This document shows positions 1-64,000 of a stretch of 64,000 nt of DNA, in pieces; position 1 is the first letter of the stretch, and every line of letters starts with the position of its first letter. The DNA is from Aurantiochytrium sp. KH105 (lineage: Eukaryota > Sar > Bigyra > Thraustochytrida > Thraustochytriidae): assembly GCA_003116975.1 (NCBI GenBank), contig BGKB01000064.1, positions 62,001 through 126,000 of the forward strand. The letters run 5' to 3'. A program made the position numbers and the translations under genes. The notes below the pieces were generated by a model. The model did no database searches, was not told the DNA's origin, and saw only the letters and a program-made list of their open reading frames with translations.

Positions 1-911
1 CGAGCGCGCGTCCGCAAGCAAGCTCCGCAAGCAAGCTCCGCAAGCAGGCGCTGCGCCTTTTGCGCTCGCGGCGAACAGCGAGTCTTCCTTCGGTCACGTT
101 GGCTCGCGACTCTGCTCTCCCTGCTCGGCTCTGTCTCTCTGCTCTCTCTGCTCTCTCTGCTCCCGGGACGCGCGAATGACGTGGCCAGGGACACGGATGC
201 AAGAGGCAGGCTTCGACACGGCCGCGCGGGCGCTGTGAAATGCGCGCGCGCAGAGGTGCAACTTGCGGCGGGGCAGAGGACCGGTTACCCGCCAGAAGAT
301 TGGCGGAGCAAGGGAGGGAGCGACGCGGGCAGAGTCGGGCAGGTTGGCCGGGACGTGAAGGCTGAATTTGCGTCCCTGCGAAGGTTCGACTGACAGTGAG
401 TGACTCGAACGGACGGGGAGATTGGCCTGGGCAGAGCAGGCCGCGATGTGTGGAGCTGGGTCACAAGTCAAGTCGGTCTGTTGCCCGCGGGGGGTGAGAA
501 GGGGGACTTGACAGTCGAAGATCATGGAGTCGCGGGAGCGAGGGAGTGTGGCCCTCCTTGACCAAAATCAAGAGCCTCAAATGTTGCAAAAACGACCATA
601 CACTACGATGGACACCGCAGTATCATTTGAAATTACGCCATGGACCACGGGCCTTGGAAAGCAAGTCTAAGCAGGGCAAGGCGACCTCGCATTGGTCCAA
701 AAAGGAAAGTAGTACGCATGCTCATAAAAAACTTGACTCAGACACTTTTTTGGGATTTTGGAGTGATAAAGGGGGGGAGGGGGGAGGGGGGGGGGGGGGG
801 GGGGGTCCATGAAGGGTGGAACGTGGGATCAAATCATTTGCTAGGGCTACCGTGCGATCGCGCGCGACGCAAAATTGTGCCATAAGGAGAACGCGACGCA
901 CGGTGAAGGTA
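1..911. other. Intergenic, no gene seen
   Basis: This is the 3' flank of the glycosyltransferase gene. It opens with three 13-bp tandem units (tccgcaagcaagc) at about 11-49 and contains a run of 20 G at 786-805. Short open frames on both strands look like composition artefacts, with no recognisable domain and biased Arg/Ala/Pro content. Confidence 0.6.
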
Positions 912-2348
912 TTATGACATGCCAAGATTGGCGCAGCGCACATGATAGAGAAACGCCTCCGAAGGCTGAATCACACGGACATGTGGGAGATCTCTCTCGT
1001 TGTAAACGTGCGTGAGAATGTCGATCCAGTGCACCTTAATCGACGTGTATGGCACGTTGGGTCTTACAAACAACTTTGTAAGACCTGTTTTGGCTTTCCC
1101 ACCCACGACAACCTTTTCCTCAGGTGGCGCGTTGCAAAATCGGGTGTCCTCACGGCCTTCGTCGTCGACCGGAGCAAGCATAAATAGCTGCATGATGTTG
1201 ATATCTGGCCTCACTGACTGGAAAATGTTCGCGGTCAAGTACTCGTCGAGGTCAAGAAAGCCTACCCAGCTAGGCTGCAGAGGCGAAACGCGGTCTAGGC
1301 AGTCCTTGCGAGTAAAAGACTGCAGGAAAGCCTTGGTGTTCCAGACTATCCAGCGCGACCAAATGCCATAATGGTCCTGAAAGACATCGCGAAGATCTAC
1401 AATTACGAGACTGCCCTCTCGCTTGTAGGTCTCGAGAACAGCCCGGTCCTTGATCCGCGATGTGCCCACTTCATACATGATGGTGGTTGCAATGCCGTGC
1501 TGGACATTGTTCTCCACAAAGTATGCAATGCTCTTGCCATACACTTGGTCAAAGAGCACACGACCGCACACGACGGGCTTGTCCTTGATCATATCTGCCC
1601 CGCGATCAGGAACATGTCCCACGCGAAGGGTCTGCGGCGAGCGTCCGTCAAAGCCGTAATCGTGGCGAAGCTCGTAGTGCTCAAAAGGGAGCACGCGTTT
1701 GATGGGCGATGCAAAGATGCAACGCAAGTGGACAGTGCGAAGAGGGTACCGCTCGTAGATGAGGTCTGACTTGAAAGCCTCCTTGAAGGCTTTAAAGTGG
1801 GACCATGTGCCCCGGTCCTCGTTCATGGGCACATTCTCCTCTGGCGCCATGGTCACCGCGACGGTGCCTACATAACACTCGTCCGTACCGTAGCGGCAAA
1901 CTCTGCACGTGCGGTCGTTGCCGGCCGACACGTCGCACCATCTGTTATCCGAACACATTTCCAGTTCGTACTCGAGTGAGCTGAGTCTCGCCACGACATT
2001 GGCACGGACCTCGTCGAGTTCTGGAGACCACCATGCAAGCACGGACTGCGCGAGGGCCTCTGCGCTCGTGCGGGTCGACCGCGGCATGCGAGAGACCTCG
2101 TCCGGGTGAATTCGCAACTTGTACCCTGGCAGTTTAGCCATGGCGGGCAGCGTCTCTTGGTGTCTTGCCGTAATGGCGCGGTAGTCAAACTCGAGCATGC
2201 GCCCGACCTGCACGCCTACGAGCAGCATCATGAGCAGCATGAGCACCTCGCGGCACCTCGAGGTTGTGCACGTGGATGTTTTCCTCATTTTCTTGACAAG
2301 CCGCGCGCTACTCCCGAGCGGCGCCCGGGGGGACCTGGGGGACATCAT
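912..2348 (-). CDS. GT92-like (DUF23) membrane glycosyltransferase
   Basis: Predicted 478-aa type II membrane protein. A basic N terminus is followed by a hydrophobic anchor (REVLMLLMMLLVGVQVG, roughly residues 33-50), then a luminal catalytic region. The segment FLDLDEYL in the C-terminal third is the D-x-D-like nucleotide-sugar/metal site expected of GT-A enzymes of the GT92/DUF23 group. The surrounding pattern (a VGTSRIKDRAV stretch, then Tyr/Trp-rich sequence) also fits that group. Such proteins act in the Golgi; the acceptor cannot be predicted. The open frame continues upstream to an ATG at 2948, but that extension is Arg/Ser/Pro-rich, contains an undetermined base and looks like 5' UTR, so I start at 2348; the ATG at 2288 is an alternative. 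Family assignment is from motif memory and is moderately sure. Confidence 0.75.
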   Translation of the reverse strand: MMSPRSPRAPLGSSARLVKKMRKTSTCTTSRCREVLMLLMMLLVGVQVGRMLEFDYRAITARHQETLPAMAKLPGYKLRIHPDEVSRMPRSTRTSAEALAQSVLAWWSPELDEVRANVVARLSSLEYELEMCSDNRWCDVSAGNDRTCRVCRYGTDECYVGTVAVTMAPEENVPMNEDRGTWSHFKAFKEAFKSDLIYERYPLRTVHLRCIFASPIKRVLPFEHYELRHDYGFDGRSPQTLRVGHVPDRGADMIKDKPVVCGRVLFDQVYGKSIAYFVENNVQHGIATTIMYEVGTSRIKDRAVLETYKREGSLVIVDLRDVFQDHYGIWSRWIVWNTKAFLQSFTRKDCLDRVSPLQPSWVGFLDLDEYLTANIFQSVRPDINIMQLFMLAPVDDEGREDTRFCNAPPEEKVVVGGKAKTGLTKLFVRPNVPYTSIKVHWIDILTHVYNERDLPHVRVIQPSEAFLYHVRCANLGMS

Positions 2349-3186
2349 CTCCGCCAGAACGGCGCCGCCGCCGCGGCCCTCCGGCCTCCCGCGCGCGCGC
2401 CGCGCTCCCTCGCGCGCCCGCGGGCCAAGGGGTCCAGGTTCGAGGTCAGCGCAGCGCTTCCCTCCCTCGCACCGCGTGTGCCCGCCCACCCGCCCACCCG
2501 GCAGACCCGGTCGCCGGGAGCGAAGACTGCCGCCGCGATGCGATGCGCTGCGCCGCGCCGCCCGCCGCCCNGTCGCCGCGAGGCCGGCGCCCGAGGGCCG
2601 ACGCGCGGAGTCGCCGCCGGCCGCTGGCTCGCGCGTGTCCTCGGCGCACACGTGCACACCGGAGCTGGGCCGCTCTTGCAAAGACAGGCAGAGACGCGGA
2701 CTCGGAGCTGGCGGGTGGTAGTAACGGCCTCGAGATCCCCAGGCCGTCTTGGAGTGGTGTGGAAGGCAACTCGGAGTTGGAAGAGCCCGACCGCGACGGG
2801 AGCGACGAGAGCGGCTGCGGCTTGGACGGCAACCCGACGAGACGAGACCCCAGAAGAGGGCCCACTCCCGGACCTGGAGGAGAGAAGACTTTGGGACGGT
2901 TAGTATGAAGGACTGAGTATAGGGTTGTGGGCCTGGCCGCGATCGCATACATCGTTTGCAGATATAAAGTCATCAACACTCCCGCAAAATTGGACATGAA
3001 AAGGCTATTTCAGCTCTTTGAAGCTAGTCACCAATGCTGACTAGGCCCAGTCTCAAACCTTCAAAAGAGGGCTATGCGAAGGCCGTGAGCAAATTTACTT
3101 CAAAGTATCTCGCAGAACAAAAACAGAAAATTTGATGAAAAAAGCAAATGTGGAGAAAGGTATAAACTGGGTCGCTTGCGTCACGG
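2349..3186. other. GC-rich 5' flank of the glycosyltransferase
   Basis: Very GC-rich leader or promoter region holding the only ambiguous base in the window (n at 2571). The part nearest 3187 is AT-richer and is the 3' flank of the large surface-protein gene. No separate gene is supported here. Confidence 0.5.
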
Positions 3187-6100
3187 TCACGCTGCTGCAT
3201 GCATCGAATTGGTACTCTCCAATTGGGCATGCATTTCGGTATTCATGCCGACCGCATCTGAAGCAGCGCCGCGGTGGTTGCCCTGCCCGTGCCGGCGCCG
3301 TCGAAAGATGAGAGAGGCTGCAGCAACGACCGCGACAACGCCCGCAGTCCCACCAAGCCCAATGCCAAGCATCGAAGAGTCGGCGTCGCTGCCATCATCA
3401 TCCTCGCTCTCCACATAAGACGAGGCGACGGCCGCATCGCTTGGAAGAACCCGAGCATAGGCGACTGCCACCGCAGCGCGCCGCTCCGAATCCGTTTGCG
3501 TGCCCCACTGGGCCAATGTCGCCGTGTCCTCGCCGTGCTCTGGCAGAGTAGGCACCACAAAAGTCCTGCTCACGCTGCCATCAGCGAGCGCACGACGACG
3601 GCCTCCTGCGGTGATCACCTCTGCGACATTTCCGTGCAAGTCATGCACGCCTCGAAGCTCCATCGTGACGGTCGTGTTACTCCACAGCGCCACCGCAGCA
3701 GCGTCGGCAGTCTCCATCACGACCGTGAGGTCATACAGTCGCGAAGCACACGAAATGCTTGTTGTCGCGCTGAGCTCTCCCGAAGCGTCCGTGATGATCG
3801 CCTCGAGATCCGCGTGACCGCAATCCACAGGCTCATCGAAGCGAAAGTTCACCACTGGAAAAGAGGATGTCGCCACACGCACCTTGCTCGCGGGCGCCCA
3901 GGCCATGAGAACGGGCCCGATGGTGTCCAAAACGCCAAGTCGCTGACTCGACCGCGTCGAGCCCACGCTGCGGCCCTCGACCGCGCACGAAGCACGGAGC
4001 TCGAACAAGAATCTTCCTTGCGACGAGGTCTTCGCCTGCAGCTCAGCAGCAGTCAGATCCATCGCCGTGCTCCCGGCCGCAAAGCTCGTAACTTCGAACC
4101 AGTCCCCAAACGTCGCAGACCCATCGTACCGAGCCGCCCACAGCGACACCGTCGAGGTCACCGACGAGTCTGAAGCGGATCCGCGCGAGAATGCAATCGG
4201 AGTCGTCGGCAAATCCGAAGTCAGCGCCCATGTGGCGGTGGCATCAGTGAGCGTTCCCGCCCAGCTGATCGTCGGACACGTCGAGGCCCAGTTGAGATCA
4301 AACGGCAACGTGCGCGATACTTCGTCGTCGCAGACCGAAGTGACTTCGATATTGACGGTCGTGGAGCGGATGCGCTCATCGAGACGCTCGTAAAAGACGG
4401 TTACTGGATGCTGGCGGCGAGCCTGCACATCAATCTCGACGATCTGGTTCAGACTTGTGCCAGCGACGCTGTACACGATGCCGCCCGTTGCGCTCTGCGC
4501 GTCCACCGAGATCGCAAGAGTGACGTAGTCGCTGCTCACGGGCATCGAGGACGTGTCGATATAGAACGAGAAGCTGCCCGTGTTTTCGGTCAGCTCAATG
4601 GCCGGTTTCTCGTTGTACGTCAGAGCAATTACCTCACGGGCGTCGGTGCCAGGAATGTTGGGGCACGAGGTGAGCCCGCCGCACACGCGGTAGACGTGCG
4701 TACCGCTAAAAGGAGACCGGAAGAGCTCGACACAAATCGAGTTGCCGTCGCCGGCCAGCGCAAGATGCGTCGAAATCGACGTCGACATGGCCTCTCCTTC
4801 GGTCGTCACTCGCTCCACTGAGGTGGTCTGCACAACGGAAGTCTCGTACGACACGTTAGATGTAGCCTTCAGCGACACAAACCAAAAGTGGACAGAAGCA
4901 CTCGCGGAGACGCTCAGAGACACGTCGCGACTACTTGAGCTGGAGAACGACTCGTAGTCGACAACGGAGTCGACCTGGCCAGACACGCTGTCGACAATGT
5001 CAATGTCAGCGTCGCTGATCTGGATGCGATTGACCGCAGTCGTCGTCCCTTCGAATAGATTTTGGCCGGCAAGATCAATCGGATTCTCGAGCGCCGCCAA
5101 GTAATCGTTTTCCCAATGCTGGAGCAGAGACAGCCAGCGCTCGCGCTCAAGTCTAGCCTGTGCGACCAGATCCGCCGACTCTGCATTGTCGCCTTCAACC
5201 TCGATGGTCCGTTCAATCAGGTCCAAAGAGTCCTCGCACGCGCGTCGCGTTTGGACCACCATCGACGCAACCTGATTGCCCCAGGCGATCGAGTCTGCAG
5301 AGGTCACCATGCACGTCTCTTCGTCAAACGACAGGTGCACTGCCTCCGAGAACTGCGCCACGCTGCCGATGAACATGACCTGATCTACCGCACTGCCCGT
5401 CTCAGCGCTCGACGTGGTGAGCGTGAAAGAGCGAGATGTGGTGCTCACTTCAACCTGATCGTCGTAAGACTCGACCTGCGTGTCGACTTCGCCGAAGCCA
5501 AGGCCAGCAGAGGTTTCCACAGAAGCGAATGACGAGCCTACGCTTGCGGAGACCGTGACCCCGGTGTGCATTCCCGATTCTGTCTCCACAATCGCCTGCG
5601 CCGAAGTCTGCACAGCAAACGAGCCCTCAAAGCTCATGCTCGCATACGATCCATCGCCTCCAGGAGGAGCGTAGAGGTAGTGCAGCGGAATAGAGTCCTC
5701 GCTGGAGAAGACGATGGTCGAGCTCTCGCGAATGCTCTTGTCGCCGAGAATAAGAGCGTCAAGGGTTGCTTCGAGACCGGCGGTCGCATTGTCCCAGACC
5801 CTGGGGTTCCGCATGCTAAAGTCCACCGAGCGGATGAACTCGGCAACCCCATGAGAAGCGCCGTCTCCAAGCGGTCGCTGCGGCTCTCCACACACAACGC
5901 TCGCAGTCGTGACGGATCGGTTCTCGTGGTTGACCTCGGCAACTGCAAACGCGAACTCGCAGGGAGCATTCGGATCGCAATCCACATCGATCTCAGGCGC
6001 CAGATTGCTGACCACCTTCACGACTGTCCCGCCAGGAAGAGTTCCGCACGTTTCGCTCTTGTACGTCTGCGTCGATGTGATGCGAATCGGGATCGTGCGG

Positions 6101-8877
6101 CCTCCCTCGATGATGGTGTCAAAGGGCACTTCAGTGCACGATGCCGTACTGAAGAAAAGATTTCCGGCACGCACAGACAAGTCGATCACGGGGATGGGCT
6201 GATGGAGCATCTCCATGAGGCCATCCTCCATATCCAGACTCGCGTATCTTGCGTCACTCGTGGGGAACTGGTATTCGAAGCTCGTCTGCACGTCTTCGTC
6301 GTCCGGAAAGTCAAGACTCAAAGTATAGTTGGCAGCAGGCAATGTCCAATCGTTGATGACATCCAAAGTGGTCCGAGCGAGCTCCACGCCAGGACATGCG
6401 TGTACTTGTATGGCAACATCTACGGTGCCCACGCCGAAATCGCACTCGGTTGCGCCAGCTCGAAGGCGGAGAACACGCTGCGTCGTGTCGCTGATCTCGA
6501 GGTTGGCAAGGTTGTCGCTAACCTGTCGCCCCGAGCCGCTCAGCAACGCACTTGTGACGGCGTCGCCGGAGTCGGTGGCATCAAAAGTATGATCGCCGTA
6601 GGTGAGGACAAGTTGCGTCTGCGTGTTGATGGGCACATTGAGCGCAAAGCTACCATTGGTCATGGACGAGGTCGTATAAGCAATGACTTGATCAGTTGCG
6701 ACGTTGATTGCTTCCACGAGAACGCCTCCAACGTGGCAAGAGCCGGCACTTTCAAAAGTCTGCGTAATCGTTCCTTCAAGCGTGCGGCTGAGAATGTCGA
6801 CGAGGCGGAGCTGGCGTGTCTCCAGGTGCGTGAGGGAGAATATTGCAGGAAGGCTTCGTACGTTGTCCACGGTACACTCGACATCATCATCGTCTGGGCA
6901 GAGCTTGATGTCGGTCTCAATGCCCGTCTTGGACGCGCTCACAAAGGTGATGCTTGAGTCAACGCCATGGAACGCCACGTTGTCGTCGAAGATCTCGAGC
7001 GTGACCTCCCCAGTCGCATCGGTAACAGCCTGAAACGTGTCTTCGCTCGTGCCGATCTTGTATTCCAGAACAACGTCTTGGGACCCGGAGGCGGCATTGA
7101 TATCGTTCACAAGAACGTTACCACGGGCAACGAGACTGATCGTTTGCGTCACGCAGGACCGTGCAGACTCTTTGGGCTCATCTGGTTGCGTCTCGGATAG
7201 ATCGGCCCAAGTCAAGGGCTTGTTCAGCTCGCGCCAGGTGAGCTCCAAACAGGCCGTGAACTCGTCACCTACACGCAAGTTCGGATCGAGAGCGAGTCGA
7301 GGAGCGTTGTCTCCAGCCGAGCCGCAATCGGCGAGATAGTTTGTCCAACTTGTCGCAGTCGAGTCTCCCACGCTGCTGTTGACGACGAGTCTGTACTCTT
7401 CGACAATCGAGGTTCTAATCATCTCGGTGAAGGAAGATTTGACATGAACAGAGTCCTGGGCTGCGGAGCTCGCGGGCGGTACAGAAAGGACCAGTTTCCA
7501 GCCACCTGCTTGCTCTGCGTTCGTAGGAATTGCATACGCAGAGAAATCGAAGTCGGTAGGCTCCTCAAAAGCCAGCGCGCTGAGCTTTTCGCCAAGAGCG
7601 GAGTCCCGGCACACGTGGTGCTCGCAGCCAGTACCGCTATAATCAGCGTCGCAGCGATTCTCACTGCTTGGATCCAAGGGCGTGGATAGACCCTCGACGC
7701 CGCAGAACTTCCCAGCCTCGCATGCAGTCTTTTCACCCTCGTAGCAATAGTAGCCCTTGGGACAGATGTAGCAGCTGTCAATGCCGTTGGCTGGATCGGT
7801 GTCGCTGATGTAGTATCCGGGAAAGCAGGTGTGGCAATCTTTCATTCCTGCGTAGATGTCTTCGTTGGGCGATTCATATTCATTCTTGTAGGCGTCTGCA
7901 GTTTTGAGCCAGCATCGGTTGCGATTCCGGGCATAGACCCACACCACACAATCAGACTCCTCTTGGCACCAGCGACGGCACTCGTGGGGATCAGAAAAGC
8001 CAGTGTCAGTTTTCAGATCAGCACCTGGCCAGTTGTAATGGTGTTTCATGCATCCAGGTGCTTGGTAAAGGTTGGCCACGTCCCGGGCTACGTTTTCCTT
8101 GTTGAAGTCTTTGTCGCAGTACATGTTACCTGTGACTCTTGTATTGCCCTGCGAAGGGTTCACATTTGTGAAGCTCCCACTGGTACCTGGTCTCTTCTGA
8201 TGCACCGTGCATGCGTTGTCTTTTGAATTGTACTCATAGGCGATGCAAGGGTAGTGATTTCCATTCGCTGCCCATCCTTGATTGGCCCTTGACCAGCTGC
8301 AAATGTAGGGCGAGCTCTTCACTTGAACGTTGAGCTTGTCCGGGGAGTTCCCATTCTTCTCGTGGAGGTACTGCGACTGGATGTAATCTTTGTACTCGAA
8401 TCTCGCTTTGACGGGAAGGTAATTGGAACTAGCGTCTCCCTGGTGCACAGTGCCTTTGTAGCACGGCCATGCTTTCCAACTTTCTGTATTGTCATGTATG
8501 AACGAGTTATAGTCGCCGGTCCTTCTCGCAGTACAAGACTCTCCTGGGTCTGCGAACTGTGCAACTTGCAGGTAGCAGCCTTCGTGGCGAAAGGCAGCAT
8601 CCCAACCATCGTTGTTCCAGAGCTCTATACCTCGACGCTTTGATGCTTTCCACCAGTTCATGCACTTGTCGCGACATTGACCTGCGCTTGATGCTCCAAC
8701 ATTCTTCATGACACTATTGCTAGGCCAGCTCGGCGTTCCTAGTATAGCACATCCAGGAAACTTGTTGATGATGGCTTGACGGTTGGCGACTTTCTGGATC
8801 TTGAGTCCATGCGTGCTGACGGCGCCAAGAAGATTGGCGACGAGAGCCCATAGCACGAATGCAAACATCTCTCTCAT
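3187..8877 (-). CDS. Giant secreted/type I surface protein with PAN-like and Cys-rich modules
   Basis: Single-exon gene for a 1,896-aa protein. Residues 1-22 form a signal peptide (hydrophobic FAFVLWALVANLLGAV). The next ~350 residues hold about three Cys-rich modules resembling PAN/apple folds, for example SDPHECRRWCQEESDC. Then comes a Cys-rich stretch typical of ephrin/TNFR-like repeats (CFPGYY, CYICPKGYYC, CEAGKFC) and an EGF-like end. A very long, beta-rich, Thr/Ser/Val-rich ectodomain follows, then one transmembrane helix near residues 1833-1857 (GGTAGVVAVVAAASLIF) and a basic RRRR stop-transfer. The cytoplasmic tail is about 38 residues. I infer an adhesion or surface-receptor role; no enzyme motif is seen. 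A copia LTR begins 284 bp upstream of the start codon. Confidence 0.85.
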   Translation of the reverse strand: MREMFAFVLWALVANLLGAVSTHGLKIQKVANRQAIINKFPGCAILGTPSWPSNSVMKNVGASSAGQCRDKCMNWWKASKRRGIELWNNDGWDAAFRHEGCYLQVAQFADPGESCTARRTGDYNSFIHDNTESWKAWPCYKGTVHQGDASSNYLPVKARFEYKDYIQSQYLHEKNGNSPDKLNVQVKSSPYICSWSRANQGWAANGNHYPCIAYEYNSKDNACTVHQKRPGTSGSFTNVNPSQGNTRVTGNMYCDKDFNKENVARDVANLYQAPGCMKHHYNWPGADLKTDTGFSDPHECRRWCQEESDCVVWVYARNRNRCWLKTADAYKNEYESPNEDIYAGMKDCHTCFPGYYISDTDPANGIDSCYICPKGYYCYEGEKTACEAGKFCGVEGLSTPLDPSSENRCDADYSGTGCEHHVCRDSALGEKLSALAFEEPTDFDFSAYAIPTNAEQAGGWKLVLSVPPASSAAQDSVHVKSSFTEMIRTSIVEEYRLVVNSSVGDSTATSWTNYLADCGSAGDNAPRLALDPNLRVGDEFTACLELTWRELNKPLTWADLSETQPDEPKESARSCVTQTISLVARGNVLVNDINAASGSQDVVLEYKIGTSEDTFQAVTDATGEVTLEIFDDNVAFHGVDSSITFVSASKTGIETDIKLCPDDDDVECTVDNVRSLPAIFSLTHLETRQLRLVDILSRTLEGTITQTFESAGSCHVGGVLVEAINVATDQVIAYTTSSMTNGSFALNVPINTQTQLVLTYGDHTFDATDSGDAVTSALLSGSGRQVSDNLANLEISDTTQRVLRLRAGATECDFGVGTVDVAIQVHACPGVELARTTLDVINDWTLPAANYTLSLDFPDDEDVQTSFEYQFPTSDARYASLDMEDGLMEMLHQPIPVIDLSVRAGNLFFSTASCTEVPFDTIIEGGRTIPIRITSTQTYKSETCGTLPGGTVVKVVSNLAPEIDVDCDPNAPCEFAFAVAEVNHENRSVTTASVVCGEPQRPLGDGASHGVAEFIRSVDFSMRNPRVWDNATAGLEATLDALILGDKSIRESSTIVFSSEDSIPLHYLYAPPGGDGSYASMSFEGSFAVQTSAQAIVETESGMHTGVTVSASVGSSFASVETSAGLGFGEVDTQVESYDDQVEVSTTSRSFTLTTSSAETGSAVDQVMFIGSVAQFSEAVHLSFDEETCMVTSADSIAWGNQVASMVVQTRRACEDSLDLIERTIEVEGDNAESADLVAQARLERERWLSLLQHWENDYLAALENPIDLAGQNLFEGTTTAVNRIQISDADIDIVDSVSGQVDSVVDYESFSSSSSRDVSLSVSASASVHFWFVSLKATSNVSYETSVVQTTSVERVTTEGEAMSTSISTHLALAGDGNSICVELFRSPFSGTHVYRVCGGLTSCPNIPGTDAREVIALTYNEKPAIELTENTGSFSFYIDTSSMPVSSDYVTLAISVDAQSATGGIVYSVAGTSLNQIVEIDVQARRQHPVTVFYERLDERIRSTTVNIEVTSVCDDEVSRTLPFDLNWASTCPTISWAGTLTDATATWALTSDLPTTPIAFSRGSASDSSVTSTVSLWAARYDGSATFGDWFEVTSFAAGSTAMDLTAAELQAKTSSQGRFLFELRASCAVEGRSVGSTRSSQRLGVLDTIGPVLMAWAPASKVRVATSSFPVVNFRFDEPVDCGHADLEAIITDASGELSATTSISCASRLYDLTVVMETADAAAVALWSNTTVTMELRGVHDLHGNVAEVITAGGRRRALADGSVSRTFVVPTLPEHGEDTATLAQWGTQTDSERRAAVAVAYARVLPSDAAVASSYVESEDDDGSDADSSMLGIGLGGTAGVVAVVAAASLIFRRRRHGQGNHRGAASDAVGMNTEMHAQLESTNSMHAAA

Positions 8878-9156
8878 TGTTCCCTCTATTCTTGGTCCTC
8901 GGTGGTGATTGCGATTTGCAGCAGCCGGCTGTCGTTGACACCTCTTTGAACATCTTCTGCTTACTACATTCGAGCTGCTTTTGAGCTACGCATTGTTTGG
9001 CGCGAAATCGGGCGCATGCTCGTTTCCGTTCCTTTTTCGTTATCAAGTGCTCCAGTCTCATCTGTCACAGCACGCGCAGTGATCCGCGCAATTCCTTTCC
9101 TTTTTCGCTCACGCGCAGCGATCGCAGCCTTGGCTCGTCAGATCGGTGGTGCACGC
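8878..9156. other. 5' flank of surface-protein gene, left flank of copia element
   Basis: Contains a short repeated motif (tcctttttcg at about 9030 and 9100, and two acgcgcagtgat/acgcgcagcgat copies). Its right end (9145-9161) matches 15146-15162 and is the left half of a duplicated sequence that the retrotransposon split. Confidence 0.5.
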
Positions 9157-9161
9157 CGCGG
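9157..9161. repeat. Target-site duplication, left copy (CGCGG)
   Basis: The five bases CGCGG directly precede the 5' LTR and recur directly after the 3' LTR at 14933-14937. Five bp is the usual Ty1/copia duplication length. Confidence 0.9.
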
Positions 9162-9500
9162 TGTCGTTATCCAGGGTCTGAGGAGAGTAAAGACGAAGAC
9201 ATACAAATACGAACAGTGGCCACAGTGCTAGTCTTACCGTTCTTCCAAGAAGAGGATATCCTCTACTCCTGCTGAGCCAGTACGAGTCAAGAAGCCGTTA
9301 GGGCTAGGGTTCTCGAGGACCCTGCCTGATACCATGGCCGAGCAAGAACCACAAGCTACCAGGGCTAGGGTTCCACGGACCCTGGCCACAAAGCAAGATC
9401 GCTCAGCAAACCAATCCCTCAAAAACAGATACAACTACATCGTACTAAGCAACAAGCATCTTACAAGGACTCTCAGTCAGTCCTTCCTATATCAACAACA
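9162..9500 (+). repeat. 5' LTR
   Basis: 339 bp, TGTCGTTATC...ATCAACAACA. It contains two copies of a GGGCTAGGGTTC...GGACCCTG motif (about 9300-9324 and 9361-9384). In each, AGGGT and ACCCT arms could pair, so LTR RNA may form two small hairpins. The short ATG frame at 9334 is not considered a gene. Confidence 0.95.
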
Positions 9501-9512
9501 GGTTATGGGCCC
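9501..9512 (+). other. Primer-binding site, half-tRNA-iMet type
   Basis: GGTTATGGGCCC starts on the first base after the 5' LTR. It is the reverse complement of the conserved eukaryotic initiator-tRNA anticodon region (GGGCCCATAACC). This is the arrangement known from Drosophila copia, where an internal fragment of tRNA-iMet, not its 3' CCA end, primes minus-strand synthesis. The host's own tRNA is not in the window, so the match is to the generally conserved sequence. Confidence 0.85.
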
Positions 9513-9847
9513 CAATTCTCACGCTCAAGCGGGAGTCCGCCCTCCCGCGAGCTACCCGTCCTCGGCACGCGTCCGCCCGTGCTTCCCCCCTCTCGCGTGA
9601 TCCGTTCGCGCATCGCACATCGTACGCTCTGTCCGTACACCCCCCCCTTTTTTCCCTTTACACGCTCTGTCCGTGACGCCGACAGTCACAGTCGCAGTCG
9701 GCCCGGCTCTGCACGTCCCTGCCCGTGCCCGCCCTTTCTTCTCTCTCGCGTGCGCGCTCTGCCCGCGCTCTTCCGCTATCTCTCACGCGCGCCTCTGCCC
9801 GCGCTCTTCCGCTCTTTCTTTCATCTTTCTTTCTTTTCCCATCCGAG

Positions 9848-12800
9848 ATGGCAGAAACAGTCCCGTCTGACGATCAGGCGTCAACGGCGACCATACCTCA
9901 GGTCAAGTACAAACCGAATAATCAGACACACACGAGTCGCATTGACCGCGTGTACAACAACAGCAACATGCTCCCTCCTTACACGACCGATTGGCACCAA
10001 CTCCGAATTGACTTTGACAACACTTTCGCGCACCTCAGCCTCAGTGTTGCGGAGCTCGAGGCGTGGGACGGCTCCACAGCCATCCTCTCCAAGGCTCAGG
10101 ACGAATGCATTCATTGGATGCTTATAACGGTTTTCCGTGGCACGCGCGAAGCCACCGTCATCAACCGCAGCACGCGCACGCGCAGTGGCCTTCTCGCTTG
10201 GAACGCTCTCACCGCCCACTTCTCCGAGAGTGAGATGACGCAACAAGTCCGTCGGTGGCGTGAAATGATCGACCTGATGTACCGCATCCCTTCCCCCAAG
10301 CGCACCACGACAGCGGCCATGGCAGATCACCTCGAGGAGATCCATAAGGCTGTCGATCGACTTGAACGCTCCGGCGTACAATGCCAACACATGGCGGGCC
10401 TCACCATGCTTGACGCCGTTTCCGCGCACTTGGACGACCCGATGGCCGAGATCAAATCGATCAGGGATCTTTCTATCGCAAATCTCGGCAAACGCTTGCT
10501 CTCCAGGACGGAAAACACAGACATTTTCCGACACGCCGCTCTGCGCACTCACATGCCCAACAATACAGGAGCCCACCACGTGCGGCCTGCCCTTGGCGCT
10601 GTCCCAGAGCCTCCCTCGCCGGTCGTGATGGCGTCCGTTCCTTCAGGTTTCGCCAACACTCACTCTTTTCGGCAAAAGGGCAAGTCCTCCGCACCGACGA
10701 CATCACTCATCTGCCACAAGTGCGGCCAATTTGACCATTTGTCTCGCGACTGTCCTGGCCTCCCCCCCGGCTACCGTTGTGCCCGCTGTGACAAGCCCGG
10801 GCACGTCGTAACTGTTTGTCGCTCCCCACCTACACGGGAGTATATCCAAAGAAGTCAAGGAGTTTCATCTCAGTATTCTGCTCCAGACCGTTGCTCCCCG
10901 CAACAGGACGTGGCTTCCAACCTGACTTTGTCTTCATTGTCTGGTCCTTCCCTCCACGCGCCACTTGTTGGGTCGGCTCTCATCACCCCGACTACCCCCA
11001 TTCTGGACAGTGGGGCCGCGGTGTCCGTGGTCCCTCGTCGCGGAGATCTTGCCAGCCTTGACCCAGACCGACTTCCACTCAGGGTTCGAGGTCTCGGTGG
11101 TCTCTCCACCCAAGCGTCGTTTACCGGCACCTATCGGCCTGCCCGACTCTCCAACGCGCCGCATCTTCCCGCTCAAGTACATGAGACAGCCCCTGCCATT
11201 CTGGAAAGCATGGGTGACTTAATCCGTGCCGGCGCAACCTTCTCCTTGACAGCGGATGCCTCCAGCATGACTCTAGATCATCAAACGTACCCCCTTACTT
11301 TCGACAATGGGAACGTACTCACTTACGCGGACTCGCCGCCCCCTCAGCTGTCGGCATCCACTCCAGTCGTCGCCGGAGTCGTAACCCCACTCGAAGCCCA
11401 TCGGCGATGTGGTCATCAAGCTTTTTCTGCACTTCCGTCCACCGCTCACACAGTGAAAGGAATTACGGTCCCCGCCTGGCCGGATGTTCCTCCGTCTTGC
11501 CCCGCATGCGCGATCGGCAACCTGCCCGCACGGCCAGCACGCAAAGCTCCAACGCCGCCGAAGGCATCGAAACCTCGTCAACGATGTCACGTCGACCTGC
11601 TGGGCCGCAAAACTCCGTCCTCTCGAGGAAATCAGTACTGCATTCTCTTCACGGACGAGTTTTCCAAATATCGCGCCGCATTCTTTTACCCTACATGCTC
11701 TGGCGTCACCCTCGTACATGCGATCAAGGCATGGCGCCGTCAATGGCTCACCGCCCTGCGAGGGGATCCCACGCCGGAAGGACTCGAGATTGTCGCCGAC
11801 GCGGCCTTCGACATCGATATTGTCCGTGAGCAGCTCGACTTGTACAATTGGACACTCACCTTAGCCACCCCTTTCGAACACGCCACGCACGGCATCGCCG
11901 AACGTAGTGTCGGTATTGTCGCGCAAAAGGCTCGCACCCTTCTCGCCGACTGTCGTCTTGGTCCCCGCTTCTGGGACGATGCCGTGGCTTGCGCCGTCTG
12001 GACCATCAATCGCATACCTCATTCGCGCACGAAGCGGATTCCCGTGGCCGCACACGGCATCGGTCCCGCTGACCTCTCCCCCGCCCGCCGCTTTGGCACG
12101 TTGGTGGCTTTCAAAGACCACTTGGCTAATAAGGGTGGCCTCGCGCCCACTTCGCGTCTGGGCATCTTTTTGGGCATCTCGACTCGACACTCTTTCGGCA
12201 CCGCACGTATCCTTGCGCTCGACACTGACAAGATCGTGCACGCGCGCAGCTATCGCGCTCTTGACTACCTGCCCTCGCCGGCAGAGTCCGCGCACGCCAT
12301 CAACCAACGTCTGCTCGACGGAAACTTGCCTGACTGGCCGCTTCCCTCATCCAACGAAGATTCAGAGGATTTCGATCTAATCACTCAGCCTCTGCGCGCG
12401 TCGCCTGCCGAGCGCGCCCCCGACGCGGACGCCTCCGGCGCGCCGGCGGAACCCGAGCCGCTGCACAAGGTGCTGCCGGACGAGGATGGCACGTCCGCAC
12501 CCACCGTTCCCGAGGCGACTGCCCACGAGGTGCCGGCATCGCCAGCATTCCTACCAGAAGAGATCTCGCCCGAAACGGACCCGCTTGCGACGTCGACACC
12601 CGCGTCTCCAGCACACCACGACGCCGACACCGACGAGGCGCCTCGGGCCTACGGTCTTCGTCCGGAACTTCCCACGGATGCCGACGCGGACGACCCGGTC
12701 TTCCATGATCTCGGCCCTGTCAACGACAGGCAGCGGCCCATCGTTCTTGGCAACCGTGTCTATCATCTCGGGGAACATCATCGTGTCCACGATCTTCCGG

Positions 12801-14707
12801 CCCGTACGACCCGGTCCGGAACACGTTTTGCTTCTGCACCAAATGCTGGTCCGTCGCACATCCTTCTTGCCACGACCCAGCACGAGGCGATCCCCGCAGG
12901 GGTTATGTCCCAGCAAAACGATCCAAGTGCTAGGCATGTCTACATTGATCCAGGTACTAGAATTCGCGAACCCCGTCACGAAGGAGAACTTGCATACCTC
13001 AGCAAGGACGAACAGCTCATCTGGAAACGCGCAACAGACGAAGAAATGGCCAACTTCCAGGACGATCATGTCTTGGAACCAGTCGACAAATCGGAGACCC
13101 GAGGCGTGGTTATGGATATGATGAAGATCTACAAGCTGAAAGCAGCCGATGAAGACGGACGCCGACGCGCCAAAGTTCGTTTCGTCGTACGAGGTGATCA
13201 GCAAAAAGACGTGGACGAAGAATTAAGCTCTCCAGTGGTCTCTCCAAGCTCGGTACGAATGCAAATCGTGCACGCTCTCACGCATGGCCACGACTTTGCC
13301 ATCTTTGACATTCGCTCAGCATTTCTCTCAAGCACAGTCCACGATCGCGATTACTTCGTCCGCATCCGTCAAGACGACGGATTCGCCTATTTCAGACTAC
13401 TACGAGGTGCTTACGGGTTGCCCAGTGCTCCTGCGCGGTATCACGCTGAGTTTACACATGCCATGTCACGCGCCGGCCTTGAACCGTGCCCCGATGACCC
13501 GTGCCTCTTCCGACACGAGACAAGTGGCCTTCTCGTCAGTACACACGTTGATGATGGACTCGTCACCGCCCCTTCGGAGGTCATACAGGATCTCAAACTC
13601 TCTCTCGAATCCTATTTCGGAGCGGACAAGGTCACCTTCAAATCAGTCGAAGATGGCACGCGCACGCGTTTCCTGGGAGCACATTTGGTGGTGAACCGCG
13701 CAGACAAGGTTGCGAGTATGGATCACGCTGACTTCATAGCGGAACTACTTGACCTCACGAGCATGGACAAGTGCTCGCCTCTTGAACACCCTGGCACAAG
13801 TGATGATCTACCCTTTCCTAAGGACATCGACGCAGACGAGCTGTACCAGTCTCTTGTGGGAAGCCTCCAATGGATTGTGTCGACTCGTCCGGACTGCGCC
13901 TTCGCTGTGAAGGAACTCGGCAGACATAATCGTGCAGCCACGGAAGTACATTTCAAGGCAGTCAAGAAAGTCCTGAGATACCTCGCAGGGACTCGACACG
14001 TCGGGCTCGTCCTACGAGGTGCCTCTCACCCCAGCCTCCTTGAGCTCTGTGCCTGGTCAGACGCGTCGTTCGCACCCTGCAAGTACACTCGCCGAAGCAC
14101 CTCTGGATACATCATCGCCTTGAACGGATGCACCATTGAAGCCAAGTCTCTGACCGAACACACGGTGTCGCTGTCATCCACTGAAGCGGAGCTCTACGCT
14201 GCAAACGACGCAGCCAAATCCATTCTCTGGCACCGTCGAATCTTCCAATTCATGGGCTACTCCCTTCGTGAACCCACATCTTTGTTCGTGGATAACACGG
14301 CAGTTGAGATCATTGCCTCTTCCGTGGGGCCTACCAGCAGAAGCAAGCACGTGGACATACGTCGTCACCACCTTCATCAGCTAGTGGACGAGAAGATCAT
14401 TCAACTCCATCACGAAGACACCTCCTCAAACCCGGCCGATGTATTAAGCAAGTACCTGTCGAAGGATCCGTTTCACATGCACTCCTTCCGCCTGTGTCTC
14501 GGGTTCTTGGGCCACGCCGAACCCCAAGAAGCAAAGACATGGGCTAAAGCTTTCTCCGGAATCCGACTCTCCGACAAATACTTCCTCGAGGCGTGTCGTT
14601 ATCCAGGGTCTGAGGAGAGTAAAGACGAAGACATACAAATACGAACAGTGGCCACAGTGCTAGTCTTACCGTTCTTCCAAGAAGAGGATATCCTCTACTC
14701 CTGCTGA
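9848..14707 (+). CDS. Copia gag-pol polyprotein
   Basis: 1,619 aa in one frame, with no gag/pol frameshift. From the ATG at 9848 (MAETVPSDDQ) there is a gag region and then two zinc knuckles: CHKCGQFDHLSRDC from residue 289 and CARCDKPGHVVTVC soon after. The protease active site is DSGA, with Asp at residue 387. The integrase zinc-binding motif is HRRCGH...CPAC near residue 517, followed by the core (HVDLLG, an Asp-containing segment, and IAERSVG). Reverse transcriptase carries HVDD at 1233-1236, where most copia elements have YVDD. RNase H has the SDASF, RRSTSGY and SSTEAEL blocks. The last ~37 residues are encoded by the 3' LTR, where the stop lies. An in-frame non-ATG extension reaches 9725 but is Arg/Ala-rich and unlikely to be used. 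Confidence 0.96.
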   Translation: MAETVPSDDQASTATIPQVKYKPNNQTHTSRIDRVYNNSNMLPPYTTDWHQLRIDFDNTFAHLSLSVAELEAWDGSTAILSKAQDECIHWMLITVFRGTREATVINRSTRTRSGLLAWNALTAHFSESEMTQQVRRWREMIDLMYRIPSPKRTTTAAMADHLEEIHKAVDRLERSGVQCQHMAGLTMLDAVSAHLDDPMAEIKSIRDLSIANLGKRLLSRTENTDIFRHAALRTHMPNNTGAHHVRPALGAVPEPPSPVVMASVPSGFANTHSFRQKGKSSAPTTSLICHKCGQFDHLSRDCPGLPPGYRCARCDKPGHVVTVCRSPPTREYIQRSQGVSSQYSAPDRCSPQQDVASNLTLSSLSGPSLHAPLVGSALITPTTPILDSGAAVSVVPRRGDLASLDPDRLPLRVRGLGGLSTQASFTGTYRPARLSNAPHLPAQVHETAPAILESMGDLIRAGATFSLTADASSMTLDHQTYPLTFDNGNVLTYADSPPPQLSASTPVVAGVVTPLEAHRRCGHQAFSALPSTAHTVKGITVPAWPDVPPSCPACAIGNLPARPARKAPTPPKASKPRQRCHVDLLGRKTPSSRGNQYCILFTDEFSKYRAAFFYPTCSGVTLVHAIKAWRRQWLTALRGDPTPEGLEIVADAAFDIDIVREQLDLYNWTLTLATPFEHATHGIAERSVGIVAQKARTLLADCRLGPRFWDDAVACAVWTINRIPHSRTKRIPVAAHGIGPADLSPARRFGTLVAFKDHLANKGGLAPTSRLGIFLGISTRHSFGTARILALDTDKIVHARSYRALDYLPSPAESAHAINQRLLDGNLPDWPLPSSNEDSEDFDLITQPLRASPAERAPDADASGAPAEPEPLHKVLPDEDGTSAPTVPEATAHEVPASPAFLPEEISPETDPLATSTPASPAHHDADTDEAPRAYGLRPELPTDADADDPVFHDLGPVNDRQRPIVLGNRVYHLGEHHRVHDLPARTTRSGTRFASAPNAGPSHILLATTQHEAIPAGVMSQQNDPSARHVYIDPGTRIREPRHEGELAYLSKDEQLIWKRATDEEMANFQDDHVLEPVDKSETRGVVMDMMKIYKLKAADEDGRRRAKVRFVVRGDQQKDVDEELSSPVVSPSSVRMQIVHALTHGHDFAIFDIRSAFLSSTVHDRDYFVRIRQDDGFAYFRLLRGAYGLPSAPARYHAEFTHAMSRAGLEPCPDDPCLFRHETSGLLVSTHVDDGLVTAPSEVIQDLKLSLESYFGADKVTFKSVEDGTRTRFLGAHLVVNRADKVASMDHADFIAELLDLTSMDKCSPLEHPGTSDDLPFPKDIDADELYQSLVGSLQWIVSTRPDCAFAVKELGRHNRAATEVHFKAVKKVLRYLAGTRHVGLVLRGASHPSLLELCAWSDASFAPCKYTRRSTSGYIIALNGCTIEAKSLTEHTVSLSSTEAELYAANDAAKSILWHRRIFQFMGYSLREPTSLFVDNTAVEIIASSVGPTSRSKHVDIRRHHLHQLVDEKIIQLHHEDTSSNPADVLSKYLSKDPFHMHSFRLCLGFLGHAEPQEAKTWAKAFSGIRLSDKYFLEACRYPGSEESKDEDIQIRTVATVLVLPFFQEEDILYSC

Positions 14708-14932
14708 GCCAGTACGAGTCAAGAAGCCGTTAGGGCTAGGGTTCTCGAGGACCCTGCCTGATACCATGGCCGAGCAAGAACCACAAGCTACCAGGGCTAG
14801 GGTTCCACGGACCCTGGCCACAAAGCAAGATCGCTCAGCAAACCAATCCCTCAAAAACAGATACAACTACATCGTACTAAGCAACAAGCATCTTACAAGG
14901 ACTCTCAGTCAGTCCTTCCTATATCAACAACA
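14594..14932 (+). repeat. 3' LTR
   Basis: 339 bp and identical by reading to 9162-9500. The gag-pol frame runs through its first 114 bases. The bases just upstream (ending CTCGAGGCG) contain no obvious polypurine tract. Confidence 0.95.
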
Positions 14933-14937
14933 CGCGG
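14933..14937. repeat. Target-site duplication, right copy (CGCGG)
   Basis: Matches the five bases at 9157-9161 exactly. Confidence 0.9.
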
Positions 14938-15310
14938 TCATTGCACTGGCGTCGGCATTTGCGTAGCTCAGTAACAATTGGGTAGCCGTACTTCCAAATT
15001 ACGAGTATACTTGGCTGAGATCTGGTTTCCCCTGAGGTGGGAGTGCGCTGGAAATGTTTCTCCGAGGATCGCCGCGCGTGTCGCGAAAAAGAAAACTCGG
15101 GCGAGGGATTTACGTACTCACGAGCGCACTGGACGATCGAGGGAAGGTGGTGCACACCGCGGTCATTGCAAGTGGCGATGGCATTTGCGTAGCTCAGTCT
15201 ATTTACTACATAGGCTAGCTAGCCTAGGGGCCCCGTTATTTGCTTTCAAACCAATTGGGTAGCCGTACTTTCAAATTACTTGGCTGCGATCTGGTTTCTC
15301 TCTCGTTGTC
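14938..15310. repeat. Two diverged direct copies of a ~120-150 bp sequence
   Basis: Copy A continues 9145-9161 across the retrotransposon into 14938-15035. Copy B is 15146-15300. Shared blocks include ggtggtgcac-ccgcgg, tcattgca, ggcatttgcgtagctcagt, caattgggtagccgtactt and atctggtttc. Copy B carries about 50 extra bases with a perfect 16-bp palindrome (TAGGCTAGCTAGCCTA, 15211-15226) followed by GGGGCCCC. The shared gtagctcagt resembles a tRNA/pol III A-box, but I find no B-box, so no RNA gene is called. Confidence 0.75.
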
Positions 15311-16162
15311 AGTAGAAAGATTCTTCTGGCTTTCTTACGCGGCTCCTTGCAATCCACCTTCCCTTGCTCGTCCAGTTATTGAAAGAGAAAAAAAAAAAAA
15401 GAGCACGCGCCGGCCCACAAGGTTGTTTTTCTCTTGCGGATCATTTCCCCCGCTCGTCGAGCTGGGGGAGGGAAGAAAAATTTAAACCGCCGCGCGCGAG
15501 CCAGCGCCAACCCATCGAGACGAGGCGCGTGCCGGAAGTTCTCTCGAACTCCGGAGAAGATGGATACGCACTCTGTCAGTGGTCGCTCGAGAGCATCACA
15601 GCGGTGTATGCATATACGCTCAAGCTCAAGCGGCCTCGAGAAGGTATGGCTGTTTCCGAGCTGGCGCAGGCCCAGCAACGAGGACGGCGTGGACAGTTCA
15701 ACGAGATGACCATTCGATGTTTCAGGCTCCAACTCAATTTCAAGTTGGAAAAAGCTCCAGGAAATGCTCCAAGAAGTTTAAGTTTATTGATACATGTGTT
15801 GTCGTCGAGAGAAAAGACTGCTGCCCGCGCCGCACGGGCCGTCCGCGGCTTGCACGTGTGCGAATGTTGGCATCGCAGACCGGCGATCGCCTTGCAAGAG
15901 CTTCTTCGACTCGTCAAGTCTCACATGTCAGTCTCATTTTACGACTAGTCGTCACCAGTAGTAGGCCTAGTAGGTCTTTGTAACCGTCACTTTGCTTGCT
16001 TTGGCGCGAGTCCTCCTGGGGGCTCGGTCGATGTGCGTACAAGCTTACGAGAGCGCGGGTGCTTCTGTGCGCGGCCAGAGCGGCGCGACGTCGCGTCGCG
16101 CAGGCCCCGAGGGCCGACTTTCCTGCGAGGAAATAGTCTTGCGCTGGAGAGCAAAGACGACC
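15311..16162. other. Intergenic / 5' region of the coiled-coil gene
   Basis: Short open frames occur on both strands, the longest on + at 15364-15948, but none has recognisable domains or convincing composition. Part is probably promoter and leader of the gene starting at 16163. Confidence 0.45.
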
Positions 16163-17674
16163 ATGGCGGATGAAGACGAAGTGAGGGAGATCTTGCAGGA
16201 CATCGACGCACTGAGCACGGGCGCTCGACGACTCTCGATAGGGTCTGCGTCGGCGAGCTCGCTGGCATGGACGCTACCCACGGAGAGTGAGCTGACCCGG
16301 CTCGAGTACGAAAACAGCTTTTTGCAGTCGGCAGAAACGCTCCTCGAGAGCAAGTGTGCCGCTTTGGACTCGCGACTCGAGGAGACGGAAAGCTTGCTTC
16401 GCGTGCGCGATAAGCTCGTGCAAAAGCAAAGGCAGGAGCTCGCAGCCAAAGATGCCGAGCTCCGACAGGCCTGCAATCGCGTGTCTAGCCTCGAAGACGC
16501 TGCGCGGACACACAATAATCAGCTAGCCGAGCTTCGTGCAGCTGCTCACAACACTGCGCGCGATGAAGACGCAGCTCTCGAAATGCAAATTCGCGCGACG
16601 ACGCAAGCTTGCGAAGAGAACCAAGTCCTCTGCGCAGAGGTAGACCGTCTGCGCGGCGAGCTGCGCCAGGCCCATGCGGATGCGGAGCGCGTGAACGCAA
16701 GCAATCTGGCACAGGGGGAGCTACAGATTGCTCTTGAAAGAGCACAGGCTCGCGTCAGCGCGCTGGAAAGCCAACTGGAAGCCGAAAAGACCACCAATGC
16801 GCATTCAATGCAGAAAATCGATCAGGAAAATGAAAAGCACAAGATAGAGTGCAGTCTTTTGCGCGAGCAGCTCAGCGCAGTGTCAACACGCGAAGGCGAT
16901 CTTGGAGCACGTTTGCATGAACAGCTCGAAAAGTCTGTGGAAAATGCAAGTCATGCGCTCCGGCGCGCCGATCGGGCAGACGCGCAGGGGCGTCAGCTGG
17001 AACGTGAACGTGACGCCGCGCAAAGCGAGCTGGAGGCAGAGCGCGGGCGTCGGCAGCGAGCAGACACCGAGGCAACCATGGCGGTTCAAGAGTGCGCACG
17101 TCTGCAAAGCAGCCTGAAACTTGAAAAAGAGGAGCGCGCTCGTGACGCTGCGCAGGCCAAGCATGATGCAGAAGACACACGCCGCCGCCTCTGCGAAGTG
17201 GAGGCAGACCTCGAGGCAGAACGCGAGAGCAATCGTGCATTACGGCAAAAGCTTGCCGAGGTGTCCCGTAAATTCGAAGCAGCATTGACGCAGACTCGCA
17301 AGACGGCGGGGGCGGCGACCCAAGAGTCACGGGCCCTGCGCGAAATGTTGCGCGAATGCGAGTCTCTACTCTTGGAGCGCGCTTCCCGACCCAGGGCGAC
17401 TCGATCGAGCCCACATACACCATCCCGCAACCGCTTGAGTCAGAGGGATAGCGAAGCGTCGCGCCTCATTGCGCAGAGCGCAGAGTCTCTACGGATGCGA
17501 AAGTTACGCATGGGAACGGCGCAATCACCGCGGTCGATGGCGTCGCCCTCCTCGCGCGCGGCCAGAACTTCACTTCGACACAACACATTTCATGATTTGC
17601 ATCCGCTCCGGCGCTCGGCGCTCAGTGGTCATGGCCAGGATCTTTCTGAAATGTTTGCCTCCCTTGCAACGTGA
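16163..17674 (+). CDS. Long coiled-coil protein, function unknown
   Basis: 503 aa from the ATG at 16163 (MADEDEVREIL); an upstream in-frame extension is Arg-rich and ignored. From about residue 45 to 430 the protein is almost continuously Glu/Arg/Gln/Ala-rich with heptad-like spacing, typical of an extended coiled coil. The C-terminal ~90 residues are Ser/Arg-rich and probably disordered. No motor, kinase or membrane motif is visible. A structural, centrosomal or tethering role would fit the architecture but is a guess. It converges on the TrmB-type gene with a gap of about 135 bp. Confidence 0.8.
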   Translation: MADEDEVREILQDIDALSTGARRLSIGSASASSLAWTLPTESELTRLEYENSFLQSAETLLESKCAALDSRLEETESLLRVRDKLVQKQRQELAAKDAELRQACNRVSSLEDAARTHNNQLAELRAAAHNTARDEDAALEMQIRATTQACEENQVLCAEVDRLRGELRQAHADAERVNASNLAQGELQIALERAQARVSALESQLEAEKTTNAHSMQKIDQENEKHKIECSLLREQLSAVSTREGDLGARLHEQLEKSVENASHALRRADRADAQGRQLERERDAAQSELEAERGRRQRADTEATMAVQECARLQSSLKLEKEERARDAAQAKHDAEDTRRRLCEVEADLEAERESNRALRQKLAEVSRKFEAALTQTRKTAGAATQESRALREMLRECESLLLERASRPRATRSSPHTPSRNRLSQRDSEASRLIAQSAESLRMRKLRMGTAQSPRSMASPSSRAARTSLRHNTFHDLHPLRRSALSGHGQDLSEMFASLAT

Positions 17675-17809
17675 TCATTACTTGAAAACCCTACATGCAT
17701 ACTTGCATACATGCGTACCTGGATGCCGGAGCGTGACTACGTCTTCACCCTAAATTACAAAATGACATCAGCGAGCGAGTAAGTAGCTTGTGATACGTGC
17801 CATCAGCGG

Positions 17810-18835
17810 TTAACCTTGCGCAAGGGGTTTAGCAGGAATGTAGTCCACCTCGACATCCCACACAAAACGACCTTCGTGCAACGCCTTAGTCTCGAACTTT
17901 GTTTGCGGGCGCCACGTTGGTCGCGTACCCATGCGAAGACCAAGATCCTGCGCGACTGCGGCCATGCGCGCAGCAGCAGCAAGCTCGTCGTCGCGAGCAG
18001 TGCGATGATGGCGCACAGCAGCAGCGGCCTCCGGTGAAAACTCCGAATTATCCGGTCCTCCGCTTTGGCCGATGCGGCAAACGCGCCAAAATGCAGAATT
18101 AGGCTCAGCACGCAAGTGGTCTAGAACGTCAAGCACGTAAAATCCAACATCTGAGGCAATGTGAAGTACGCCGCCTGGTGCGAGTTTTGGCGCAAGCATC
18201 CCAAAGAAATTTGCACTCATTAGTCTGCAGTTCATGTCCGTCTCGCTGCCAGGAAAGGGGTCGGGAAAGTAAATTTGAACGCGATCGAAACTTCCGTCAC
18301 CGCAGTATCGTTGCAGGAATTTCGTTGCTTCACCGCCAAAGAGACGCACATTCCGCAGGCCTTGCTGATCACACGCCTCCGCAACGAGGGCATGACCCGC
18401 GCGATATATTTCTGCACCAAGAAAACGTTCCTTTGGCCTTGCGGCTGCGAGTTGTAGAATTGAATCGCCCGCGCCGAAACCTATATCGAGGACAAGACCT
18501 TCTGTCGCCTCGGCGCAGTCGTGGAAGAGCGTGTCCCAGTTAATCGGTTCTCCGAATTTCAGACTTTTGTAATCACGACCATACTTTGGCCAAACATCTT
18601 GCAAAATTGCGCGTTGTCGCTTGCTCAAGTTTTGTCGTCGGGCCTGGTACCATCTCGGCATTTGAAGCTTGTCGAGCTCTTTTCGTGGCGTCGGCCTGGG
18701 TTCTTGGTGACCATCTGTAAGGTTCTCCTGCTCCTTTCCAACATCGCCATCTTTTGCAAAACCATGGTCACAAACGTCTAGCTGCGGCAGAGCATTGATT
18801 AAGTCGTCCACAAGGTCCGGCTCTGTAACATCCAT
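17810..18835 (-). CDS. tRNA (guanine-N7)-methyltransferase, TrmB family
   Basis: 341 aa. This enzyme methylates N7 of a guanine, usually G46 in the tRNA variable loop, using S-adenosylmethionine. The SAM-binding motif I is LDIGFGAGDS around residues 116-125. The family signature FPDPFP at about 190-195 corresponds to the FPDPWPK block of TrmB/Trm8. A basic segment RWYQARRQNLSKRQR precedes the Rossmann fold. The first ~55 residues are a charged, non-conserved extension. The start is the ATG at 18835 (MDVTEP); the frame upstream opens on TTG. The sequence looks closer to bacterial TrmB than to METTL1/Trm8, so an organellar role is possible but not shown. The gene is divergent from the membrane protein at 19487. 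Confidence 0.9.
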   Translation of the reverse strand: MDVTEPDLVDDLINALPQLDVCDHGFAKDGDVGKEQENLTDGHQEPRPTPRKELDKLQMPRWYQARRQNLSKRQRAILQDVWPKYGRDYKSLKFGEPINWDTLFHDCAEATEGLVLDIGFGAGDSILQLAAARPKERFLGAEIYRAGHALVAEACDQQGLRNVRLFGGEATKFLQRYCGDGSFDRVQIYFPDPFPGSETDMNCRLMSANFFGMLAPKLAPGGVLHIASDVGFYVLDVLDHLRAEPNSAFWRVCRIGQSGGPDNSEFSPEAAAAVRHHRTARDDELAAAARMAAVAQDLGLRMGTRPTWRPQTKFETKALHEGRFVWDVEVDYIPAKPLAQG

Positions 18836-19486
18836 AATTTCCCTCTTCAACCCGTTTCTCTGGGAGCCTTGGTGACGAGGAAGTCCTGCACCTCGAGGAG
18901 ATCAAATCGAGACTAACCTGTTGCACTACTACAGTAAGACGAAGAGCCGTCTCCGTCCAGCTTGCGGTCGCCAAGCCCTTGGCGCTTGGCTAGTCTTGCT
19001 AGTTTGCTTGCTTGCTTGCTTGCTTGCTTGCTCTCTGTCTGGCTGGCTCGCGGACTAGCTCGTGGACTAGCTCGCGGGCTGACTGACTGACTGGCTGGCT
19101 TGGCTGGCTGGGCTCTCTGGCAATGGTTTGGGGGAAAGAGACTCGTTGCAAGACTGGATGACTAACTAGTTTGAGCACTATCAAACGAGCACCTTGCTCC
19201 AGGTCACCTCACTGTCAGCGGGGCAGTCATGGCGGCAGAAACGTATCCTCGTCGCTCGCCGTGCACGAGCACGAAGGAGAAAGGGTCGCGCACGCGTGCG
19301 CGCACGTATCGGGAGCGACGGCAACCCGGCAGGAGCGCAGAAAGCCCACAGACGGCTGAGGGCGCTGTTTGTGAACAGAGCAGCTGCTCTGCTCCTTCGG
19401 GCCAGAGCAACCGCCTCCTCCGCGCCCTCTCTCGCCGGCCAAGACCCCACCAAAAGAGAGCAAGGAAAGCGACGCCGAGAAAGACG
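18836..19486. promoter_or_regulatory. Divergent intergenic region with (TTGC)n and GGCT/GACT repeats
   Basis: Lies between divergently transcribed genes, so it should hold both promoters. 19004-19031 is about seven TTGC units, followed to about 19120 by degenerate ggctggct, gactagct and gactgact repeats. No TATA box stands out. An open frame extends from 19229 into the downstream gene; I regard it as leader. Confidence 0.5.
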
Positions 19487-20746
19487 ATGCTGCCTACGCA
19501 CACGAAGAACCGTAATGGCGGCGGCATGGGCGGACCGCCAACGACAATGAAGCTCCAGTCTGCTTTTGACAAGGGCATGAACATGGCGGGCATCAAGAGC
19601 ACCAAGTCTGGGTCCGGGGACAAGGAGCGTGCATACATCATCCGACAGAACTGGGCGTTGAAAACTGTGCTGCTCTTGCTGGCAATTTTTGGCGCCGGTA
19701 TGGTGATCCTCTTCAACACGGTTCTTCAAGTGAACGTGTCGCGCCGAGAAGCAATGCGGTCAGAAAAGGTCCATCATCAGCTCGAGCACCAGGCTCAGGT
19801 GAGGTTAATGAAGGCTCATTTGGAACTGCAAAAAGCGCTCGAGACTGAGATTCACGAAACGAGTCGATTCGAAGAGTTTAGATCGATTGCAGAACACGCC
19901 CTTGGGGACTATTCTGCGTCAGTGGTCAAGGTCCTGCACGAGAACAACGTGGACAAGGATGTTGTGGCGTCGGTAGAATCCTCCACTGACAACTTGCGCA
20001 AGAGTCTGGACAACTCGTTCGACAACTTTTTGCACCACTTCAAGGGAGTCGCCGAGTCGGCACGTCACAGTCTGAAACGCGTAGCGCATGCCATTGTGAG
20101 CGACGTGGAGCTTGACAAAAAGGAAGAAGACCGCTACCGGGAAAAGATGAAGAGAAAGTTTGGCGTCAAGGTTGACGATGTGGACCCCAACGTGGCCGAT
20201 GATGAAGCGCATAAATACGACCAGTATGGAGTTTTGGACGAGAGTGATGAAGGCGATGACGAGGACGAGGAAGAGATTCGCGAGTCCGTCGAGTTCTTCT
20301 TTTCCAAGCTCAAGGCTCACGATTACCCGCTGCTCAAGGCCGAGGTGATCGAGGAGTGGGAGAACGACATGGCCGATATCTCTAGCACGCTGGCAGACGA
20401 AGAAAAGGAGGTTGACCTGAATTCGATTCGGGACCGAGTGAACGCCAAAGTTGCCATGCATGCGCCGAAGGCGGACAAGTTCGACCCGTCCCGGCACAAT
20501 TCCATTGTGGACTACTACGAAATGCAGATTGAACTGGCCAAGATCTCTTTCCATAAGCAAAGTCTCATGGACCTCTATGACGGCTGGAAGTCCGACGGCA
20601 AGCTCAATGTGTACACGATCCTCTCTGGTCTTGAGCACATTGCAGAAGAGAACAACATGTACTTATTGTACGAGTGGCTCGACGGCGTTGAAGGCGATGA
20701 GGACGAGGTTGAGGCCCCAGGTGGCGCTGCGGCTTCGGACAAGTAA
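19487..20746 (+). CDS. Single-pass membrane protein with acidic/coiled-coil region, unknown
   Basis: 419 aa from the ATG at 19487 (MLPTHTKNRN); an ATG at 19229 would add 86 Arg/Ser-rich residues and seems less likely. One transmembrane helix lies at about residues 60-80 (VLLLLAIFGAGMVILFNTVL), preceded by a basic segment, which suggests a type II or signal-anchored topology. The rest is hydrophilic and helix-prone, with a strongly acidic patch (DESDEGDDEDEEE) near residue 250 and a final acidic tail. Small Asp-rich clusters could suggest calcium binding, but no canonical EF-hand loop is seen. I do not recognise the family. Confidence 0.8.
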   Translation: MLPTHTKNRNGGGMGGPPTTMKLQSAFDKGMNMAGIKSTKSGSGDKERAYIIRQNWALKTVLLLLAIFGAGMVILFNTVLQVNVSRREAMRSEKVHHQLEHQAQVRLMKAHLELQKALETEIHETSRFEEFRSIAEHALGDYSASVVKVLHENNVDKDVVASVESSTDNLRKSLDNSFDNFLHHFKGVAESARHSLKRVAHAIVSDVELDKKEEDRYREKMKRKFGVKVDDVDPNVADDEAHKYDQYGVLDESDEGDDEDEEEIRESVEFFFSKLKAHDYPLLKAEVIEEWENDMADISSTLADEEKEVDLNSIRDRVNAKVAMHAPKADKFDPSRHNSIVDYYEMQIELAKISFHKQSLMDLYDGWKSDGKLNVYTILSGLEHIAEENNMYLLYEWLDGVEGDEDEVEAPGGAAASDK

Positions 20747-21326
20747 GAAGGATACGAGACTGGGCATGCTTGGACCCCGGGTCGGGACATGCGTGTTACC
20801 ATACCCACAGACATCACAAGTAAGATCCTCGGGGGCGCGGCGACGGACATCCATTGGTCCATCCAGCCATCCAGCCCCAAGCAAGGTTGTACAACGAGAG
20901 AATCAAGCGAAAGACATCCATGTGCTCGTGGGCACATTGCGGCAACGTAGAGATGCAGGCAGCAACGCCGCGCCGCCGCGGATGAGATGCGCACATGTGG
21001 AGGTGGGGTTAGGAGTTGGCAAGTAAATCTGAATCTTCATCTTCGTTTTTTAGTTATTGTGGCGGTTAGTTGTTGTTGAGATTGTCGCCGCCGCCGCTTC
21101 TGCTGCTGCTGTTTTCTTGATGGTCATCACACAAAGGTTCGTTGTATGCTCCGCTCGCCATGATCATTCTGTGTATATTGCCAAGGGTATGGCATTTTAA
21201 GGTCCGTTCCTAAAAAAGTTGAAAAAGGAAAGAGGGCTTCAGACTCTTTCTCCACTTTCCAAGAGGTCTGTCGGCACGTTCGCGCAGCAGGGTGCCAACA
21301 GACGAACACATTCATTGGCATAGAAC
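20747..21326. other. Convergent 3' region
   Basis: Shared 3' flank of the membrane-protein gene (+) and the ankyrin gene (-). It includes a gccgccgcc/tgctgctgctg microsatellite near 21090-21112. No gene seen. Confidence 0.5.
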
Positions 21327-22090
21327 TCATGAGCCGATTAGGTTGATGAGAACAACGAGAAAGAGAAGAAACAAAAGGGGCATAAGGATGCCAGCGAGGC
21401 TGCCGCTGGACTTGCTCTTCTTGCTGCGCTTCTTCTTCTTTTTCTTCATTGCTTTGAGTTTCTTCTTGGCAGCCTTGGCATCACGCACACCTTTGCCCTC
21501 GAGGTACTCTACAATGTCATCATGACCACGAAACTCGGCCACTTCTAGAGGCGTCCGGTTCTGCTTGGTCTTGGCCTTGAGGCTGGCGCCGGAGCGAACC
21601 AAAGTTTTAGCGCAACCGAGCTGGCCCTGGTGGCACGCAACATGCAGCGGTGTCTCGAGCTTCTTTTGCTGTGCGTTATCAAACGTCAATTCATCCATTC
21701 GTCCGCCCGTCCGTTCGTTCGTTGAAACGCGAATGATTTTCGAATTGACATTGCATGCGTTGCGATTACGTGTGCACAAAATGAGTTCATTCCCAAGGGA
21801 GGGATAAAAACACCGAGTGAGCGAGAGGATTAATGCGGTGCACAGAAAAGGCGACAACGCGAGAAACTTACACTGGTCACGAGATCGACATCCGCCCCAT
21901 TGTCCAAAAGGAACTTGATCATTTCCTTGAGTCCATGCCGTGCCGCCGCGTGCATGGGGCTGTACCCGCCTTGCAGACATCCGTTGATATCGGCGCCGCG
22001 CACCTTGAGCATCTTCTTGACGGCCGCCTCGTCGTCCTCCTCGACGGCGTCGATGAGCTTGCGCATCACGTCTTCCTTGGTGGTCGGCAT
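21327..22090 (-). CDS. Tail-anchored ankyrin-repeat protein (two exons)
   Basis: Exon 1 is 22090-21872 and exon 2 is 21668-21327, giving 186 aa. The intron (21871-21669, 203 nt) begins GTAAGT and ends CACAG, and sits in phase 0 exactly between two ankyrin repeats. Repeats seen are GYSPMHAAARHGLKEMIKFLL, ETPLHVACHQGQLGCAKTLV and NRTPLEVAEFRGHDDIVEYL. They are followed by a Lys-rich segment (KKKLKAMKKKKKKRSKK) and a C-terminal hydrophobic helix (GILMPLLFLLFLVVLINLI) ending at the stop. That is the layout of a tail-anchored protein exposing ankyrin repeats to the cytosol. The start is MPTTKEDV at 22090; the upstream in-frame sequence is Arg-rich leader. The partner is unknown. Confidence 0.85.
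21669..21871 (-). other. Spliceosomal intron of the ankyrin gene
   Basis: 203-nt GT-AG intron with a consensus GTAAGT donor. It restores the ankyrin periodicity when removed. It is the only intron in the window I can support well. Confidence 0.85.
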
Positions 22091-23119
22091 CTTCTTCGCT
22101 TTATCCACCCTCGCAATCGCCTCACGTCTTCCCCTCCCTTCCCTCCCTCTCCTCCTTTTCCTCCGCGAGCGCCGCGCCCCGCGCGAGCACCTGCACGCAC
22201 GCGTCCACCCTTTCTTGCTCTGCACGTGCAGCGAGGGACCTCAGAGTCAGATCGATCGAACGGGCGATCGACCGCGCCGCGCCGCGAGGGGGCGGAGGCG
22301 CCTCCGCTCGTCCCGCTGCTCGCCTCTCTCGCCGCCTCGGACTAGGCTGGCCAGCTGCTCGACCGATGCTCGATCGATCGCTCGATCGAGGGATTGATCA
22401 TCGCTCGATCAGGGTCGTCGAGGCGTCAACTTTCCGTGCGCGGCTGCGAGGCGCGTGCAGTACAGGGGGCACGCCGCGCCTTTCCGCCTCTTCGCCTCGG
22501 GCCGCGGCCTCTTCGCGCCGCGGCGCGTCCTCTTTTCGAGCCCGCAGACTCTCCGCTTTCTGCCCCCTTTCCAGCGCCCAAGATGCCCCCCGTGGCAGAC
22601 CTCGATGGGTCATCCTTCCGCGGCCCGGCGGGGATATGCTGCGTGTCTGCGGCGCCGCGGCGAATGGGAAAGAGACCTGTTTGCAGCGAGCTGAGGGGCT
22701 TCGGGGAATAGGTCTTTAAAGCGGAACGCTTTGCGCAACAGCCGGGAGGGGGTGTGCGCGGGTCACTTCCACGCCGGGATTCGCGCTGCACGTGCCGCAC
22801 ACGCATGCTCACGCTGGTCACTGGGCGGAAAAATATACCTGTACTTTCAACTTGGCGGCGGCGGCTGGCTGTTAGTAGAGAGAGCTGAGTTTGCTGCGAA
22901 TCGGACGTCCAGCAAAACACGCAGCGCTGGCGGAGGCGGGGGCGTGACCAAGACGTCGCCGTCTACTACTTCGCTTCGCTTCAGCCTGCGGAGCGAGCGA
23001 GCGTCGAAGCGCGCCGTGCGGACGGGGAGCAACGCCAAAAGATAGAAGAACACCAGGCACGGGTCGCTGACGTTGGCGGTCGAGCCGAGCCGAGACGAGA
23101 CGAGACGAGACGAGACGAG
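22091..23119. promoter_or_regulatory. Long divergent promoter region with (CGAGA)n at its right end
   Basis: About 1 kb between divergent genes. It contains GATCGATCG-rich sequence at about 22364-22390 and a pentanucleotide array (CGAGA, about six units, 23091-23119) that runs directly into the ATG at 23120. Short open frames here have arginine-rich composition and are not called. Confidence 0.45.
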
Positions 23120-24472
23120 ATGGAACGCTCGCTCAGGACCTTAGCGAACGCGTCCTCGTGCACGGACAACGTGGAGTGCCCCGCGAACGAGCTTTGCTAT
23201 ACAGGAGTGCCGTGGTTTGAGAATGGCAATTACTCCACGGCGAACCCGGACACGCTTCCGGGGTGCTATTGCAACACGTTCTACGGGTTCACGGGCCCGC
23301 TCTGTCTCGAGGCGAGCGCTTCGACACAAGTCACGATCGTCTGGAACTCGCTCTCATTCTCGCTAGGGATCATCTGTCTTGTCGTGCTCGGAGTCGCGAC
23401 GTATCGCCTCCATCAGCGCGAGAAACTCTGGTCCAGCCTGGCCATGTTCACCACCATCGTCTTGTCCTTTGTCGGCACCTTGATGACGTCTTTATGGGCT
23501 CTCATGGTAGCCCTCTCGGCCGCGGTTCGTGAGGGCTCGCCTCCTCCGCATTGGGACTTTAACGACCAATACAAAGGTCGCTACAATGCGCCGAGTCTCG
23601 TCTTTGGCCCCATCGGGGTCGGCATTTCGGCTTTGGCACTTTTGCACGTCAGTCTCACTTGGCTCGAAATCACCATCAACTCGGGTCGGCTGACCCCGCA
23701 CCAGAGCTCTCGGCTCTCGGCTACGAAGCATTTCGTCTACCTCTTTGAGGTCTTGGCTGTTGCGGTTGGCATCAGCGGCGCCGTTTATGAAAAGACAAAT
23801 GGTCGCAGCATCTTTGGCTTTCTTCTCCTCCCACTCATTCTCTTCATCTTGGTGTCGTACTTTGTAGGCGCAGTGCTTCTGGTCCGCCTTCTTCATCACG
23901 CAACCGACGCTCGCTCGCAGCTGGACAGGGTCTCCAAGTCCTCGCAGGAGACAGCCTTTACGAACCCAGCAATGATTTCGCCCGGCGCCGCAATCTCGCC
24001 TCCATCCTTTCTCGAAAATTCAGACTCGGGCCCAAACGGGGACACAGGTAACAAGAACGCGCGCGCGAGCTGGTTCTGGGCCAGTCTCCCGCCCCGGCCC
24101 TTGTCCAAGCCCAAGAACAAGACTCTTTCGACAAATCTGGAAGGTGGACGCACGCGCGCCTTGACGCAGGAATCAAAGGCATCCTCGGTCTCTCCAAAGT
24201 TGCCCCCGACGAGTTCAGAAAAGCTGTTTTTTTCCGTCATGGTCAAAGTCCGCAACACGGTGATTGCCATCACTTTGTGCATCACTGCATTTCTCATTGC
24301 AACTGTGGGCATATCCTCGGTGGATCAGGCGTCCGATTCGGGCTGGAAGGCTGTAGCGACGCCCGAAGGTTTTCCCTATGTCAAGGCATTTCACCATTTG
24401 CAAATGACCAGCATCATTGTCTCGCAATTGAGCATTGCGCTCTATATCTTCCCGATGGGCGGCGCTGTCTAG
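23120..24472 (+). CDS. Seven-transmembrane protein with EGF-like N terminus
   Basis: 450 aa. Residues 14-62 hold six cysteines (14, 20, 26, 49, 51, 62) with the C-x-C spacing and GFTGPLC ending of an EGF-like module. There is no separate signal peptide, so the first membrane helix may act as signal anchor. I count seven hydrophobic segments: WNSLSFSLGIICLVVLGV, TIVLSFVGTLMTSLWALM, FGPIGVGISALALLHV, YLFEVLAVAVGISGAV, FGFLLLPLILFILVSYFV, TVIAITLCITAFLIATV and SIIVSQLSIALYIFPM. A long loop lies between TM5 and TM6. This resembles a receptor, but no known GPCR family signature is visible. Two Asn-x-Ser/Thr sites lie in the N-terminal region. Confidence 0.85.
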   Translation: MERSLRTLANASSCTDNVECPANELCYTGVPWFENGNYSTANPDTLPGCYCNTFYGFTGPLCLEASASTQVTIVWNSLSFSLGIICLVVLGVATYRLHQREKLWSSLAMFTTIVLSFVGTLMTSLWALMVALSAAVREGSPPPHWDFNDQYKGRYNAPSLVFGPIGVGISALALLHVSLTWLEITINSGRLTPHQSSRLSATKHFVYLFEVLAVAVGISGAVYEKTNGRSIFGFLLLPLILFILVSYFVGAVLLVRLLHHATDARSQLDRVSKSSQETAFTNPAMISPGAAISPPSFLENSDSGPNGDTGNKNARASWFWASLPPRPLSKPKNKTLSTNLEGGRTRALTQESKASSVSPKLPPTSSEKLFFSVMVKVRNTVIAITLCITAFLIATVGISSVDQASDSGWKAVATPEGFPYVKAFHHLQMTSIIVSQLSIALYIFPMGGAV

Positions 24473-25177
24473 AACAGCTCAAAATTGAACAGTAGGCCGA
24501 GCCGAGTAGCACGTTCTCGCTTTTTTACGCAAGTAGAGTTGTAAGTATTTCGTCAACGTTTTTACCACTCGTACACAATCTGAAAGGAGCAACTGTGGCA
24601 TCGACGTCGAATTCAACCTCAAAAGAATGGAGGGCCATGGATTCCAGAGTACTCGACCAAAGTTCGTAAAAGGATTACCACAAGACTTGAACTTGGGTGA
24701 ACCTGATTTTCGCAGACTTTTAAACTTGTAGAGTGATCATTTCAGTGTTTCATATTTTCTTTTGCTGGGCCTGGAACGTAAGCTCAGTCTATTCCTTCGA
24801 TGTTCTCTCAGCAATTTCGAACTTGCAGCTTATACTCTGCATCAGACAACGAATGGCATTCTTCACTTGTGAGTAGTAGTAGCCTTTGCGTTGTTCTCGT
24901 TCTTGCTCCATCCTTTCCTAGCTTCATGCCGGGCGCCTCGTCCCTATTGGTAAAAAAAATCAAAATAAAAAAAATTGTTCAATGTCGCTCACATAGTCAA
25001 TGGCGAGTTTTTTCTGGTCACCACCACAGACCGCCATCCGATTGGCAACCGGAGAGGCCCGGCGCGCGCGCGCGCGCTTGGCGAATAACCTTGGCTCACT
25101 CGTGTTGCCCTTTCACGCCGACCCGGAGCGTCTGACGGCGGCAAAGGTGCTCGGCGAAGAATAAAAAAGCCACAAAG
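24473..25177. other. Intergenic between tandem + genes
   Basis: 3' flank of the 7-TM gene and promoter of SLU7. AT-richer than most of the window. An alternating cg run (cgcgcgcgcgcgcg) lies near 25064-25078. No gene seen. Confidence 0.5.
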
Positions 25178-27172
25178 ATGGCCTCTTCCTCGTCAGCGAT
25201 GTTGACGCGCGAGGAGCTCGCGCGCAAGCGAACGCTAGATGAGGCGCGCAAAAGCGGCGTGCTACCGCCCAAGGTCGACGACGAGGGCAATATGCTGAAT
25301 CCGCACATGCCAGAGTTTATGTCGCAAGCCCCGTGGTATCTAAAACAGGACGAAGGCAGCGGTCTCAAGCACCAGCGACTGGCTAAAGACCACGAGGAGA
25401 AAACTGCGCTCGATGCATGGTACAAACGCGGCAAAAATGTCTTTGTCAATGATAAGAAGACGCGTTTCGAAAAAAACGCTTGCAAAAATTGCGGCGCCAA
25501 GACACATACCGCAAAGGACTGCATGGAGCGGCCCCGAAAGCGCGGCGCGTGGAAGACCAATACGAATTTGGCCTCGGATGAGGTGCAGCAGCAAGATCTC
25601 AAACTCGACTACGATGCCGCGCGCGACCGCTGGAATGGCTTTGACGCAGACGCGCACATGAAACAGCAAATGAGGATACACGAACGTGCAGAGCAGGAGA
25701 AGCGCAAGGAAGCCCAGCGGCGTCGCGACGAAGAATTTCGCAAAAAGCAGGAACGGAAGGCGAAACGCATGGCCGACCGCGAAGCTCGCAAGAAACGTAG
25801 TCGCGCAGAAAAAGAACTCAAGGCAACCGGCGGCGAAGACGCTGACAACGAACAGGACGATGACGACGCAGGTTCGGAGTCAGACTCGTCTTCCGGCTCC
25901 TCCTCTTCCTCCTCGGACAACGATGATGACGATGACGACGACGGCGAAGGTGGCGAAGGCAGCGACGCCGGCGGTCGAGGCTCGGGGTCGGATGACGACG
26001 GCTTGCGTCAGCGCGGTGATGAGTCGGCCATCTTCAAAGTCGGCAACAAAGTCAAGGCTTCTGTCCACAATCTTCGCATCCGCGAAGATACGGCCAAGTA
26101 CCTGCGAAACTTGAACCCAGACTCGGCCTTTTATGATCCCAAAACACGATCGATGCGTGCCAATCCGAACCCTGAGTTGGCACTCAACGAAGCCGAGTAT
26201 GCGGGTGACAACTACGTGAAAATGTCTGGGGACGCCATCGAGCTCGCCAAGGCGCAAACCTTTGCCTGGGACTACGAACGTCGCGCGGAAGGCGCACACC
26301 AGGATGCAGACCAGATGCACCTTCAGGGCAACCCGACGCAGATTTTGCTTGCGCAGAAACAATTTGAAGAACGCGCAAAAAAGGCCAAAGAGCTTCGCGA
26401 GCAAGCTCTCAAAGATAAGTATGGCGAGGGCGCTCTGGCTACGCGTAAAGCAGATCCTAGCGTCCACGGTGGAGCTTCTTCCGAGTTTGTAGAGTATACG
26501 CCTGACGGCAGGCGAATCCGCTCTGGCGTGAATGCCGTGCAAGCGGGTCCCAAGTATGATGAAGATGTCATGGAAGGTAATCATACGAGCGTTTGGGGAT
26601 CGTACTTTGATCGCGAGGGCATGCGCTGGGGCTTTCAGTGTTGCTGGCAAACGTCGCGGCGATCGTACTGCACAGGCGAGGCAGGAAAACGTGCCAAGGA
26701 GGCGGCGCGAAAGCACGCGCAGCACGGACCGGAACAGACTTTAGCGAAAGCAACGCCTACCTCATCTGCTGCAGCTGGCGCTGATCCTGTAAACGTCAAG
26801 AATGCTGACAAGACGAACGCCACCACAAGTGGTGAGCGCTTGGTCAAAGGAGACACGAAGGAAAGCAAACAAACGCACAAGACAAGTAGCAGAGGAAAGA
26901 CGAAAAAGAGCAAAAGAAAGAGCAAGAGCAGCAAGAGCAAAAAATCATCCAAGAAGCGGCGGCGGCGGCGGCGAAGCTCGTCGTCATCTTCGTCATCCTC
27001 GTTGTCGTCATCTTCAGATTCAGAAGACTCATCGGATGAGAACAGAGGCAGTAAGGCCGCGCGCAAGCGACGAGTATCGGCTGACCCGCAAAGCCGGGGC
27101 ACTGATCCTACAGAAGCTGAGATGGACGCCTACCATCGGCAACGTGCTCGTGACGGCGATCCCATGCAATGA
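25178..27172 (+). CDS. SLU7: Pre-mRNA splicing factor SLU7
   Basis: 664 aa, single exon. SLU7 acts at the second catalytic step of splicing, in 3' splice-site selection. The N terminus has the conserved NPHMPEFMSQAPWYL block (residues 41-55). The CCHC zinc knuckle is C102, C105, H110, C115 (CKNCGAKTHTAKDC) followed by RPRKRGAW. A middle region matches the family core (VGNKVKASVHNLRIREDTAKYL and the YDPKTRSMR-NP block). The protein is a little longer than usual because of an acidic Ser/Asp insertion (about residues 225-275) and a long C-terminal Lys/Ser/Arg tract. It converges on the coiled-coil gene at 27337 with 164 bp between. Confidence 0.96.
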   Translation: MASSSSAMLTREELARKRTLDEARKSGVLPPKVDDEGNMLNPHMPEFMSQAPWYLKQDEGSGLKHQRLAKDHEEKTALDAWYKRGKNVFVNDKKTRFEKNACKNCGAKTHTAKDCMERPRKRGAWKTNTNLASDEVQQQDLKLDYDAARDRWNGFDADAHMKQQMRIHERAEQEKRKEAQRRRDEEFRKKQERKAKRMADREARKKRSRAEKELKATGGEDADNEQDDDDAGSESDSSSGSSSSSSDNDDDDDDDGEGGEGSDAGGRGSGSDDDGLRQRGDESAIFKVGNKVKASVHNLRIREDTAKYLRNLNPDSAFYDPKTRSMRANPNPELALNEAEYAGDNYVKMSGDAIELAKAQTFAWDYERRAEGAHQDADQMHLQGNPTQILLAQKQFEERAKKAKELREQALKDKYGEGALATRKADPSVHGGASSEFVEYTPDGRRIRSGVNAVQAGPKYDEDVMEGNHTSVWGSYFDREGMRWGFQCCWQTSRRSYCTGEAGKRAKEAARKHAQHGPEQTLAKATPTSSAAAGADPVNVKNADKTNATTSGERLVKGDTKESKQTHKTSSRGKTKKSKRKSKSSKSKKSSKKRRRRRRSSSSSSSSSLSSSSDSEDSSDENRGSKAARKRRVSADPQSRGTDPTEAEMDAYHRQRARDGDPMQ

Positions 27173-27336
27173 TCCGACCGATGCATGCTTTTTTAGAGAA
27201 ACAAAAGAAAGGTTAACAAAAAAGGAAACATTTTGTGCATCTTGAGGCATATGAGCGACAGCTTTTGTGGTGATGGACATGAGAACTGCGCGCTGTTGTT
27301 CTGCAAAAAGATGAATCAGTGTGAAACCGTGCAGTT

Positions 27337-28533
27337 CTAGGCAATATGTGCAATGACGCGCGCTTCCTTTTGGGCACGGTCAATGGACACAAGCGAATTT
27401 GCAACAAGGCCATAGACAAATTGAATGACCTTGGCGCTCGAGAGATCAAGAGCTTTGGCAATCGCACGCTTCCAGTCATTGAGTAGCATCTCACCGCCCT
27501 GGTCCACGAGAAGAGCAAGCGAGGTGGCCATGGCGTGGGCTTGCCATGCCGCTGTGCCGTGAGATTCTGGAGAACTCGTCTCGGAACTGACGCTGCCTCC
27601 GGTCGACGGGATGCCCGCTGCCTTGACGGCTTGTTTCATATTCTCACGCAGTGCTGCTTCGACGAGCTGTTTAACACGCGCCTCCTCCTGCAAAGTTTCG
27701 AGACGACTGCGCATGTCGTTCACCTTCTCCCAAAGTGAACGCACATTGGCGCTCGAATGTACAGCGGTGCGCTTTGCCGCCTCAAATTCTGCTGCTTTGC
27801 GAGCAAAGTCGTCACAAGCTGCAGCAGCGGTTGCAGCCTCCTGATCCGTTTCGTCGGATGCCGAAATACTGCTCTCAGACGGCCTCGATGACGAGGAAAC
27901 TCGAGCTGTTGCCGAAGCCACCGCCCGCAGATCCCGGATGTGGCCATCAATGTCGTCTAGCTTGGTTCGTAGCGCGTTGATGCGAGTTCTAGAGGCCTCG
28001 AGGTTTTCGTCAGCTTTGTTGGCGTCACCTAGCTTGGTCCTTGCGATTGCAAGCTCGTGTCGAAGCGTTTCAGCATTCTGCGAACCACTTGTGATTGATG
28101 CTGCATCAGAAGCACCAGGTTCGCCTCTTTGCTCTCTTTCGCGCAGCTCGAGTCCGGCGCGTCGCGCGCGAAGCTGCTTGAAGCGTGCAACGAGCACCTC
28201 GACTTCGTCAGCGTCGGTACCGTGCCATTCCGTGGCAATGGCCTCTGCTACGGTTGCATCAACCTGCTTAAATTTCCTTTGATGTCTGCGTTTGCACGCC
28301 CACGCCTCTACGGCCACGCTTTCTTCTTCGCTTAGCTCCTGCGCAAGACGGACGCCCCCGCGAGTCCGTGTCCCGATTCTGGCATGCTCGGCAACTTCTG
28401 TCGGTGTCTCGGCCGCTGCGTCCAGCGTGTCAGGACTCGCGAAGGCTTCTGGTCGGCCCTTTCCGCGCCGCAGCCGTTCGCACGCTGCCTCCAATTGCGC
28501 CAGCGCGCTCACGAGCGCGTCTTCGCGCGTCAT
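27337..28533 (-). CDS. Coiled-coil protein, unknown
   Basis: 398 aa from the ATG at 28533 (MTREDALVSAL). It is rich in Ala, Glu, Arg and Asp, with several helix-forming heptad stretches (about residues 130-215 and 245-320) separated by Ser-rich linkers. The C-terminal ~60 residues are hydrophobic-patterned (WKRAIAKALDLSSAKVIQF, VYGLVANSLVSI) and look folded. No signal, membrane helix or enzyme motif. I do not recognise a family; a cytoskeletal or complex-subunit role would fit but is unproven. Divergent from the GMC oxidoreductase gene. Confidence 0.75.
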   Translation of the reverse strand: MTREDALVSALAQLEAACERLRRGKGRPEAFASPDTLDAAAETPTEVAEHARIGTRTRGGVRLAQELSEEESVAVEAWACKRRHQRKFKQVDATVAEAIATEWHGTDADEVEVLVARFKQLRARRAGLELREREQRGEPGASDAASITSGSQNAETLRHELAIARTKLGDANKADENLEASRTRINALRTKLDDIDGHIRDLRAVASATARVSSSSRPSESSISASDETDQEAATAAAACDDFARKAAEFEAAKRTAVHSSANVRSLWEKVNDMRSRLETLQEEARVKQLVEAALRENMKQAVKAAGIPSTGGSVSSETSSPESHGTAAWQAHAMATSLALLVDQGGEMLLNDWKRAIAKALDLSSAKVIQFVYGLVANSLVSIDRAQKEARVIAHIA

Positions 28534-29262
28534 TGTAGTTGCGCTTGCCGCCGGCGGTTATTTGGGGAATGCTGCGTGGGGGTCAAGTCAACGTCCCAAA
28601 GAGAGAGAGAGACGCGAGAGCAGGCAAATCGACCAGCGACCAGGGGCAGAGCCAGGGTAAACATCAAAACTTCGAACAAAATTTTGCCTCTCCTTTCAAG
28701 AGATCTGATGTCTAGGCCTACCTCCTCTTTGTACAATGTTCTCTTGGTGCCCCTGTAAAAGAAATTGCGGAGAAGAAGTATAGTCTAGCGAATCTCTGAT
28801 TTTTAGACCAAGAGAGGCGAGACTGGTAAAATTGGGACCATTTCGACTTCATAATTAGTCTCGAAGGAAGATCGCTGACCGTTCGGATGGCGGACAAAAG
28901 CGCAAGGCCATGTCTTCGTCCGTGATCAAGGTTATCATCACCCCCCCTCGATGTTGGTGGTCGCACTTGATGACTGGATATCAATCCCTGAACGCAAGCC
29001 TTTCTAGGCTACGCACGAAGATGAGGCCTGCTCTCCCTGCATGTCTTTCTCTTTTCCTTGTCATTGCTCCCGTCACGTTGCAAACGACAATCTAGCTGCA
29101 GCAGGTGCAGCGGCATAGACCCGCCAAAGTGGATCGACGAAAGATCCAAATCTAGAACCACAAGGACAGAAAGAGAGAGAGACTGACCCCGGCGCGGGGA
29201 CGCGGCAAACTCGCAATCCGAGTCGAGACGGTGTGGCGGCGGCAGTAGCTGCGACAGCAAGC
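28534..29262. promoter_or_regulatory. Divergent intergenic region
   Basis: About 730 bp separating the coiled-coil gene (-) and the GMC oxidoreductase gene (+). No gene seen; includes a gagagagaga stretch near 28600 and another near 29170. Confidence 0.45.
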
Positions 29263-31263
29263 ATGCACAGGTGGGCGCGGAGGGCGCTGGCCGCTACCGG
29301 CGCAGGCGGCGTCGCCGTCGCAGCCGATTACCTTGCCTTCACAGAGGAGGACTCGACCGAGGCACCCGAAGCGGCCAAACCCGAGGCACCTCGTGCAAAG
29401 CTTGCTCGCTTCGCCAACAGTCTGAGCAGGGCGAAAGCACGTTCGGAGTCCGCGTCAGAAAAGACAGAGACAGCCTCCAGTGACGGCGATTGGGATGCTG
29501 TCGTAGACGTGCTCGTTGTGGGAGCAGGCTCGTCCGGATGCGCCTTGGCCTCCCGACTCGCGCAAAGTGCGCCCGATAAGCGCACGCTCCTCGTCGAAGC
29601 CGGCGACTCGGATGATCTGCCCGAAATCCAGACTGCGGTGGCCTACTTTGATAAAGCCGAGCGCATTTTTGGCTCCTCGCGTGATCATCAGTACCATGCC
29701 GAAGCCCAGGATGAGCTCCTCGGACGTGCATTGTATTGGCCCCGAGGCAAGGTTGTTGGCGGATGCTCCTCGTTCAACACGATGGTGTATCTTCGTGCTG
29801 ACAAGGCAGATTATGATGCTTGGGCTGAAAAGCTCGGCCCTGGCTTCGAAGACTTTTCGGCCGTTGGTACGCTGCCCTTTTTCCGGCGCGCCGAGTCCCA
29901 CCCGGGAGACCCTGCGGTCCACGGCAAGGATGGACCTATGCATGTGGCTCCTCTTACAGACGATGTGCACTTTCCCGATGGCGCTGCGCACGAGGTAACG
30001 AAAGCCTTTATTCGTGCAGCAAACATTCTCGGTGTTCCGACAAACTACGACTTTGCCAACGGCACCTTGGGCGTTAATGTGAATGATGTCAATGCGCGCA
30101 ATGGTAGACGGTGCAACGCAGCGGCTTTTCTCAAAATGGTGGGCGCATACCCTGAGCGCGGGACCCTTTCAGTTATCTCGCGAAAGCCGTACGAAGCGCT
30201 CAATGTCTGGCTTTGCGCATCGGTGCAAAAGATTATTGTCGATCCGAAGTCGAAACGAGCACTTGGGGTTGAGCTCAGGCTAGGTCCTAGCTTTGACGAC
30301 GAGGACAATGCAGACGACGATGAAGAAACTGAGACGAAAATTCAAGAACGCTCCCTGGGCAAGGACGAGATCGTTAAAGGCCGAACCGTACGCATTCGCG
30401 TGCGCGACGAGACCATTCTCAGCTGCGGCGCCGTGGACTCGCCACGGATTCTCATGCTCTCGGGAGTGGGCCCCAAGCAGGAACTGGAGAATGTGGGCGT
30501 GCCCTGTATCGTCGATGTCCCGGGCGTTGGAAAGCAACTCCAGGACCATTTACATGTACCCATGTGCTACAGAATCCCCCAGGGCGTGAAGCCTCACTCT
30601 CATTCGAACATTTGCGAGGGAAGTCTGTTCACCAAGCTCAACGCGTCGAGCAAGTCTCCCGATTTGCAAGTGCACGTGGGAACGATCTTTTTCGCCCCAG
30701 ACGGATTTGAGCCTCTTGGGGAGGGATTTACGCTGACTCCGTCCCTCATTCATCCGGAGAGCGTCGGCTCGATTCGCCTTGCGTCCGCAGACCCGGAGGA
30801 TCAGCCTATCATCGATGCTCGGTACTTGAGCGACCCAGAGGGTCGCGACATGGCGCAGCTCGTGGCGGGCGTTCGTTTTGTACGCCAGCTTGGTCGCGAG
30901 ATGCTCAAGGATCTGCAAAAGCAGGCCCCCAAGTCGTGTGCCGAGAAGAGTGGAACCGAGGTCTTCCCCGGCCCAGAGGTCGAGTCAGACGCCGAGATCG
31001 AGGCCTACATCCGACGATACGTGGGCACCATGTATCATCCCGTGGGAACGTGCCGCGTGGGCCGAGATGATGACCCCCTTGCAGTGCTGGACTCGCACTT
31101 TCGCGTTCGAGGAGCGCAGGGGCTTCGCGTTGTTGATGCCTCGGCAATTCCCAAAGTTGTTGGCGCCAACACAAACGCCACGTGTATCATGCTTGGCGAG
31201 ATGGCTGCCGACAAGATCGCGCTTGACCTTGCGAAACGGCACAAGTTACGCCCAGAGATATAG
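29263..31263 (+). CDS. GMC-family FAD oxidoreductase (choline-dehydrogenase-like)
   Basis: 666 aa from the ATG at 29263 (MHRWARRAL); an in-frame GTG at 29233 is not used here. The FAD-binding motif VVGAGSSGCALASRLA starts near residue 85, followed by the GMC signature region WPRGKVVGGCSSFN. The C-terminal catalytic block has YHPVGTCRVG, with His592, and the GANTNAT pair site, with Asn638. GMC enzymes oxidise alcohols to aldehydes or acids with FAD; choline dehydrogenase and fatty-alcohol oxidase-like members are closest in layout, but the substrate cannot be told. The basic, Ala-rich N terminus could be a mitochondrial targeting peptide. An acidic insertion (DDEDNADDDEETE) lies mid-protein. 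Confidence 0.92.
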   Translation: MHRWARRALAATGAGGVAVAADYLAFTEEDSTEAPEAAKPEAPRAKLARFANSLSRAKARSESASEKTETASSDGDWDAVVDVLVVGAGSSGCALASRLAQSAPDKRTLLVEAGDSDDLPEIQTAVAYFDKAERIFGSSRDHQYHAEAQDELLGRALYWPRGKVVGGCSSFNTMVYLRADKADYDAWAEKLGPGFEDFSAVGTLPFFRRAESHPGDPAVHGKDGPMHVAPLTDDVHFPDGAAHEVTKAFIRAANILGVPTNYDFANGTLGVNVNDVNARNGRRCNAAAFLKMVGAYPERGTLSVISRKPYEALNVWLCASVQKIIVDPKSKRALGVELRLGPSFDDEDNADDDEETETKIQERSLGKDEIVKGRTVRIRVRDETILSCGAVDSPRILMLSGVGPKQELENVGVPCIVDVPGVGKQLQDHLHVPMCYRIPQGVKPHSHSNICEGSLFTKLNASSKSPDLQVHVGTIFFAPDGFEPLGEGFTLTPSLIHPESVGSIRLASADPEDQPIIDARYLSDPEGRDMAQLVAGVRFVRQLGREMLKDLQKQAPKSCAEKSGTEVFPGPEVESDAEIEAYIRRYVGTMYHPVGTCRVGRDDDPLAVLDSHFRVRGAQGLRVVDASAIPKVVGANTNATCIMLGEMAADKIALDLAKRHKLRPEI

Positions 31264-31570
31264 CTAGCTGTACACGCACGTGTTTGACACACCTAACACA
31301 CGCACATGTTCTTTTCTTCAAGTGGTGTGGTTTGCTCTGTCCAGAAAGGAATGCACATTGAAATATGAGGCTCGAGCATGTCGACACCTTTTCCGTTGAC
31401 TTGAGCTTTGACTCACTTGCAAGATAAACGAAAACTTCAGAGTCAGTTGGCGTCATGTTTTATAAAGGAATTCTTTCTATGGGGTTCTTTGGAGGAAAAG
31501 GAGAAGTGGAGAGAGAAGCGCAAAAGAAAAGAAATGAATAGAAGAGAAGCTTAAGAAGCACTCATACAAC
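31264..31570. other. Convergent 3' region
   Basis: 307 bp between the convergent GMC and SDHAF2 genes; nothing recognisable. Confidence 0.5.
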
Positions 31571-32179
31571 CTAGTTGCTCATCTTGGCCTTGATCTTGGC
31601 GTACATGGTCGGATCGGCCGTTCCGACGGGCTTAGACTGGCAGTACTTTTGCAACTTTTCCATGATCGGGGTCTGCAGAAAGTCCGGCACCTGCATCTGA
31701 CCTGAGATCATGTTATAAATATCGAGCGTCTCCATGTTGAGAATTGCCTCGAATTGCGCGCATTCCTCGAGCGACAGAGTCATGATATTATCAGCAGCCC
31801 AGCTGCCCAACAAAAGGTCCACCTCTAGCCAGCCGCGTTGCTTGGAGCGGTACAAGAGACGCTTTCGGTAAGCGAGCTCGGCATCGACCTTGGGTCCTTC
31901 CGAAGGCTGTGCGGACTCGGGGTAGCTCTGGCGAATCGCGTGGTGCTCCTTGCGGAGTTCCTGGTCCCGAAGGACGGCATGGTGCGGAAGACGCTTTGAC
32001 TGCTCCTCCTCTGTTGCGAATTTGCTCAAATCCACCATCGTAGGGCCCGTCATGGACGGTTTCTTCGTCGTAACGTTCCTCGTCCACTGCTGCGTCGCCG
32101 CGCGAGGAGCCCACCTTCTCGTTTGCGTCGCGGTCCTCGCCAAGCGCGCCACCATCGTAGCGGACGTCATGGATGCCAT
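31571..32179 (-). CDS. SDHAF2: Succinate dehydrogenase assembly factor 2 (SDHAF2/Sdh5)
   Basis: 202 aa. SDHAF2 promotes covalent attachment of FAD to the flavoprotein subunit of mitochondrial complex II. The family core is clear: RKRLLYRSKQRGWLEVDLLL contains the conserved R-G-x-x-E-x-D motif, followed by SLEECAQFEAIL and the DIYNMISGQ block. The N terminus (MASMTSATMVARLARTATQT) is basic and Ser/Thr/Ala-rich with no acidic residues, as expected of a mitochondrial presequence. The ATG at 32179 is used because the frame upstream opens on TTG. Divergent from the UAP56 gene. Confidence 0.95.
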   Translation of the reverse strand: MASMTSATMVARLARTATQTRRWAPRAATQQWTRNVTTKKPSMTGPTMVDLSKFATEEEQSKRLPHHAVLRDQELRKEHHAIRQSYPESAQPSEGPKVDAELAYRKRLLYRSKQRGWLEVDLLLGSWAADNIMTLSLEECAQFEAILNMETLDIYNMISGQMQVPDFLQTPIMEKLQKYCQSKPVGTADPTMYAKIKAKMSN

Positions 32180-32935
32180 CGCGAACAATCAACGTAGCAC
32201 TCTCTCTGTCACTGGTGATCTCCTCCTTTTCCTCGGCTGCCTGTTGCTGCTCGAGCTCGAGATCGCGTTCCGGCAACCGCCAGCTCCTGCTCTCTCGCAC
32301 GCTTTGCGGCTTTGCGACTTTGCTGCTCCGCCGCAGCGCGTCCAGCTGCTCATACTCTTTGGCTTCCGAGAGAGCGGCTCCGTGCGCAGTCAATTTTATT
32401 GCGCCGGAGAAACCCGGAGAAATCGGAGCCCAGGAAACATTTTCACCGGCACCTGCAGCGCAAGTTAGGTTTGCATTTTCAAACCTAACCAGCGGGGCAC
32501 GCGCCCGCTGCCAAGAAAGACTCCTCACGTGTACCTCCATTCCTCTGGAATAAGTATGTCCACTGTCCACCACAAAGGGGGGTACAGAGAGAAGTTTGGG
32601 CGACCGTTGGAGGCTGTCGGCACGGCAGTAAGGAGAAGAAGAGGGCAAGCGTTAAGTGGGTTAAACGCCCCATGCAAGTGAACAATGGGCCCGGTGCAAG
32701 TCGGGATGGGAAAGAGAGAGTGAGACAGAGAGTGGAGCGGCTGGCCGTGGTGGACGAGGGCGGCAAAGATCGAACTGCAACCGCCTGCCCGCCCGCTCGC
32801 TCGCTCGAACGCCCGCTCGCTCAGGCGCACGTCCAGGCGCGCCGCTCGTGCCTTCACTTCCGCCCCCCCTCCCCCCCCTTCGCGACCTCCGCGCGCGCGC
32901 GCCCCAACCCCCGACAGAGGTCGAAGACAAGCAAG
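32180..32935. promoter_or_regulatory. Divergent promoter region, SDHAF2 / UAP56
   Basis: 756 bp. The half next to UAP56 is C-rich on the + strand (ccccccctccccccc near 32868) and probably its 5' UTR. Long open frames on the - strand here are antisense shadows continuing from the UAP56 gene. Confidence 0.45.
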
Positions 32936-34204
32936 ATGGCTGACGAGGACGGTCTTCTCGACTACGACGAGGATGAGGCGGAGGTGCAACAAAAGACGGC
33001 ACAAGCCGATGCCGACAAGGCGAAGAAAGACTCGTATGTCGGCGTGCACGCGTCCGGATTCAAGGACTTTATGATGAAGCCTGAGCTGATGCGCGCCATC
33101 GCCAGTCTCGGTTTTGAAAGCCCCAGCGAGGTCCAGCACAGCTGCATCCCGCAAGCGATGCTTGGCCAGGACGTTATTTGCCAGGCCAAGTCTGGTATGG
33201 GCAAGACCGCCGTCTTTGTGCTTACCACTCTGCACCAGCTGGAGCCCGTCGAGAACCAGATCGCCGTGGTTGTGCTGTGCCACACCCGCGAGCTGGCCTT
33301 CCAGATCCACCACGAGTACGAGCGCTTTGGCAAGTTCATGAAGGATGTCAAGGCTGCCGTGTTCTTTGGCGGCGTCTCCGCCGCCGAGCACCGCAAGACG
33401 CTCAAGGAGAACTGCCCGCACATTGTCATTGGCACGCCCGGCCGCATGCTCCAGCTGAGCGCCAAAGATAAGGTCATGGACCTCTCGCACGTTAAGAACT
33501 TTGTGATTGACGAGTGCGACAAGGTTCTCGAGAAGCTTGACATGCGCAGGGACGTGCAGGAGATCTTCCGCGAGACCCCGCACGACAAGCAGGTGATGCT
33601 CTTCAGCGCCACCATCAGTGAAGAGATTCGCCCCGTGTGCCGCAAGTTTTGCCAGGAGCCCCACGAGATTTTCATCGACGATCAGTCCAAGCTTACCCTG
33701 CACGGCCTTCAGCAGTACTACGTGGACCTTGAGGAGGACCAAAAGAACCGCAAGCTTAGCGATCTTCTCGACGCCATTCAGTTCAACCAGGTCATCATCT
33801 TTGTCAGCAAGGTCCAACGCGCCACTGAGCTTTGCAAGCTTCTTGTCGAGTGCAACTTCCCCGCCATTTGCTGCACCAGCAAGATGAAGCAGGCCGAGCG
33901 TCTTGAGGTCCTCGCCAAGTTTAAGAACTTTGACGCCCGTATCCTCGTCACTACCGACCTCATGGGCCGCGGCCTTGATGTCGAAAAGGTCAACGCTGTC
34001 ATCAACTATGACATGGCCGACAACTCGGACTCGTACCTGCACCGCGTCAACCGCGCCGGCCGCTTCGGTACCAAGGGTCTTGCCATCACCTTTATCACTT
34101 CTGAAGCCGACAAGCAGGTTCTCCAGGCTGTGCAGGACCGCTTTGTTGTCAAGATTCCCGTCGTGCCCGACACCATCGACGCCTCTACTTACATGACCGC
34201 CTGA
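32936..34204 (+). CDS. DECD-box RNA helicase UAP56/Sub2 (DDX39B type)
   Basis: 422 aa, close to the ~430 of the family, from MADEDG at 32936. It is the ATP-dependent RNA helicase of the TREX complex, needed for spliceosome assembly and mRNA export. The motifs are in order: Q-motif region ([14 protein letters not shown]), Walker A (AKSGMGKT), [17 protein letters not shown] with the diagnostic Cys instead of Ala, SAT, and in the second domain [12 protein letters not shown] and [10 protein letters not shown]. Codon choice is strongly C/G-ending and more uniform than in neighbouring genes, a sign of high expression. The upstream in-frame sequence from 32672 is Arg/Pro-rich leader. Confidence 0.97.
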
Positions 34205-35077
34205 GCGCGCGCATCTCTCGCACAGAAACACAAAATAATAATCACACACCCCACCCAAACTCAACCCCCCACCCCCCAAAAAACAATTCGAACCAAACTA
34301 CTCGCACATCTCCCGATCAGAATCAGAATCAAAAGAATACGATGCTGATAATGATGCGAATTTTCTGTGCGTCGAGGTGGACGCATCGTCGACGAACGAC
34401 AAAAGAGGTAGACACTCGGTTCTCCTTTGTATCGCAATGGATGCATCTTTTTATCGCTCAACGCACGGAAATTGTCCAGCGGGATTTTCTTTCCCCAATC
34501 TTGAAGTATCTCGCCTGAGTCTCTCTTCAATCAATGCGCGCCTTTGCATCAAGAGGAAATCATGGGCGCGTCAAAATTGATCTGGGAACTCTCTCTCTGT
34601 GTCTCTCTTCCCCTCCCCACCCCTCACTCCCTCCCTCTTGTTGTTTTTCCATTTTGCTTACAGGGAGGGATCTGAGAACTGAGCGTCGGTCTCGTTTTGC
34701 TCCGTCTCATTTCCCCCCTTTTCGTGATTGCGCTTACTTCCACGCGACAGTGAGAGAAATGAACGAAATAAGGTTGGGGCGTTCTTTTTTCTCTTCTTCT
34801 CCTTCTTCTTCTTTTCCCGTCGTGATTCCCGTTGCGATGCGAAGCGAAATGATTGCGGTAAAGACGGTATACAATGCCACGCAAGGAAGCGAAATGCTTG
34901 TTTGAGAGCACACATGGTACGAAGCAACATTGTCTTTTCGAAGAATCAATGACAAAGAAACAAGACATTTGCTTTCGGCAGCATCGTGTAATCATTTCAA
35001 GCGAAAAGGCGTCATTATCGCAAGGCATGAACAAGTGAATGGACCAGTGAAGCTGAGATGGAAATATTGTGTATCAT
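34205..35077. other. Convergent 3' region
   Basis: 873 bp between UAP56 (+) and the first short-chain dehydrogenase (-). AT-richer, with poly-pyrimidine tracts (ttctcttcttctccttcttcttc near 34790). Short open frames lack domain signals; no gene called. Confidence 0.5.
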
Positions 35078-35884
35078 TTACGTCGACATCCCCTTGCCAC
35101 GACGGGCGACGGGGTGGCTCGAGCTGAGACCGCCATCGACAGGAATGGTCTGGCCATTGACGTACGAGGAGTCGTCCGAAGCGAGAAAGAGCGCCACCTT
35201 TGCAATTTCAATGGGAACACCATAGCGGAGCAAAGGGTTGATCTGGCCAACCTTGTCGCGGATGCCTTTGCGATCGACGTGGTCGAAAATCATCTTGGTC
35301 ATTCCTGTCTCAATGATTCCAGGGCAAATGGAGTTGCAGCGAATGTTGGTACCCGTGCACTGGTTTGCGACCACGCGGCACAGGTTGATGACGCCAGCCT
35401 TTGCGGCAGCGTAGCTAGCATCCGAGGCGCCGCTACGAAGACCGGCAACTGAGGCCGTTGCGATCAGGGAGCCGCCACGACCCTGCTTGTCCATCTTGAG
35501 AAAGGCGTACTTGAAGCACAGAAAAACGCCCGTGACATTGACGCGCAGCATTCTGTCAAAGCCCTCGACGGTTTCTTGCCAGAAGGGGCCGCCAAAGGCA
35601 ATTCCCGCGTTGGCATAGCACACGTCGATGCCGCCAAATTCCGTGCAGCAGCGTTCGATGAGATCCTTGACTGACTCGTCGCTGCTCACGTCGCAAAACT
35701 GCCACACTGCCGACTGCGGCGCGGCTTCGTTGGCCTGTCTCACCGTTTCCTTGAGGCCCTCCTCGTTAACGTCTGCGGCCACCACCTTGCCGCCCTCCTT
35801 GACAAACTCGAGCACCGTGGCGCGCCCGATACCCGAGGCAGCACCGGTCACCACACACGCTTTGTTCTGCATGCGGCCCACCAT
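35078..35884 (-). CDS. Short-chain dehydrogenase/reductase, tandem copy 1
   Basis: 268-aa classical SDR. The cofactor motif TGAASGIG is at residues 13-20. Asp38 at the end of beta-2 favours NAD(H) over NADP(H). The NAG motif is at 92-94 and the catalytic tetrad is Asn116, Ser145, Tyr158 (SYAAAK) and Lys162. CPGI follows near 187. The C terminus ends SHPVARRGKGMST, a tail shared by all three copies. Substrate unknown; length and motifs resemble FabG/3-oxoacyl-ACP reductase-like and 2,5-diketogluconate-type SDRs. It reads closest to copy 2, from which it differs at few positions. Confidence 0.93.
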   Translation of the reverse strand: MVGRMQNKACVVTGAASGIGRATVLEFVKEGGKVVAADVNEEGLKETVRQANEAAPQSAVWQFCDVSSDESVKDLIERCCTEFGGIDVCYANAGIAFGGPFWQETVEGFDRMLRVNVTGVFLCFKYAFLKMDKQGRGGSLIATASVAGLRSGASDASYAAAKAGVINLCRVVANQCTGTNIRCNSICPGIIETGMTKMIFDHVDRKGIRDKVGQINPLLRYGVPIEIAKVALFLASDDSSYVNGQTIPVDGGLSSSHPVARRGKGMST

Positions 35885-36342
35885 TTTGGCCGAGATTCCG
35901 AAGGCTCAAATATGCTGTTGCTGCCCCTTTGAGTCCGCAGATGTTTATCTGACCTGTCGCCGGCCTCGTTCGGGTTCTGCGTCCAAACAAGATCTTTCCT
36001 TCCCTCCCTCTCTCCCCCTCTCTCTCTCTCCGGATCGGATGCGTCCCAGCTCACCTTGCCGCGGGTTCGATTTGTACGTCAAGTCCGACCAGCCAAGGTC
36101 CGACATCAGCCGGCGGACCCGGCAGGCTGGAGCAGCTCCAAGCGCACGCTGCAGCTGCAGCTGCAGCTGACGGCGACGGTGAGAATAATAATACTTTTAG
36201 ATCTTAGGGAAGAAGGGGGGGGAGGAGAAGGAGAGAAGAGAGCGTGCAGAAGCAGCGACAGCGAGCGGCCGCTTTGTGAAGCGTACAATCTCCCAGGATC
36301 GATGAAATCAAAAAAGGAAAACACCGCCCAAAGCTTGCACTT
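35885..36342. other. Intergenic between SDR copies 1 and 2
   Basis: 458 bp holding the promoter of copy 1 and the 3' flank of copy 2. It includes a run of tandem tctctc near 36010-36030 and a gcagctgcagctgcagctg microsatellite near 36150-36169. Confidence 0.45.
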
Positions 36343-37149
36343 TTAAGAAGACATTCCCTTGCCACGGCGAGCAACGGGGTGGCTCGAGCTGAGACCGCCG
36401 TCGACGGGAATGGTTTGGCCATTGACGTACGAGGATTCGTCGGAAGCAAGGAAGAGGGCAACCTTGGCAATTTCGATCGGATTACCGTAGCGGAGCATGG
36501 GATTAATCTGGCCAACCTTATCACGAATACCCTTCTGATCCACGATGTCAAAGATCGGCTTGGTCATACCGGTCTCAATAATTCCAGGGCAAATAGAATT
36601 GCAGCGAATGTTGGTGCCCGTGCACTGATTCGCGACGACGCGGCACAGGTTAATGACGCCAGCTTTGGAAGCCGCGTAGCTAGCATCTGAAGCGCCGCTG
36701 CGAAGACCGGCGACCGAGGCCGTAGCGAGCAGCGAGCCGCCACGACCCTGCTTGTCCATCTTGAGAAAGGCGTACTTGAAGCACAGAAAAACGCCCGTTA
36801 CATTGACGCGCATCATCCGGTCAAAGGTCTCTACGGTCTCTTCCCAGAACCGCGCGCCGAGCCCAATTCCAGCGTTGGCGTAGCAAACGTCAATGCCGCC
36901 GAATTCCGCGCAGCAGCGTTCGATGAGATCCTTGACCGACTCGTCGTTGCTCACGTCGCAGAACTGCCACACTGCCGACTGCGGTGCGGCTTCGTTGGCC
37001 AGTCTGATCGTTTCCTTGAGGCCCTCCTCGTTAACATCTGCGGCCACCACCTTGCCACCCTCCTTGACGAACTCGAGCACCGTGGCGCGCCCAATACCTG
37101 AGGCGGCGCCGGTCACCACGCACGCTTTGTTCTGCATGCGGCCCACCAT
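36343..37149 (-). CDS. Short-chain dehydrogenase/reductase, tandem copy 2
   Basis: 268 aa with the start at 37149 aligned to the other copies (MVGRMQNKAC). All classical SDR motifs are retained: TGAASGIG, Asp38, NAG, Ser145, Tyr158 (SYAASK) and Lys162. The first ~100 residues differ from copy 1 at only a handful of positions, so duplication is recent relative to copy 3. The upstream frame to 37290 is leader sequence. Nothing suggests decay. Confidence 0.93.
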   Translation of the reverse strand: MVGRMQNKACVVTGAASGIGRATVLEFVKEGGKVVAADVNEEGLKETIRLANEAAPQSAVWQFCDVSNDESVKDLIERCCAEFGGIDVCYANAGIGLGARFWEETVETFDRMMRVNVTGVFLCFKYAFLKMDKQGRGGSLLATASVAGLRSGASDASYAASKAGVINLCRVVANQCTGTNIRCNSICPGIIETGMTKPIFDIVDQKGIRDKVGQINPMLRYGNPIEIAKVALFLASDESSYVNGQTIPVDGGLSSSHPVARRGKGMSS

Positions 37150-37578
37150 TGTTTCGTAGCAGTGTGGTCGCTTTCCTCGCGGCGTAAGTCTATGAGGTTG
37201 TGCTTGTGAGGAAGCGGCAGTTGAGAATCTGCTTTCATGTTGAAGATAGGCCAACTCGGATCGATTCCTCAAGTCCGACCGCCCACACAATGTCCGATAC
37301 GCGGCTCAGTCGAACCTTTGTGCATGTGTTGGGGCATATCCGTGTGGGCCAAGCGCGGATGCCAGTGTAAGTCAGGGCGACGCACGAGATACTGGGCATA
37401 AATTGCATAATGGCGGGGAAACTGGTATCTCTTTGCGAGTGAACGAGCGGGTCTTTACGCATAGAAAGACAAAACCCAATCTCATTCTCGACTCATCGCA
37501 ACTCGGCAAGCAAGCAAGCAAGTAAGTTTCGGTGGTGCATTCAAGTTTCGAATGATCAATTACATAAGATGCTCTAGC
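37150..37578. other. Intergenic between SDR copies 2 and 3
   Basis: 429 bp with a (GCAA)n run at 37507-37525. It holds the promoter of copy 2 and the 3' flank of copy 3. Confidence 0.45.
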
Positions 37579-38385
37579 TTAGGAGGACATGCCCTTTCCG
37601 CGACGGGCGACGGGATGACTGGAGCTGAGGCCACCGCAGACAGGCAAGACCTGGCCATTGACATATGAAGCCTCGTCGGAAGCGAGGAAAAGCGCGGCCT
37701 TGGCGATCTCGACGGGCTCGCCGTAGCGAAGGGTAGGGTTGATCTGGCCGACCTTGTCGCGAATTCCCTTTTGATCGACGAGATCAAAGACAGGGCGCGT
37801 CATGCCGGTCTCAATGAGACCAGGGGCGATGCAGTTGCAGCGAATGTTGGTGCCAGTGCACTGATTTGCGACAACGCGGCAAAGGTTGATCACGGCAGCC
37901 TTGCTGGCAGAGTAGCTCAAGTCACCGGCGCCACTTCGAATGCCTGCGACCGAGGCCGTGGCAAGAAGCGAGCCGCCACGGCCCTGCTGGTCCATCTTGA
38001 GAAAGGCGTACTTGAAGCAGAGGAAGACGCCCGTCACATTGACCCGCATGATGCGATCAAAGGTCTCGACCGTCTCATCCCAAAAGCGTCCACTGAAGAC
38101 GATGCCCGCGTTGGCGTAGCACACGTCGATGCCACCGAATTCCGTGCAGCAGCGCTCGATGAGCTCCTTGACGGATTCATCGTTGCTCACATCGCAAAAC
38201 TGGCCGACGACCGCGCCATTTGAGATCTCGCTCGCCATCTGCACAGTCTCCTTGAGGCCTTCCTCCTGCACGTCGGCGGCCACGACCTTGGCGCCCTCCT
38301 TGACGAACTCGAGGACGGTGGCGCGACCGATGCCAGACGCTGCGCCGGTCACCACGCACGCCTTGCCTTCCATGCGGCCTGGCAT
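37579..38385 (-). CDS. Short-chain dehydrogenase/reductase, tandem copy 3
   Basis: 268 aa from MPGRMEGKAC at 38385, exactly the length of copies 1 and 2. It keeps TGAASGIG, the NAG motif, Ser145, Tyr158 and Lys162 (SYSASK) and the SHPVARRGKGMSS tail. It is the most diverged copy: for example it has EISNGAVVGQ where the others have EAAPQSAVWQ, and APGL instead of CPGI. It is therefore probably the older branch and may differ in substrate. Its 5' flank carries a long CTTG/CCTG repeat. Confidence 0.93.
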   Translation of the reverse strand: MPGRMEGKACVVTGAASGIGRATVLEFVKEGAKVVAADVQEEGLKETVQMASEISNGAVVGQFCDVSNDESVKELIERCCTEFGGIDVCYANAGIVFSGRFWDETVETFDRIMRVNVTGVFLCFKYAFLKMDQQGRGGSLLATASVAGIRSGAGDLSYSASKAAVINLCRVVANQCTGTNIRCNCIAPGLIETGMTRPVFDLVDQKGIRDKVGQINPTLRYGEPVEIAKAALFLASDEASYVNGQVLPVCGGLSSSHPVARRGKGMSS

Positions 38386-38433
38386 CTTTCCTGTTCTCTT
38401 GTCTCGCTCGCGCGCGCGACTCTGGCTTGCTTG

Positions 38434-38465
<32 letters not shown>

Positions 38466-38915
38466 CTTGCTTGCTTGGCGCGCTTGGCTGCTGTTGTTGC
38501 TGTTGTTGCTGTTCTGGTTTCTGGTCTCTCTTTTGGTTCTGCTCATCTCCTCTCGTCAAGCAATGCCCCTCATTACTATCTTGTACCTTGCGTCAGTCCG
38601 CTCAACACCAAAAGGTCACTGTTCCCCGCCAGGGCCGTCGATCGGAAAGGGAAACAGGTGCCCGTCGAGGTCGTCACATCGCCGAGGCGACAAGCGTAGG
38701 CAGCGTGGTCAGGATGCGTCAGAGAGGATGGATGCTTCAGGGTGGGAGATCGCTTCAGGGAGGGAAATCGCCAAGGAAATCGGCGACGAAAGAGACAGAG
38801 CTTTCTACAATTTCTAGACGCCAGAATTGGCTGGGAATACCTACTATGCGTTGAGTAAAGAATGCAGGGAACATGTGGAACAAGCGCAGCCGCAGATTGA
38901 AGTTTTCTGGCAAAG
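38386..38915. promoter_or_regulatory. 5' flank of SDR copy 3 with (CTTG/CCTG)n repeat
   Basis: 38425-38477 is a run of about 13 cttg/cctg tetranucleotides, followed by ctgttgttgctgttgttg. The rest, up to 38915, is the 3' flank of the EDR2-domain gene on the same strand. No gene seen. Confidence 0.5.
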
Positions 38916-40814
38916 CTATCGCGACGCATCCTTGGCAGGGCTATCCTGGGGATACAGGGAAGCCGAAAGGCGGTCTGAAATGGACGAGACGACGTCCCAC
39001 ATCATCGAAGCACGCGAGCCGGCCTCGAGACTGCCGACGCCTTCAACTGCGCCGCTAAGCTGCTCCAGAGGACCCGCCGCTGCATCGACAAGAGGAGCGA
39101 CGACATGACCGGGCCCGAGCTCACTTGTGGGATGATCAGGGACGACACCAAACTCCTCGAGCGGGGTCGCCGCCTCGAAGTCAAGCTGATGAAGCGCTGC
39201 GCAGCCTAATACGACCTCTGGAAGCTCGGTTTCATCGTCCTCGGCCTGAAGCATGAAGGCACCGCGGATCTTGATCCTACTGGAGAGCTCGCGGAACTGG
39301 TGGAAAATGCCGCGCGCCAGCATGTTGAATTTGTGAACCTGGACGGCGACCTCGATGTAGTCTGTGCCTCGCTTGATCTGTGCGGTCCGATACAAAATGA
39401 CAGGTTTGCCGTTCAATTTGGCAAGTTTAGAACTCAGCCCAAGCTCGTTGAAATTGAGCGCAATGCCAATAGCCTTGAAGCGTCTACGCACGTCTTCGTT
39501 TGTGTCGAACTCGTTCACGAATTTCCGCAAAAGATCAAGGTCCGGTGAGTGCCGCGACGTGTCAAGCGCGCGCGTCACCGTGTCCGGGCGCAACGAAAAG
39601 TACCACACCAGCGAAACGCCTGGGTCTGCTCCCGACCACGGACCAGGTGATTTGAGCGGCACCTGAACATTAACTACGAAGAGACGAGGCAGTCCGCTCG
39701 CTTGGATGAGCTCGAGGTCATCGTCACTGCGTGGATGCGGCAGCTGTAGCACATCCGAGACAAACGGGATGCGCTGGCTGTCGCGGAGTAAGTCAGTGCC
39801 AATGCAATTGAAGAGCGCTGGACCTGAAGGCGCTTTGTGTCGTGACTGCGCATATCCCACTTGCCGCACATTGAACAGGTTCGAAGGACATGGACTCCAG
39901 CTGCATGGCACCTTTTCGTCCTCGGTGGCGCGAGCCATTGTCTGTAGAGCCATGGGTCGCATATCCCCAGCTCCCTCGAGGATTGCGTCAATATCGGCGT
40001 CATCACCATCGTTGTCATCATTGTCGTCATTATCATCGAAATGGTTTTCCCCAAGCGCAGCCGCACCTTGTTCGCGCATAGCAGCAGCAGCGGCAGTGGC
40101 AGCAGCGCCGCGCCCTCGTTTGGCAGCGGCTTTGGCTCTTTTTCTTTCCTTTAGCTCCTTCTTACGCTGCGCTTTCCTCTCCTTCTTGAGCTTGCGTGCT
40201 TCTTTGCGAGATTGCCGCTTGCTCAATGCTCGTCTCGATGTGTCTTGCGCATTGCCGAGTGGAAGAAAGCGCACATCATCTTCGGCAAGCCGGGTGGTCC
40301 CGTATCTGTTGCTCTGCTGGTAGTCAGTATCGACGTCTTCGTCCTCTTGGTGTTCCTCATCGTCGTTCTCATCGTCATTCTCGTCGTCGTTCTCGTATTC
40401 GTTCTCGTCGTCCTCTTCGTCTGTGTTGTTGTCTCGGATTTCGGGCTCAACACTGTTTCCGTCGTTGCGGTTTGGGGGAACGGTGTCGTCAGCGTTGCCC
40501 GTCTTATCGGAGCGCGCGACACCTCGTAGCGCAGTCTCAGACCAGAGTGCCCCGGGGCGACGAAGCGGAGGCAGTTTAGCGCTGCCCCTCTGAAAAGCCT
40601 TTGTGACAGACTCACGCACGGACTGCGATCTGGCAGCTTGGGCCCACTGGGACAAGCGCTTGCCTGGCCCGGCTTCGAAGAGCGCCGCCCTCGACTCGCG
40701 GCGGCGCTCCTCCTCCTCCTGCTCCTGCAGCTTGCCCTCCTCCTCCTCCCCCTCCTCGGCGGCAGCGGCGGCGGCGGCGGCAGCCTCGCGCCTCGCGCTG
40801 CGCCGCTGGCTCAT
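38916..40814 (-). CDS. EDR2 C-terminal-domain (DUF1336) protein
   Basis: 632 aa from the ATG at 40814 (MSQRRSARRE); the frame upstream opens on GTG. The N-terminal half is low complexity: an Ala/Glu coiled-coil region, an acidic Asn/Asp/Glu tract (NDDENDDEEHQEDEDVD) and a Lys/Arg-rich stretch. From about residue 310 to 610 lies a domain matching the EDR2_C family: CSWSPCPSNLFNVR, then LPRLFVVNVQVPLKSP, VWYFSLRP, RRRFKAIGIALNF and KPVILYR. In plants this domain sits behind PH and START domains in negative regulators of defence; in protists it often stands alone. I infer a membrane- or lipid-linked role. Divergent from CCDC22. Confidence 0.85.
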   Translation of the reverse strand: MSQRRSARREAAAAAAAAAEEGEEEEGKLQEQEEEERRRESRAALFEAGPGKRLSQWAQAARSQSVRESVTKAFQRGSAKLPPLRRPGALWSETALRGVARSDKTGNADDTVPPNRNDGNSVEPEIRDNNTDEEDDENEYENDDENDDENDDEEHQEDEDVDTDYQQSNRYGTTRLAEDDVRFLPLGNAQDTSRRALSKRQSRKEARKLKKERKAQRKKELKERKRAKAAAKRGRGAAATAAAAAMREQGAAALGENHFDDNDDNDDNDGDDADIDAILEGAGDMRPMALQTMARATEDEKVPCSWSPCPSNLFNVRQVGYAQSRHKAPSGPALFNCIGTDLLRDSQRIPFVSDVLQLPHPRSDDDLELIQASGLPRLFVVNVQVPLKSPGPWSGADPGVSLVWYFSLRPDTVTRALDTSRHSPDLDLLRKFVNEFDTNEDVRRRFKAIGIALNFNELGLSSKLAKLNGKPVILYRTAQIKRGTDYIEVAVQVHKFNMLARGIFHQFRELSSRIKIRGAFMLQAEDDETELPEVVLGCAALHQLDFEAATPLEEFGVVPDHPTSELGPGHVVAPLVDAAAGPLEQLSGAVEGVGSLEAGSRASMMWDVVSSISDRLSASLYPQDSPAKDASR

Positions 40815-41387
40815 GGCGCTCTCCTGCACGTGCTCGCTCGACCCGGCACGTGCCGCACCTAGCTTGCCTCGCTAGCTAGCCTCGCCTTGCCGGCGGTGTG
40901 CGCGGCGCTTCTCGCGCCTCCTCGCGCGGGCGGCCGGGCGGCGGGCAGCCGCGCGCGGGTGGCGCCGCGGGCGCGTCTCCGCCTCCCGCCGCGGCCCCGT
41001 CGCTCGCTGCCGCTGCCTGCGAGGGCGCGCGCTTTTGCGGAGCGGGGCGGTACGGGATTTGCTTGCTTGCTTGCTCGCTCACTTGCTTGCTTTCTTGCTG
41101 TTTGTCGCCGCTCGCTCGCTCCCTCGCTCGCTTCCTCACTTGCGCTCGCCCAGATCATCTCGCAGACTTGCTTTGTGCGCTCTGTGTGAGCGAGCGGGCG
41201 AGCAGGCGCACCTCGTGCCGCCGCTGCTGGCCGGGACTCCCTGCCGGGCTCGTCTCGGCGGCGGCACGGAGCGTCGTCCGCTGTCTTGTCTTGGCAGCAT
41301 CGACGGTGTCGCCAACGTTCGCATCGTGAACGCAAGGCAGAAGATGAGGAGGCCAACGATGGCAAACCCCGCTTGGCGCGCGCCAGG
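40815..41387. promoter_or_regulatory. Divergent promoter region with (TTGC/TCGC)n
   Basis: 573 very GC-rich bases between the EDR2-domain gene (-) and CCDC22 (+). 41059-41099 is a ttgcttgc/tcgctcac repeat run, continued to about 41150 by cgctcgctccctcgctcg. No gene seen. Confidence 0.5.
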
Positions 41388-43319
41388 ATGAGCGGCAAGC
41401 TCGGGCGCGCCGCGGCCGCGTCGATGTCGACGTCGTCTTCGTCGACGCGGGCCGCGGGCCGCGCCAGCGCGGACAGCGTCCTGCTTGCCGCCTTTCGCGA
41501 ACTCGGCGCGCTGCCGCCGGCGCAAGAGAAAGAGGACGAGGAGAAGACGGCGCTCGCGCAACTTGGGGCGGAGGACCTCGTGCGCTGCGTGGCCGCGGCT
41601 CTGCGCAGAGTCCAGGGTCAGGATGCCGTCTCAGAGGACGACGCGCAGCTCGAGGGCAACCTTATGCAAAAGCATCGGGCGTGCGCAAAGCTCGCAACGG
41701 CGGTCAAAGCGCTCGGATACACGCGCGAGTGCGGATACAACACACTCTTGTACCCGTCCGACGAGCGCGCGACGCGAGATCTGCTCAGCTTCCTAGCAGA
41801 TCAGTGCGCCAAAGCCAACGCAGACTTTGGACACGAATCGAGGTCTGAAAACGGCTCAGAATTAAATGCCAGTGCTCCGAAAGATCTCAAGACACGCATG
41901 CAAAATGCTCTGCGCGCCTGGAATGCAGAGACGTGGACGCTTCAAGCCCCTGGCAGTCGCGCGCGTGCGAGACCGTTTGAAACGATACAGCGCAGCAAAT
42001 GCTATCATGCTCCCTTATCGGAGGCATTTGCAAACACCTCGCAGCGCGATCGTCTGTCTCACATTGAAGTTTGCACCCTGATTGAGCGGAATCGTCTCGA
42101 CGCGCTTCGTGCACGTCTTCGAGAACAATACGGCCTCGATTTACCCCACCCGCAGGATATTTCAATGGCTACCTCTACGGAAGATGCACCTCAGAATATT
42201 AAAACTAGGATGGGCCCTCCCATTCCGCCTCGGCCCCAAAGAAACAAGTCTAAAGGTGACGAACTTGCAGATAACGACGCAGAAGCGAGTAGTGAAAGGT
42301 CTTCTTCTAGCATTCGCACAAAATTGGAAGACGAACAAGACGCAGAACTGACTACAGAAGATCGCATTGTCGCCATCCACGCAGCCCTACAGGAAGTGAA
42401 TCGGACCACTGTCGTGTCTGAAAAGGAGGCAATAAAGTTGCTTCGTCTTGCGGAAGAAGAGACGGCCGAGGCTCGCGAAATGGAGTCGTTAGAATCGGAT
42501 TATGCAGAGCAGGTTGCACTACAGCGTGAGATCCTCGAGGCTCTACCTGGCTGCCCGGGCAACCTAGAGGCTCTCGAAGCACAGGTTGGGACCTTGACGG
42601 ATAAGGAGAGGGCTGCAGCCCATGCCCGTTCATGCGATCACGAAGAAATCCGTGCGCAAATTGCTCAAGTATCTAAACAGCAGCAGGAGGCGCGCGACAA
42701 CGTTGAGCGACGAGCGCAGGAGGCAACACGGTTGAGCGCGGAAATTCGCAAGTTGGAACAGGTTCTTCGCTCGCAACATGATGAGGCCCACACTTTTGAC
42801 GATGGCAGCGATTCTGCCGCTTCCGAGATGGTCGAAGGCCACGAGGCATTTGTGGCGCGAATCATGGACATTGTTGGTCAAGTGCGCCGCCAGTCCGATG
42901 AGATCTCTCGCGTCATAGCAGACGTCCGGCGTGTCCAGGGGGACATGAGTCGCACATCAGAAAAGTTGCGACGAGCGGAGGCGGCTGCGGACGAACTCAT
43001 ATTCACCATCTCGGAGACACGGCCGCGCGACCCAACAGGGCCGCGTGCCTACAAGCTTCTGCACGACATGCGCATTCTCTTTGATGACCTGGTGGATATT
43101 GCTCGACGCACAGGCAAGGCCGCGAACCGAGCGCGCGATATGGATTCTCGCGCCGCGAATCTGCGTTCGATGATGAGCGAGACACAAATGGACCAGGTGA
43201 ACAGTGATCTTGTCGCAATTCGCGCAGAAAATGCGCTCCTGCTCGAGCGTCAGGCTGCCGCGCAGGCGCAAGGCGATGTCGTGGAGACAGCCGGCGGCGC
43301 GAGAGCCAAGACACACTGA
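41388..43319 (+). CDS. CCDC22: CCDC22 (Commander/CCC complex subunit)
   Basis: 643 aa, near the ~627 of human CCDC22, from the ATG at 41388 (MSGKLGRAAA). The N-terminal ~150 residues form the NN-CH (calponin-like) domain, recognisable from DLVRCVAAALRRV, the ACAKLATAVKALGY block and YNTLLYPSDERATRDLLSFL. The remainder is a long coiled coil, ending in a conserved helical region (YKLLHDMRILFDDLVDIARRT). With CCDC93 and COMMD proteins, CCDC22 builds the Commander complex for endosomal cargo recycling. The upstream in-frame sequence from 41286 starts on TTG and is ignored. It converges on the thioredoxin-fold gene with a 146-bp gap. Confidence 0.9.
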   Translation: MSGKLGRAAAASMSTSSSSTRAAGRASADSVLLAAFRELGALPPAQEKEDEEKTALAQLGAEDLVRCVAAALRRVQGQDAVSEDDAQLEGNLMQKHRACAKLATAVKALGYTRECGYNTLLYPSDERATRDLLSFLADQCAKANADFGHESRSENGSELNASAPKDLKTRMQNALRAWNAETWTLQAPGSRARARPFETIQRSKCYHAPLSEAFANTSQRDRLSHIEVCTLIERNRLDALRARLREQYGLDLPHPQDISMATSTEDAPQNIKTRMGPPIPPRPQRNKSKGDELADNDAEASSERSSSSIRTKLEDEQDAELTTEDRIVAIHAALQEVNRTTVVSEKEAIKLLRLAEEETAEAREMESLESDYAEQVALQREILEALPGCPGNLEALEAQVGTLTDKERAAAHARSCDHEEIRAQIAQVSKQQQEARDNVERRAQEATRLSAEIRKLEQVLRSQHDEAHTFDDGSDSAASEMVEGHEAFVARIMDIVGQVRRQSDEISRVIADVRRVQGDMSRTSEKLRRAEAAADELIFTISETRPRDPTGPRAYKLLHDMRILFDDLVDIARRTGKAANRARDMDSRAANLRSMMSETQMDQVNSDLVAIRAENALLLERQAAAQAQGDVVETAGGARAKTH

Positions 43320-43465
43320 CAACCATGAGCATATTACACGTGCGCTCCCAGCCCAGTTGAGACTGATTTTGGATCTGTAAAAGTTGTGGTGAAATCATCG
43401 GATGTAATCAATGGACGGAATAGGTAAAAGAAAAATATAGTTTAGGTATATCGACCGGCAATCAA

Positions 43466-44641
43466 TCATACGAGCAGGATAGAGGCCATACGGCGGCGCG
43501 CGGCCTTGACGAGGTCGTCCTTGGGCCCGAGGAGCTCAAAAATTTCGAGAAGAAGCTTCTTGGCGGCCTCATCCTGGAAGGCGCGATCCTTTTTCAGCAG
43601 TGTAAGGGCCTCGTCGATGGCTTCCTCGTAGCGCTTTTGCGACACGAGCAACTGCGCAAACTTGAAGCGCTCCTCGCTAGAGAGGTCGGCGCGGCGCGCC
43701 TCGAGGTCGCCGAGCTCATCGCTCGACACATCGCCAGCAGTCTCGGCAAAGGAGACGGCGCGCACAAAGGAGGCAACCACAGGTTCCTGAAGATGCTGCT
43801 TGTACGATGACTCAAGCATCTTCACGAGGGCGTTGGCATCCGAGACATTGCCATCCTTGAGAGCGAGCTGGCCAAGACCAACCAGAGCGCGCACGCGCAC
43901 CTTTTCGAAGCGGTCCTTGACCTCGCGGTCCTTTTCGTCCTTGTTCGGCTGGACATCAGCGAGCTCCTTGAGGACGGGGACGATCTCGTCGTTGGCGACA
44001 TTACCAGCCTCGAGCGCCTGGTCGACCTGATCCATGAGGCCCTCGGCGGCCTCGATGGCACTGGCGCCGCCCTCACCCGGCTGCGGCTGCCCGGCACCGG
44101 TCATCTTGACAACGTTTTGCAGGAACTCCTTTACTTGCGCCTCGCTCTGCGAGCCGACAAAGTGGTGGACGAGCTTGCCCTGGTACACCGCGAGGACGGT
44201 GGGGAGGGACTTAATCTGAAGCGCCTGCGCGAGCTGCGGGTTCTTGTCCGTGTCGAGCTTGGCCAAGACAAGTTTGCCCTTGTACTCGCCGACGGCCTTT
44301 TTCAGGATCGGCTCGAGCGACTTGCACGGTCCGCACCAGTCCGCGTAGCAGTCGAGCACCACGGGCAGCTTGGACTGCATGACCTTGGGGCCGAAGGAGG
44401 CCTCGTCGACTTCGATGGCCTCGGCAGGGCCGCCCGTCGCCAGGCCACGCATAGCGCCGGCTCCGACCATCGCCCTCATTGGGAGCGTCTTCGTCGCCCC
44501 TGCCACGGCGCCGGCGGGGCCTGCCACGGCGCCACCGACGAGAGCGCTGCGCCATGCCAGGCGTCCGCCGCTCATCGAGCCAGCATTGCCTGCGAGCATG
44601 CGCGCGCTGCGGCGCCCGAGGCTGCTTGCGGCCGCGCGCAT
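43466..44641 (-). CDS. Thioredoxin-domain protein with TPR-like C-terminal region (YbbN/CnoX-like)
   Basis: 391 aa from the ATG at 44641 (MRAAASSLGRR). The first ~65 residues are Ala/Gly/Arg-rich with no acidic residues, consistent with a mitochondrial presequence. A thioredoxin fold follows, with active site WCGPC at residues 102-106 and the cis-Pro loop SLPTV. The C-terminal half is helical with repeats of EALKLL/RYEEAIDEAL type, as in bacterial YbbN/CnoX, a thioredoxin-TPR co-chaperone. Both active-site cysteines are kept, so redox activity is plausible. Its role is inferred from architecture only. It shares a strand with the upstream kinase gene, 505 bp away. Confidence 0.88.
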   Translation of the reverse strand: MRAAASSLGRRSARMLAGNAGSMSGGRLAWRSALVGGAVAGPAGAVAGATKTLPMRAMVGAGAMRGLATGGPAEAIEVDEASFGPKVMQSKLPVVLDCYADWCGPCKSLEPILKKAVGEYKGKLVLAKLDTDKNPQLAQALQIKSLPTVLAVYQGKLVHHFVGSQSEAQVKEFLQNVVKMTGAGQPQPGEGGASAIEAAEGLMDQVDQALEAGNVANDEIVPVLKELADVQPNKDEKDREVKDRFEKVRVRALVGLGQLALKDGNVSDANALVKMLESSYKQHLQEPVVASFVRAVSFAETAGDVSSDELGDLEARRADLSSEERFKFAQLLVSQKRYEEAIDEALTLLKKDRAFQDEAAKKLLLEIFELLGPKDDLVKAARRRMASILLV

Positions 44642-45146
44642 TTTCGTTGTGTCGTGCGCCGCGCTCTTTGTCTGCCTCCGCACGTGCGAACGAAGGCAAT
44701 CGAACTGTGCTCGCGCGCGTCGTGACGGAGAGTGGATTTGCGCCAATGATCGCTTGCTTGCAAGAGCGCCAAAAGAAAGGTCATCATGTTGATCTAGCTT
44801 GCCTACTATGGGGACTCTCAGAGGGCTTGCTTGACACGATCAAGACAAAGCACACATCATGAGCAATGACCTCTCTTACGAGGCGAGGCGAGGGAGGCGA
44901 AGAAACGTCTGGCATTCTGGAGAAACCGAGAGAAGAAACAACGAGACGAAATGTCCGAGACTCAATCAAGTGAAAAGGGTGAAAAGAGTGAGTGAAAATG
45001 AACTACAGCATAATTTGACACGAAAACAAGGGCAATGGCTGCGAGGGCAAGATGAGAAGAGCTCGAGGGCGCTGGCTGGCCTTCTCGGCAAGGCAGATCT
45101 CTTACTCGCTCGATCGCTCGCCCAACCATTCGGGCACGCGCCCACA
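44642..45146. other. Intergenic between kinase and thioredoxin-fold genes
   Basis: 505 bp, promoter side of the thioredoxin-fold gene and 3' flank of the kinase. A + strand frame running from here into 45806 is an antisense shadow of the polyQ tract. Confidence 0.45.
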
Positions 45147-46541
45147 CTAACTTGTCGCGACCGTGTTGATGTGTTGGTTCTGCTGTTGCTGGTGCTGTTG
45201 TTGCTGGTGAAATTCTTGCTGTTGTTGGTGCTGCTGCTGTTGGTGGTGAAATTCTTGCTGTTGCTGCTGCTGTTGCTGGTGGTACTGCTGTTGCTGCTGC
45301 AATTGCAACTGCATCTCGGGGGTGAGCGCGTGCATTTGCGCCTGGCCAGGTCCGACGACACCGGCAGGCGCCATTGCCATGGGGTCTGTGATGCCGTTCG
45401 AAACAGGACCGTCATACGGCAAAGGCTCGAGATTGGCATCATCGCCGAACATTTCAATGTCATCCTCGGCGATGGTTGCCTGCTGATCAATCGCTTGCAT
45501 GTTGCTGGACATGAAGGCGTGAAGCGTGCGGGAAGACAGCTTGGCAAGCGGTTGCTGTGGCAGCTCCTCGTGTGCCTTGATCCAGGGATGTTCGAGAATC
45601 TGTTGCATGGAAAGACGCATCTCCACGGGGCAGAGCAGCTTACCAATGAGATCCTTGACCTTGTCGCTCATGTTTGCCCAAACTTTATCATTAAAGTCCC
45701 ACTTAAAGGTGCACACTGCCTGGCGCAGTCCCATATCGTCAAGTCTGCCATACGGATCAAACGGGTGGTACGAGGCAAGAATGACGTAGAGGATGACACC
45801 GAGTGACCAGCTATCACATCGATTGTCATAGTTCTGGTTGATGCCAACCTCGGGCGCAGCGTAAGCGCTCGTTCCGCACACAGTGTACATGAGATTGCTT
45901 CCCTGGTCCAATACTTTGGAAAGGCCAAAGTCAGAAATCTTGATCTCGCTGTCTGGGTCCTTGGTAGCGAGGACGAGGTTTTCTGGCTTGAGATCGCGAT
46001 GTACGATGCCGTGGCTGTGCATGAAGAGAAGGGCCTGCGTGATTTTTGCAAAGTGACGCGAGGCGTCACGTTCTGAGTACCCTCCGTGGCTGACAATGCG
46101 CGAGAAGAGCTCTCCGCCCTCGAGAAGCTCCATGGCCAGGATGACGGCGTTCTCATCTATAAAGACATCGTAAAGGCTCACGATGTTAGGGTGCCCTTGC
46201 ACGCGTAGCAAGGCCTCAATTTCGGTCCGCAAGGCCTTGACGTCCTGGTTATGTCGCGAAATGCGCTTCACTGCCACTTGCCTTCCGCTGCGAATGTCCC
46301 TCGCGCGGTAGACCTCCGCAAAGTACCCCTTGCCCAGAAACCCTTCCTTTGACCAGTCCACCTGGTAGCAGTTTTCGAGCTCGCGCATGTGTTTGATCTG
46401 GTCCTGCCCCTCTTGTTGCTGCTGCTGCTGCTGTCGCTGCTGCATCTGGTTCCCGTGCAGCTGGTCGGCCATGCCATCGTTGCGATTATTGCGCCGCTCC
46501 GCGCCCCCGCGGCACCAGTTCAGGTTGATCCGCAGCGGCAT
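45147..46541 (-). CDS. CAMK-type Ser/Thr protein kinase with polyQ tail
   Basis: 464 aa. A Gln-rich N terminus precedes the kinase domain (about residues 62-325). Glycine loop GKGYFAEV is at 70-77, with VAVK Lys92, an alpha-C Glu near 107, HRDLKPEN at 181-188, DFG at 204-206 and an APE at AAPEVG. All catalytic residues are present. The DFGLSKV and CGTSAYAAPE sequences and the overall order fit the CAMK group, near CHK2/DAPK/CaMK-like kinases; no FHA domain is seen. The C-terminal ~75 residues are an almost pure Gln/His tract (QQQQYHQQQQ) encoded by CAG/CAA repeats and likely length-polymorphic. A calmodulin-binding site is not obvious. Confidence 0.92.
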   Translation of the reverse strand: MPLRINLNWCRGGAERRNNRNDGMADQLHGNQMQQRQQQQQQQEGQDQIKHMRELENCYQVDWSKEGFLGKGYFAEVYRARDIRSGRQVAVKRISRHNQDVKALRTEIEALLRVQGHPNIVSLYDVFIDENAVILAMELLEGGELFSRIVSHGGYSERDASRHFAKITQALLFMHSHGIVHRDLKPENLVLATKDPDSEIKISDFGLSKVLDQGSNLMYTVCGTSAYAAPEVGINQNYDNRCDSWSLGVILYVILASYHPFDPYGRLDDMGLRQAVCTFKWDFNDKVWANMSDKVKDLIGKLLCPVEMRLSMQQILEHPWIKAHEELPQQPLAKLSSRTLHAFMSSNMQAIDQQATIAEDDIEMFGDDANLEPLPYDGPVSNGITDPMAMAPAGVVGPGQAQMHALTPEMQLQLQQQQQYHQQQQQQQQEFHHQQQQHQQQQEFHQQQQHQQQQNQHINTVATS

Positions 46542-48412
46542 CGTGCGCTGCAGGCTCGCTCGCCGCTGCTGCTGCCGCTGCTGCTGCTGCTCGGGCCCGA
46601 ACTACCTCTGCGCCTCTTGCCCTGCCCGCGCTCCTGCTCGCCGAGGTGCAGGCCGTCCTGGACCGCGCGCGAGGTCCCGGACTCCGCCGGGCGGACGAGT
46701 CTCTCCCTGCTTAATCTCCCCTTCTCCTGTGAGACTGGCGCGCAAGGCGCCACGCGAGGCGGCGGGGCACGGGCGCGCGGCTCGGGCGCGCTGCGCCGCG
46801 CTGCGCCGCGCCGCGCTGCGGCTGCCGCTCGCGCTGCAGAGGCCGGCCCGTGCCCGCTCCGCTCCGCTCCGCTCCGCTCCGCGGCGCGCGAGGCGAGGCG
46901 GCGCGAGGCGAGGCGGCGAGGCGGCGAGGCGCGAGGGACGTCCGCGGGCCCTGCCAGGCCGCGCGGGACCGGCTGCCACTGCTGCTGCTGCTGCCGACGC
47001 GGCGGCGGCGGCGCGCGCGCGGAGGAGAGGCGCGGCGGCGGCGGCGGCGGCTTGGGCGCCTCGACGCGTTCGTCGCGCGGACTCGGACTCGGCCCGGCTC
47101 GGACTCGGACTCTGTCTCGACCCGGCGCAGACTCGGACTCTGCTTCTCGCAATGCCCGCCTGCAAGGAGGACTGACTGACCGGCTGACTGACTGCGGCGC
47201 GGGAAATACTCGAGTGGCCGTCGCGTCTGGCCGACTGCAGCGCGACGTTTGCTCGACTTGGCTAGCCGGGTAGTAGGTTGCTTCTAGTATCTCTGTGATG
47301 TGACACGAGTCGGCAGCATAGAAGGCACATTTGTGCCGCTGCAGCGAGAAGAGTCTGCTGGCTCTGGCAGCGGCAGGGGGACTCGTTCGTCACGGTCAGA
47401 CGAAGACGGCGAAGGGACCTGGCAGAAACGAACAAGTTATTGTTTGAACTTGAACTTGAACTTGAACTTAAACATGAAATCGAGATTAAGTGCGTACGTG
47501 AATGAGAGCGTCCAGCACGCACGGACGAAAAGATACGCATGCGCTTTGCTTGCTCGGCGCGTGCAGGAAGAAAGAAAGAGAATGGAAAAGGAAGGAACTG
47601 AGCGCCTGATTAAGTCACACGCGGCTCAGTCTATGCGCCCTGAAACAACCACGAGGGACGGCTTCTCGAGCTGTGTGATGTTGTGCAGCGTTTTGTGGTG
47701 GCCTTCTCCAACGTTCCTGGAAGATCGCCTGGTGAGAATCTTGAGGCGGTCGAAGAGCCTGCACTGGACGGCATCGGATCTGAACCTGCTCATGTGCTCA
47801 ATATCAAAGTTCGCTCGCATCTCCGCAGCCAGAGGCGTGAAAGGTGATATTGAGCACGTTTTGCTTCGCAAGACTGCACAGCTCGCTTGCGACGCTGCTG
47901 CGCTTAGCATTCAACGTCGAGGCTGCGTCGCGTCTTGTACCTACGTGCAAGAGAAGCGCTACTCTTAGCATAATTTTGGGGCTGAGAATGTTGTGTGAGA
48001 AGAAGGGAAGACAAGCTGATGAAAAGAAGAGAGAATTCCACTCCATACAATGCCCGAGAGCAATTATAGGTAAATTTATTCATGTTGATGTGGCGAGCTC
48101 CTCTCGTTGCTACCTGGGGAGCTTGCTTTTGCTGAGTTGCTTTGACTTAATCTTGCCGGCAGAGGTTTCGCCTCTTCGTCATCGTCCCAACTTCTCGGTT
48201 TAGTGGTTCCTAGGTCGTAGACCTGGTTTGTCTTTCGTACATCTATCTTTGTGCACTCGGACACAGACTCTGCCTGCTTTCTCTGTTTGTGTCTAAATGT
48301 CCACCTGCCGACAAGCAATACTTTGATAGTGCGCAAACAGGGCAGTTTGCTCGAGTGGCGGTCACGTTTTGGCGACTGTAGCGTGGTGTTTTGCTCGACA
48401 TGCACCAACGCA
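46542..48412. other. 1.9-kb stretch without a convincing gene
   Basis: The first ~700 bases are extremely GC-rich 5' flank of the kinase with gctcc and ggcga repeats. 47446-47470 carries a (TTGAAC)n run. A + frame (47300-47968, no usable ATG until mid-frame) and a - frame (47910-47626, 94 aa with ATG) overlap each other; neither has a domain I recognise. Two diverged ~50-bp direct repeats lie at 47209-47257 and 48350-48399. Confidence 0.4.
47209..48399. repeat. Pair of diverged ~50-bp direct repeats
   Basis: 47209-47257 and 48350-48399 share CTCGAGTGGC, GACTG-AGCG and TTTGCTCGAC in the same order and spacing; I estimate about three quarters identity by eye. After each copy an ACTTGGC...CCGG-AGTAGT string also recurs. 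The second copy abuts the stop of the SAM/START gene. No known family. Confidence 0.5.
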
Positions 48413-51400
48413 TCACTGCAATGTGACTTGGCCCGGAAGTAGTATACGGGAGGCATATTGTTCCTTTCTCTGGGAAGAAGAATTCATAGGCTTTGCTGGC
48501 GCTGATTTCTCCGACCCATCTCGGAAAGAGGCACGAACAAGGTCTGAAAGCTCATCGTAGTTCACTTTCGGTAACTTTGGCGACAGAGATGGCCGAGAGG
48601 ATTGACTGGTCGCAGCCTCCGCCGTGGTATCCGGCGTCGCTTCGCTTTGGGGAGCGTGTGTCGACTCACCTCCAGCTTTTGCAGTTTCGTCTTTCAGCGC
48701 TGTTCCCGCTCCTACTCCTGTAGAGAGCCTTTCCGTCAACGACGTCGGAGGCTCCTTTCGGATGATTCGAGCGGGCGCCTCACTTGTGGAAGGCGCGGGA
48801 GTCGCAGAAGGCGCCGGTGCTTTCTCTGCATCGCCAGGCGAAGCGGATCCTGATACCACCGCTGTCTCGTTCTCGGCTTCACTGGTGTCAGGCCCGTTTG
48901 CTTTCTCTTGTACTTCTTCATTTGACCTGCACCCGAACTTTGACGAGAAGGTTAACTCGAGCGACTTTCGAAGCTCGGCGCCCGAAGCAGGTTGACGCTG
49001 TGGAGTTGTCGTGGACGCGCTCGACAGGACGTCTGCAGGCTCGTCAAGGGGCTGGGCGTTCTCTCCAGTCTTGGAGGGAAGCCCTCGAGCCCCCCCCGCA
49101 CCAAACAATTTGGCCACAGGGTGATCCTCACCAGCCAGAAGGCCACAAGGACGTCCGCGCGGGTCGCCGGGGCCAGGCAATTTGGCCTCGGGGTTGTCTT
49201 CTCCCCCTGGAGGTCCACGACGGGGTGCACGTGGACCGCCAGAAACAAACAATTTGGCTACGGGGTTGTCTTCGGCAGCGCCGCCAGCACCACCGGGAGG
49301 TCCACGTGGACCACCGTCACTAAACAGCTCAGGAACGGGGTTTTCACCACCTCCCGAGCCTCGAGGAAGACGAGGCGGACCTCGCGGGCCGCCAGCACTA
49401 AAGAGAGCGTTCAGTGCAGCCCCGCGTTCTGCAAGCGCGCCTCCCCGGCGTGCACGAGGCAAACCTCGAGGAGTAGTACCGCTTGAAGCACCGGGCGCAG
49501 ACTTTGGCTTGTCAGCAAGATATGCGGAATGCCGTTTCTCGTTGGGGCGCAAGGAGTTCTTTTCTTCTTTGGTGATTAGCTCGGCCAGCTTTTCCTTGAT
49601 GTTTACGCGCCACTTGGCCTTGTCACCCGTCGGGTCATTCAAGAACTCTTCCGGGATCACAGCGTACACGGCGCGCTGCTCAATAATGTCAAGAGCCGAA
49701 GGACTGTATTGGTTAGTCAAGTCACCATAGTGAATCTTGGAAACCTCTTCTGGCGTGAGATAGAGCAGACGCCGCACCTTTTTCGCATGAATTCGGTGAG
49801 CAAGCTTGGGCTTAATGCCTTTAACGATGAGCTGGTCCTCGGACATATTGAAATACTCGGGCTTGATGATTTCCTTCATGTCCCGGAGAGCCGCTTCGTT
49901 TTGGGGTTTTTGGTCTTCCTCCCATTTGCGCCATTTTTCGAATTCACGAAGCTTGTAGTCTGGATGATTCTGCACAATCTTCTCATACTTTTCGGTCTCA
50001 TTTTCCGCAAGAAAGATGTCCTTTGGGGTTTCCGCTTTCATAGCATTCTGTATAGCGTTGCGCAACCTGCCCTCGGCTTCTTCAAGAGTAAGGCCGAGAT
50101 CATCCTCATCAATATCCGGCGGCAAATATGGCCGGAACTTGTCGAGGAGGATGCGCGAACGCTCCAGCTCTGAGCGCAAACGCTCCAACTCTGCATGCAA
50201 CTCTTCGTCAGCTGCAACCGCAAAATCGTTTCTTTTCTCTCCAGGCGACGGCATTATCGGTAATTTCCGCCTCTCCAATTCATCGCGAAGACTGCGATTG
50301 TTCAGCAGCAAGTCAGCAATTTGGCGTTTCGCCTTGACCAGATCATCCTTCAAGAGTCGCATCGCCTCTGACTCGTTTGTGGCCTCTGGAGTCGAGCGCC
50401 CACCGCTGACTGCACTGCTCACTTCCTGCAAGGCGCTATCCGCGCTCTCATCGTTAGTGTCCTTTTCCTCAACGGCATCGACATCGACATCGGCATCGGC
50501 ATCGGCATCGACATCGGCATCGGCATTGGCACCGGAACCGGTCACGCGTGGCGATACAAGGGGCTCCATTGGCGGCGGACCATTCTCGGAGATGTCTTGC
50601 ATTTTAGAAAAGTCCTCTTGAGAGGACTTTTGAGGGTGCGCTTGAGCCCTTGAATCCGTGCGAGGCGGCAGCGGCGGGGCGTCTATTGGGGCTACTGGAC
50701 CTTCTCCAGCGACACTTGCAGACTCTGAGCACAGAGGAAGCTGCGGCAATGGCGGCTCATGAGACGGTTGCATTTCCTGAGCCTCCTCTTCCGCCACTAT
50801 TGGGGCTAATGGACCTTCTCCAGCGACACTTGCAGACTCTGAGCACAGAGGAAGCTGCGGCAATGGCGGTTTGTGAGACGGTTGCATTTCCTGAGCCTCC
50901 TCTTCGGTCACTAAATGCTTCATAGCCGCAGCACTTGTCTTATGCACGGGCCCATTATCATGATCGCGGGTGGGCTGAGCAGTTTGAATATCGCCCTTGC
51001 ACCAAGCGTCGCCAAGCAAAGATCTTTGGCTCTCCACAAAAACACGAATGCTGTCCACCATAGAGACAGCGGCCTCGAGTTGCCTTGCCCCGTCAATTTT
51101 GCTTTTTGCCAAACCTCGTCGGTCCGTGGCTCGACAGGTTGGTTCATTTAGACTTGCGATGAGAATGAAAGTCACTTTGCAAGCGTTTGAGTTGCTCGGC
51201 GTCACAACGATGCCAGAGCCCTCGAACACGCGTCCTCGCACTGGCGCGCTATCTAGTGACGAGCTGCTTTCCTCGACATGCTCGTCCACCGACAACATTG
51301 CGCACACGCCGACGGTGACACCAGCCTCGTTATGATACCCATAGTGATTACGAACGACAAAATCACACACCGATTTTGCTCCGGAAATTGATGACAGTTG

Positions 51401-52365
51401 CGCGTGATGGTACACAAGGGCATCGACGGATACATGTAGGCCACGCTCTTCCCATCCGCACTCCGTGGCGACACAACGCGCAGGACCTGTCCATACAAAA
51501 ATGTACCGTCGAGCACTGACATTCGGCGTCTTAGCGTCTGGCTATTGTACATCAAAAGCACACCCATGACCTCATGCAGGGAACCGGGCACCTGTGCCGT
51601 CGCGCGAACTGCCGGAACCTCGACTTCCTCGCGAGTCACCGGTGACAGCACCTTGTGTGTCCCCACAGAGTACTGGTGTCCCTGGCTCGTGTTGTTCGTG
51701 CTGGCCCCGTATGCAGACTTGGGTGCGGGCTGCCAATCAATGCATCCCCGATTCATGGCAAGCACGGCTGTATGGTTGTTCTCCGCCTCGCGTGCTTGTT
51801 GGATATCCCATTCGCGCTTGCGCTGGAGGGAAATATTCAAACCGAGGTGCGATTGTGTCTTGAACCGCGTGTCGTCTAATTGGCCACCATTGTTGTACCC
51901 GCCGCGGCTTCTCGCTGACCCCAAGGACCCGCTCGAGCTCGATGCGCTCACGCGACGCGCCGCGTTGCCGCCAGAGCTCTTACTGCTGCGACTAATCTCT
52001 CCACTACCACAGCTTTCCGCTTCGGTCTTGGTTTTCTTTTTTCGGAAGAAGCTAAAGCTCTTGCGTGTCGTTGTGCTTGTCTCGTGGCTTGATGAGCTGG
52101 CGCTGTCCCGAGCCTGGGGGCTTCCCGACGAAGCGCTTCCCGGACTCGCATCGATACCATTGCTGCCATCAACAATAATTTTCGACAGTTCTTCAATGCC
52201 ATCCTGCAGCTTGCGGCGGTCGATGTCGTTCATTCCGATGGACTCGAGATCTTGCGCCGTGAGCAGCGCCAGCTCATTAATGGACTTCACGCCCACGAGG
52301 GTCAGGGGTTTCTTGAATTTGTCCAGTCCGCGATCCTGCAGAAACGTCTGCGTGGAGGTGTCCAT
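48413..52365 (-). pseudogene. SAM plus START-like domain protein, reading frame broken once
   Basis: Two long frames on one strand appear to be one gene. The first starts at the ATG at 52365 (strong context, MDTSTQTFLQ) and opens with a SAM domain (residues ~1-65, GVKSINELALLTAQDLESIG), then a Ser-rich linker and the first half of a START-like domain. Near 51416-51432 the homology passes into another frame (-1), which has no ATG at its beginning and continues the domain (CDFVVRNHYGYHNEAG). The remainder has a Pro-rich 38-residue tandem duplicate, an Asp/Ala/Val repeat, a coiled coil, a conserved-looking block (KPKLAHRIHAKKVRRLLYLT) and Gly/Pro repeats. The break may be a sequencing indel, programmed frameshifting or a real mutation. 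I found no intron that fixes it. Labelled pseudogene only because the frame is broken. Confidence 0.7.
50685..50912 (-). repeat. Tandem 114-bp (38-codon) duplication inside the SAM/START gene
   Basis: Units 50685-50798 and 50799-50912 are nearly identical and keep frame, encoding two copies of a Pro-rich segment with the motif EEAQEMQPSH-PPLPQLPLC. The near identity implies a recent duplication. Confidence 0.85.
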
Positions 52366-55315
52366 CGTGCCTGCAACAGCACCTTGCGCAAGTGAGCCGT
52401 GAGCGCGAGGAAGCCTCGCGGCTCTCTTTTCCGAGTTGCCTGTCGCGCTCAACAGCGTTCTCTCTTACCGCCGCGCTTCGAACGAAGCGAGTTTCGAATG
52501 CACGTGCTCGGGTGGGCGGGCTCGCCTCTGCTCGTCGCTACGGGCGTGCACGGCAGCCTCGCGTCGCCGCTGCGCAGGCGTCGCGTGGCGTCGCGTGGAG
52601 CACGACGCTCGCTTCGATCTCCAGAACGTCGCTTCGCGGTCGCTTCGCGCGGCTTGGCGCCACGCTCGATCGCATTTTACCATCGCGTGAGATCACAAGC
52701 GCGCGCACGTCTGGGCCGGCCGACATGTTGGCGCGCGACCACGAGCTGAGCGCTCTCCGCGACTGCGTTCTCCGCGACTGCGTTCTCCGGCGACTCCGTC
52801 AGAGCAGAACCCCGGGAGGCGAACCCACGAATGTGCCGCTTGACGCCGCGACGGCGCTTTTATGCCGGCGAGCGGCCACAGATCGAGGCTAAGCGCTGAG
52901 TCAGCGAGGACCTGGCAGAGGCAGGCATGGAGAAGGGCAAGGAGCGCCAGCGCAGGACGGAGAGGAGGCCAGATTTATCGGAGTTGAGGAGAACAAACTT
53001 CGGAGGAAATGTAACGAGCATGCAGCAACCGAAAAAGATTCATTCGAGTCGAAGAAAATAAACTTTGCGAGCATGCCTGCAGGTACTTTACAGTAATTCG
53101 TGAAACGATGGCCTCCCAAAGAGAATATGTGGAGCTCATATTTCCATGTGGAGTGAGACGTCGAGAACCAAGTCAAAGATCAAACTTTGTTTATTGACTT
53201 TTTGAAGCCAGCGACTGCTTTGCAGATGCCTATGGCGATGCAGTGAAGCGAGGATATGATATTCTCCTTCCCATCAAGTCTCGTAAGACTGTCCAGACAG
53301 TCTTCAACGCAGGCAGAGGATCAGGGGCGCGGAAGGCAGAGCTCATTCCAGAACGTCCTCGCCATATTTAAAAATTGCAAAAGTTGCCACAAGCTCCACC
53401 CATTACAAGCTCTGCAGCCTTGCAAAGATCTGCAATTCCAAGGCAACAGAATGATGCCGATGGATCTGACTGGACGTCACAAAACAATAAAAACAATATT
53501 AATCAAATTTATATCCTGCCGCTTGTGCTTAGATCACGCGTCTGGAGATTACATCTTGAAAGCTTGGTTTGCGCACAAAGGGGTATTCCTCGATGTCATC
53601 TCCCACGACGCTGTACTCGAACGAGGAGTCGTCGGCAGCAGAGTACTCTGAAAATTGCGTGGACAGCATGGAGCTCTTCTTGCGAACGCTGAAGCGCGAC
53701 GAAAGCCGTGCTTTGGAGCTTTTCTTCGCCTGAGCTTGGCTCGAACCAGAAAGGAAGGGAAGGCACGACATTGGAGCGCAAGCAATTCTGAGCAATCGCG
53801 GGGCGCTGACTATCACAACAGCGATGAGACTCCAAGCGACGGTGGTGGTGGTCACTCCCAAGGCGCGTGGCGATGACAAAGTCCAATCAGGAGAACCCGC
53901 CCGGCGTTTGCGGTTTGCGGTTTGCGGTTTGCGGTTTGCAGTTCCCAGTTCCCAGTTTGTCTCTGCCCGTCTGTAGCCCGCTTGATCGTCTGTTTGCGTG
54001 GTAATGACGCAGGCGCCCTAGTGCGATCAACACCTCTCCCGACAAAAGTGTGAGTTTTCCGGGCTGCTGCAACCGCTGCGTCCACGGAGCCTGGCGCTCC
54101 GCGGACGCTGGCTCAAGACAAGTTTGTCCTCATTCTCTGGAGTTCTCCGCACGCACAGTAGAATTTCCAAACGAAGGGCTCGCGCTGGGCACACGATTAA
54201 CACCCCCCCCCCCCCCCCCCTTGTAGGCGACCTCGAGCGTCTGCAGCCTGCCTGAGCTAGGCTACTTCTTTTCATCGCTTGCGGGTCATCCGCTCGGAGT
54301 GCACCTTACCCCCGACAAGGAGAGAGAGCCGCCTCCAAGTTCTTTCTTTCAAGTTGCAAAGTGTGCGCTCCATCGCATCGGAGAATTGTGAAAACGATCA
54401 CGCAAAGGTTGGCGTGGTCGAAGAGCAGCAGGAGAGCGGAGGGGGAATGGAAATAGGAATGTGGGCACCCGCGCTGGCCGCTCTGCAGCTGGCAGTGGCT
54501 GCGTCAAGGAGAGCAGCCAGTTCGCCTTGACGCAGCCAGTTCGAACGGAGATGTCTTTGTGGCCGGCCCACTCATGGACAGGACGGCGACTGTGACAACG
54601 GCATGATAGCTTTCGCGCTGCGCGGCAGGCTACAAAGCGTGTGGCAGAGTCATTGTCTTCGACGCGGAAAAGGCGAGGCGACGCGAGGCGACAGTTGCGG
54701 GTGGTGGTCGCGGCGGCGGCGGCGCGTTGATCGTTTTGGCGGACCAGTTTGTCCAGTTCGAGGGAGGAGGAGGAGGAGGTTGCTCTTTTTATTCTCCCCC
54801 GTTCTCCCTTTTCCCCCGCGCATGTCCCTTGCCGCACACAGGCTGCACGTGCTGGCACGAGTGGAGAGTGAGAGAGAGGGCCACTCAAAGGGCGAGGGGG
54901 GAATGGGGAGCGGAGCTTACTTAGTTTCCGGGCAGCAGCTGCAGCTGCAGATCACATGGCTCTTCGGCGGCGGTGAGTATCGAACCTGAGAGTCGTCGAC
55001 ACGCAGCCAAGGCTGACTGATCAGCCATTGAAGAGAAAGAAAAGAGAATACAATTCGGCGCGGAAAAGCGCCGAACTAGCGTTCTCGGAAAAGGTGTGTG
55101 GCGAGGGATTCCATTGAGAACGAAAATGGGACGAAGTAAGAGTGTGCGGCCGCAACAAGGGCGAGTCGCGTGCGTGCACAAGTCTGGGAGCGTGCCAAAT
55201 CAAGTGTAGCGCGCCGACGTGCGTAGATAAGTAATTGGAGACCCTCGGCTCGTCGAGCAAGCCTCGAGAGCGGGCACATTCGTGTCTTTCTGCTGGCTAA
55301 AAAAGAAAAGAAACC
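52366..55315. other. 2.95-kb gene-poor stretch with simple repeats
   Basis: Right flank of the SAM/START gene and promoter of the protease gene. It contains a (TTTGCGG)n heptamer array (53906-53939) followed by gttccca repeats, an 18-C run (54203-54220) and GC-rich 5' sequence. The only coding candidate is the - frame at 53529-54015. The other open frames are composition artefacts. Confidence 0.45.
53529..54015 (-). other. Possible exon or orphan open frame with one hydrophobic helix
   Basis: Open from 54015 to a TAA at 53529, with no ATG until 53771. The 3' two thirds have protein-like composition: a hydrophobic segment (TTTVAWSLIAVVIVSAPRLL), a Ser/Lys/Arg stretch and a C terminus rich in Ser, Asp, Glu, Phe and Tyr (FSEYSAADDSSFEYSVVGDD). 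It could be the last exon of a spliced gene whose first exon I cannot place, or a decayed membrane-protein gene. No family recognised. Confidence 0.3.
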
Positions 55316-57010
55316 ATGTCGTGGTTTTACGCAGACCAACATCCTGCGCGGCGACGGGCGCTGCTCGAAAGCGTCGAGAGAGACGCGCCGCGGCGCGATC
55401 AGCTCAACAAAACTGCGTGGAATGCATGGAAAGAGACGCATCGTGTGGACTTTGTTGATCCCAACGTGGATGATGCGCGCCATAGACTCTTTCACGCGCA
55501 CCAGAGCTGGGTACGCACGCGCAACGCACAGCTTGAGCAGCAAGGCGCGTCGTACCGTGTCAACATCAACATTTTGTCAGCCCTCACACGCGCAGAACTC
55601 GACAGTCTTACGGGCGGCTTGGCGCCACTCCCGTCCGACGCTTCAAAGAAGCTTCAGCGCGTTGGTCGTTTCCTCGCCGACACGTCCACTCAGCCGCCAG
55701 ACTCCATGGATTGGCGCAAGTATGGGGCCGTCACCAACGTGAAAACGCAAGGTGCATGTGGAGCGTGCTGGGCCTTTGCTGCCACGGGCGCTCTCGAAGG
55801 ACTCATGTATATTCGTGAGCGAAAGCTCATTTCCCTTTCAGAAGAGCAGCTCGTCGACTGCGACGAAGAGGCGTTTCAAAAGGGTTGCGGCGGAGGCAAC
55901 CATTATTACTCGCTACTCTACATGGCGCAACACGCTATTGCCTCTGGTGTTGACTACCCGTACTCGTTTCAGGGCAAGTCATCGTGTCAACTCGGATCAG
56001 AGATTTCCGGCGTGGTCAATGGCTTCGATCGGACCCCGTTTGCTGACGGCGGCGGCGTCGCCTTCATTGCGCAGGATGAAGAAAGTCTCAAGGCTGCCGT
56101 CGCCGCGCAGCCCGTGGCTGTGGCCGTTCATGCGTATTCCGACGACTTCAAGCATTATTCAAGCGGAGTGCTAGACTCTGTACAGTGCACGGATGCAGTC
56201 GACCATGCCATGCTCCTGATTGGCTACGGGGCCACGGAGGATGGCAAAGACTACTGGCTGCTTAAACAGCAATGGGGCGAGGGATGGGGCGATGGAGGAT
56301 ACATTCGTATTGCTCGTGGCACGGGGGCATCTCTCGGCATGTGCGGCATCCTCTCACAGGCCAATATTCCGCTCGGGGTTTCGTGCGCAAGGGAGACTTG
56401 TGAGCCTTTTATAAACGCAAGCTTTTGCGTCGACGATGAGCGCGGTTGTCTTGAGGGCTCGGCGGTGGTGGTCGCTGATAGCGACGCGCCCTGGTACGTC
56501 CCTTCTGGCACTTTTTATCTCATTCCAGAGGCTAGCAACGATCGCTTTACGAATTTGCGAGGACTCTTTATTACAGCCTTTGTTCTGGGGGGCATCATTC
56601 TCGCCATCCTCCTCCTCCTCAAATTTCATCCTCAGCGCTCGCGTGCCAATTCCAAAAACCTCCGTCAGAACCAGCAACACCCGCAGGAGCAGCAGCAGCA
56701 ACTACAACAACAAGTACAGGACCACTCAAAGCCTGACCTTGATCAAATTGATAGAGAGCTCGGAGAGCAAGTCGACCAAGACAGCGCAGAGGCAGAACGC
56801 GAGGCCGCTGCAGGCACAGTGGAGGCGGTGGCGGCGGAAGGCAACAGGAGCAAAGATCAAGCTCAGCCACTCAAGGAGAGCCCTGTGTCGCGCGCGTGGG
56901 CGCATCTGACAGCAGCAAGTTTTAGCGGCTGGTCATGGGCGCAGCTGCGCAAGAGCTCGTCGCCAAGTTCGACCGCACTTGCGCATTCTTCGGTGACGAC
57001 GATGCTTTAA
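55316..57010 (+). CDS. Membrane-anchored papain-like (C1A) cysteine protease with Asn-to-Gln change
   Basis: 564 aa from the ATG at 55316 ([10 protein letters not shown]). Residues ~35-110 resemble the I29 inhibitory propeptide ([12 protein letters not shown]). The mature C1A domain begins near residue 128. The oxyanion Gln is kept (VKTQG), the nucleophile is Cys151 (CGACWAF) and the His is His297 ([11 protein letters not shown]). The usual catalytic Asn in the KNSWG motif is replaced: the sequence reads KQQWGEGWG, with Gln318 in that place. There is no N-terminal signal peptide. One transmembrane helix lies near residues 417-440 ([19 protein letters not shown]) and is followed by a Gln/Glu-rich tail. 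Activity may be altered or lost. The last 76 bases overlap the next gene in another frame, so the extreme C terminus is uncertain. Confidence 0.85.
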
Positions 57011-60000
57011 TCTTTGTCCCTCAAAGCCCACCCTGCACTCTCGGCGTCGAGACAGCCTCCGCTACCGATGACAAGACGCGAGATGAAGACCCAGAAGAAG
57101 CGATTGGGTTTGCCGAGCTCCAACAGTGGACCAAGGACATTGCCGTCCAGCTGTACTCACGGCACGGTGTACGCCCTGGTGACCATGTACTCATTGCGAT
57201 CGCAGATAGCGCCCCCGGTGCGCAGATTGCTGCAGTGATCGCCTGCCTTCGCATCGGTGCCATTTTTGTCTGCTGCGATGATCCGCAAGGTGCAGGGGTC
57301 GCGGACCGCCTCGCGCCAGCTTTGCGTCAGACGCCACCTCGTGCCGCACTTCTCGTTGCCGACACTGACGAATCCCCCTCGTTGCGTACGTTGGCGGACC
57401 TCGGCCTCTTTCGGGCAACCCTCCTCAACGCCGAGGGTTCACTCAACGCGACGGAAGCCATCATGTCAATTGCGGAGCCGGACCCCATTGAAAGCGACGA
57501 TTTCCCCGAGGTAGCCTACGTTCTCTTTACGTCCGGGTCTACCTCGGAGGGCCGTGGAAAAGGCGTCCAAGGGACTGCTTTGGGACTCTTGAACCGGATC
57601 GAGTGGCAGCATGAAACTTTGCCCTTTGCGGAAACCGGACCTCGCTGCTTGCGCAGAACGCCCATTGTTTTTGTGGACGCTCTTGCCGAAATGCTGGCGC
57701 CTCTTCTCGCTGGGATTCCTCTTGTTGCGGTGATGGCGCAAAGATCACCCGATTTCGTTGACATGGCAGCACGAGCCAAAGCAAGTAAGGTGACACGCAT
57801 GCACTGGATTCCCGCGCAGTTTGCGCTCATCATGGAGCATGTCGCTCCCTGGGAAGAGCTCGCGGTAGTCAGTGTAAGTGGTGCACCCATTTCTTTAAAT
57901 CTCGTGGAGACTTTTCAAAGATGGAAGCGTGCAGTGCCAGATCTTCGGCTCATCTCCCTTTATGGCAGCACCGAGACCGCCGCGGACGCAAGCTGGATCG
58001 ATGTGACCGAGCTCGACTGCTCTGCTCTCCGAACCCAGTGGAAGCTTCCGTCAAAGGAAATCTTGCCAATTGGTTACCCAATCCGCGGTGCCAATCTCGA
58101 GATTATCGATCAGGAGGGTCAGCCAATCTCTGCAAATTTTACGGTTGGCCAACTCGTTGTCGAGGGCGATCCTGTCGCCAAGGGATACGTGGACTTGCCT
58201 TCTGCTACGTTGAGCGCCTTTCCGGCGCCTCGTCGCTTTCTCACGGGAGATTTATGTGCGCGTGACGATAAAGGCGCATTGTACTGGCTCGGGCGCTTGG
58301 ACCTGCAACGGAAGCTGCGGGGCGTGCGCATTCAACTTGACCAGGTCGAAGCTGACCTCCGCGTCGCCTGGGGCCTCGCAGACTCGCACAACCTCCTGTC
58401 CGAAGTCATTGACGACCGCCTCGTGGTCTTTGTCTCGGCAGAGGGCGTGCCTTCGGCTCAAGAGGGACAGACCCTCATTGCATTGGCCAAAGACAAGCTC
58501 GTGGATGACAAGCATCTCCCTCATGAGGTGCTTGTGCGAAAGGAGGCCGACTTTCCTCGAACGCCTTCGGGAAAGCTCGACCGGTCTGCTCTTTTCCGCG
58601 AGATTCGAGCGCATGCAGATAGCTCCATTGTTCCTTCACAGGCTAGATCGCAAGCTCGCACAGTAAAACAGGTTGTCTCGCAGGTGCTTCGCGTGCCGGA
58701 GAGCGACAGCCTTCTCGAATCGAGCTTCGTTGAGCTTGGTGGCGATTCTTTGCTAGCGCTTCACCTCGTCTGGGCGTTACGTCGAGACAACCTTGCACAA
58801 ATCGACGCCGCCTCGCTTTTGGGCTCGCAATCAATCAATGACGTTCTTGCTCATCGGCCACTATTGGCGGATGAGCCGGTGAGCCGAAAACGACCACGAC
58901 CAGCGAGAGCTGAAGATGCAGCGATACTTTCTGGTAGCGCGGCAAAAAAGGACGCTCCTCTCTCAACATCAGGTGCGACCCTGCTGTGGTCAATTCCTTT
59001 GAGAAGATGTGTCGATGCCACACCAACCGTAAATGACTCCCAGGACCTGGTGTTTGTGGGCTCTCACGGGTGCGATCTCGTAGCAATTCGAATGAGCAAT
59101 GGCGAGTGCGTCTGGCGGACGACGGATCTTCCAGGCCGCGTCCACGGGTCGGCAGCTTTTGTCGAAAACGACCGGGGAGGTCTCGTGTATGTGGCCACGT
59201 ACAATGCAGGTGATATCGAAGGGGAGGGTCCCAAACACGAAAAGCCAGCTGGCTGCCTCGTGGAGATCGAAGCGCAGTCTGGCGCGGTGATGCGTTCTTT
59301 GGACTACACGGCGCATCTCAAATCATCCCCGTTGGTGACCCACGAGCGCATCTGGCTGGGAACTTATGACGAAAAACTGCTATGCGTGTCGAGAAGCAGT
59401 TTTGATGTGATCGGCTCATTTGAGCTCGGAGGCAACGTGCCAGGGTCACCGTGCCTCGTGCGGGATTGCGTGCTAGTCGCCTCTCTGGGTGGTCAAGTGT
59501 GCTGTTTTCGTGAGGCCACGCAGGAAAAGATTTGGACAGCAGAGGTAGCGGGTCCCGTATTTGGAGGTGTCAGTGTCGACGGAGTGTCTTCTTCGCGCTG
59601 CTTCGTAGCAACTGCTGAAGGCTCTGTGCATTGCCTTGATGTTCCGAGCGGAAAGGAGTTGTGGCAAGCCTGGCTTTGCGGAGGCCCCGTCTTTCCTGCA
59701 CCCCGTGCACAAAACGGCATTCTATATGTTTCGTGTCATGATCGTCACATGCGAGCGCTACGTGCAGATGACGGCACATTAGTATGGGAGGCACTTTTGG
59801 ACGCCGCAATCGCCACGCAGGCTACATTGACAGGAGGAGATCTTTTGGTTGTAGCCTCTGTTTCCGGCCGAGTATGGGCTCTATCGATGTCAGCAGGAAC
59901 CGCACTTGCGTCAGTGGATCTTCCTGCTGAGACCTTTTCGTCTCCTGTGGCGCTAAGCCAGCCCGGAATGGTCGTGCTTGGCGCAAGGGACGATCTTGTC

Positions 60001-60045
60001 CGAGCCATTCAATTTGATGCAGGCAGCGAACGTACTGTGGGCTGA
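56935..60045 (+). CDS. AASDH/ACSF4-like adenylation-carrier-PQQ-propeller enzyme
   Basis: 1,036 aa, close to the ~1,100 of human AASDH. From [15 protein letters not shown] it has an AMP-binding adenylation domain: TSGST at 199-203, YGSTET, TGDL near 438, GRLD at 453-456 and the catalytic Lys547 in SGKLDR. A carrier domain follows, with the phosphopantetheine Ser605 in GGDSLLAL. From about residue 680 to the end come repeated WD-less propeller blades of PQQ type ([29 protein letters not shown], and similar). This three-part layout is that of the animal and fungal beta-alanine-activating protein, whose physiological role is unsettled. The start agrees with the family N terminus, which makes the overlap with the upstream protease frame real rather than a start-codon error. 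Confidence 0.92.
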
Positions 60046-60187
60046 GAAGAAAAGCAAGGATTCCCCCTCATTGGAAAAGCAAAGGAAGAAGTAGACGTCT
60101 ATTTGGAACGGTCTTCAAGATTGTTGCAAGGCCTCATGAATGGTATATAGAGAAAGCAAAAAAGTAAAAGACTGAGAGTGAAATTGT

Positions 60188-61462
60188 TCAAGCTTTTTGG
60201 CGCGTGACAACGAAAAAAACCATAGGAACGGCAATGCAAATGCAAAAGAGAAGCATGGCCAGGAAAATCGCGCACTGGCCGCTAATATACCTTTTCAGAA
60301 ATCCTCGCGAGAGCGCGTAGTGCGTATCGTGTACTTCTGTGACGCGAGCGAGATCTTGACCCCGCTCGTCCGCGAAGCTCAGTGAACGCTGGGCGGTGCC
60401 TGCATGAGGACCACTATAATTTTGCGAGCTCGATCCATATGTGATAGAGCCGCGATTCATCTGGTACGTTGCCACCGAGCCAACAAGCGAACCTGTCGTT
60501 GCTGTCGTTGCTTCTAATGGCACTTCGATGCGGCGCCCTGTTTTATCAACGCCAAATGTTTTTGACCGGTCTTCCAGGGCTGCAAGACCTCCGGAGGAAG
60601 ACAGAATGAGCGAACCCACGCGCCCGCCCCCTAGCTGGAGAGCCGATTCCATTCTCATGGATCGATCCAGGACGAGTGAGGATGTTTTATAAGTTCCAAA
60701 GCGTTCTCCATTCTCAACGAGCTTGACGGCGGCAGACACGAATCGAACAGGTGTTTGAGGCGAAATGGCTTTGACCGGCTTGAGAAAACCTTCGCCGTCA
60801 TCTTCGTCATCGGTAATATCCTCAGAGTCGAGGCTGTATTGGCTCCCTTCTCCCCCGAGCGCCGTGTTCACGACAAGTGGAAGTGTTCCACTGTCGGAGT
60901 CTTCACCACCACCTGATGATTTGTCAAGGTAAAAAATCTCCTTGGAAGGGATCATTTTGGGGCTGTCCTCTTTTACGTGGTCGGCATAGGATCCGTCTTC
61001 TGGTTCGTTTTTGTGCTCGTCGAGATCTGCCTTTGCAGAGGTTAGAGTGGCAGAGCTATTGTGCTTCGTTGCCTCGGAGGCTGTCCCGTGTTGATCTGAT
61101 GGAAGTTCGACCATTGCGGCTAATATTGACAACGCGGGTTCTTCTGCATTGTCATTCTTGTGCTCCTGATTGCGCGGAGGGAAGTCTTGAAGAATGCATT
61201 CAGTCACCGTCTCTTCTTCAGGTGCAAGACGATTGCTTTGTTTGGGGTGGCTTTTTTGGTTGGCAGCAAAGGCTTGGGTCTCGCTTTCGCCGCTGCAAAT
61301 TTCATTGTCACTAGCTATCGTGCTGTCTCCTCCGACTTTAGGATTTGTCATGTCGTTATCCTCGTCTGCAATGTCGCCGTCTTTCTCCTCCTCGTCGACG
61401 TCATCATCCGGCGCCACGTAAGCGAGTGCACGTGGTGCGACCGAGTCCGGAGTCACCTTCAT
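60188..61462 (-). CDS. Tail-anchored acidic protein, unknown
   Basis: 424 aa from the ATG at 61462 (MKVTPDSVAPR); the frame upstream opens on GTG. The first ~250 residues are acidic and Ser/Asn/Thr-rich, with several Glu/Asp clusters, and look disordered. A Gly/Ser-rich middle contains repeated short hydrophobic strands (GRVGSLILSSSGGLAAL). The C terminus has one hydrophobic helix (CAIFLAMLLFCICIAVPMVFFVV) ending six residues before the stop, as in tail-anchored proteins. No domain recognised. It converges on the AASDH-like gene with about 142 bp between. Confidence 0.75.
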   Translation of the reverse strand: MKVTPDSVAPRALAYVAPDDDVDEEEKDGDIADEDNDMTNPKVGGDSTIASDNEICSGESETQAFAANQKSHPKQSNRLAPEEETVTECILQDFPPRNQEHKNDNAEEPALSILAAMVELPSDQHGTASEATKHNSSATLTSAKADLDEHKNEPEDGSYADHVKEDSPKMIPSKEIFYLDKSSGGGEDSDSGTLPLVVNTALGGEGSQYSLDSEDITDDEDDGEGFLKPVKAISPQTPVRFVSAAVKLVENGERFGTYKTSSLVLDRSMRMESALQLGGGRVGSLILSSSGGLAALEDRSKTFGVDKTGRRIEVPLEATTATTGSLVGSVATYQMNRGSITYGSSSQNYSGPHAGTAQRSLSFADERGQDLARVTEVHDTHYALSRGFLKRYISGQCAIFLAMLLFCICIAVPMVFFVVTRQKA

Positions 61463-62847
61463 GAGGGCCACGAATCAGCAGCGCAAGAAATCGCGTGCCC
61501 CTCGATCTCGCGCTACAACTCGTACTGGCGCGCGCTCACCGCCTCTGCGGCGAGCAAAGCGCAGCACCCTTGCGTGCTGGCGCGAGCCAGCGGCTCGCCT
61601 CGACGACTCGGTTTTGAGGGTTTGTCACGAGACCCACAGGATGGGACATGTCAAGCTCGTTTGCTCCATAGATCGAGGCTTTTGGAGCCAGATGACAGTC
61701 TCGCGCGGGCCATGCGAAGGTAGACGTACCGGACTAATTTTGAGGCCCCGCGGAATTCGCTGCTTCTTCATAGCATGAATACGAAAACCTACGAGCAAAG
61801 CTGGGTGCACAAGTTTTTTGCGTGAGGCACTTCCATTTGCACAGTCAAGCACGGCACCGACTGTTTCTTCCCCTCTCGCTCGCTCGTCTGTACGGCGCAC
61901 TCGTCGAATCTCGTTGGCCTTGGCTCTCGCAATCAACACGTGCTTACCCTAGGCCCAAGGCTAGGCATATTACTACCAGAAAGAATCAGCCGGCAGGATA
62001 TTTGAGCGCGGGCGACTCGATCGACAGCGGCCTTGTGACAGTCGAAAGGTCGCGATCATCTCACTTACGCCAAGGCCTTGTCGATTGAGTTGCATTCATT
62101 CATGCAATCCATGCCACTTTCGATCCACGACGTCCTTCCCAACATCTTTGCGCGCGGGCTTCGGTGCGGGCTACGGGTCCTTGTAACCAACACCGTATCT
62201 CCATCTCGCAAGCACGGACTGCACTGCAAACTTCGAGGGCGGGCGGGCGGCCTCCTTTCGGTTCAACGGATTTATTTATTCTTCGTAGTTCTACATCAGA
62301 GGTTTCCGGCTCTTGCTTGCTCGCGCGGGGCGCGTGGACTAACTAACCGTGGGGAAGACGAGCTCTCCGTCGAGGCCGAAGGCGAGGTCCAGGTGCACGT
62401 TGAGGTGCACGTCGAGGTGCACGTCGAGGTCCGCGTCGAGGTCCACGTCGAGCTCGCGGTCCTTCGCAGGCCTGGGCCAAACGGAACGTCCGCTGGTGCG
62501 CGCCCAGGCAGCGGCGGCTAGCGCGAGGCGGGGAGCAGCACGCAGTGCTCGGGGCGCAGCGCCTCGGAGCGGTCGGCGAAGGCGGGCTTGTGCTGCGCCG
62601 TGCTCACGAGCGCGAGCGGCGGCTTGGCGGCCGCAGAGGCCGGGCGCGCGGCGGAGGCGGCGCGCGCGCGCGGCGCAGAGGCGCGCTGCGAGGGCGGCGC
62701 GGACGCCGGCGCGCGCGCGGGCGAGGCCGGCGCGCGCCGCGGCGGCGTGCGCGGCGGCGGCATGGAGGCGAGGCGAGGCGCGGCGGCGACGCCGATCTGC
62801 GGTTTTGAATCGATCGCGGAGAGGAGAATAGAATAGAACGATCAGAG
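61463..62847. other. 1.4-kb divergent intergenic region
   Basis: Contains a 12-bp tandem array of gaggtgcacgtc type at about 62387-62450 and a very GC-rich segment from 62520. A - strand ATG frame at 62763-62518 (81 aa, MPPPRTPPRR...) ends in sequence that looks partly protein-like (KPAFADRSEALRPEHCVLLP). It could be a small gene or first exon; I do not call it firmly. Confidence 0.4.
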
Positions 62848-63774
62848 ATGGAGGGAGGGAGGGCGTCGAGCAAAGCTGGTTTGCGCCCGGGACGCGCGGC
62901 GCGAGCGAGCGGCCGAGCGGGGCGAGCGGAGACGATGGACGCCGCGGCGGCACGCGCGGCGCGGGCAGCCGTGAGGGGGGCCCCGCCGTCTCGCGCGCTG
63001 CGGAACGTGCAGACGCGCGGGATGATGATGGCATCGCGGCCTCCGCCGCCACCACCGCCGCCGCCGCCGAGGAAAAGGACCGCGACGGCGACGGCGACGG
63101 CGACGGCGGTGCCGCCAGCGAGTCCAGCGGCGGGAACTGCTGGCGGCAGCGGCGGCGGCGGCGCAGCGCGGAAACGCGCCGCAGGCGGGCCCCGAAAGTC
63201 CGGAGGCACGGGCGGCTTCATCCCGCTCGTCCTGTTGGTGGGCGCGGGCGTCGGCGGCGTGCAGCTGCACAGGTACTGGAAGGAGTACCAGGCTGCTCGC
63301 GAGTACGAGCGAGATGAGGAGGATGAGGACGCGGAGCAAGGCAAGGGATCTGGGCTGTTTTCATGGTTTGACAGCGGCAAGGACAAGACGAAAGAGGAGG
63401 AGGTCGATAGCGGGAACTCCTCGCGTCTTTTCCTGCAGGAACTCGCCTCCAAGGGCGATGAACAGGCGTCCAAGATTCTTGACACGGAACAAGACAACGC
63501 AGACGGCTCTGGCGGCGCAGACGGTAACGCGGGGGATGGTCCTGCCTTTGGCAGTGATGAATTCCGCCTCGATGTCTCGCGCGAAGGCCTCATCCGTACC
63601 TTCACCATGATGCTTGACATGAAGCGTTTGCAAGAATCTCAAGAGATTGAACGGATACGCAAGCTGCCTATCTCGCGACGTCCGCTTGACTACGAAGAAT
63701 CCCTGCGCCAATTTAGACAGGAAAAGGCCGAGCTGAAGGAGCGTCTCAAGGCTCTACAAAAGAGGCGGTTCTGA
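62848..63774 (+). CDS. Single-pass protein with Pro/Gly/Ala-rich N terminus, unknown
   Basis: 308 aa from the ATG at 62848; a second ATG at 62935 (MDAAAARAAR) is an alternative start. The first ~120 residues are basic and Ala/Arg/Pro/Gly-rich, including a Pro run and an Ala-Thr repeat, which could include a mitochondrial or plastid-type targeting segment. One short hydrophobic helix (FIPLVLLVGAGVGGVQL) follows, then a charged, helix-prone C-terminal half (LQESQEIERIRKLPISRRPL and EKAELKERLKALQKRR). No family recognised. The length of the low-complexity N terminus is unsure. Confidence 0.65.
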   Translation: MEGGRASSKAGLRPGRAARASGRAGRAETMDAAAARAARAAVRGAPPSRALRNVQTRGMMMASRPPPPPPPPPPRKRTATATATATAVPPASPAAGTAGGSGGGGAARKRAAGGPRKSGGTGGFIPLVLLVGAGVGGVQLHRYWKEYQAAREYERDEEDEDAEQGKGSGLFSWFDSGKDKTKEEEVDSGNSSRLFLQELASKGDEQASKILDTEQDNADGSGGADGNAGDGPAFGSDEFRLDVSREGLIRTFTMMLDMKRLQESQEIERIRKLPISRRPLDYEESLRQFRQEKAELKERLKALQKRRF

Positions 63775-64000
63775 TCTTGAATATTCTGGCACAGATCAAT
63801 GTTTTCTTCTATTCTTTTTATTTCTTACGTTTTCACACAAACACAGAGGGCATGTCTTTTCTTTCTTTTCTTTTTTTCCCACATCGGCTACGATGCGTCT
63901 GCCTTCCACGGAAGCCTCAAAGAAGAGCTTGCCGCAAATGCCAATTCCAAAAGCTGCATTTCCTCTTCTCCACCTAAAAGTACCCATCAGCTGGCGCATC

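Follow-up and report, generated by a model that had tools for sequence, protein, structure and literature searches.

Which molecule primes reverse transcription of the LTR retrotransposon at positions 9162–14932 of the window, i.e. of the whole 64,000-nucleotide stretch of DNA analysed here? An earlier note on this DNA had described a complete and recent copia element primed by an internal fragment of the initiator tRNA. As judged from sequence, we consider it very likely that this is a recently inserted, autonomous element of the Ty1/copia order that uses the host initiator tRNA (tRNA-iMet), as a 5′ half, to prime its reverse transcription.

Anatomy of the element

The element shows copia-order organization, with an LTR pair, a CGCGG target duplication and a single open gag-pol frame. 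The two 339 bp LTRs (9162–9500 and 14594–14932, plus strand) have TG...CA termini and are identical at 339 of 339 aligned positions, and CGCGG is present on both flanks (9157–9161 and 14933–14937). Gag-pol is open from the ATG at 9848 to the stop codon at 14707 (plus strand, 1619 aa), ending 114 bp into the 3′ LTR. Identical LTRs, a perfect 5 bp duplication and an open frame had all been claimed before, and each was borne out here.

All coding features lie on the plus strand, in the copia order Gag–protease–integrase–reverse transcriptase (RT)–RNase H. Two CCHC zinc knuckles of the Gag nucleocapsid (10712–10819; aa 289 and 311), matched by Pfam zf-CCHC above cut-off, are followed by the protease motif DSGA (11006–11017; aa 387) and by the integrase HHCC motif with the first D of the DDE core (11399–11942; HHCC and HVDLL, aa 518 and 581); the second D and the E of this core were identified by eye, not by motif match. 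The RT is of the copia type (13124–13789; VDD at aa 1231), scoring 49.8 bits against a cut-off of 31.6 with Pfam RVT_2 (E 4.7e-13), and the RNase H motif STEAELYA lies at 14177–14200 (aa 1444). Matches to zf-CCHC_2, zf-CCHC_3 and SH3_retrovirus remained below cut-off, and the Pfam integrase core gave no match in gag-pol at E up to 0.1. Among PDB sequences a single match was obtained, to the integrase chain 7z0h_W (E 8.7e-05). RVT_2, the TG...CA LTR pair and the 5 bp target duplication together place the element in the Ty1/copia superfamily. A search of IMG/VR with its RT stretch matched no relatives.

A polypurine tract is usual, though not decisive, for this superfamily. Here, the 3′ LTR is preceded by GAGGCG (14588–14593, plus strand), and a scan of the last 60 nt of the internal region (14534–14593 in the window) revealed no run of at least 5 purines, either in the window element or in the second full copy of the family on contig C332. 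Elements of two other families do have such a tract at this place, of 9 purines on C185 and of 15 on C346.

Two further observations concern the surroundings. The LTR contains three TAGGG units resembling telomere repeats (9299–9370; LTR positions 138, 144 and 205). A minus-strand frame of 1896 aa (3187–8877) starts 285 bp from the element, which lies upstream of it, perhaps in its promoter.

The primer-binding site and the host initiator tRNA

The primer-binding site, GGTTATGGGCCCCA (9501–9514, plus strand), starts immediately after the 5′ LTR. All 14 nt are exactly complementary to linear nt 26–39 of the host tRNA-iMet; as the anticodon occupies linear positions 33–35, this corresponds to nt 27–40 in standard numbering. 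The site thus complements the anticodon arm and begins opposite nt 40, as half-tRNA sites do. A 12 nt match to this arm had been proposed previously; the match itself holds, and its length is now 14 nt.

The host genes were located via the 12-mer. Two intronless copies on contig C72 and two on C149 are identical in sequence and carry GGGCCCATAACC. They encode A1-U72 and the T-loop AUCGAAA, which we take to be hallmarks of initiator tRNAs and hence to mark these genes as iMet. Beside the two intronless genes on C72 lie iMet genes with an anticodon-loop intron (locus L002, 2238–2348 and 2812–2918), and the C149 copies have two similar genes near them, judged by position in locus L004. For fungi, primer tRNA genes with introns have been noted (PMC10886601).

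The 12-mer has seven exact places in the 76,034,492-base assembly (the window element, the four iMet genes, an element on C164 and a site on C168), and its reversed pattern none. The 14-mer has six, lacking only the C168 site. With up to two mismatches the 14-mer gave 201 matches and its reversed pattern 151, so only exact matches are informative. The C168 occurrence was rejected as a further primer site and taken as chance, with no tRNA and no repeat pair of at least 60 nt within 9.5 kb. The suggested search of the genome for the same site therefore yielded one further element, that on C164, of another family; the C332 copy has an altered site.

To rank possible primers, we scored the pairing between the 24 nt that follow the LTR and 74 candidates: from each of 37 tRNA sequences, one half reaching to nt 40 and one 3′ end. 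The sequences came from ARAGORN results on selected loci, an incomplete set in which some tRNAs are mitochondrial, near-duplicates of others or unspliced; it had 38 distinct members, of which one was dropped as its anticodon could not be placed. A family-based tRNA search, with scores for 63 of 1392 candidates, did not list the iMet genes. As controls we drew 600 host 24-mers from six loci, some with solo LTRs, and scored the 569 without N. The primer site was read in five elements (window, C332, C164, C185 and C346). An RT search had given 13 matches, from which those on C361, C151, C176, C351, C355 (two rows) and C141 and the second on C346 were left out; C79 had no LTR pair within 9 kb.

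Among the 74 candidates, the iMet half was the best primer for the window element (−33.7 kcal/mol), for C164 (−33.5) and for C332 (−20.9), and the Lys(CUU) half for C185 (−27.0) and C346 (−32.1). None of the 569 controls paired as well with any candidate as did the sites of the window element, C164, C185 and C346; six of 569 equalled C332. Pairing beyond nt 27 did not rise above shuffled sequences in the iMet group (173, 106 and 164 of 500 shuffles as good for the window element, C164 and C332 respectively), and for the two Lys-type sites 2 and 18 of 500 shuffles were as good.

These results bear on two other modes of priming. Conventional priming from a tRNA's 3′ CCA end, the iMet match being fortuitous, would be the mode of most LTR elements (PMC6317226, PMC10886601), and the tested set lacks part of the host tRNAs. 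It is nevertheless very unlikely here: none of the 37 tested 3′ ends surpasses the iMet half, the six exact places of the 14-mer are all iMet genes or LTR ends, and two unrelated families have this 14-mer in common. Self-priming, in which an element uses a piece of its own 5′ leader, has been proposed for Tf1 and for the TAR lineage of plants and described in some copia lineages (PMC6317226); it is hardly credible for the window element, whose LTR complements the site's first 20 nt over at most 4 nt. We favour the iMet half because of its exact 14 nt complement, with six places in 76 Mb, because it ranks best of 74 candidates with 0 of 569 controls as good, because the C164 element, of another family, has the same 14-mer, and because the site begins opposite nt 40, where half-tRNA elements are stated to start (PMC1181622). 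Of the two findings that the earlier note had named as speaking against its reading, neither turned up: the host iMet genes do contain GGGCCCATAACC, and among the 37 tRNA sequences tested no 3′ end fits better.

Insertion age and a second full copy

At the corresponding insertion point on contig C40 the element is absent and CGCGG is present once. The left flank of C40 matches the window at 95.1% over 1859 bp, ending 54 bp before the insertion, and then at 92% over the 26 nt up to the insertion point; pieces on the right side can be aligned in several ways because tandem repeats are abundant there. C40 and the window locus may be two haplotypes or two paralogues.

Of the nine matches returned by an LTR search of the genome, two are the window LTRs, two belong to the full copy on C332 and five are solo or partial, at C23 (99% alike), C103 (83%), C84 (81%), and C15 and C6 (45 nt each). 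The window element and C332 were the only two full family copies found in the assembly. The 5 bp target duplications read are CGCGG in the window, GTGCA at C332, GAGAC at C23 and TTCAA at both C103 and C84.

The C332 internal region is 97.9% identical to that of the window element (94 mismatches in 5101 columns), and its LTRs, 371 bp including a tandem duplication, are identical to each other. This duplication comprises 39 nt of the LTR start and is present in both LTRs (locus L047, 1791–1829, and the matching part of the 3′ LTR). In the 3′ LTR it adds 13 in-frame codons to gag-pol, which is open over 1632 aa. Over 1619 codons, 54 synonymous and 26 nonsynonymous changes separate the two frames (dN/dS 0.15), a pattern indicative of purifying selection, and therefore both full copies derive from working copies.

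The primer site of C332 (L047, 2162–2176) differs from that of the window element by two substitutions and one insertion. With 11 substitutions in the 250 nt bin around it, the entire non-coding leader has diverged further than the genes. The change may reflect decay after insertion, or miscopying of modified tRNA bases. A primer switch was considered and rejected: the variant 12-mer occurs at five places, with no tRNA gene in any of the 3 kb loci, and no other tRNA among those found fits the variant site.

The window element could be a recent yet dead copy, its site an ancestral trace of half-tRNA priming in a family that has become immobile; the presence of only two full copies, the altered site in the other one and the missing polypurine tract would agree with this. 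We regard it as unlikely, given identical LTR pairs and open frames in both full copies, the dN/dS of 0.15 and the absence of the window element at the corresponding C40 place. The LTR identity (339/339), the CGCGG duplication, the empty C40 site and the dN/dS ratio argue instead for an autonomous and recent element, much as the earlier note had it. The iMet-half reading is weakened by the altered C332 site, whose pairing is equalled by 6 of 569 controls, by the lack of a polypurine tract and by the incomplete tRNA set.

Other copia families in the same genome

The C164 element (locus L051, 4701–6704) has 256 nt identical repeats as LTRs, with a 14-mer behind the LTR that is identical to that of the window element. 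It retains a Gag-like frame and a shortened pol, most of which is missing; the assembly has one N here, and the flanks hold no matching target duplication. It is a deleted or misassembled copy.

In the elements on C185 and C346 the LTRs (97% alike and identical over 291 nt respectively) end in AATA. Over about 155 aa, their RTs are 27% (C185) and 30% (C346) identical to that of the window family. The sites behind these LTRs, GATTGAGAGTC in C185 (locus L065, 1546) and GATTAAAGAGTC in C346 (locus L066, 299), depart from perfect complementarity to the host tRNA-Lys(CUU), one of them by a G.U pair and the other by a bulge. AATA followed by such a Lys-type site occurs at 10 genome junctions (six and four), with flanks read at two of the 10, and at none with the reversed control. 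By their complementarity, two tRNAs thus appear to be in use, iMet and Lys(CUU), both up to nt 40; the Lys(CUU) assignment is the weaker of the two. A tRNA-Glu(CUC)-like primer for C185 was also considered; the pattern search was empty, and an intron at 37/38 would conceal such a gene.

Mitochondrial code of the host

The host had earlier been guessed to be a stramenopile. In the code of thraustochytrid mitochondria (NCBI table 23), TTA is a stop codon. We inspected by eye 10 gene frames of the mitochondrial contig C366 (loci L055–L057; 30,000 of 30,955 bases), leaving out smaller frames that hold TTA. In eight frames any TTA preceded the start, coincided with the end or followed it; two frames lacked it, and in none did it lie inside the gene body. 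As TTA behaves as a stop, the stramenopile reading of the host is supported.

Discussion

We propose that the host tRNA-iMet would be cut at nt 40 to give a 5′ half, whose anticodon arm (nt 27–40) would pair with the 14 nt site next to the 5′ LTR, and that minus-strand synthesis would begin at its 3′ end, nt 40, as for the half-tRNA elements copia and Ty5. Anatomy, the empty site, the match to host tRNA genes and purifying selection are sequence-based; from them we infer cleavage at nt 40, priming and present-day activity. Half-tRNA priming by iMet is thus probably used in this thraustochytrid-like host.

The mechanism had been called best known from insects, a view that finds no support here. 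In the literature, copia, 1731, Ty5 and Osser are known to use half-tRNA primers; synthesis starts from tRNA nt 40, and the users are not monophyletic (PMC1181622). RNase P has been held responsible for the 3′ end of the Ty5 primer (PMC5371799). In fungi, Copia families have anticodon-loop sites of Tyr, Ile, Asp, Asn and iMet, iMet being commonest (PMC10886601), and the site of fungal FunCo1 fits an internal part of tRNA-Lys (PMC5445492). Plant lineages with this priming are Osser, Bryco, Gymco-II and Bianca (PMC6317226), and about 2% of plant elements are described as using half-molecules of tRNA-Met or tRNA-Ile. Searches of open-licence papers, with consultation of those cited here and of PMC7466962, PMC8515867, PMC3587641, PMC2774666 and PMC7179369, brought up no statement on half-tRNA priming in stramenopiles.

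In domain order and primer site, the features by which we liken them, the window element resembles Hemivirus (Drosophila copia and 1731, yeast Ty5, Osser): both have RVT_2 in copia order and, right after the LTR, a complement of the iMet anticodon arm starting at nt 40 (PMC1181622). It differs in its thraustochytrid-like host and in the lack of a polypurine tract. The final two bases of its match agree with the stem of the host tRNA; the Drosophila iMet stem differs at these two bases. Elements with half-molecule sites surveyed in PMC6317226 likewise most often use iMet; they belong to another host group, and the present genome also has families whose sites fit the Lys(CUU) half. The fungal Copia/Helenus elements share the use of several tRNAs via the anticodon arm, 5 bp duplications and the prevalence of iMet (PMC10886601), and they and FunCo1, likened here by the description of their primer sites, also come from another host group. 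The diatom CoDi elements are copia-order elements of stramenopiles; in the searched text of the CoDi paper (PMC2806351) the word 'tRNA' has no occurrence. Half-tRNA priming in insects, in Ty5 of yeast and in further fungi, as well as in a number of plant lineages, is therefore already known; what is new is the host group, together with two further copia families that fit a tRNA-Lys(CUU) half ending at nt 40.

A broader proposal, which we advance tentatively and hold to be doubtful, is that a cut in the anticodon arm at nt 40 is the general mode of copia priming in thraustochytrids. At least two tRNAs, iMet and Lys(CUU), would then be cut by one host or element activity; that their halves share a 3′ end would point to one activity cutting different tRNAs at one place. 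The window family would in addition have lost its polypurine tract and start its plus strand from another primer.

A stramenopile-like case with the host tRNA gene at hand and a 14 nt match widens the range of half-tRNA priming beyond animals, fungi and plants, and suggests that this mode is either old within Ty1/copia or of repeated origin. With four families in one genome apparently using two tRNAs with a common 3′ end, the agent that cuts these tRNAs becomes testable in a culturable group.
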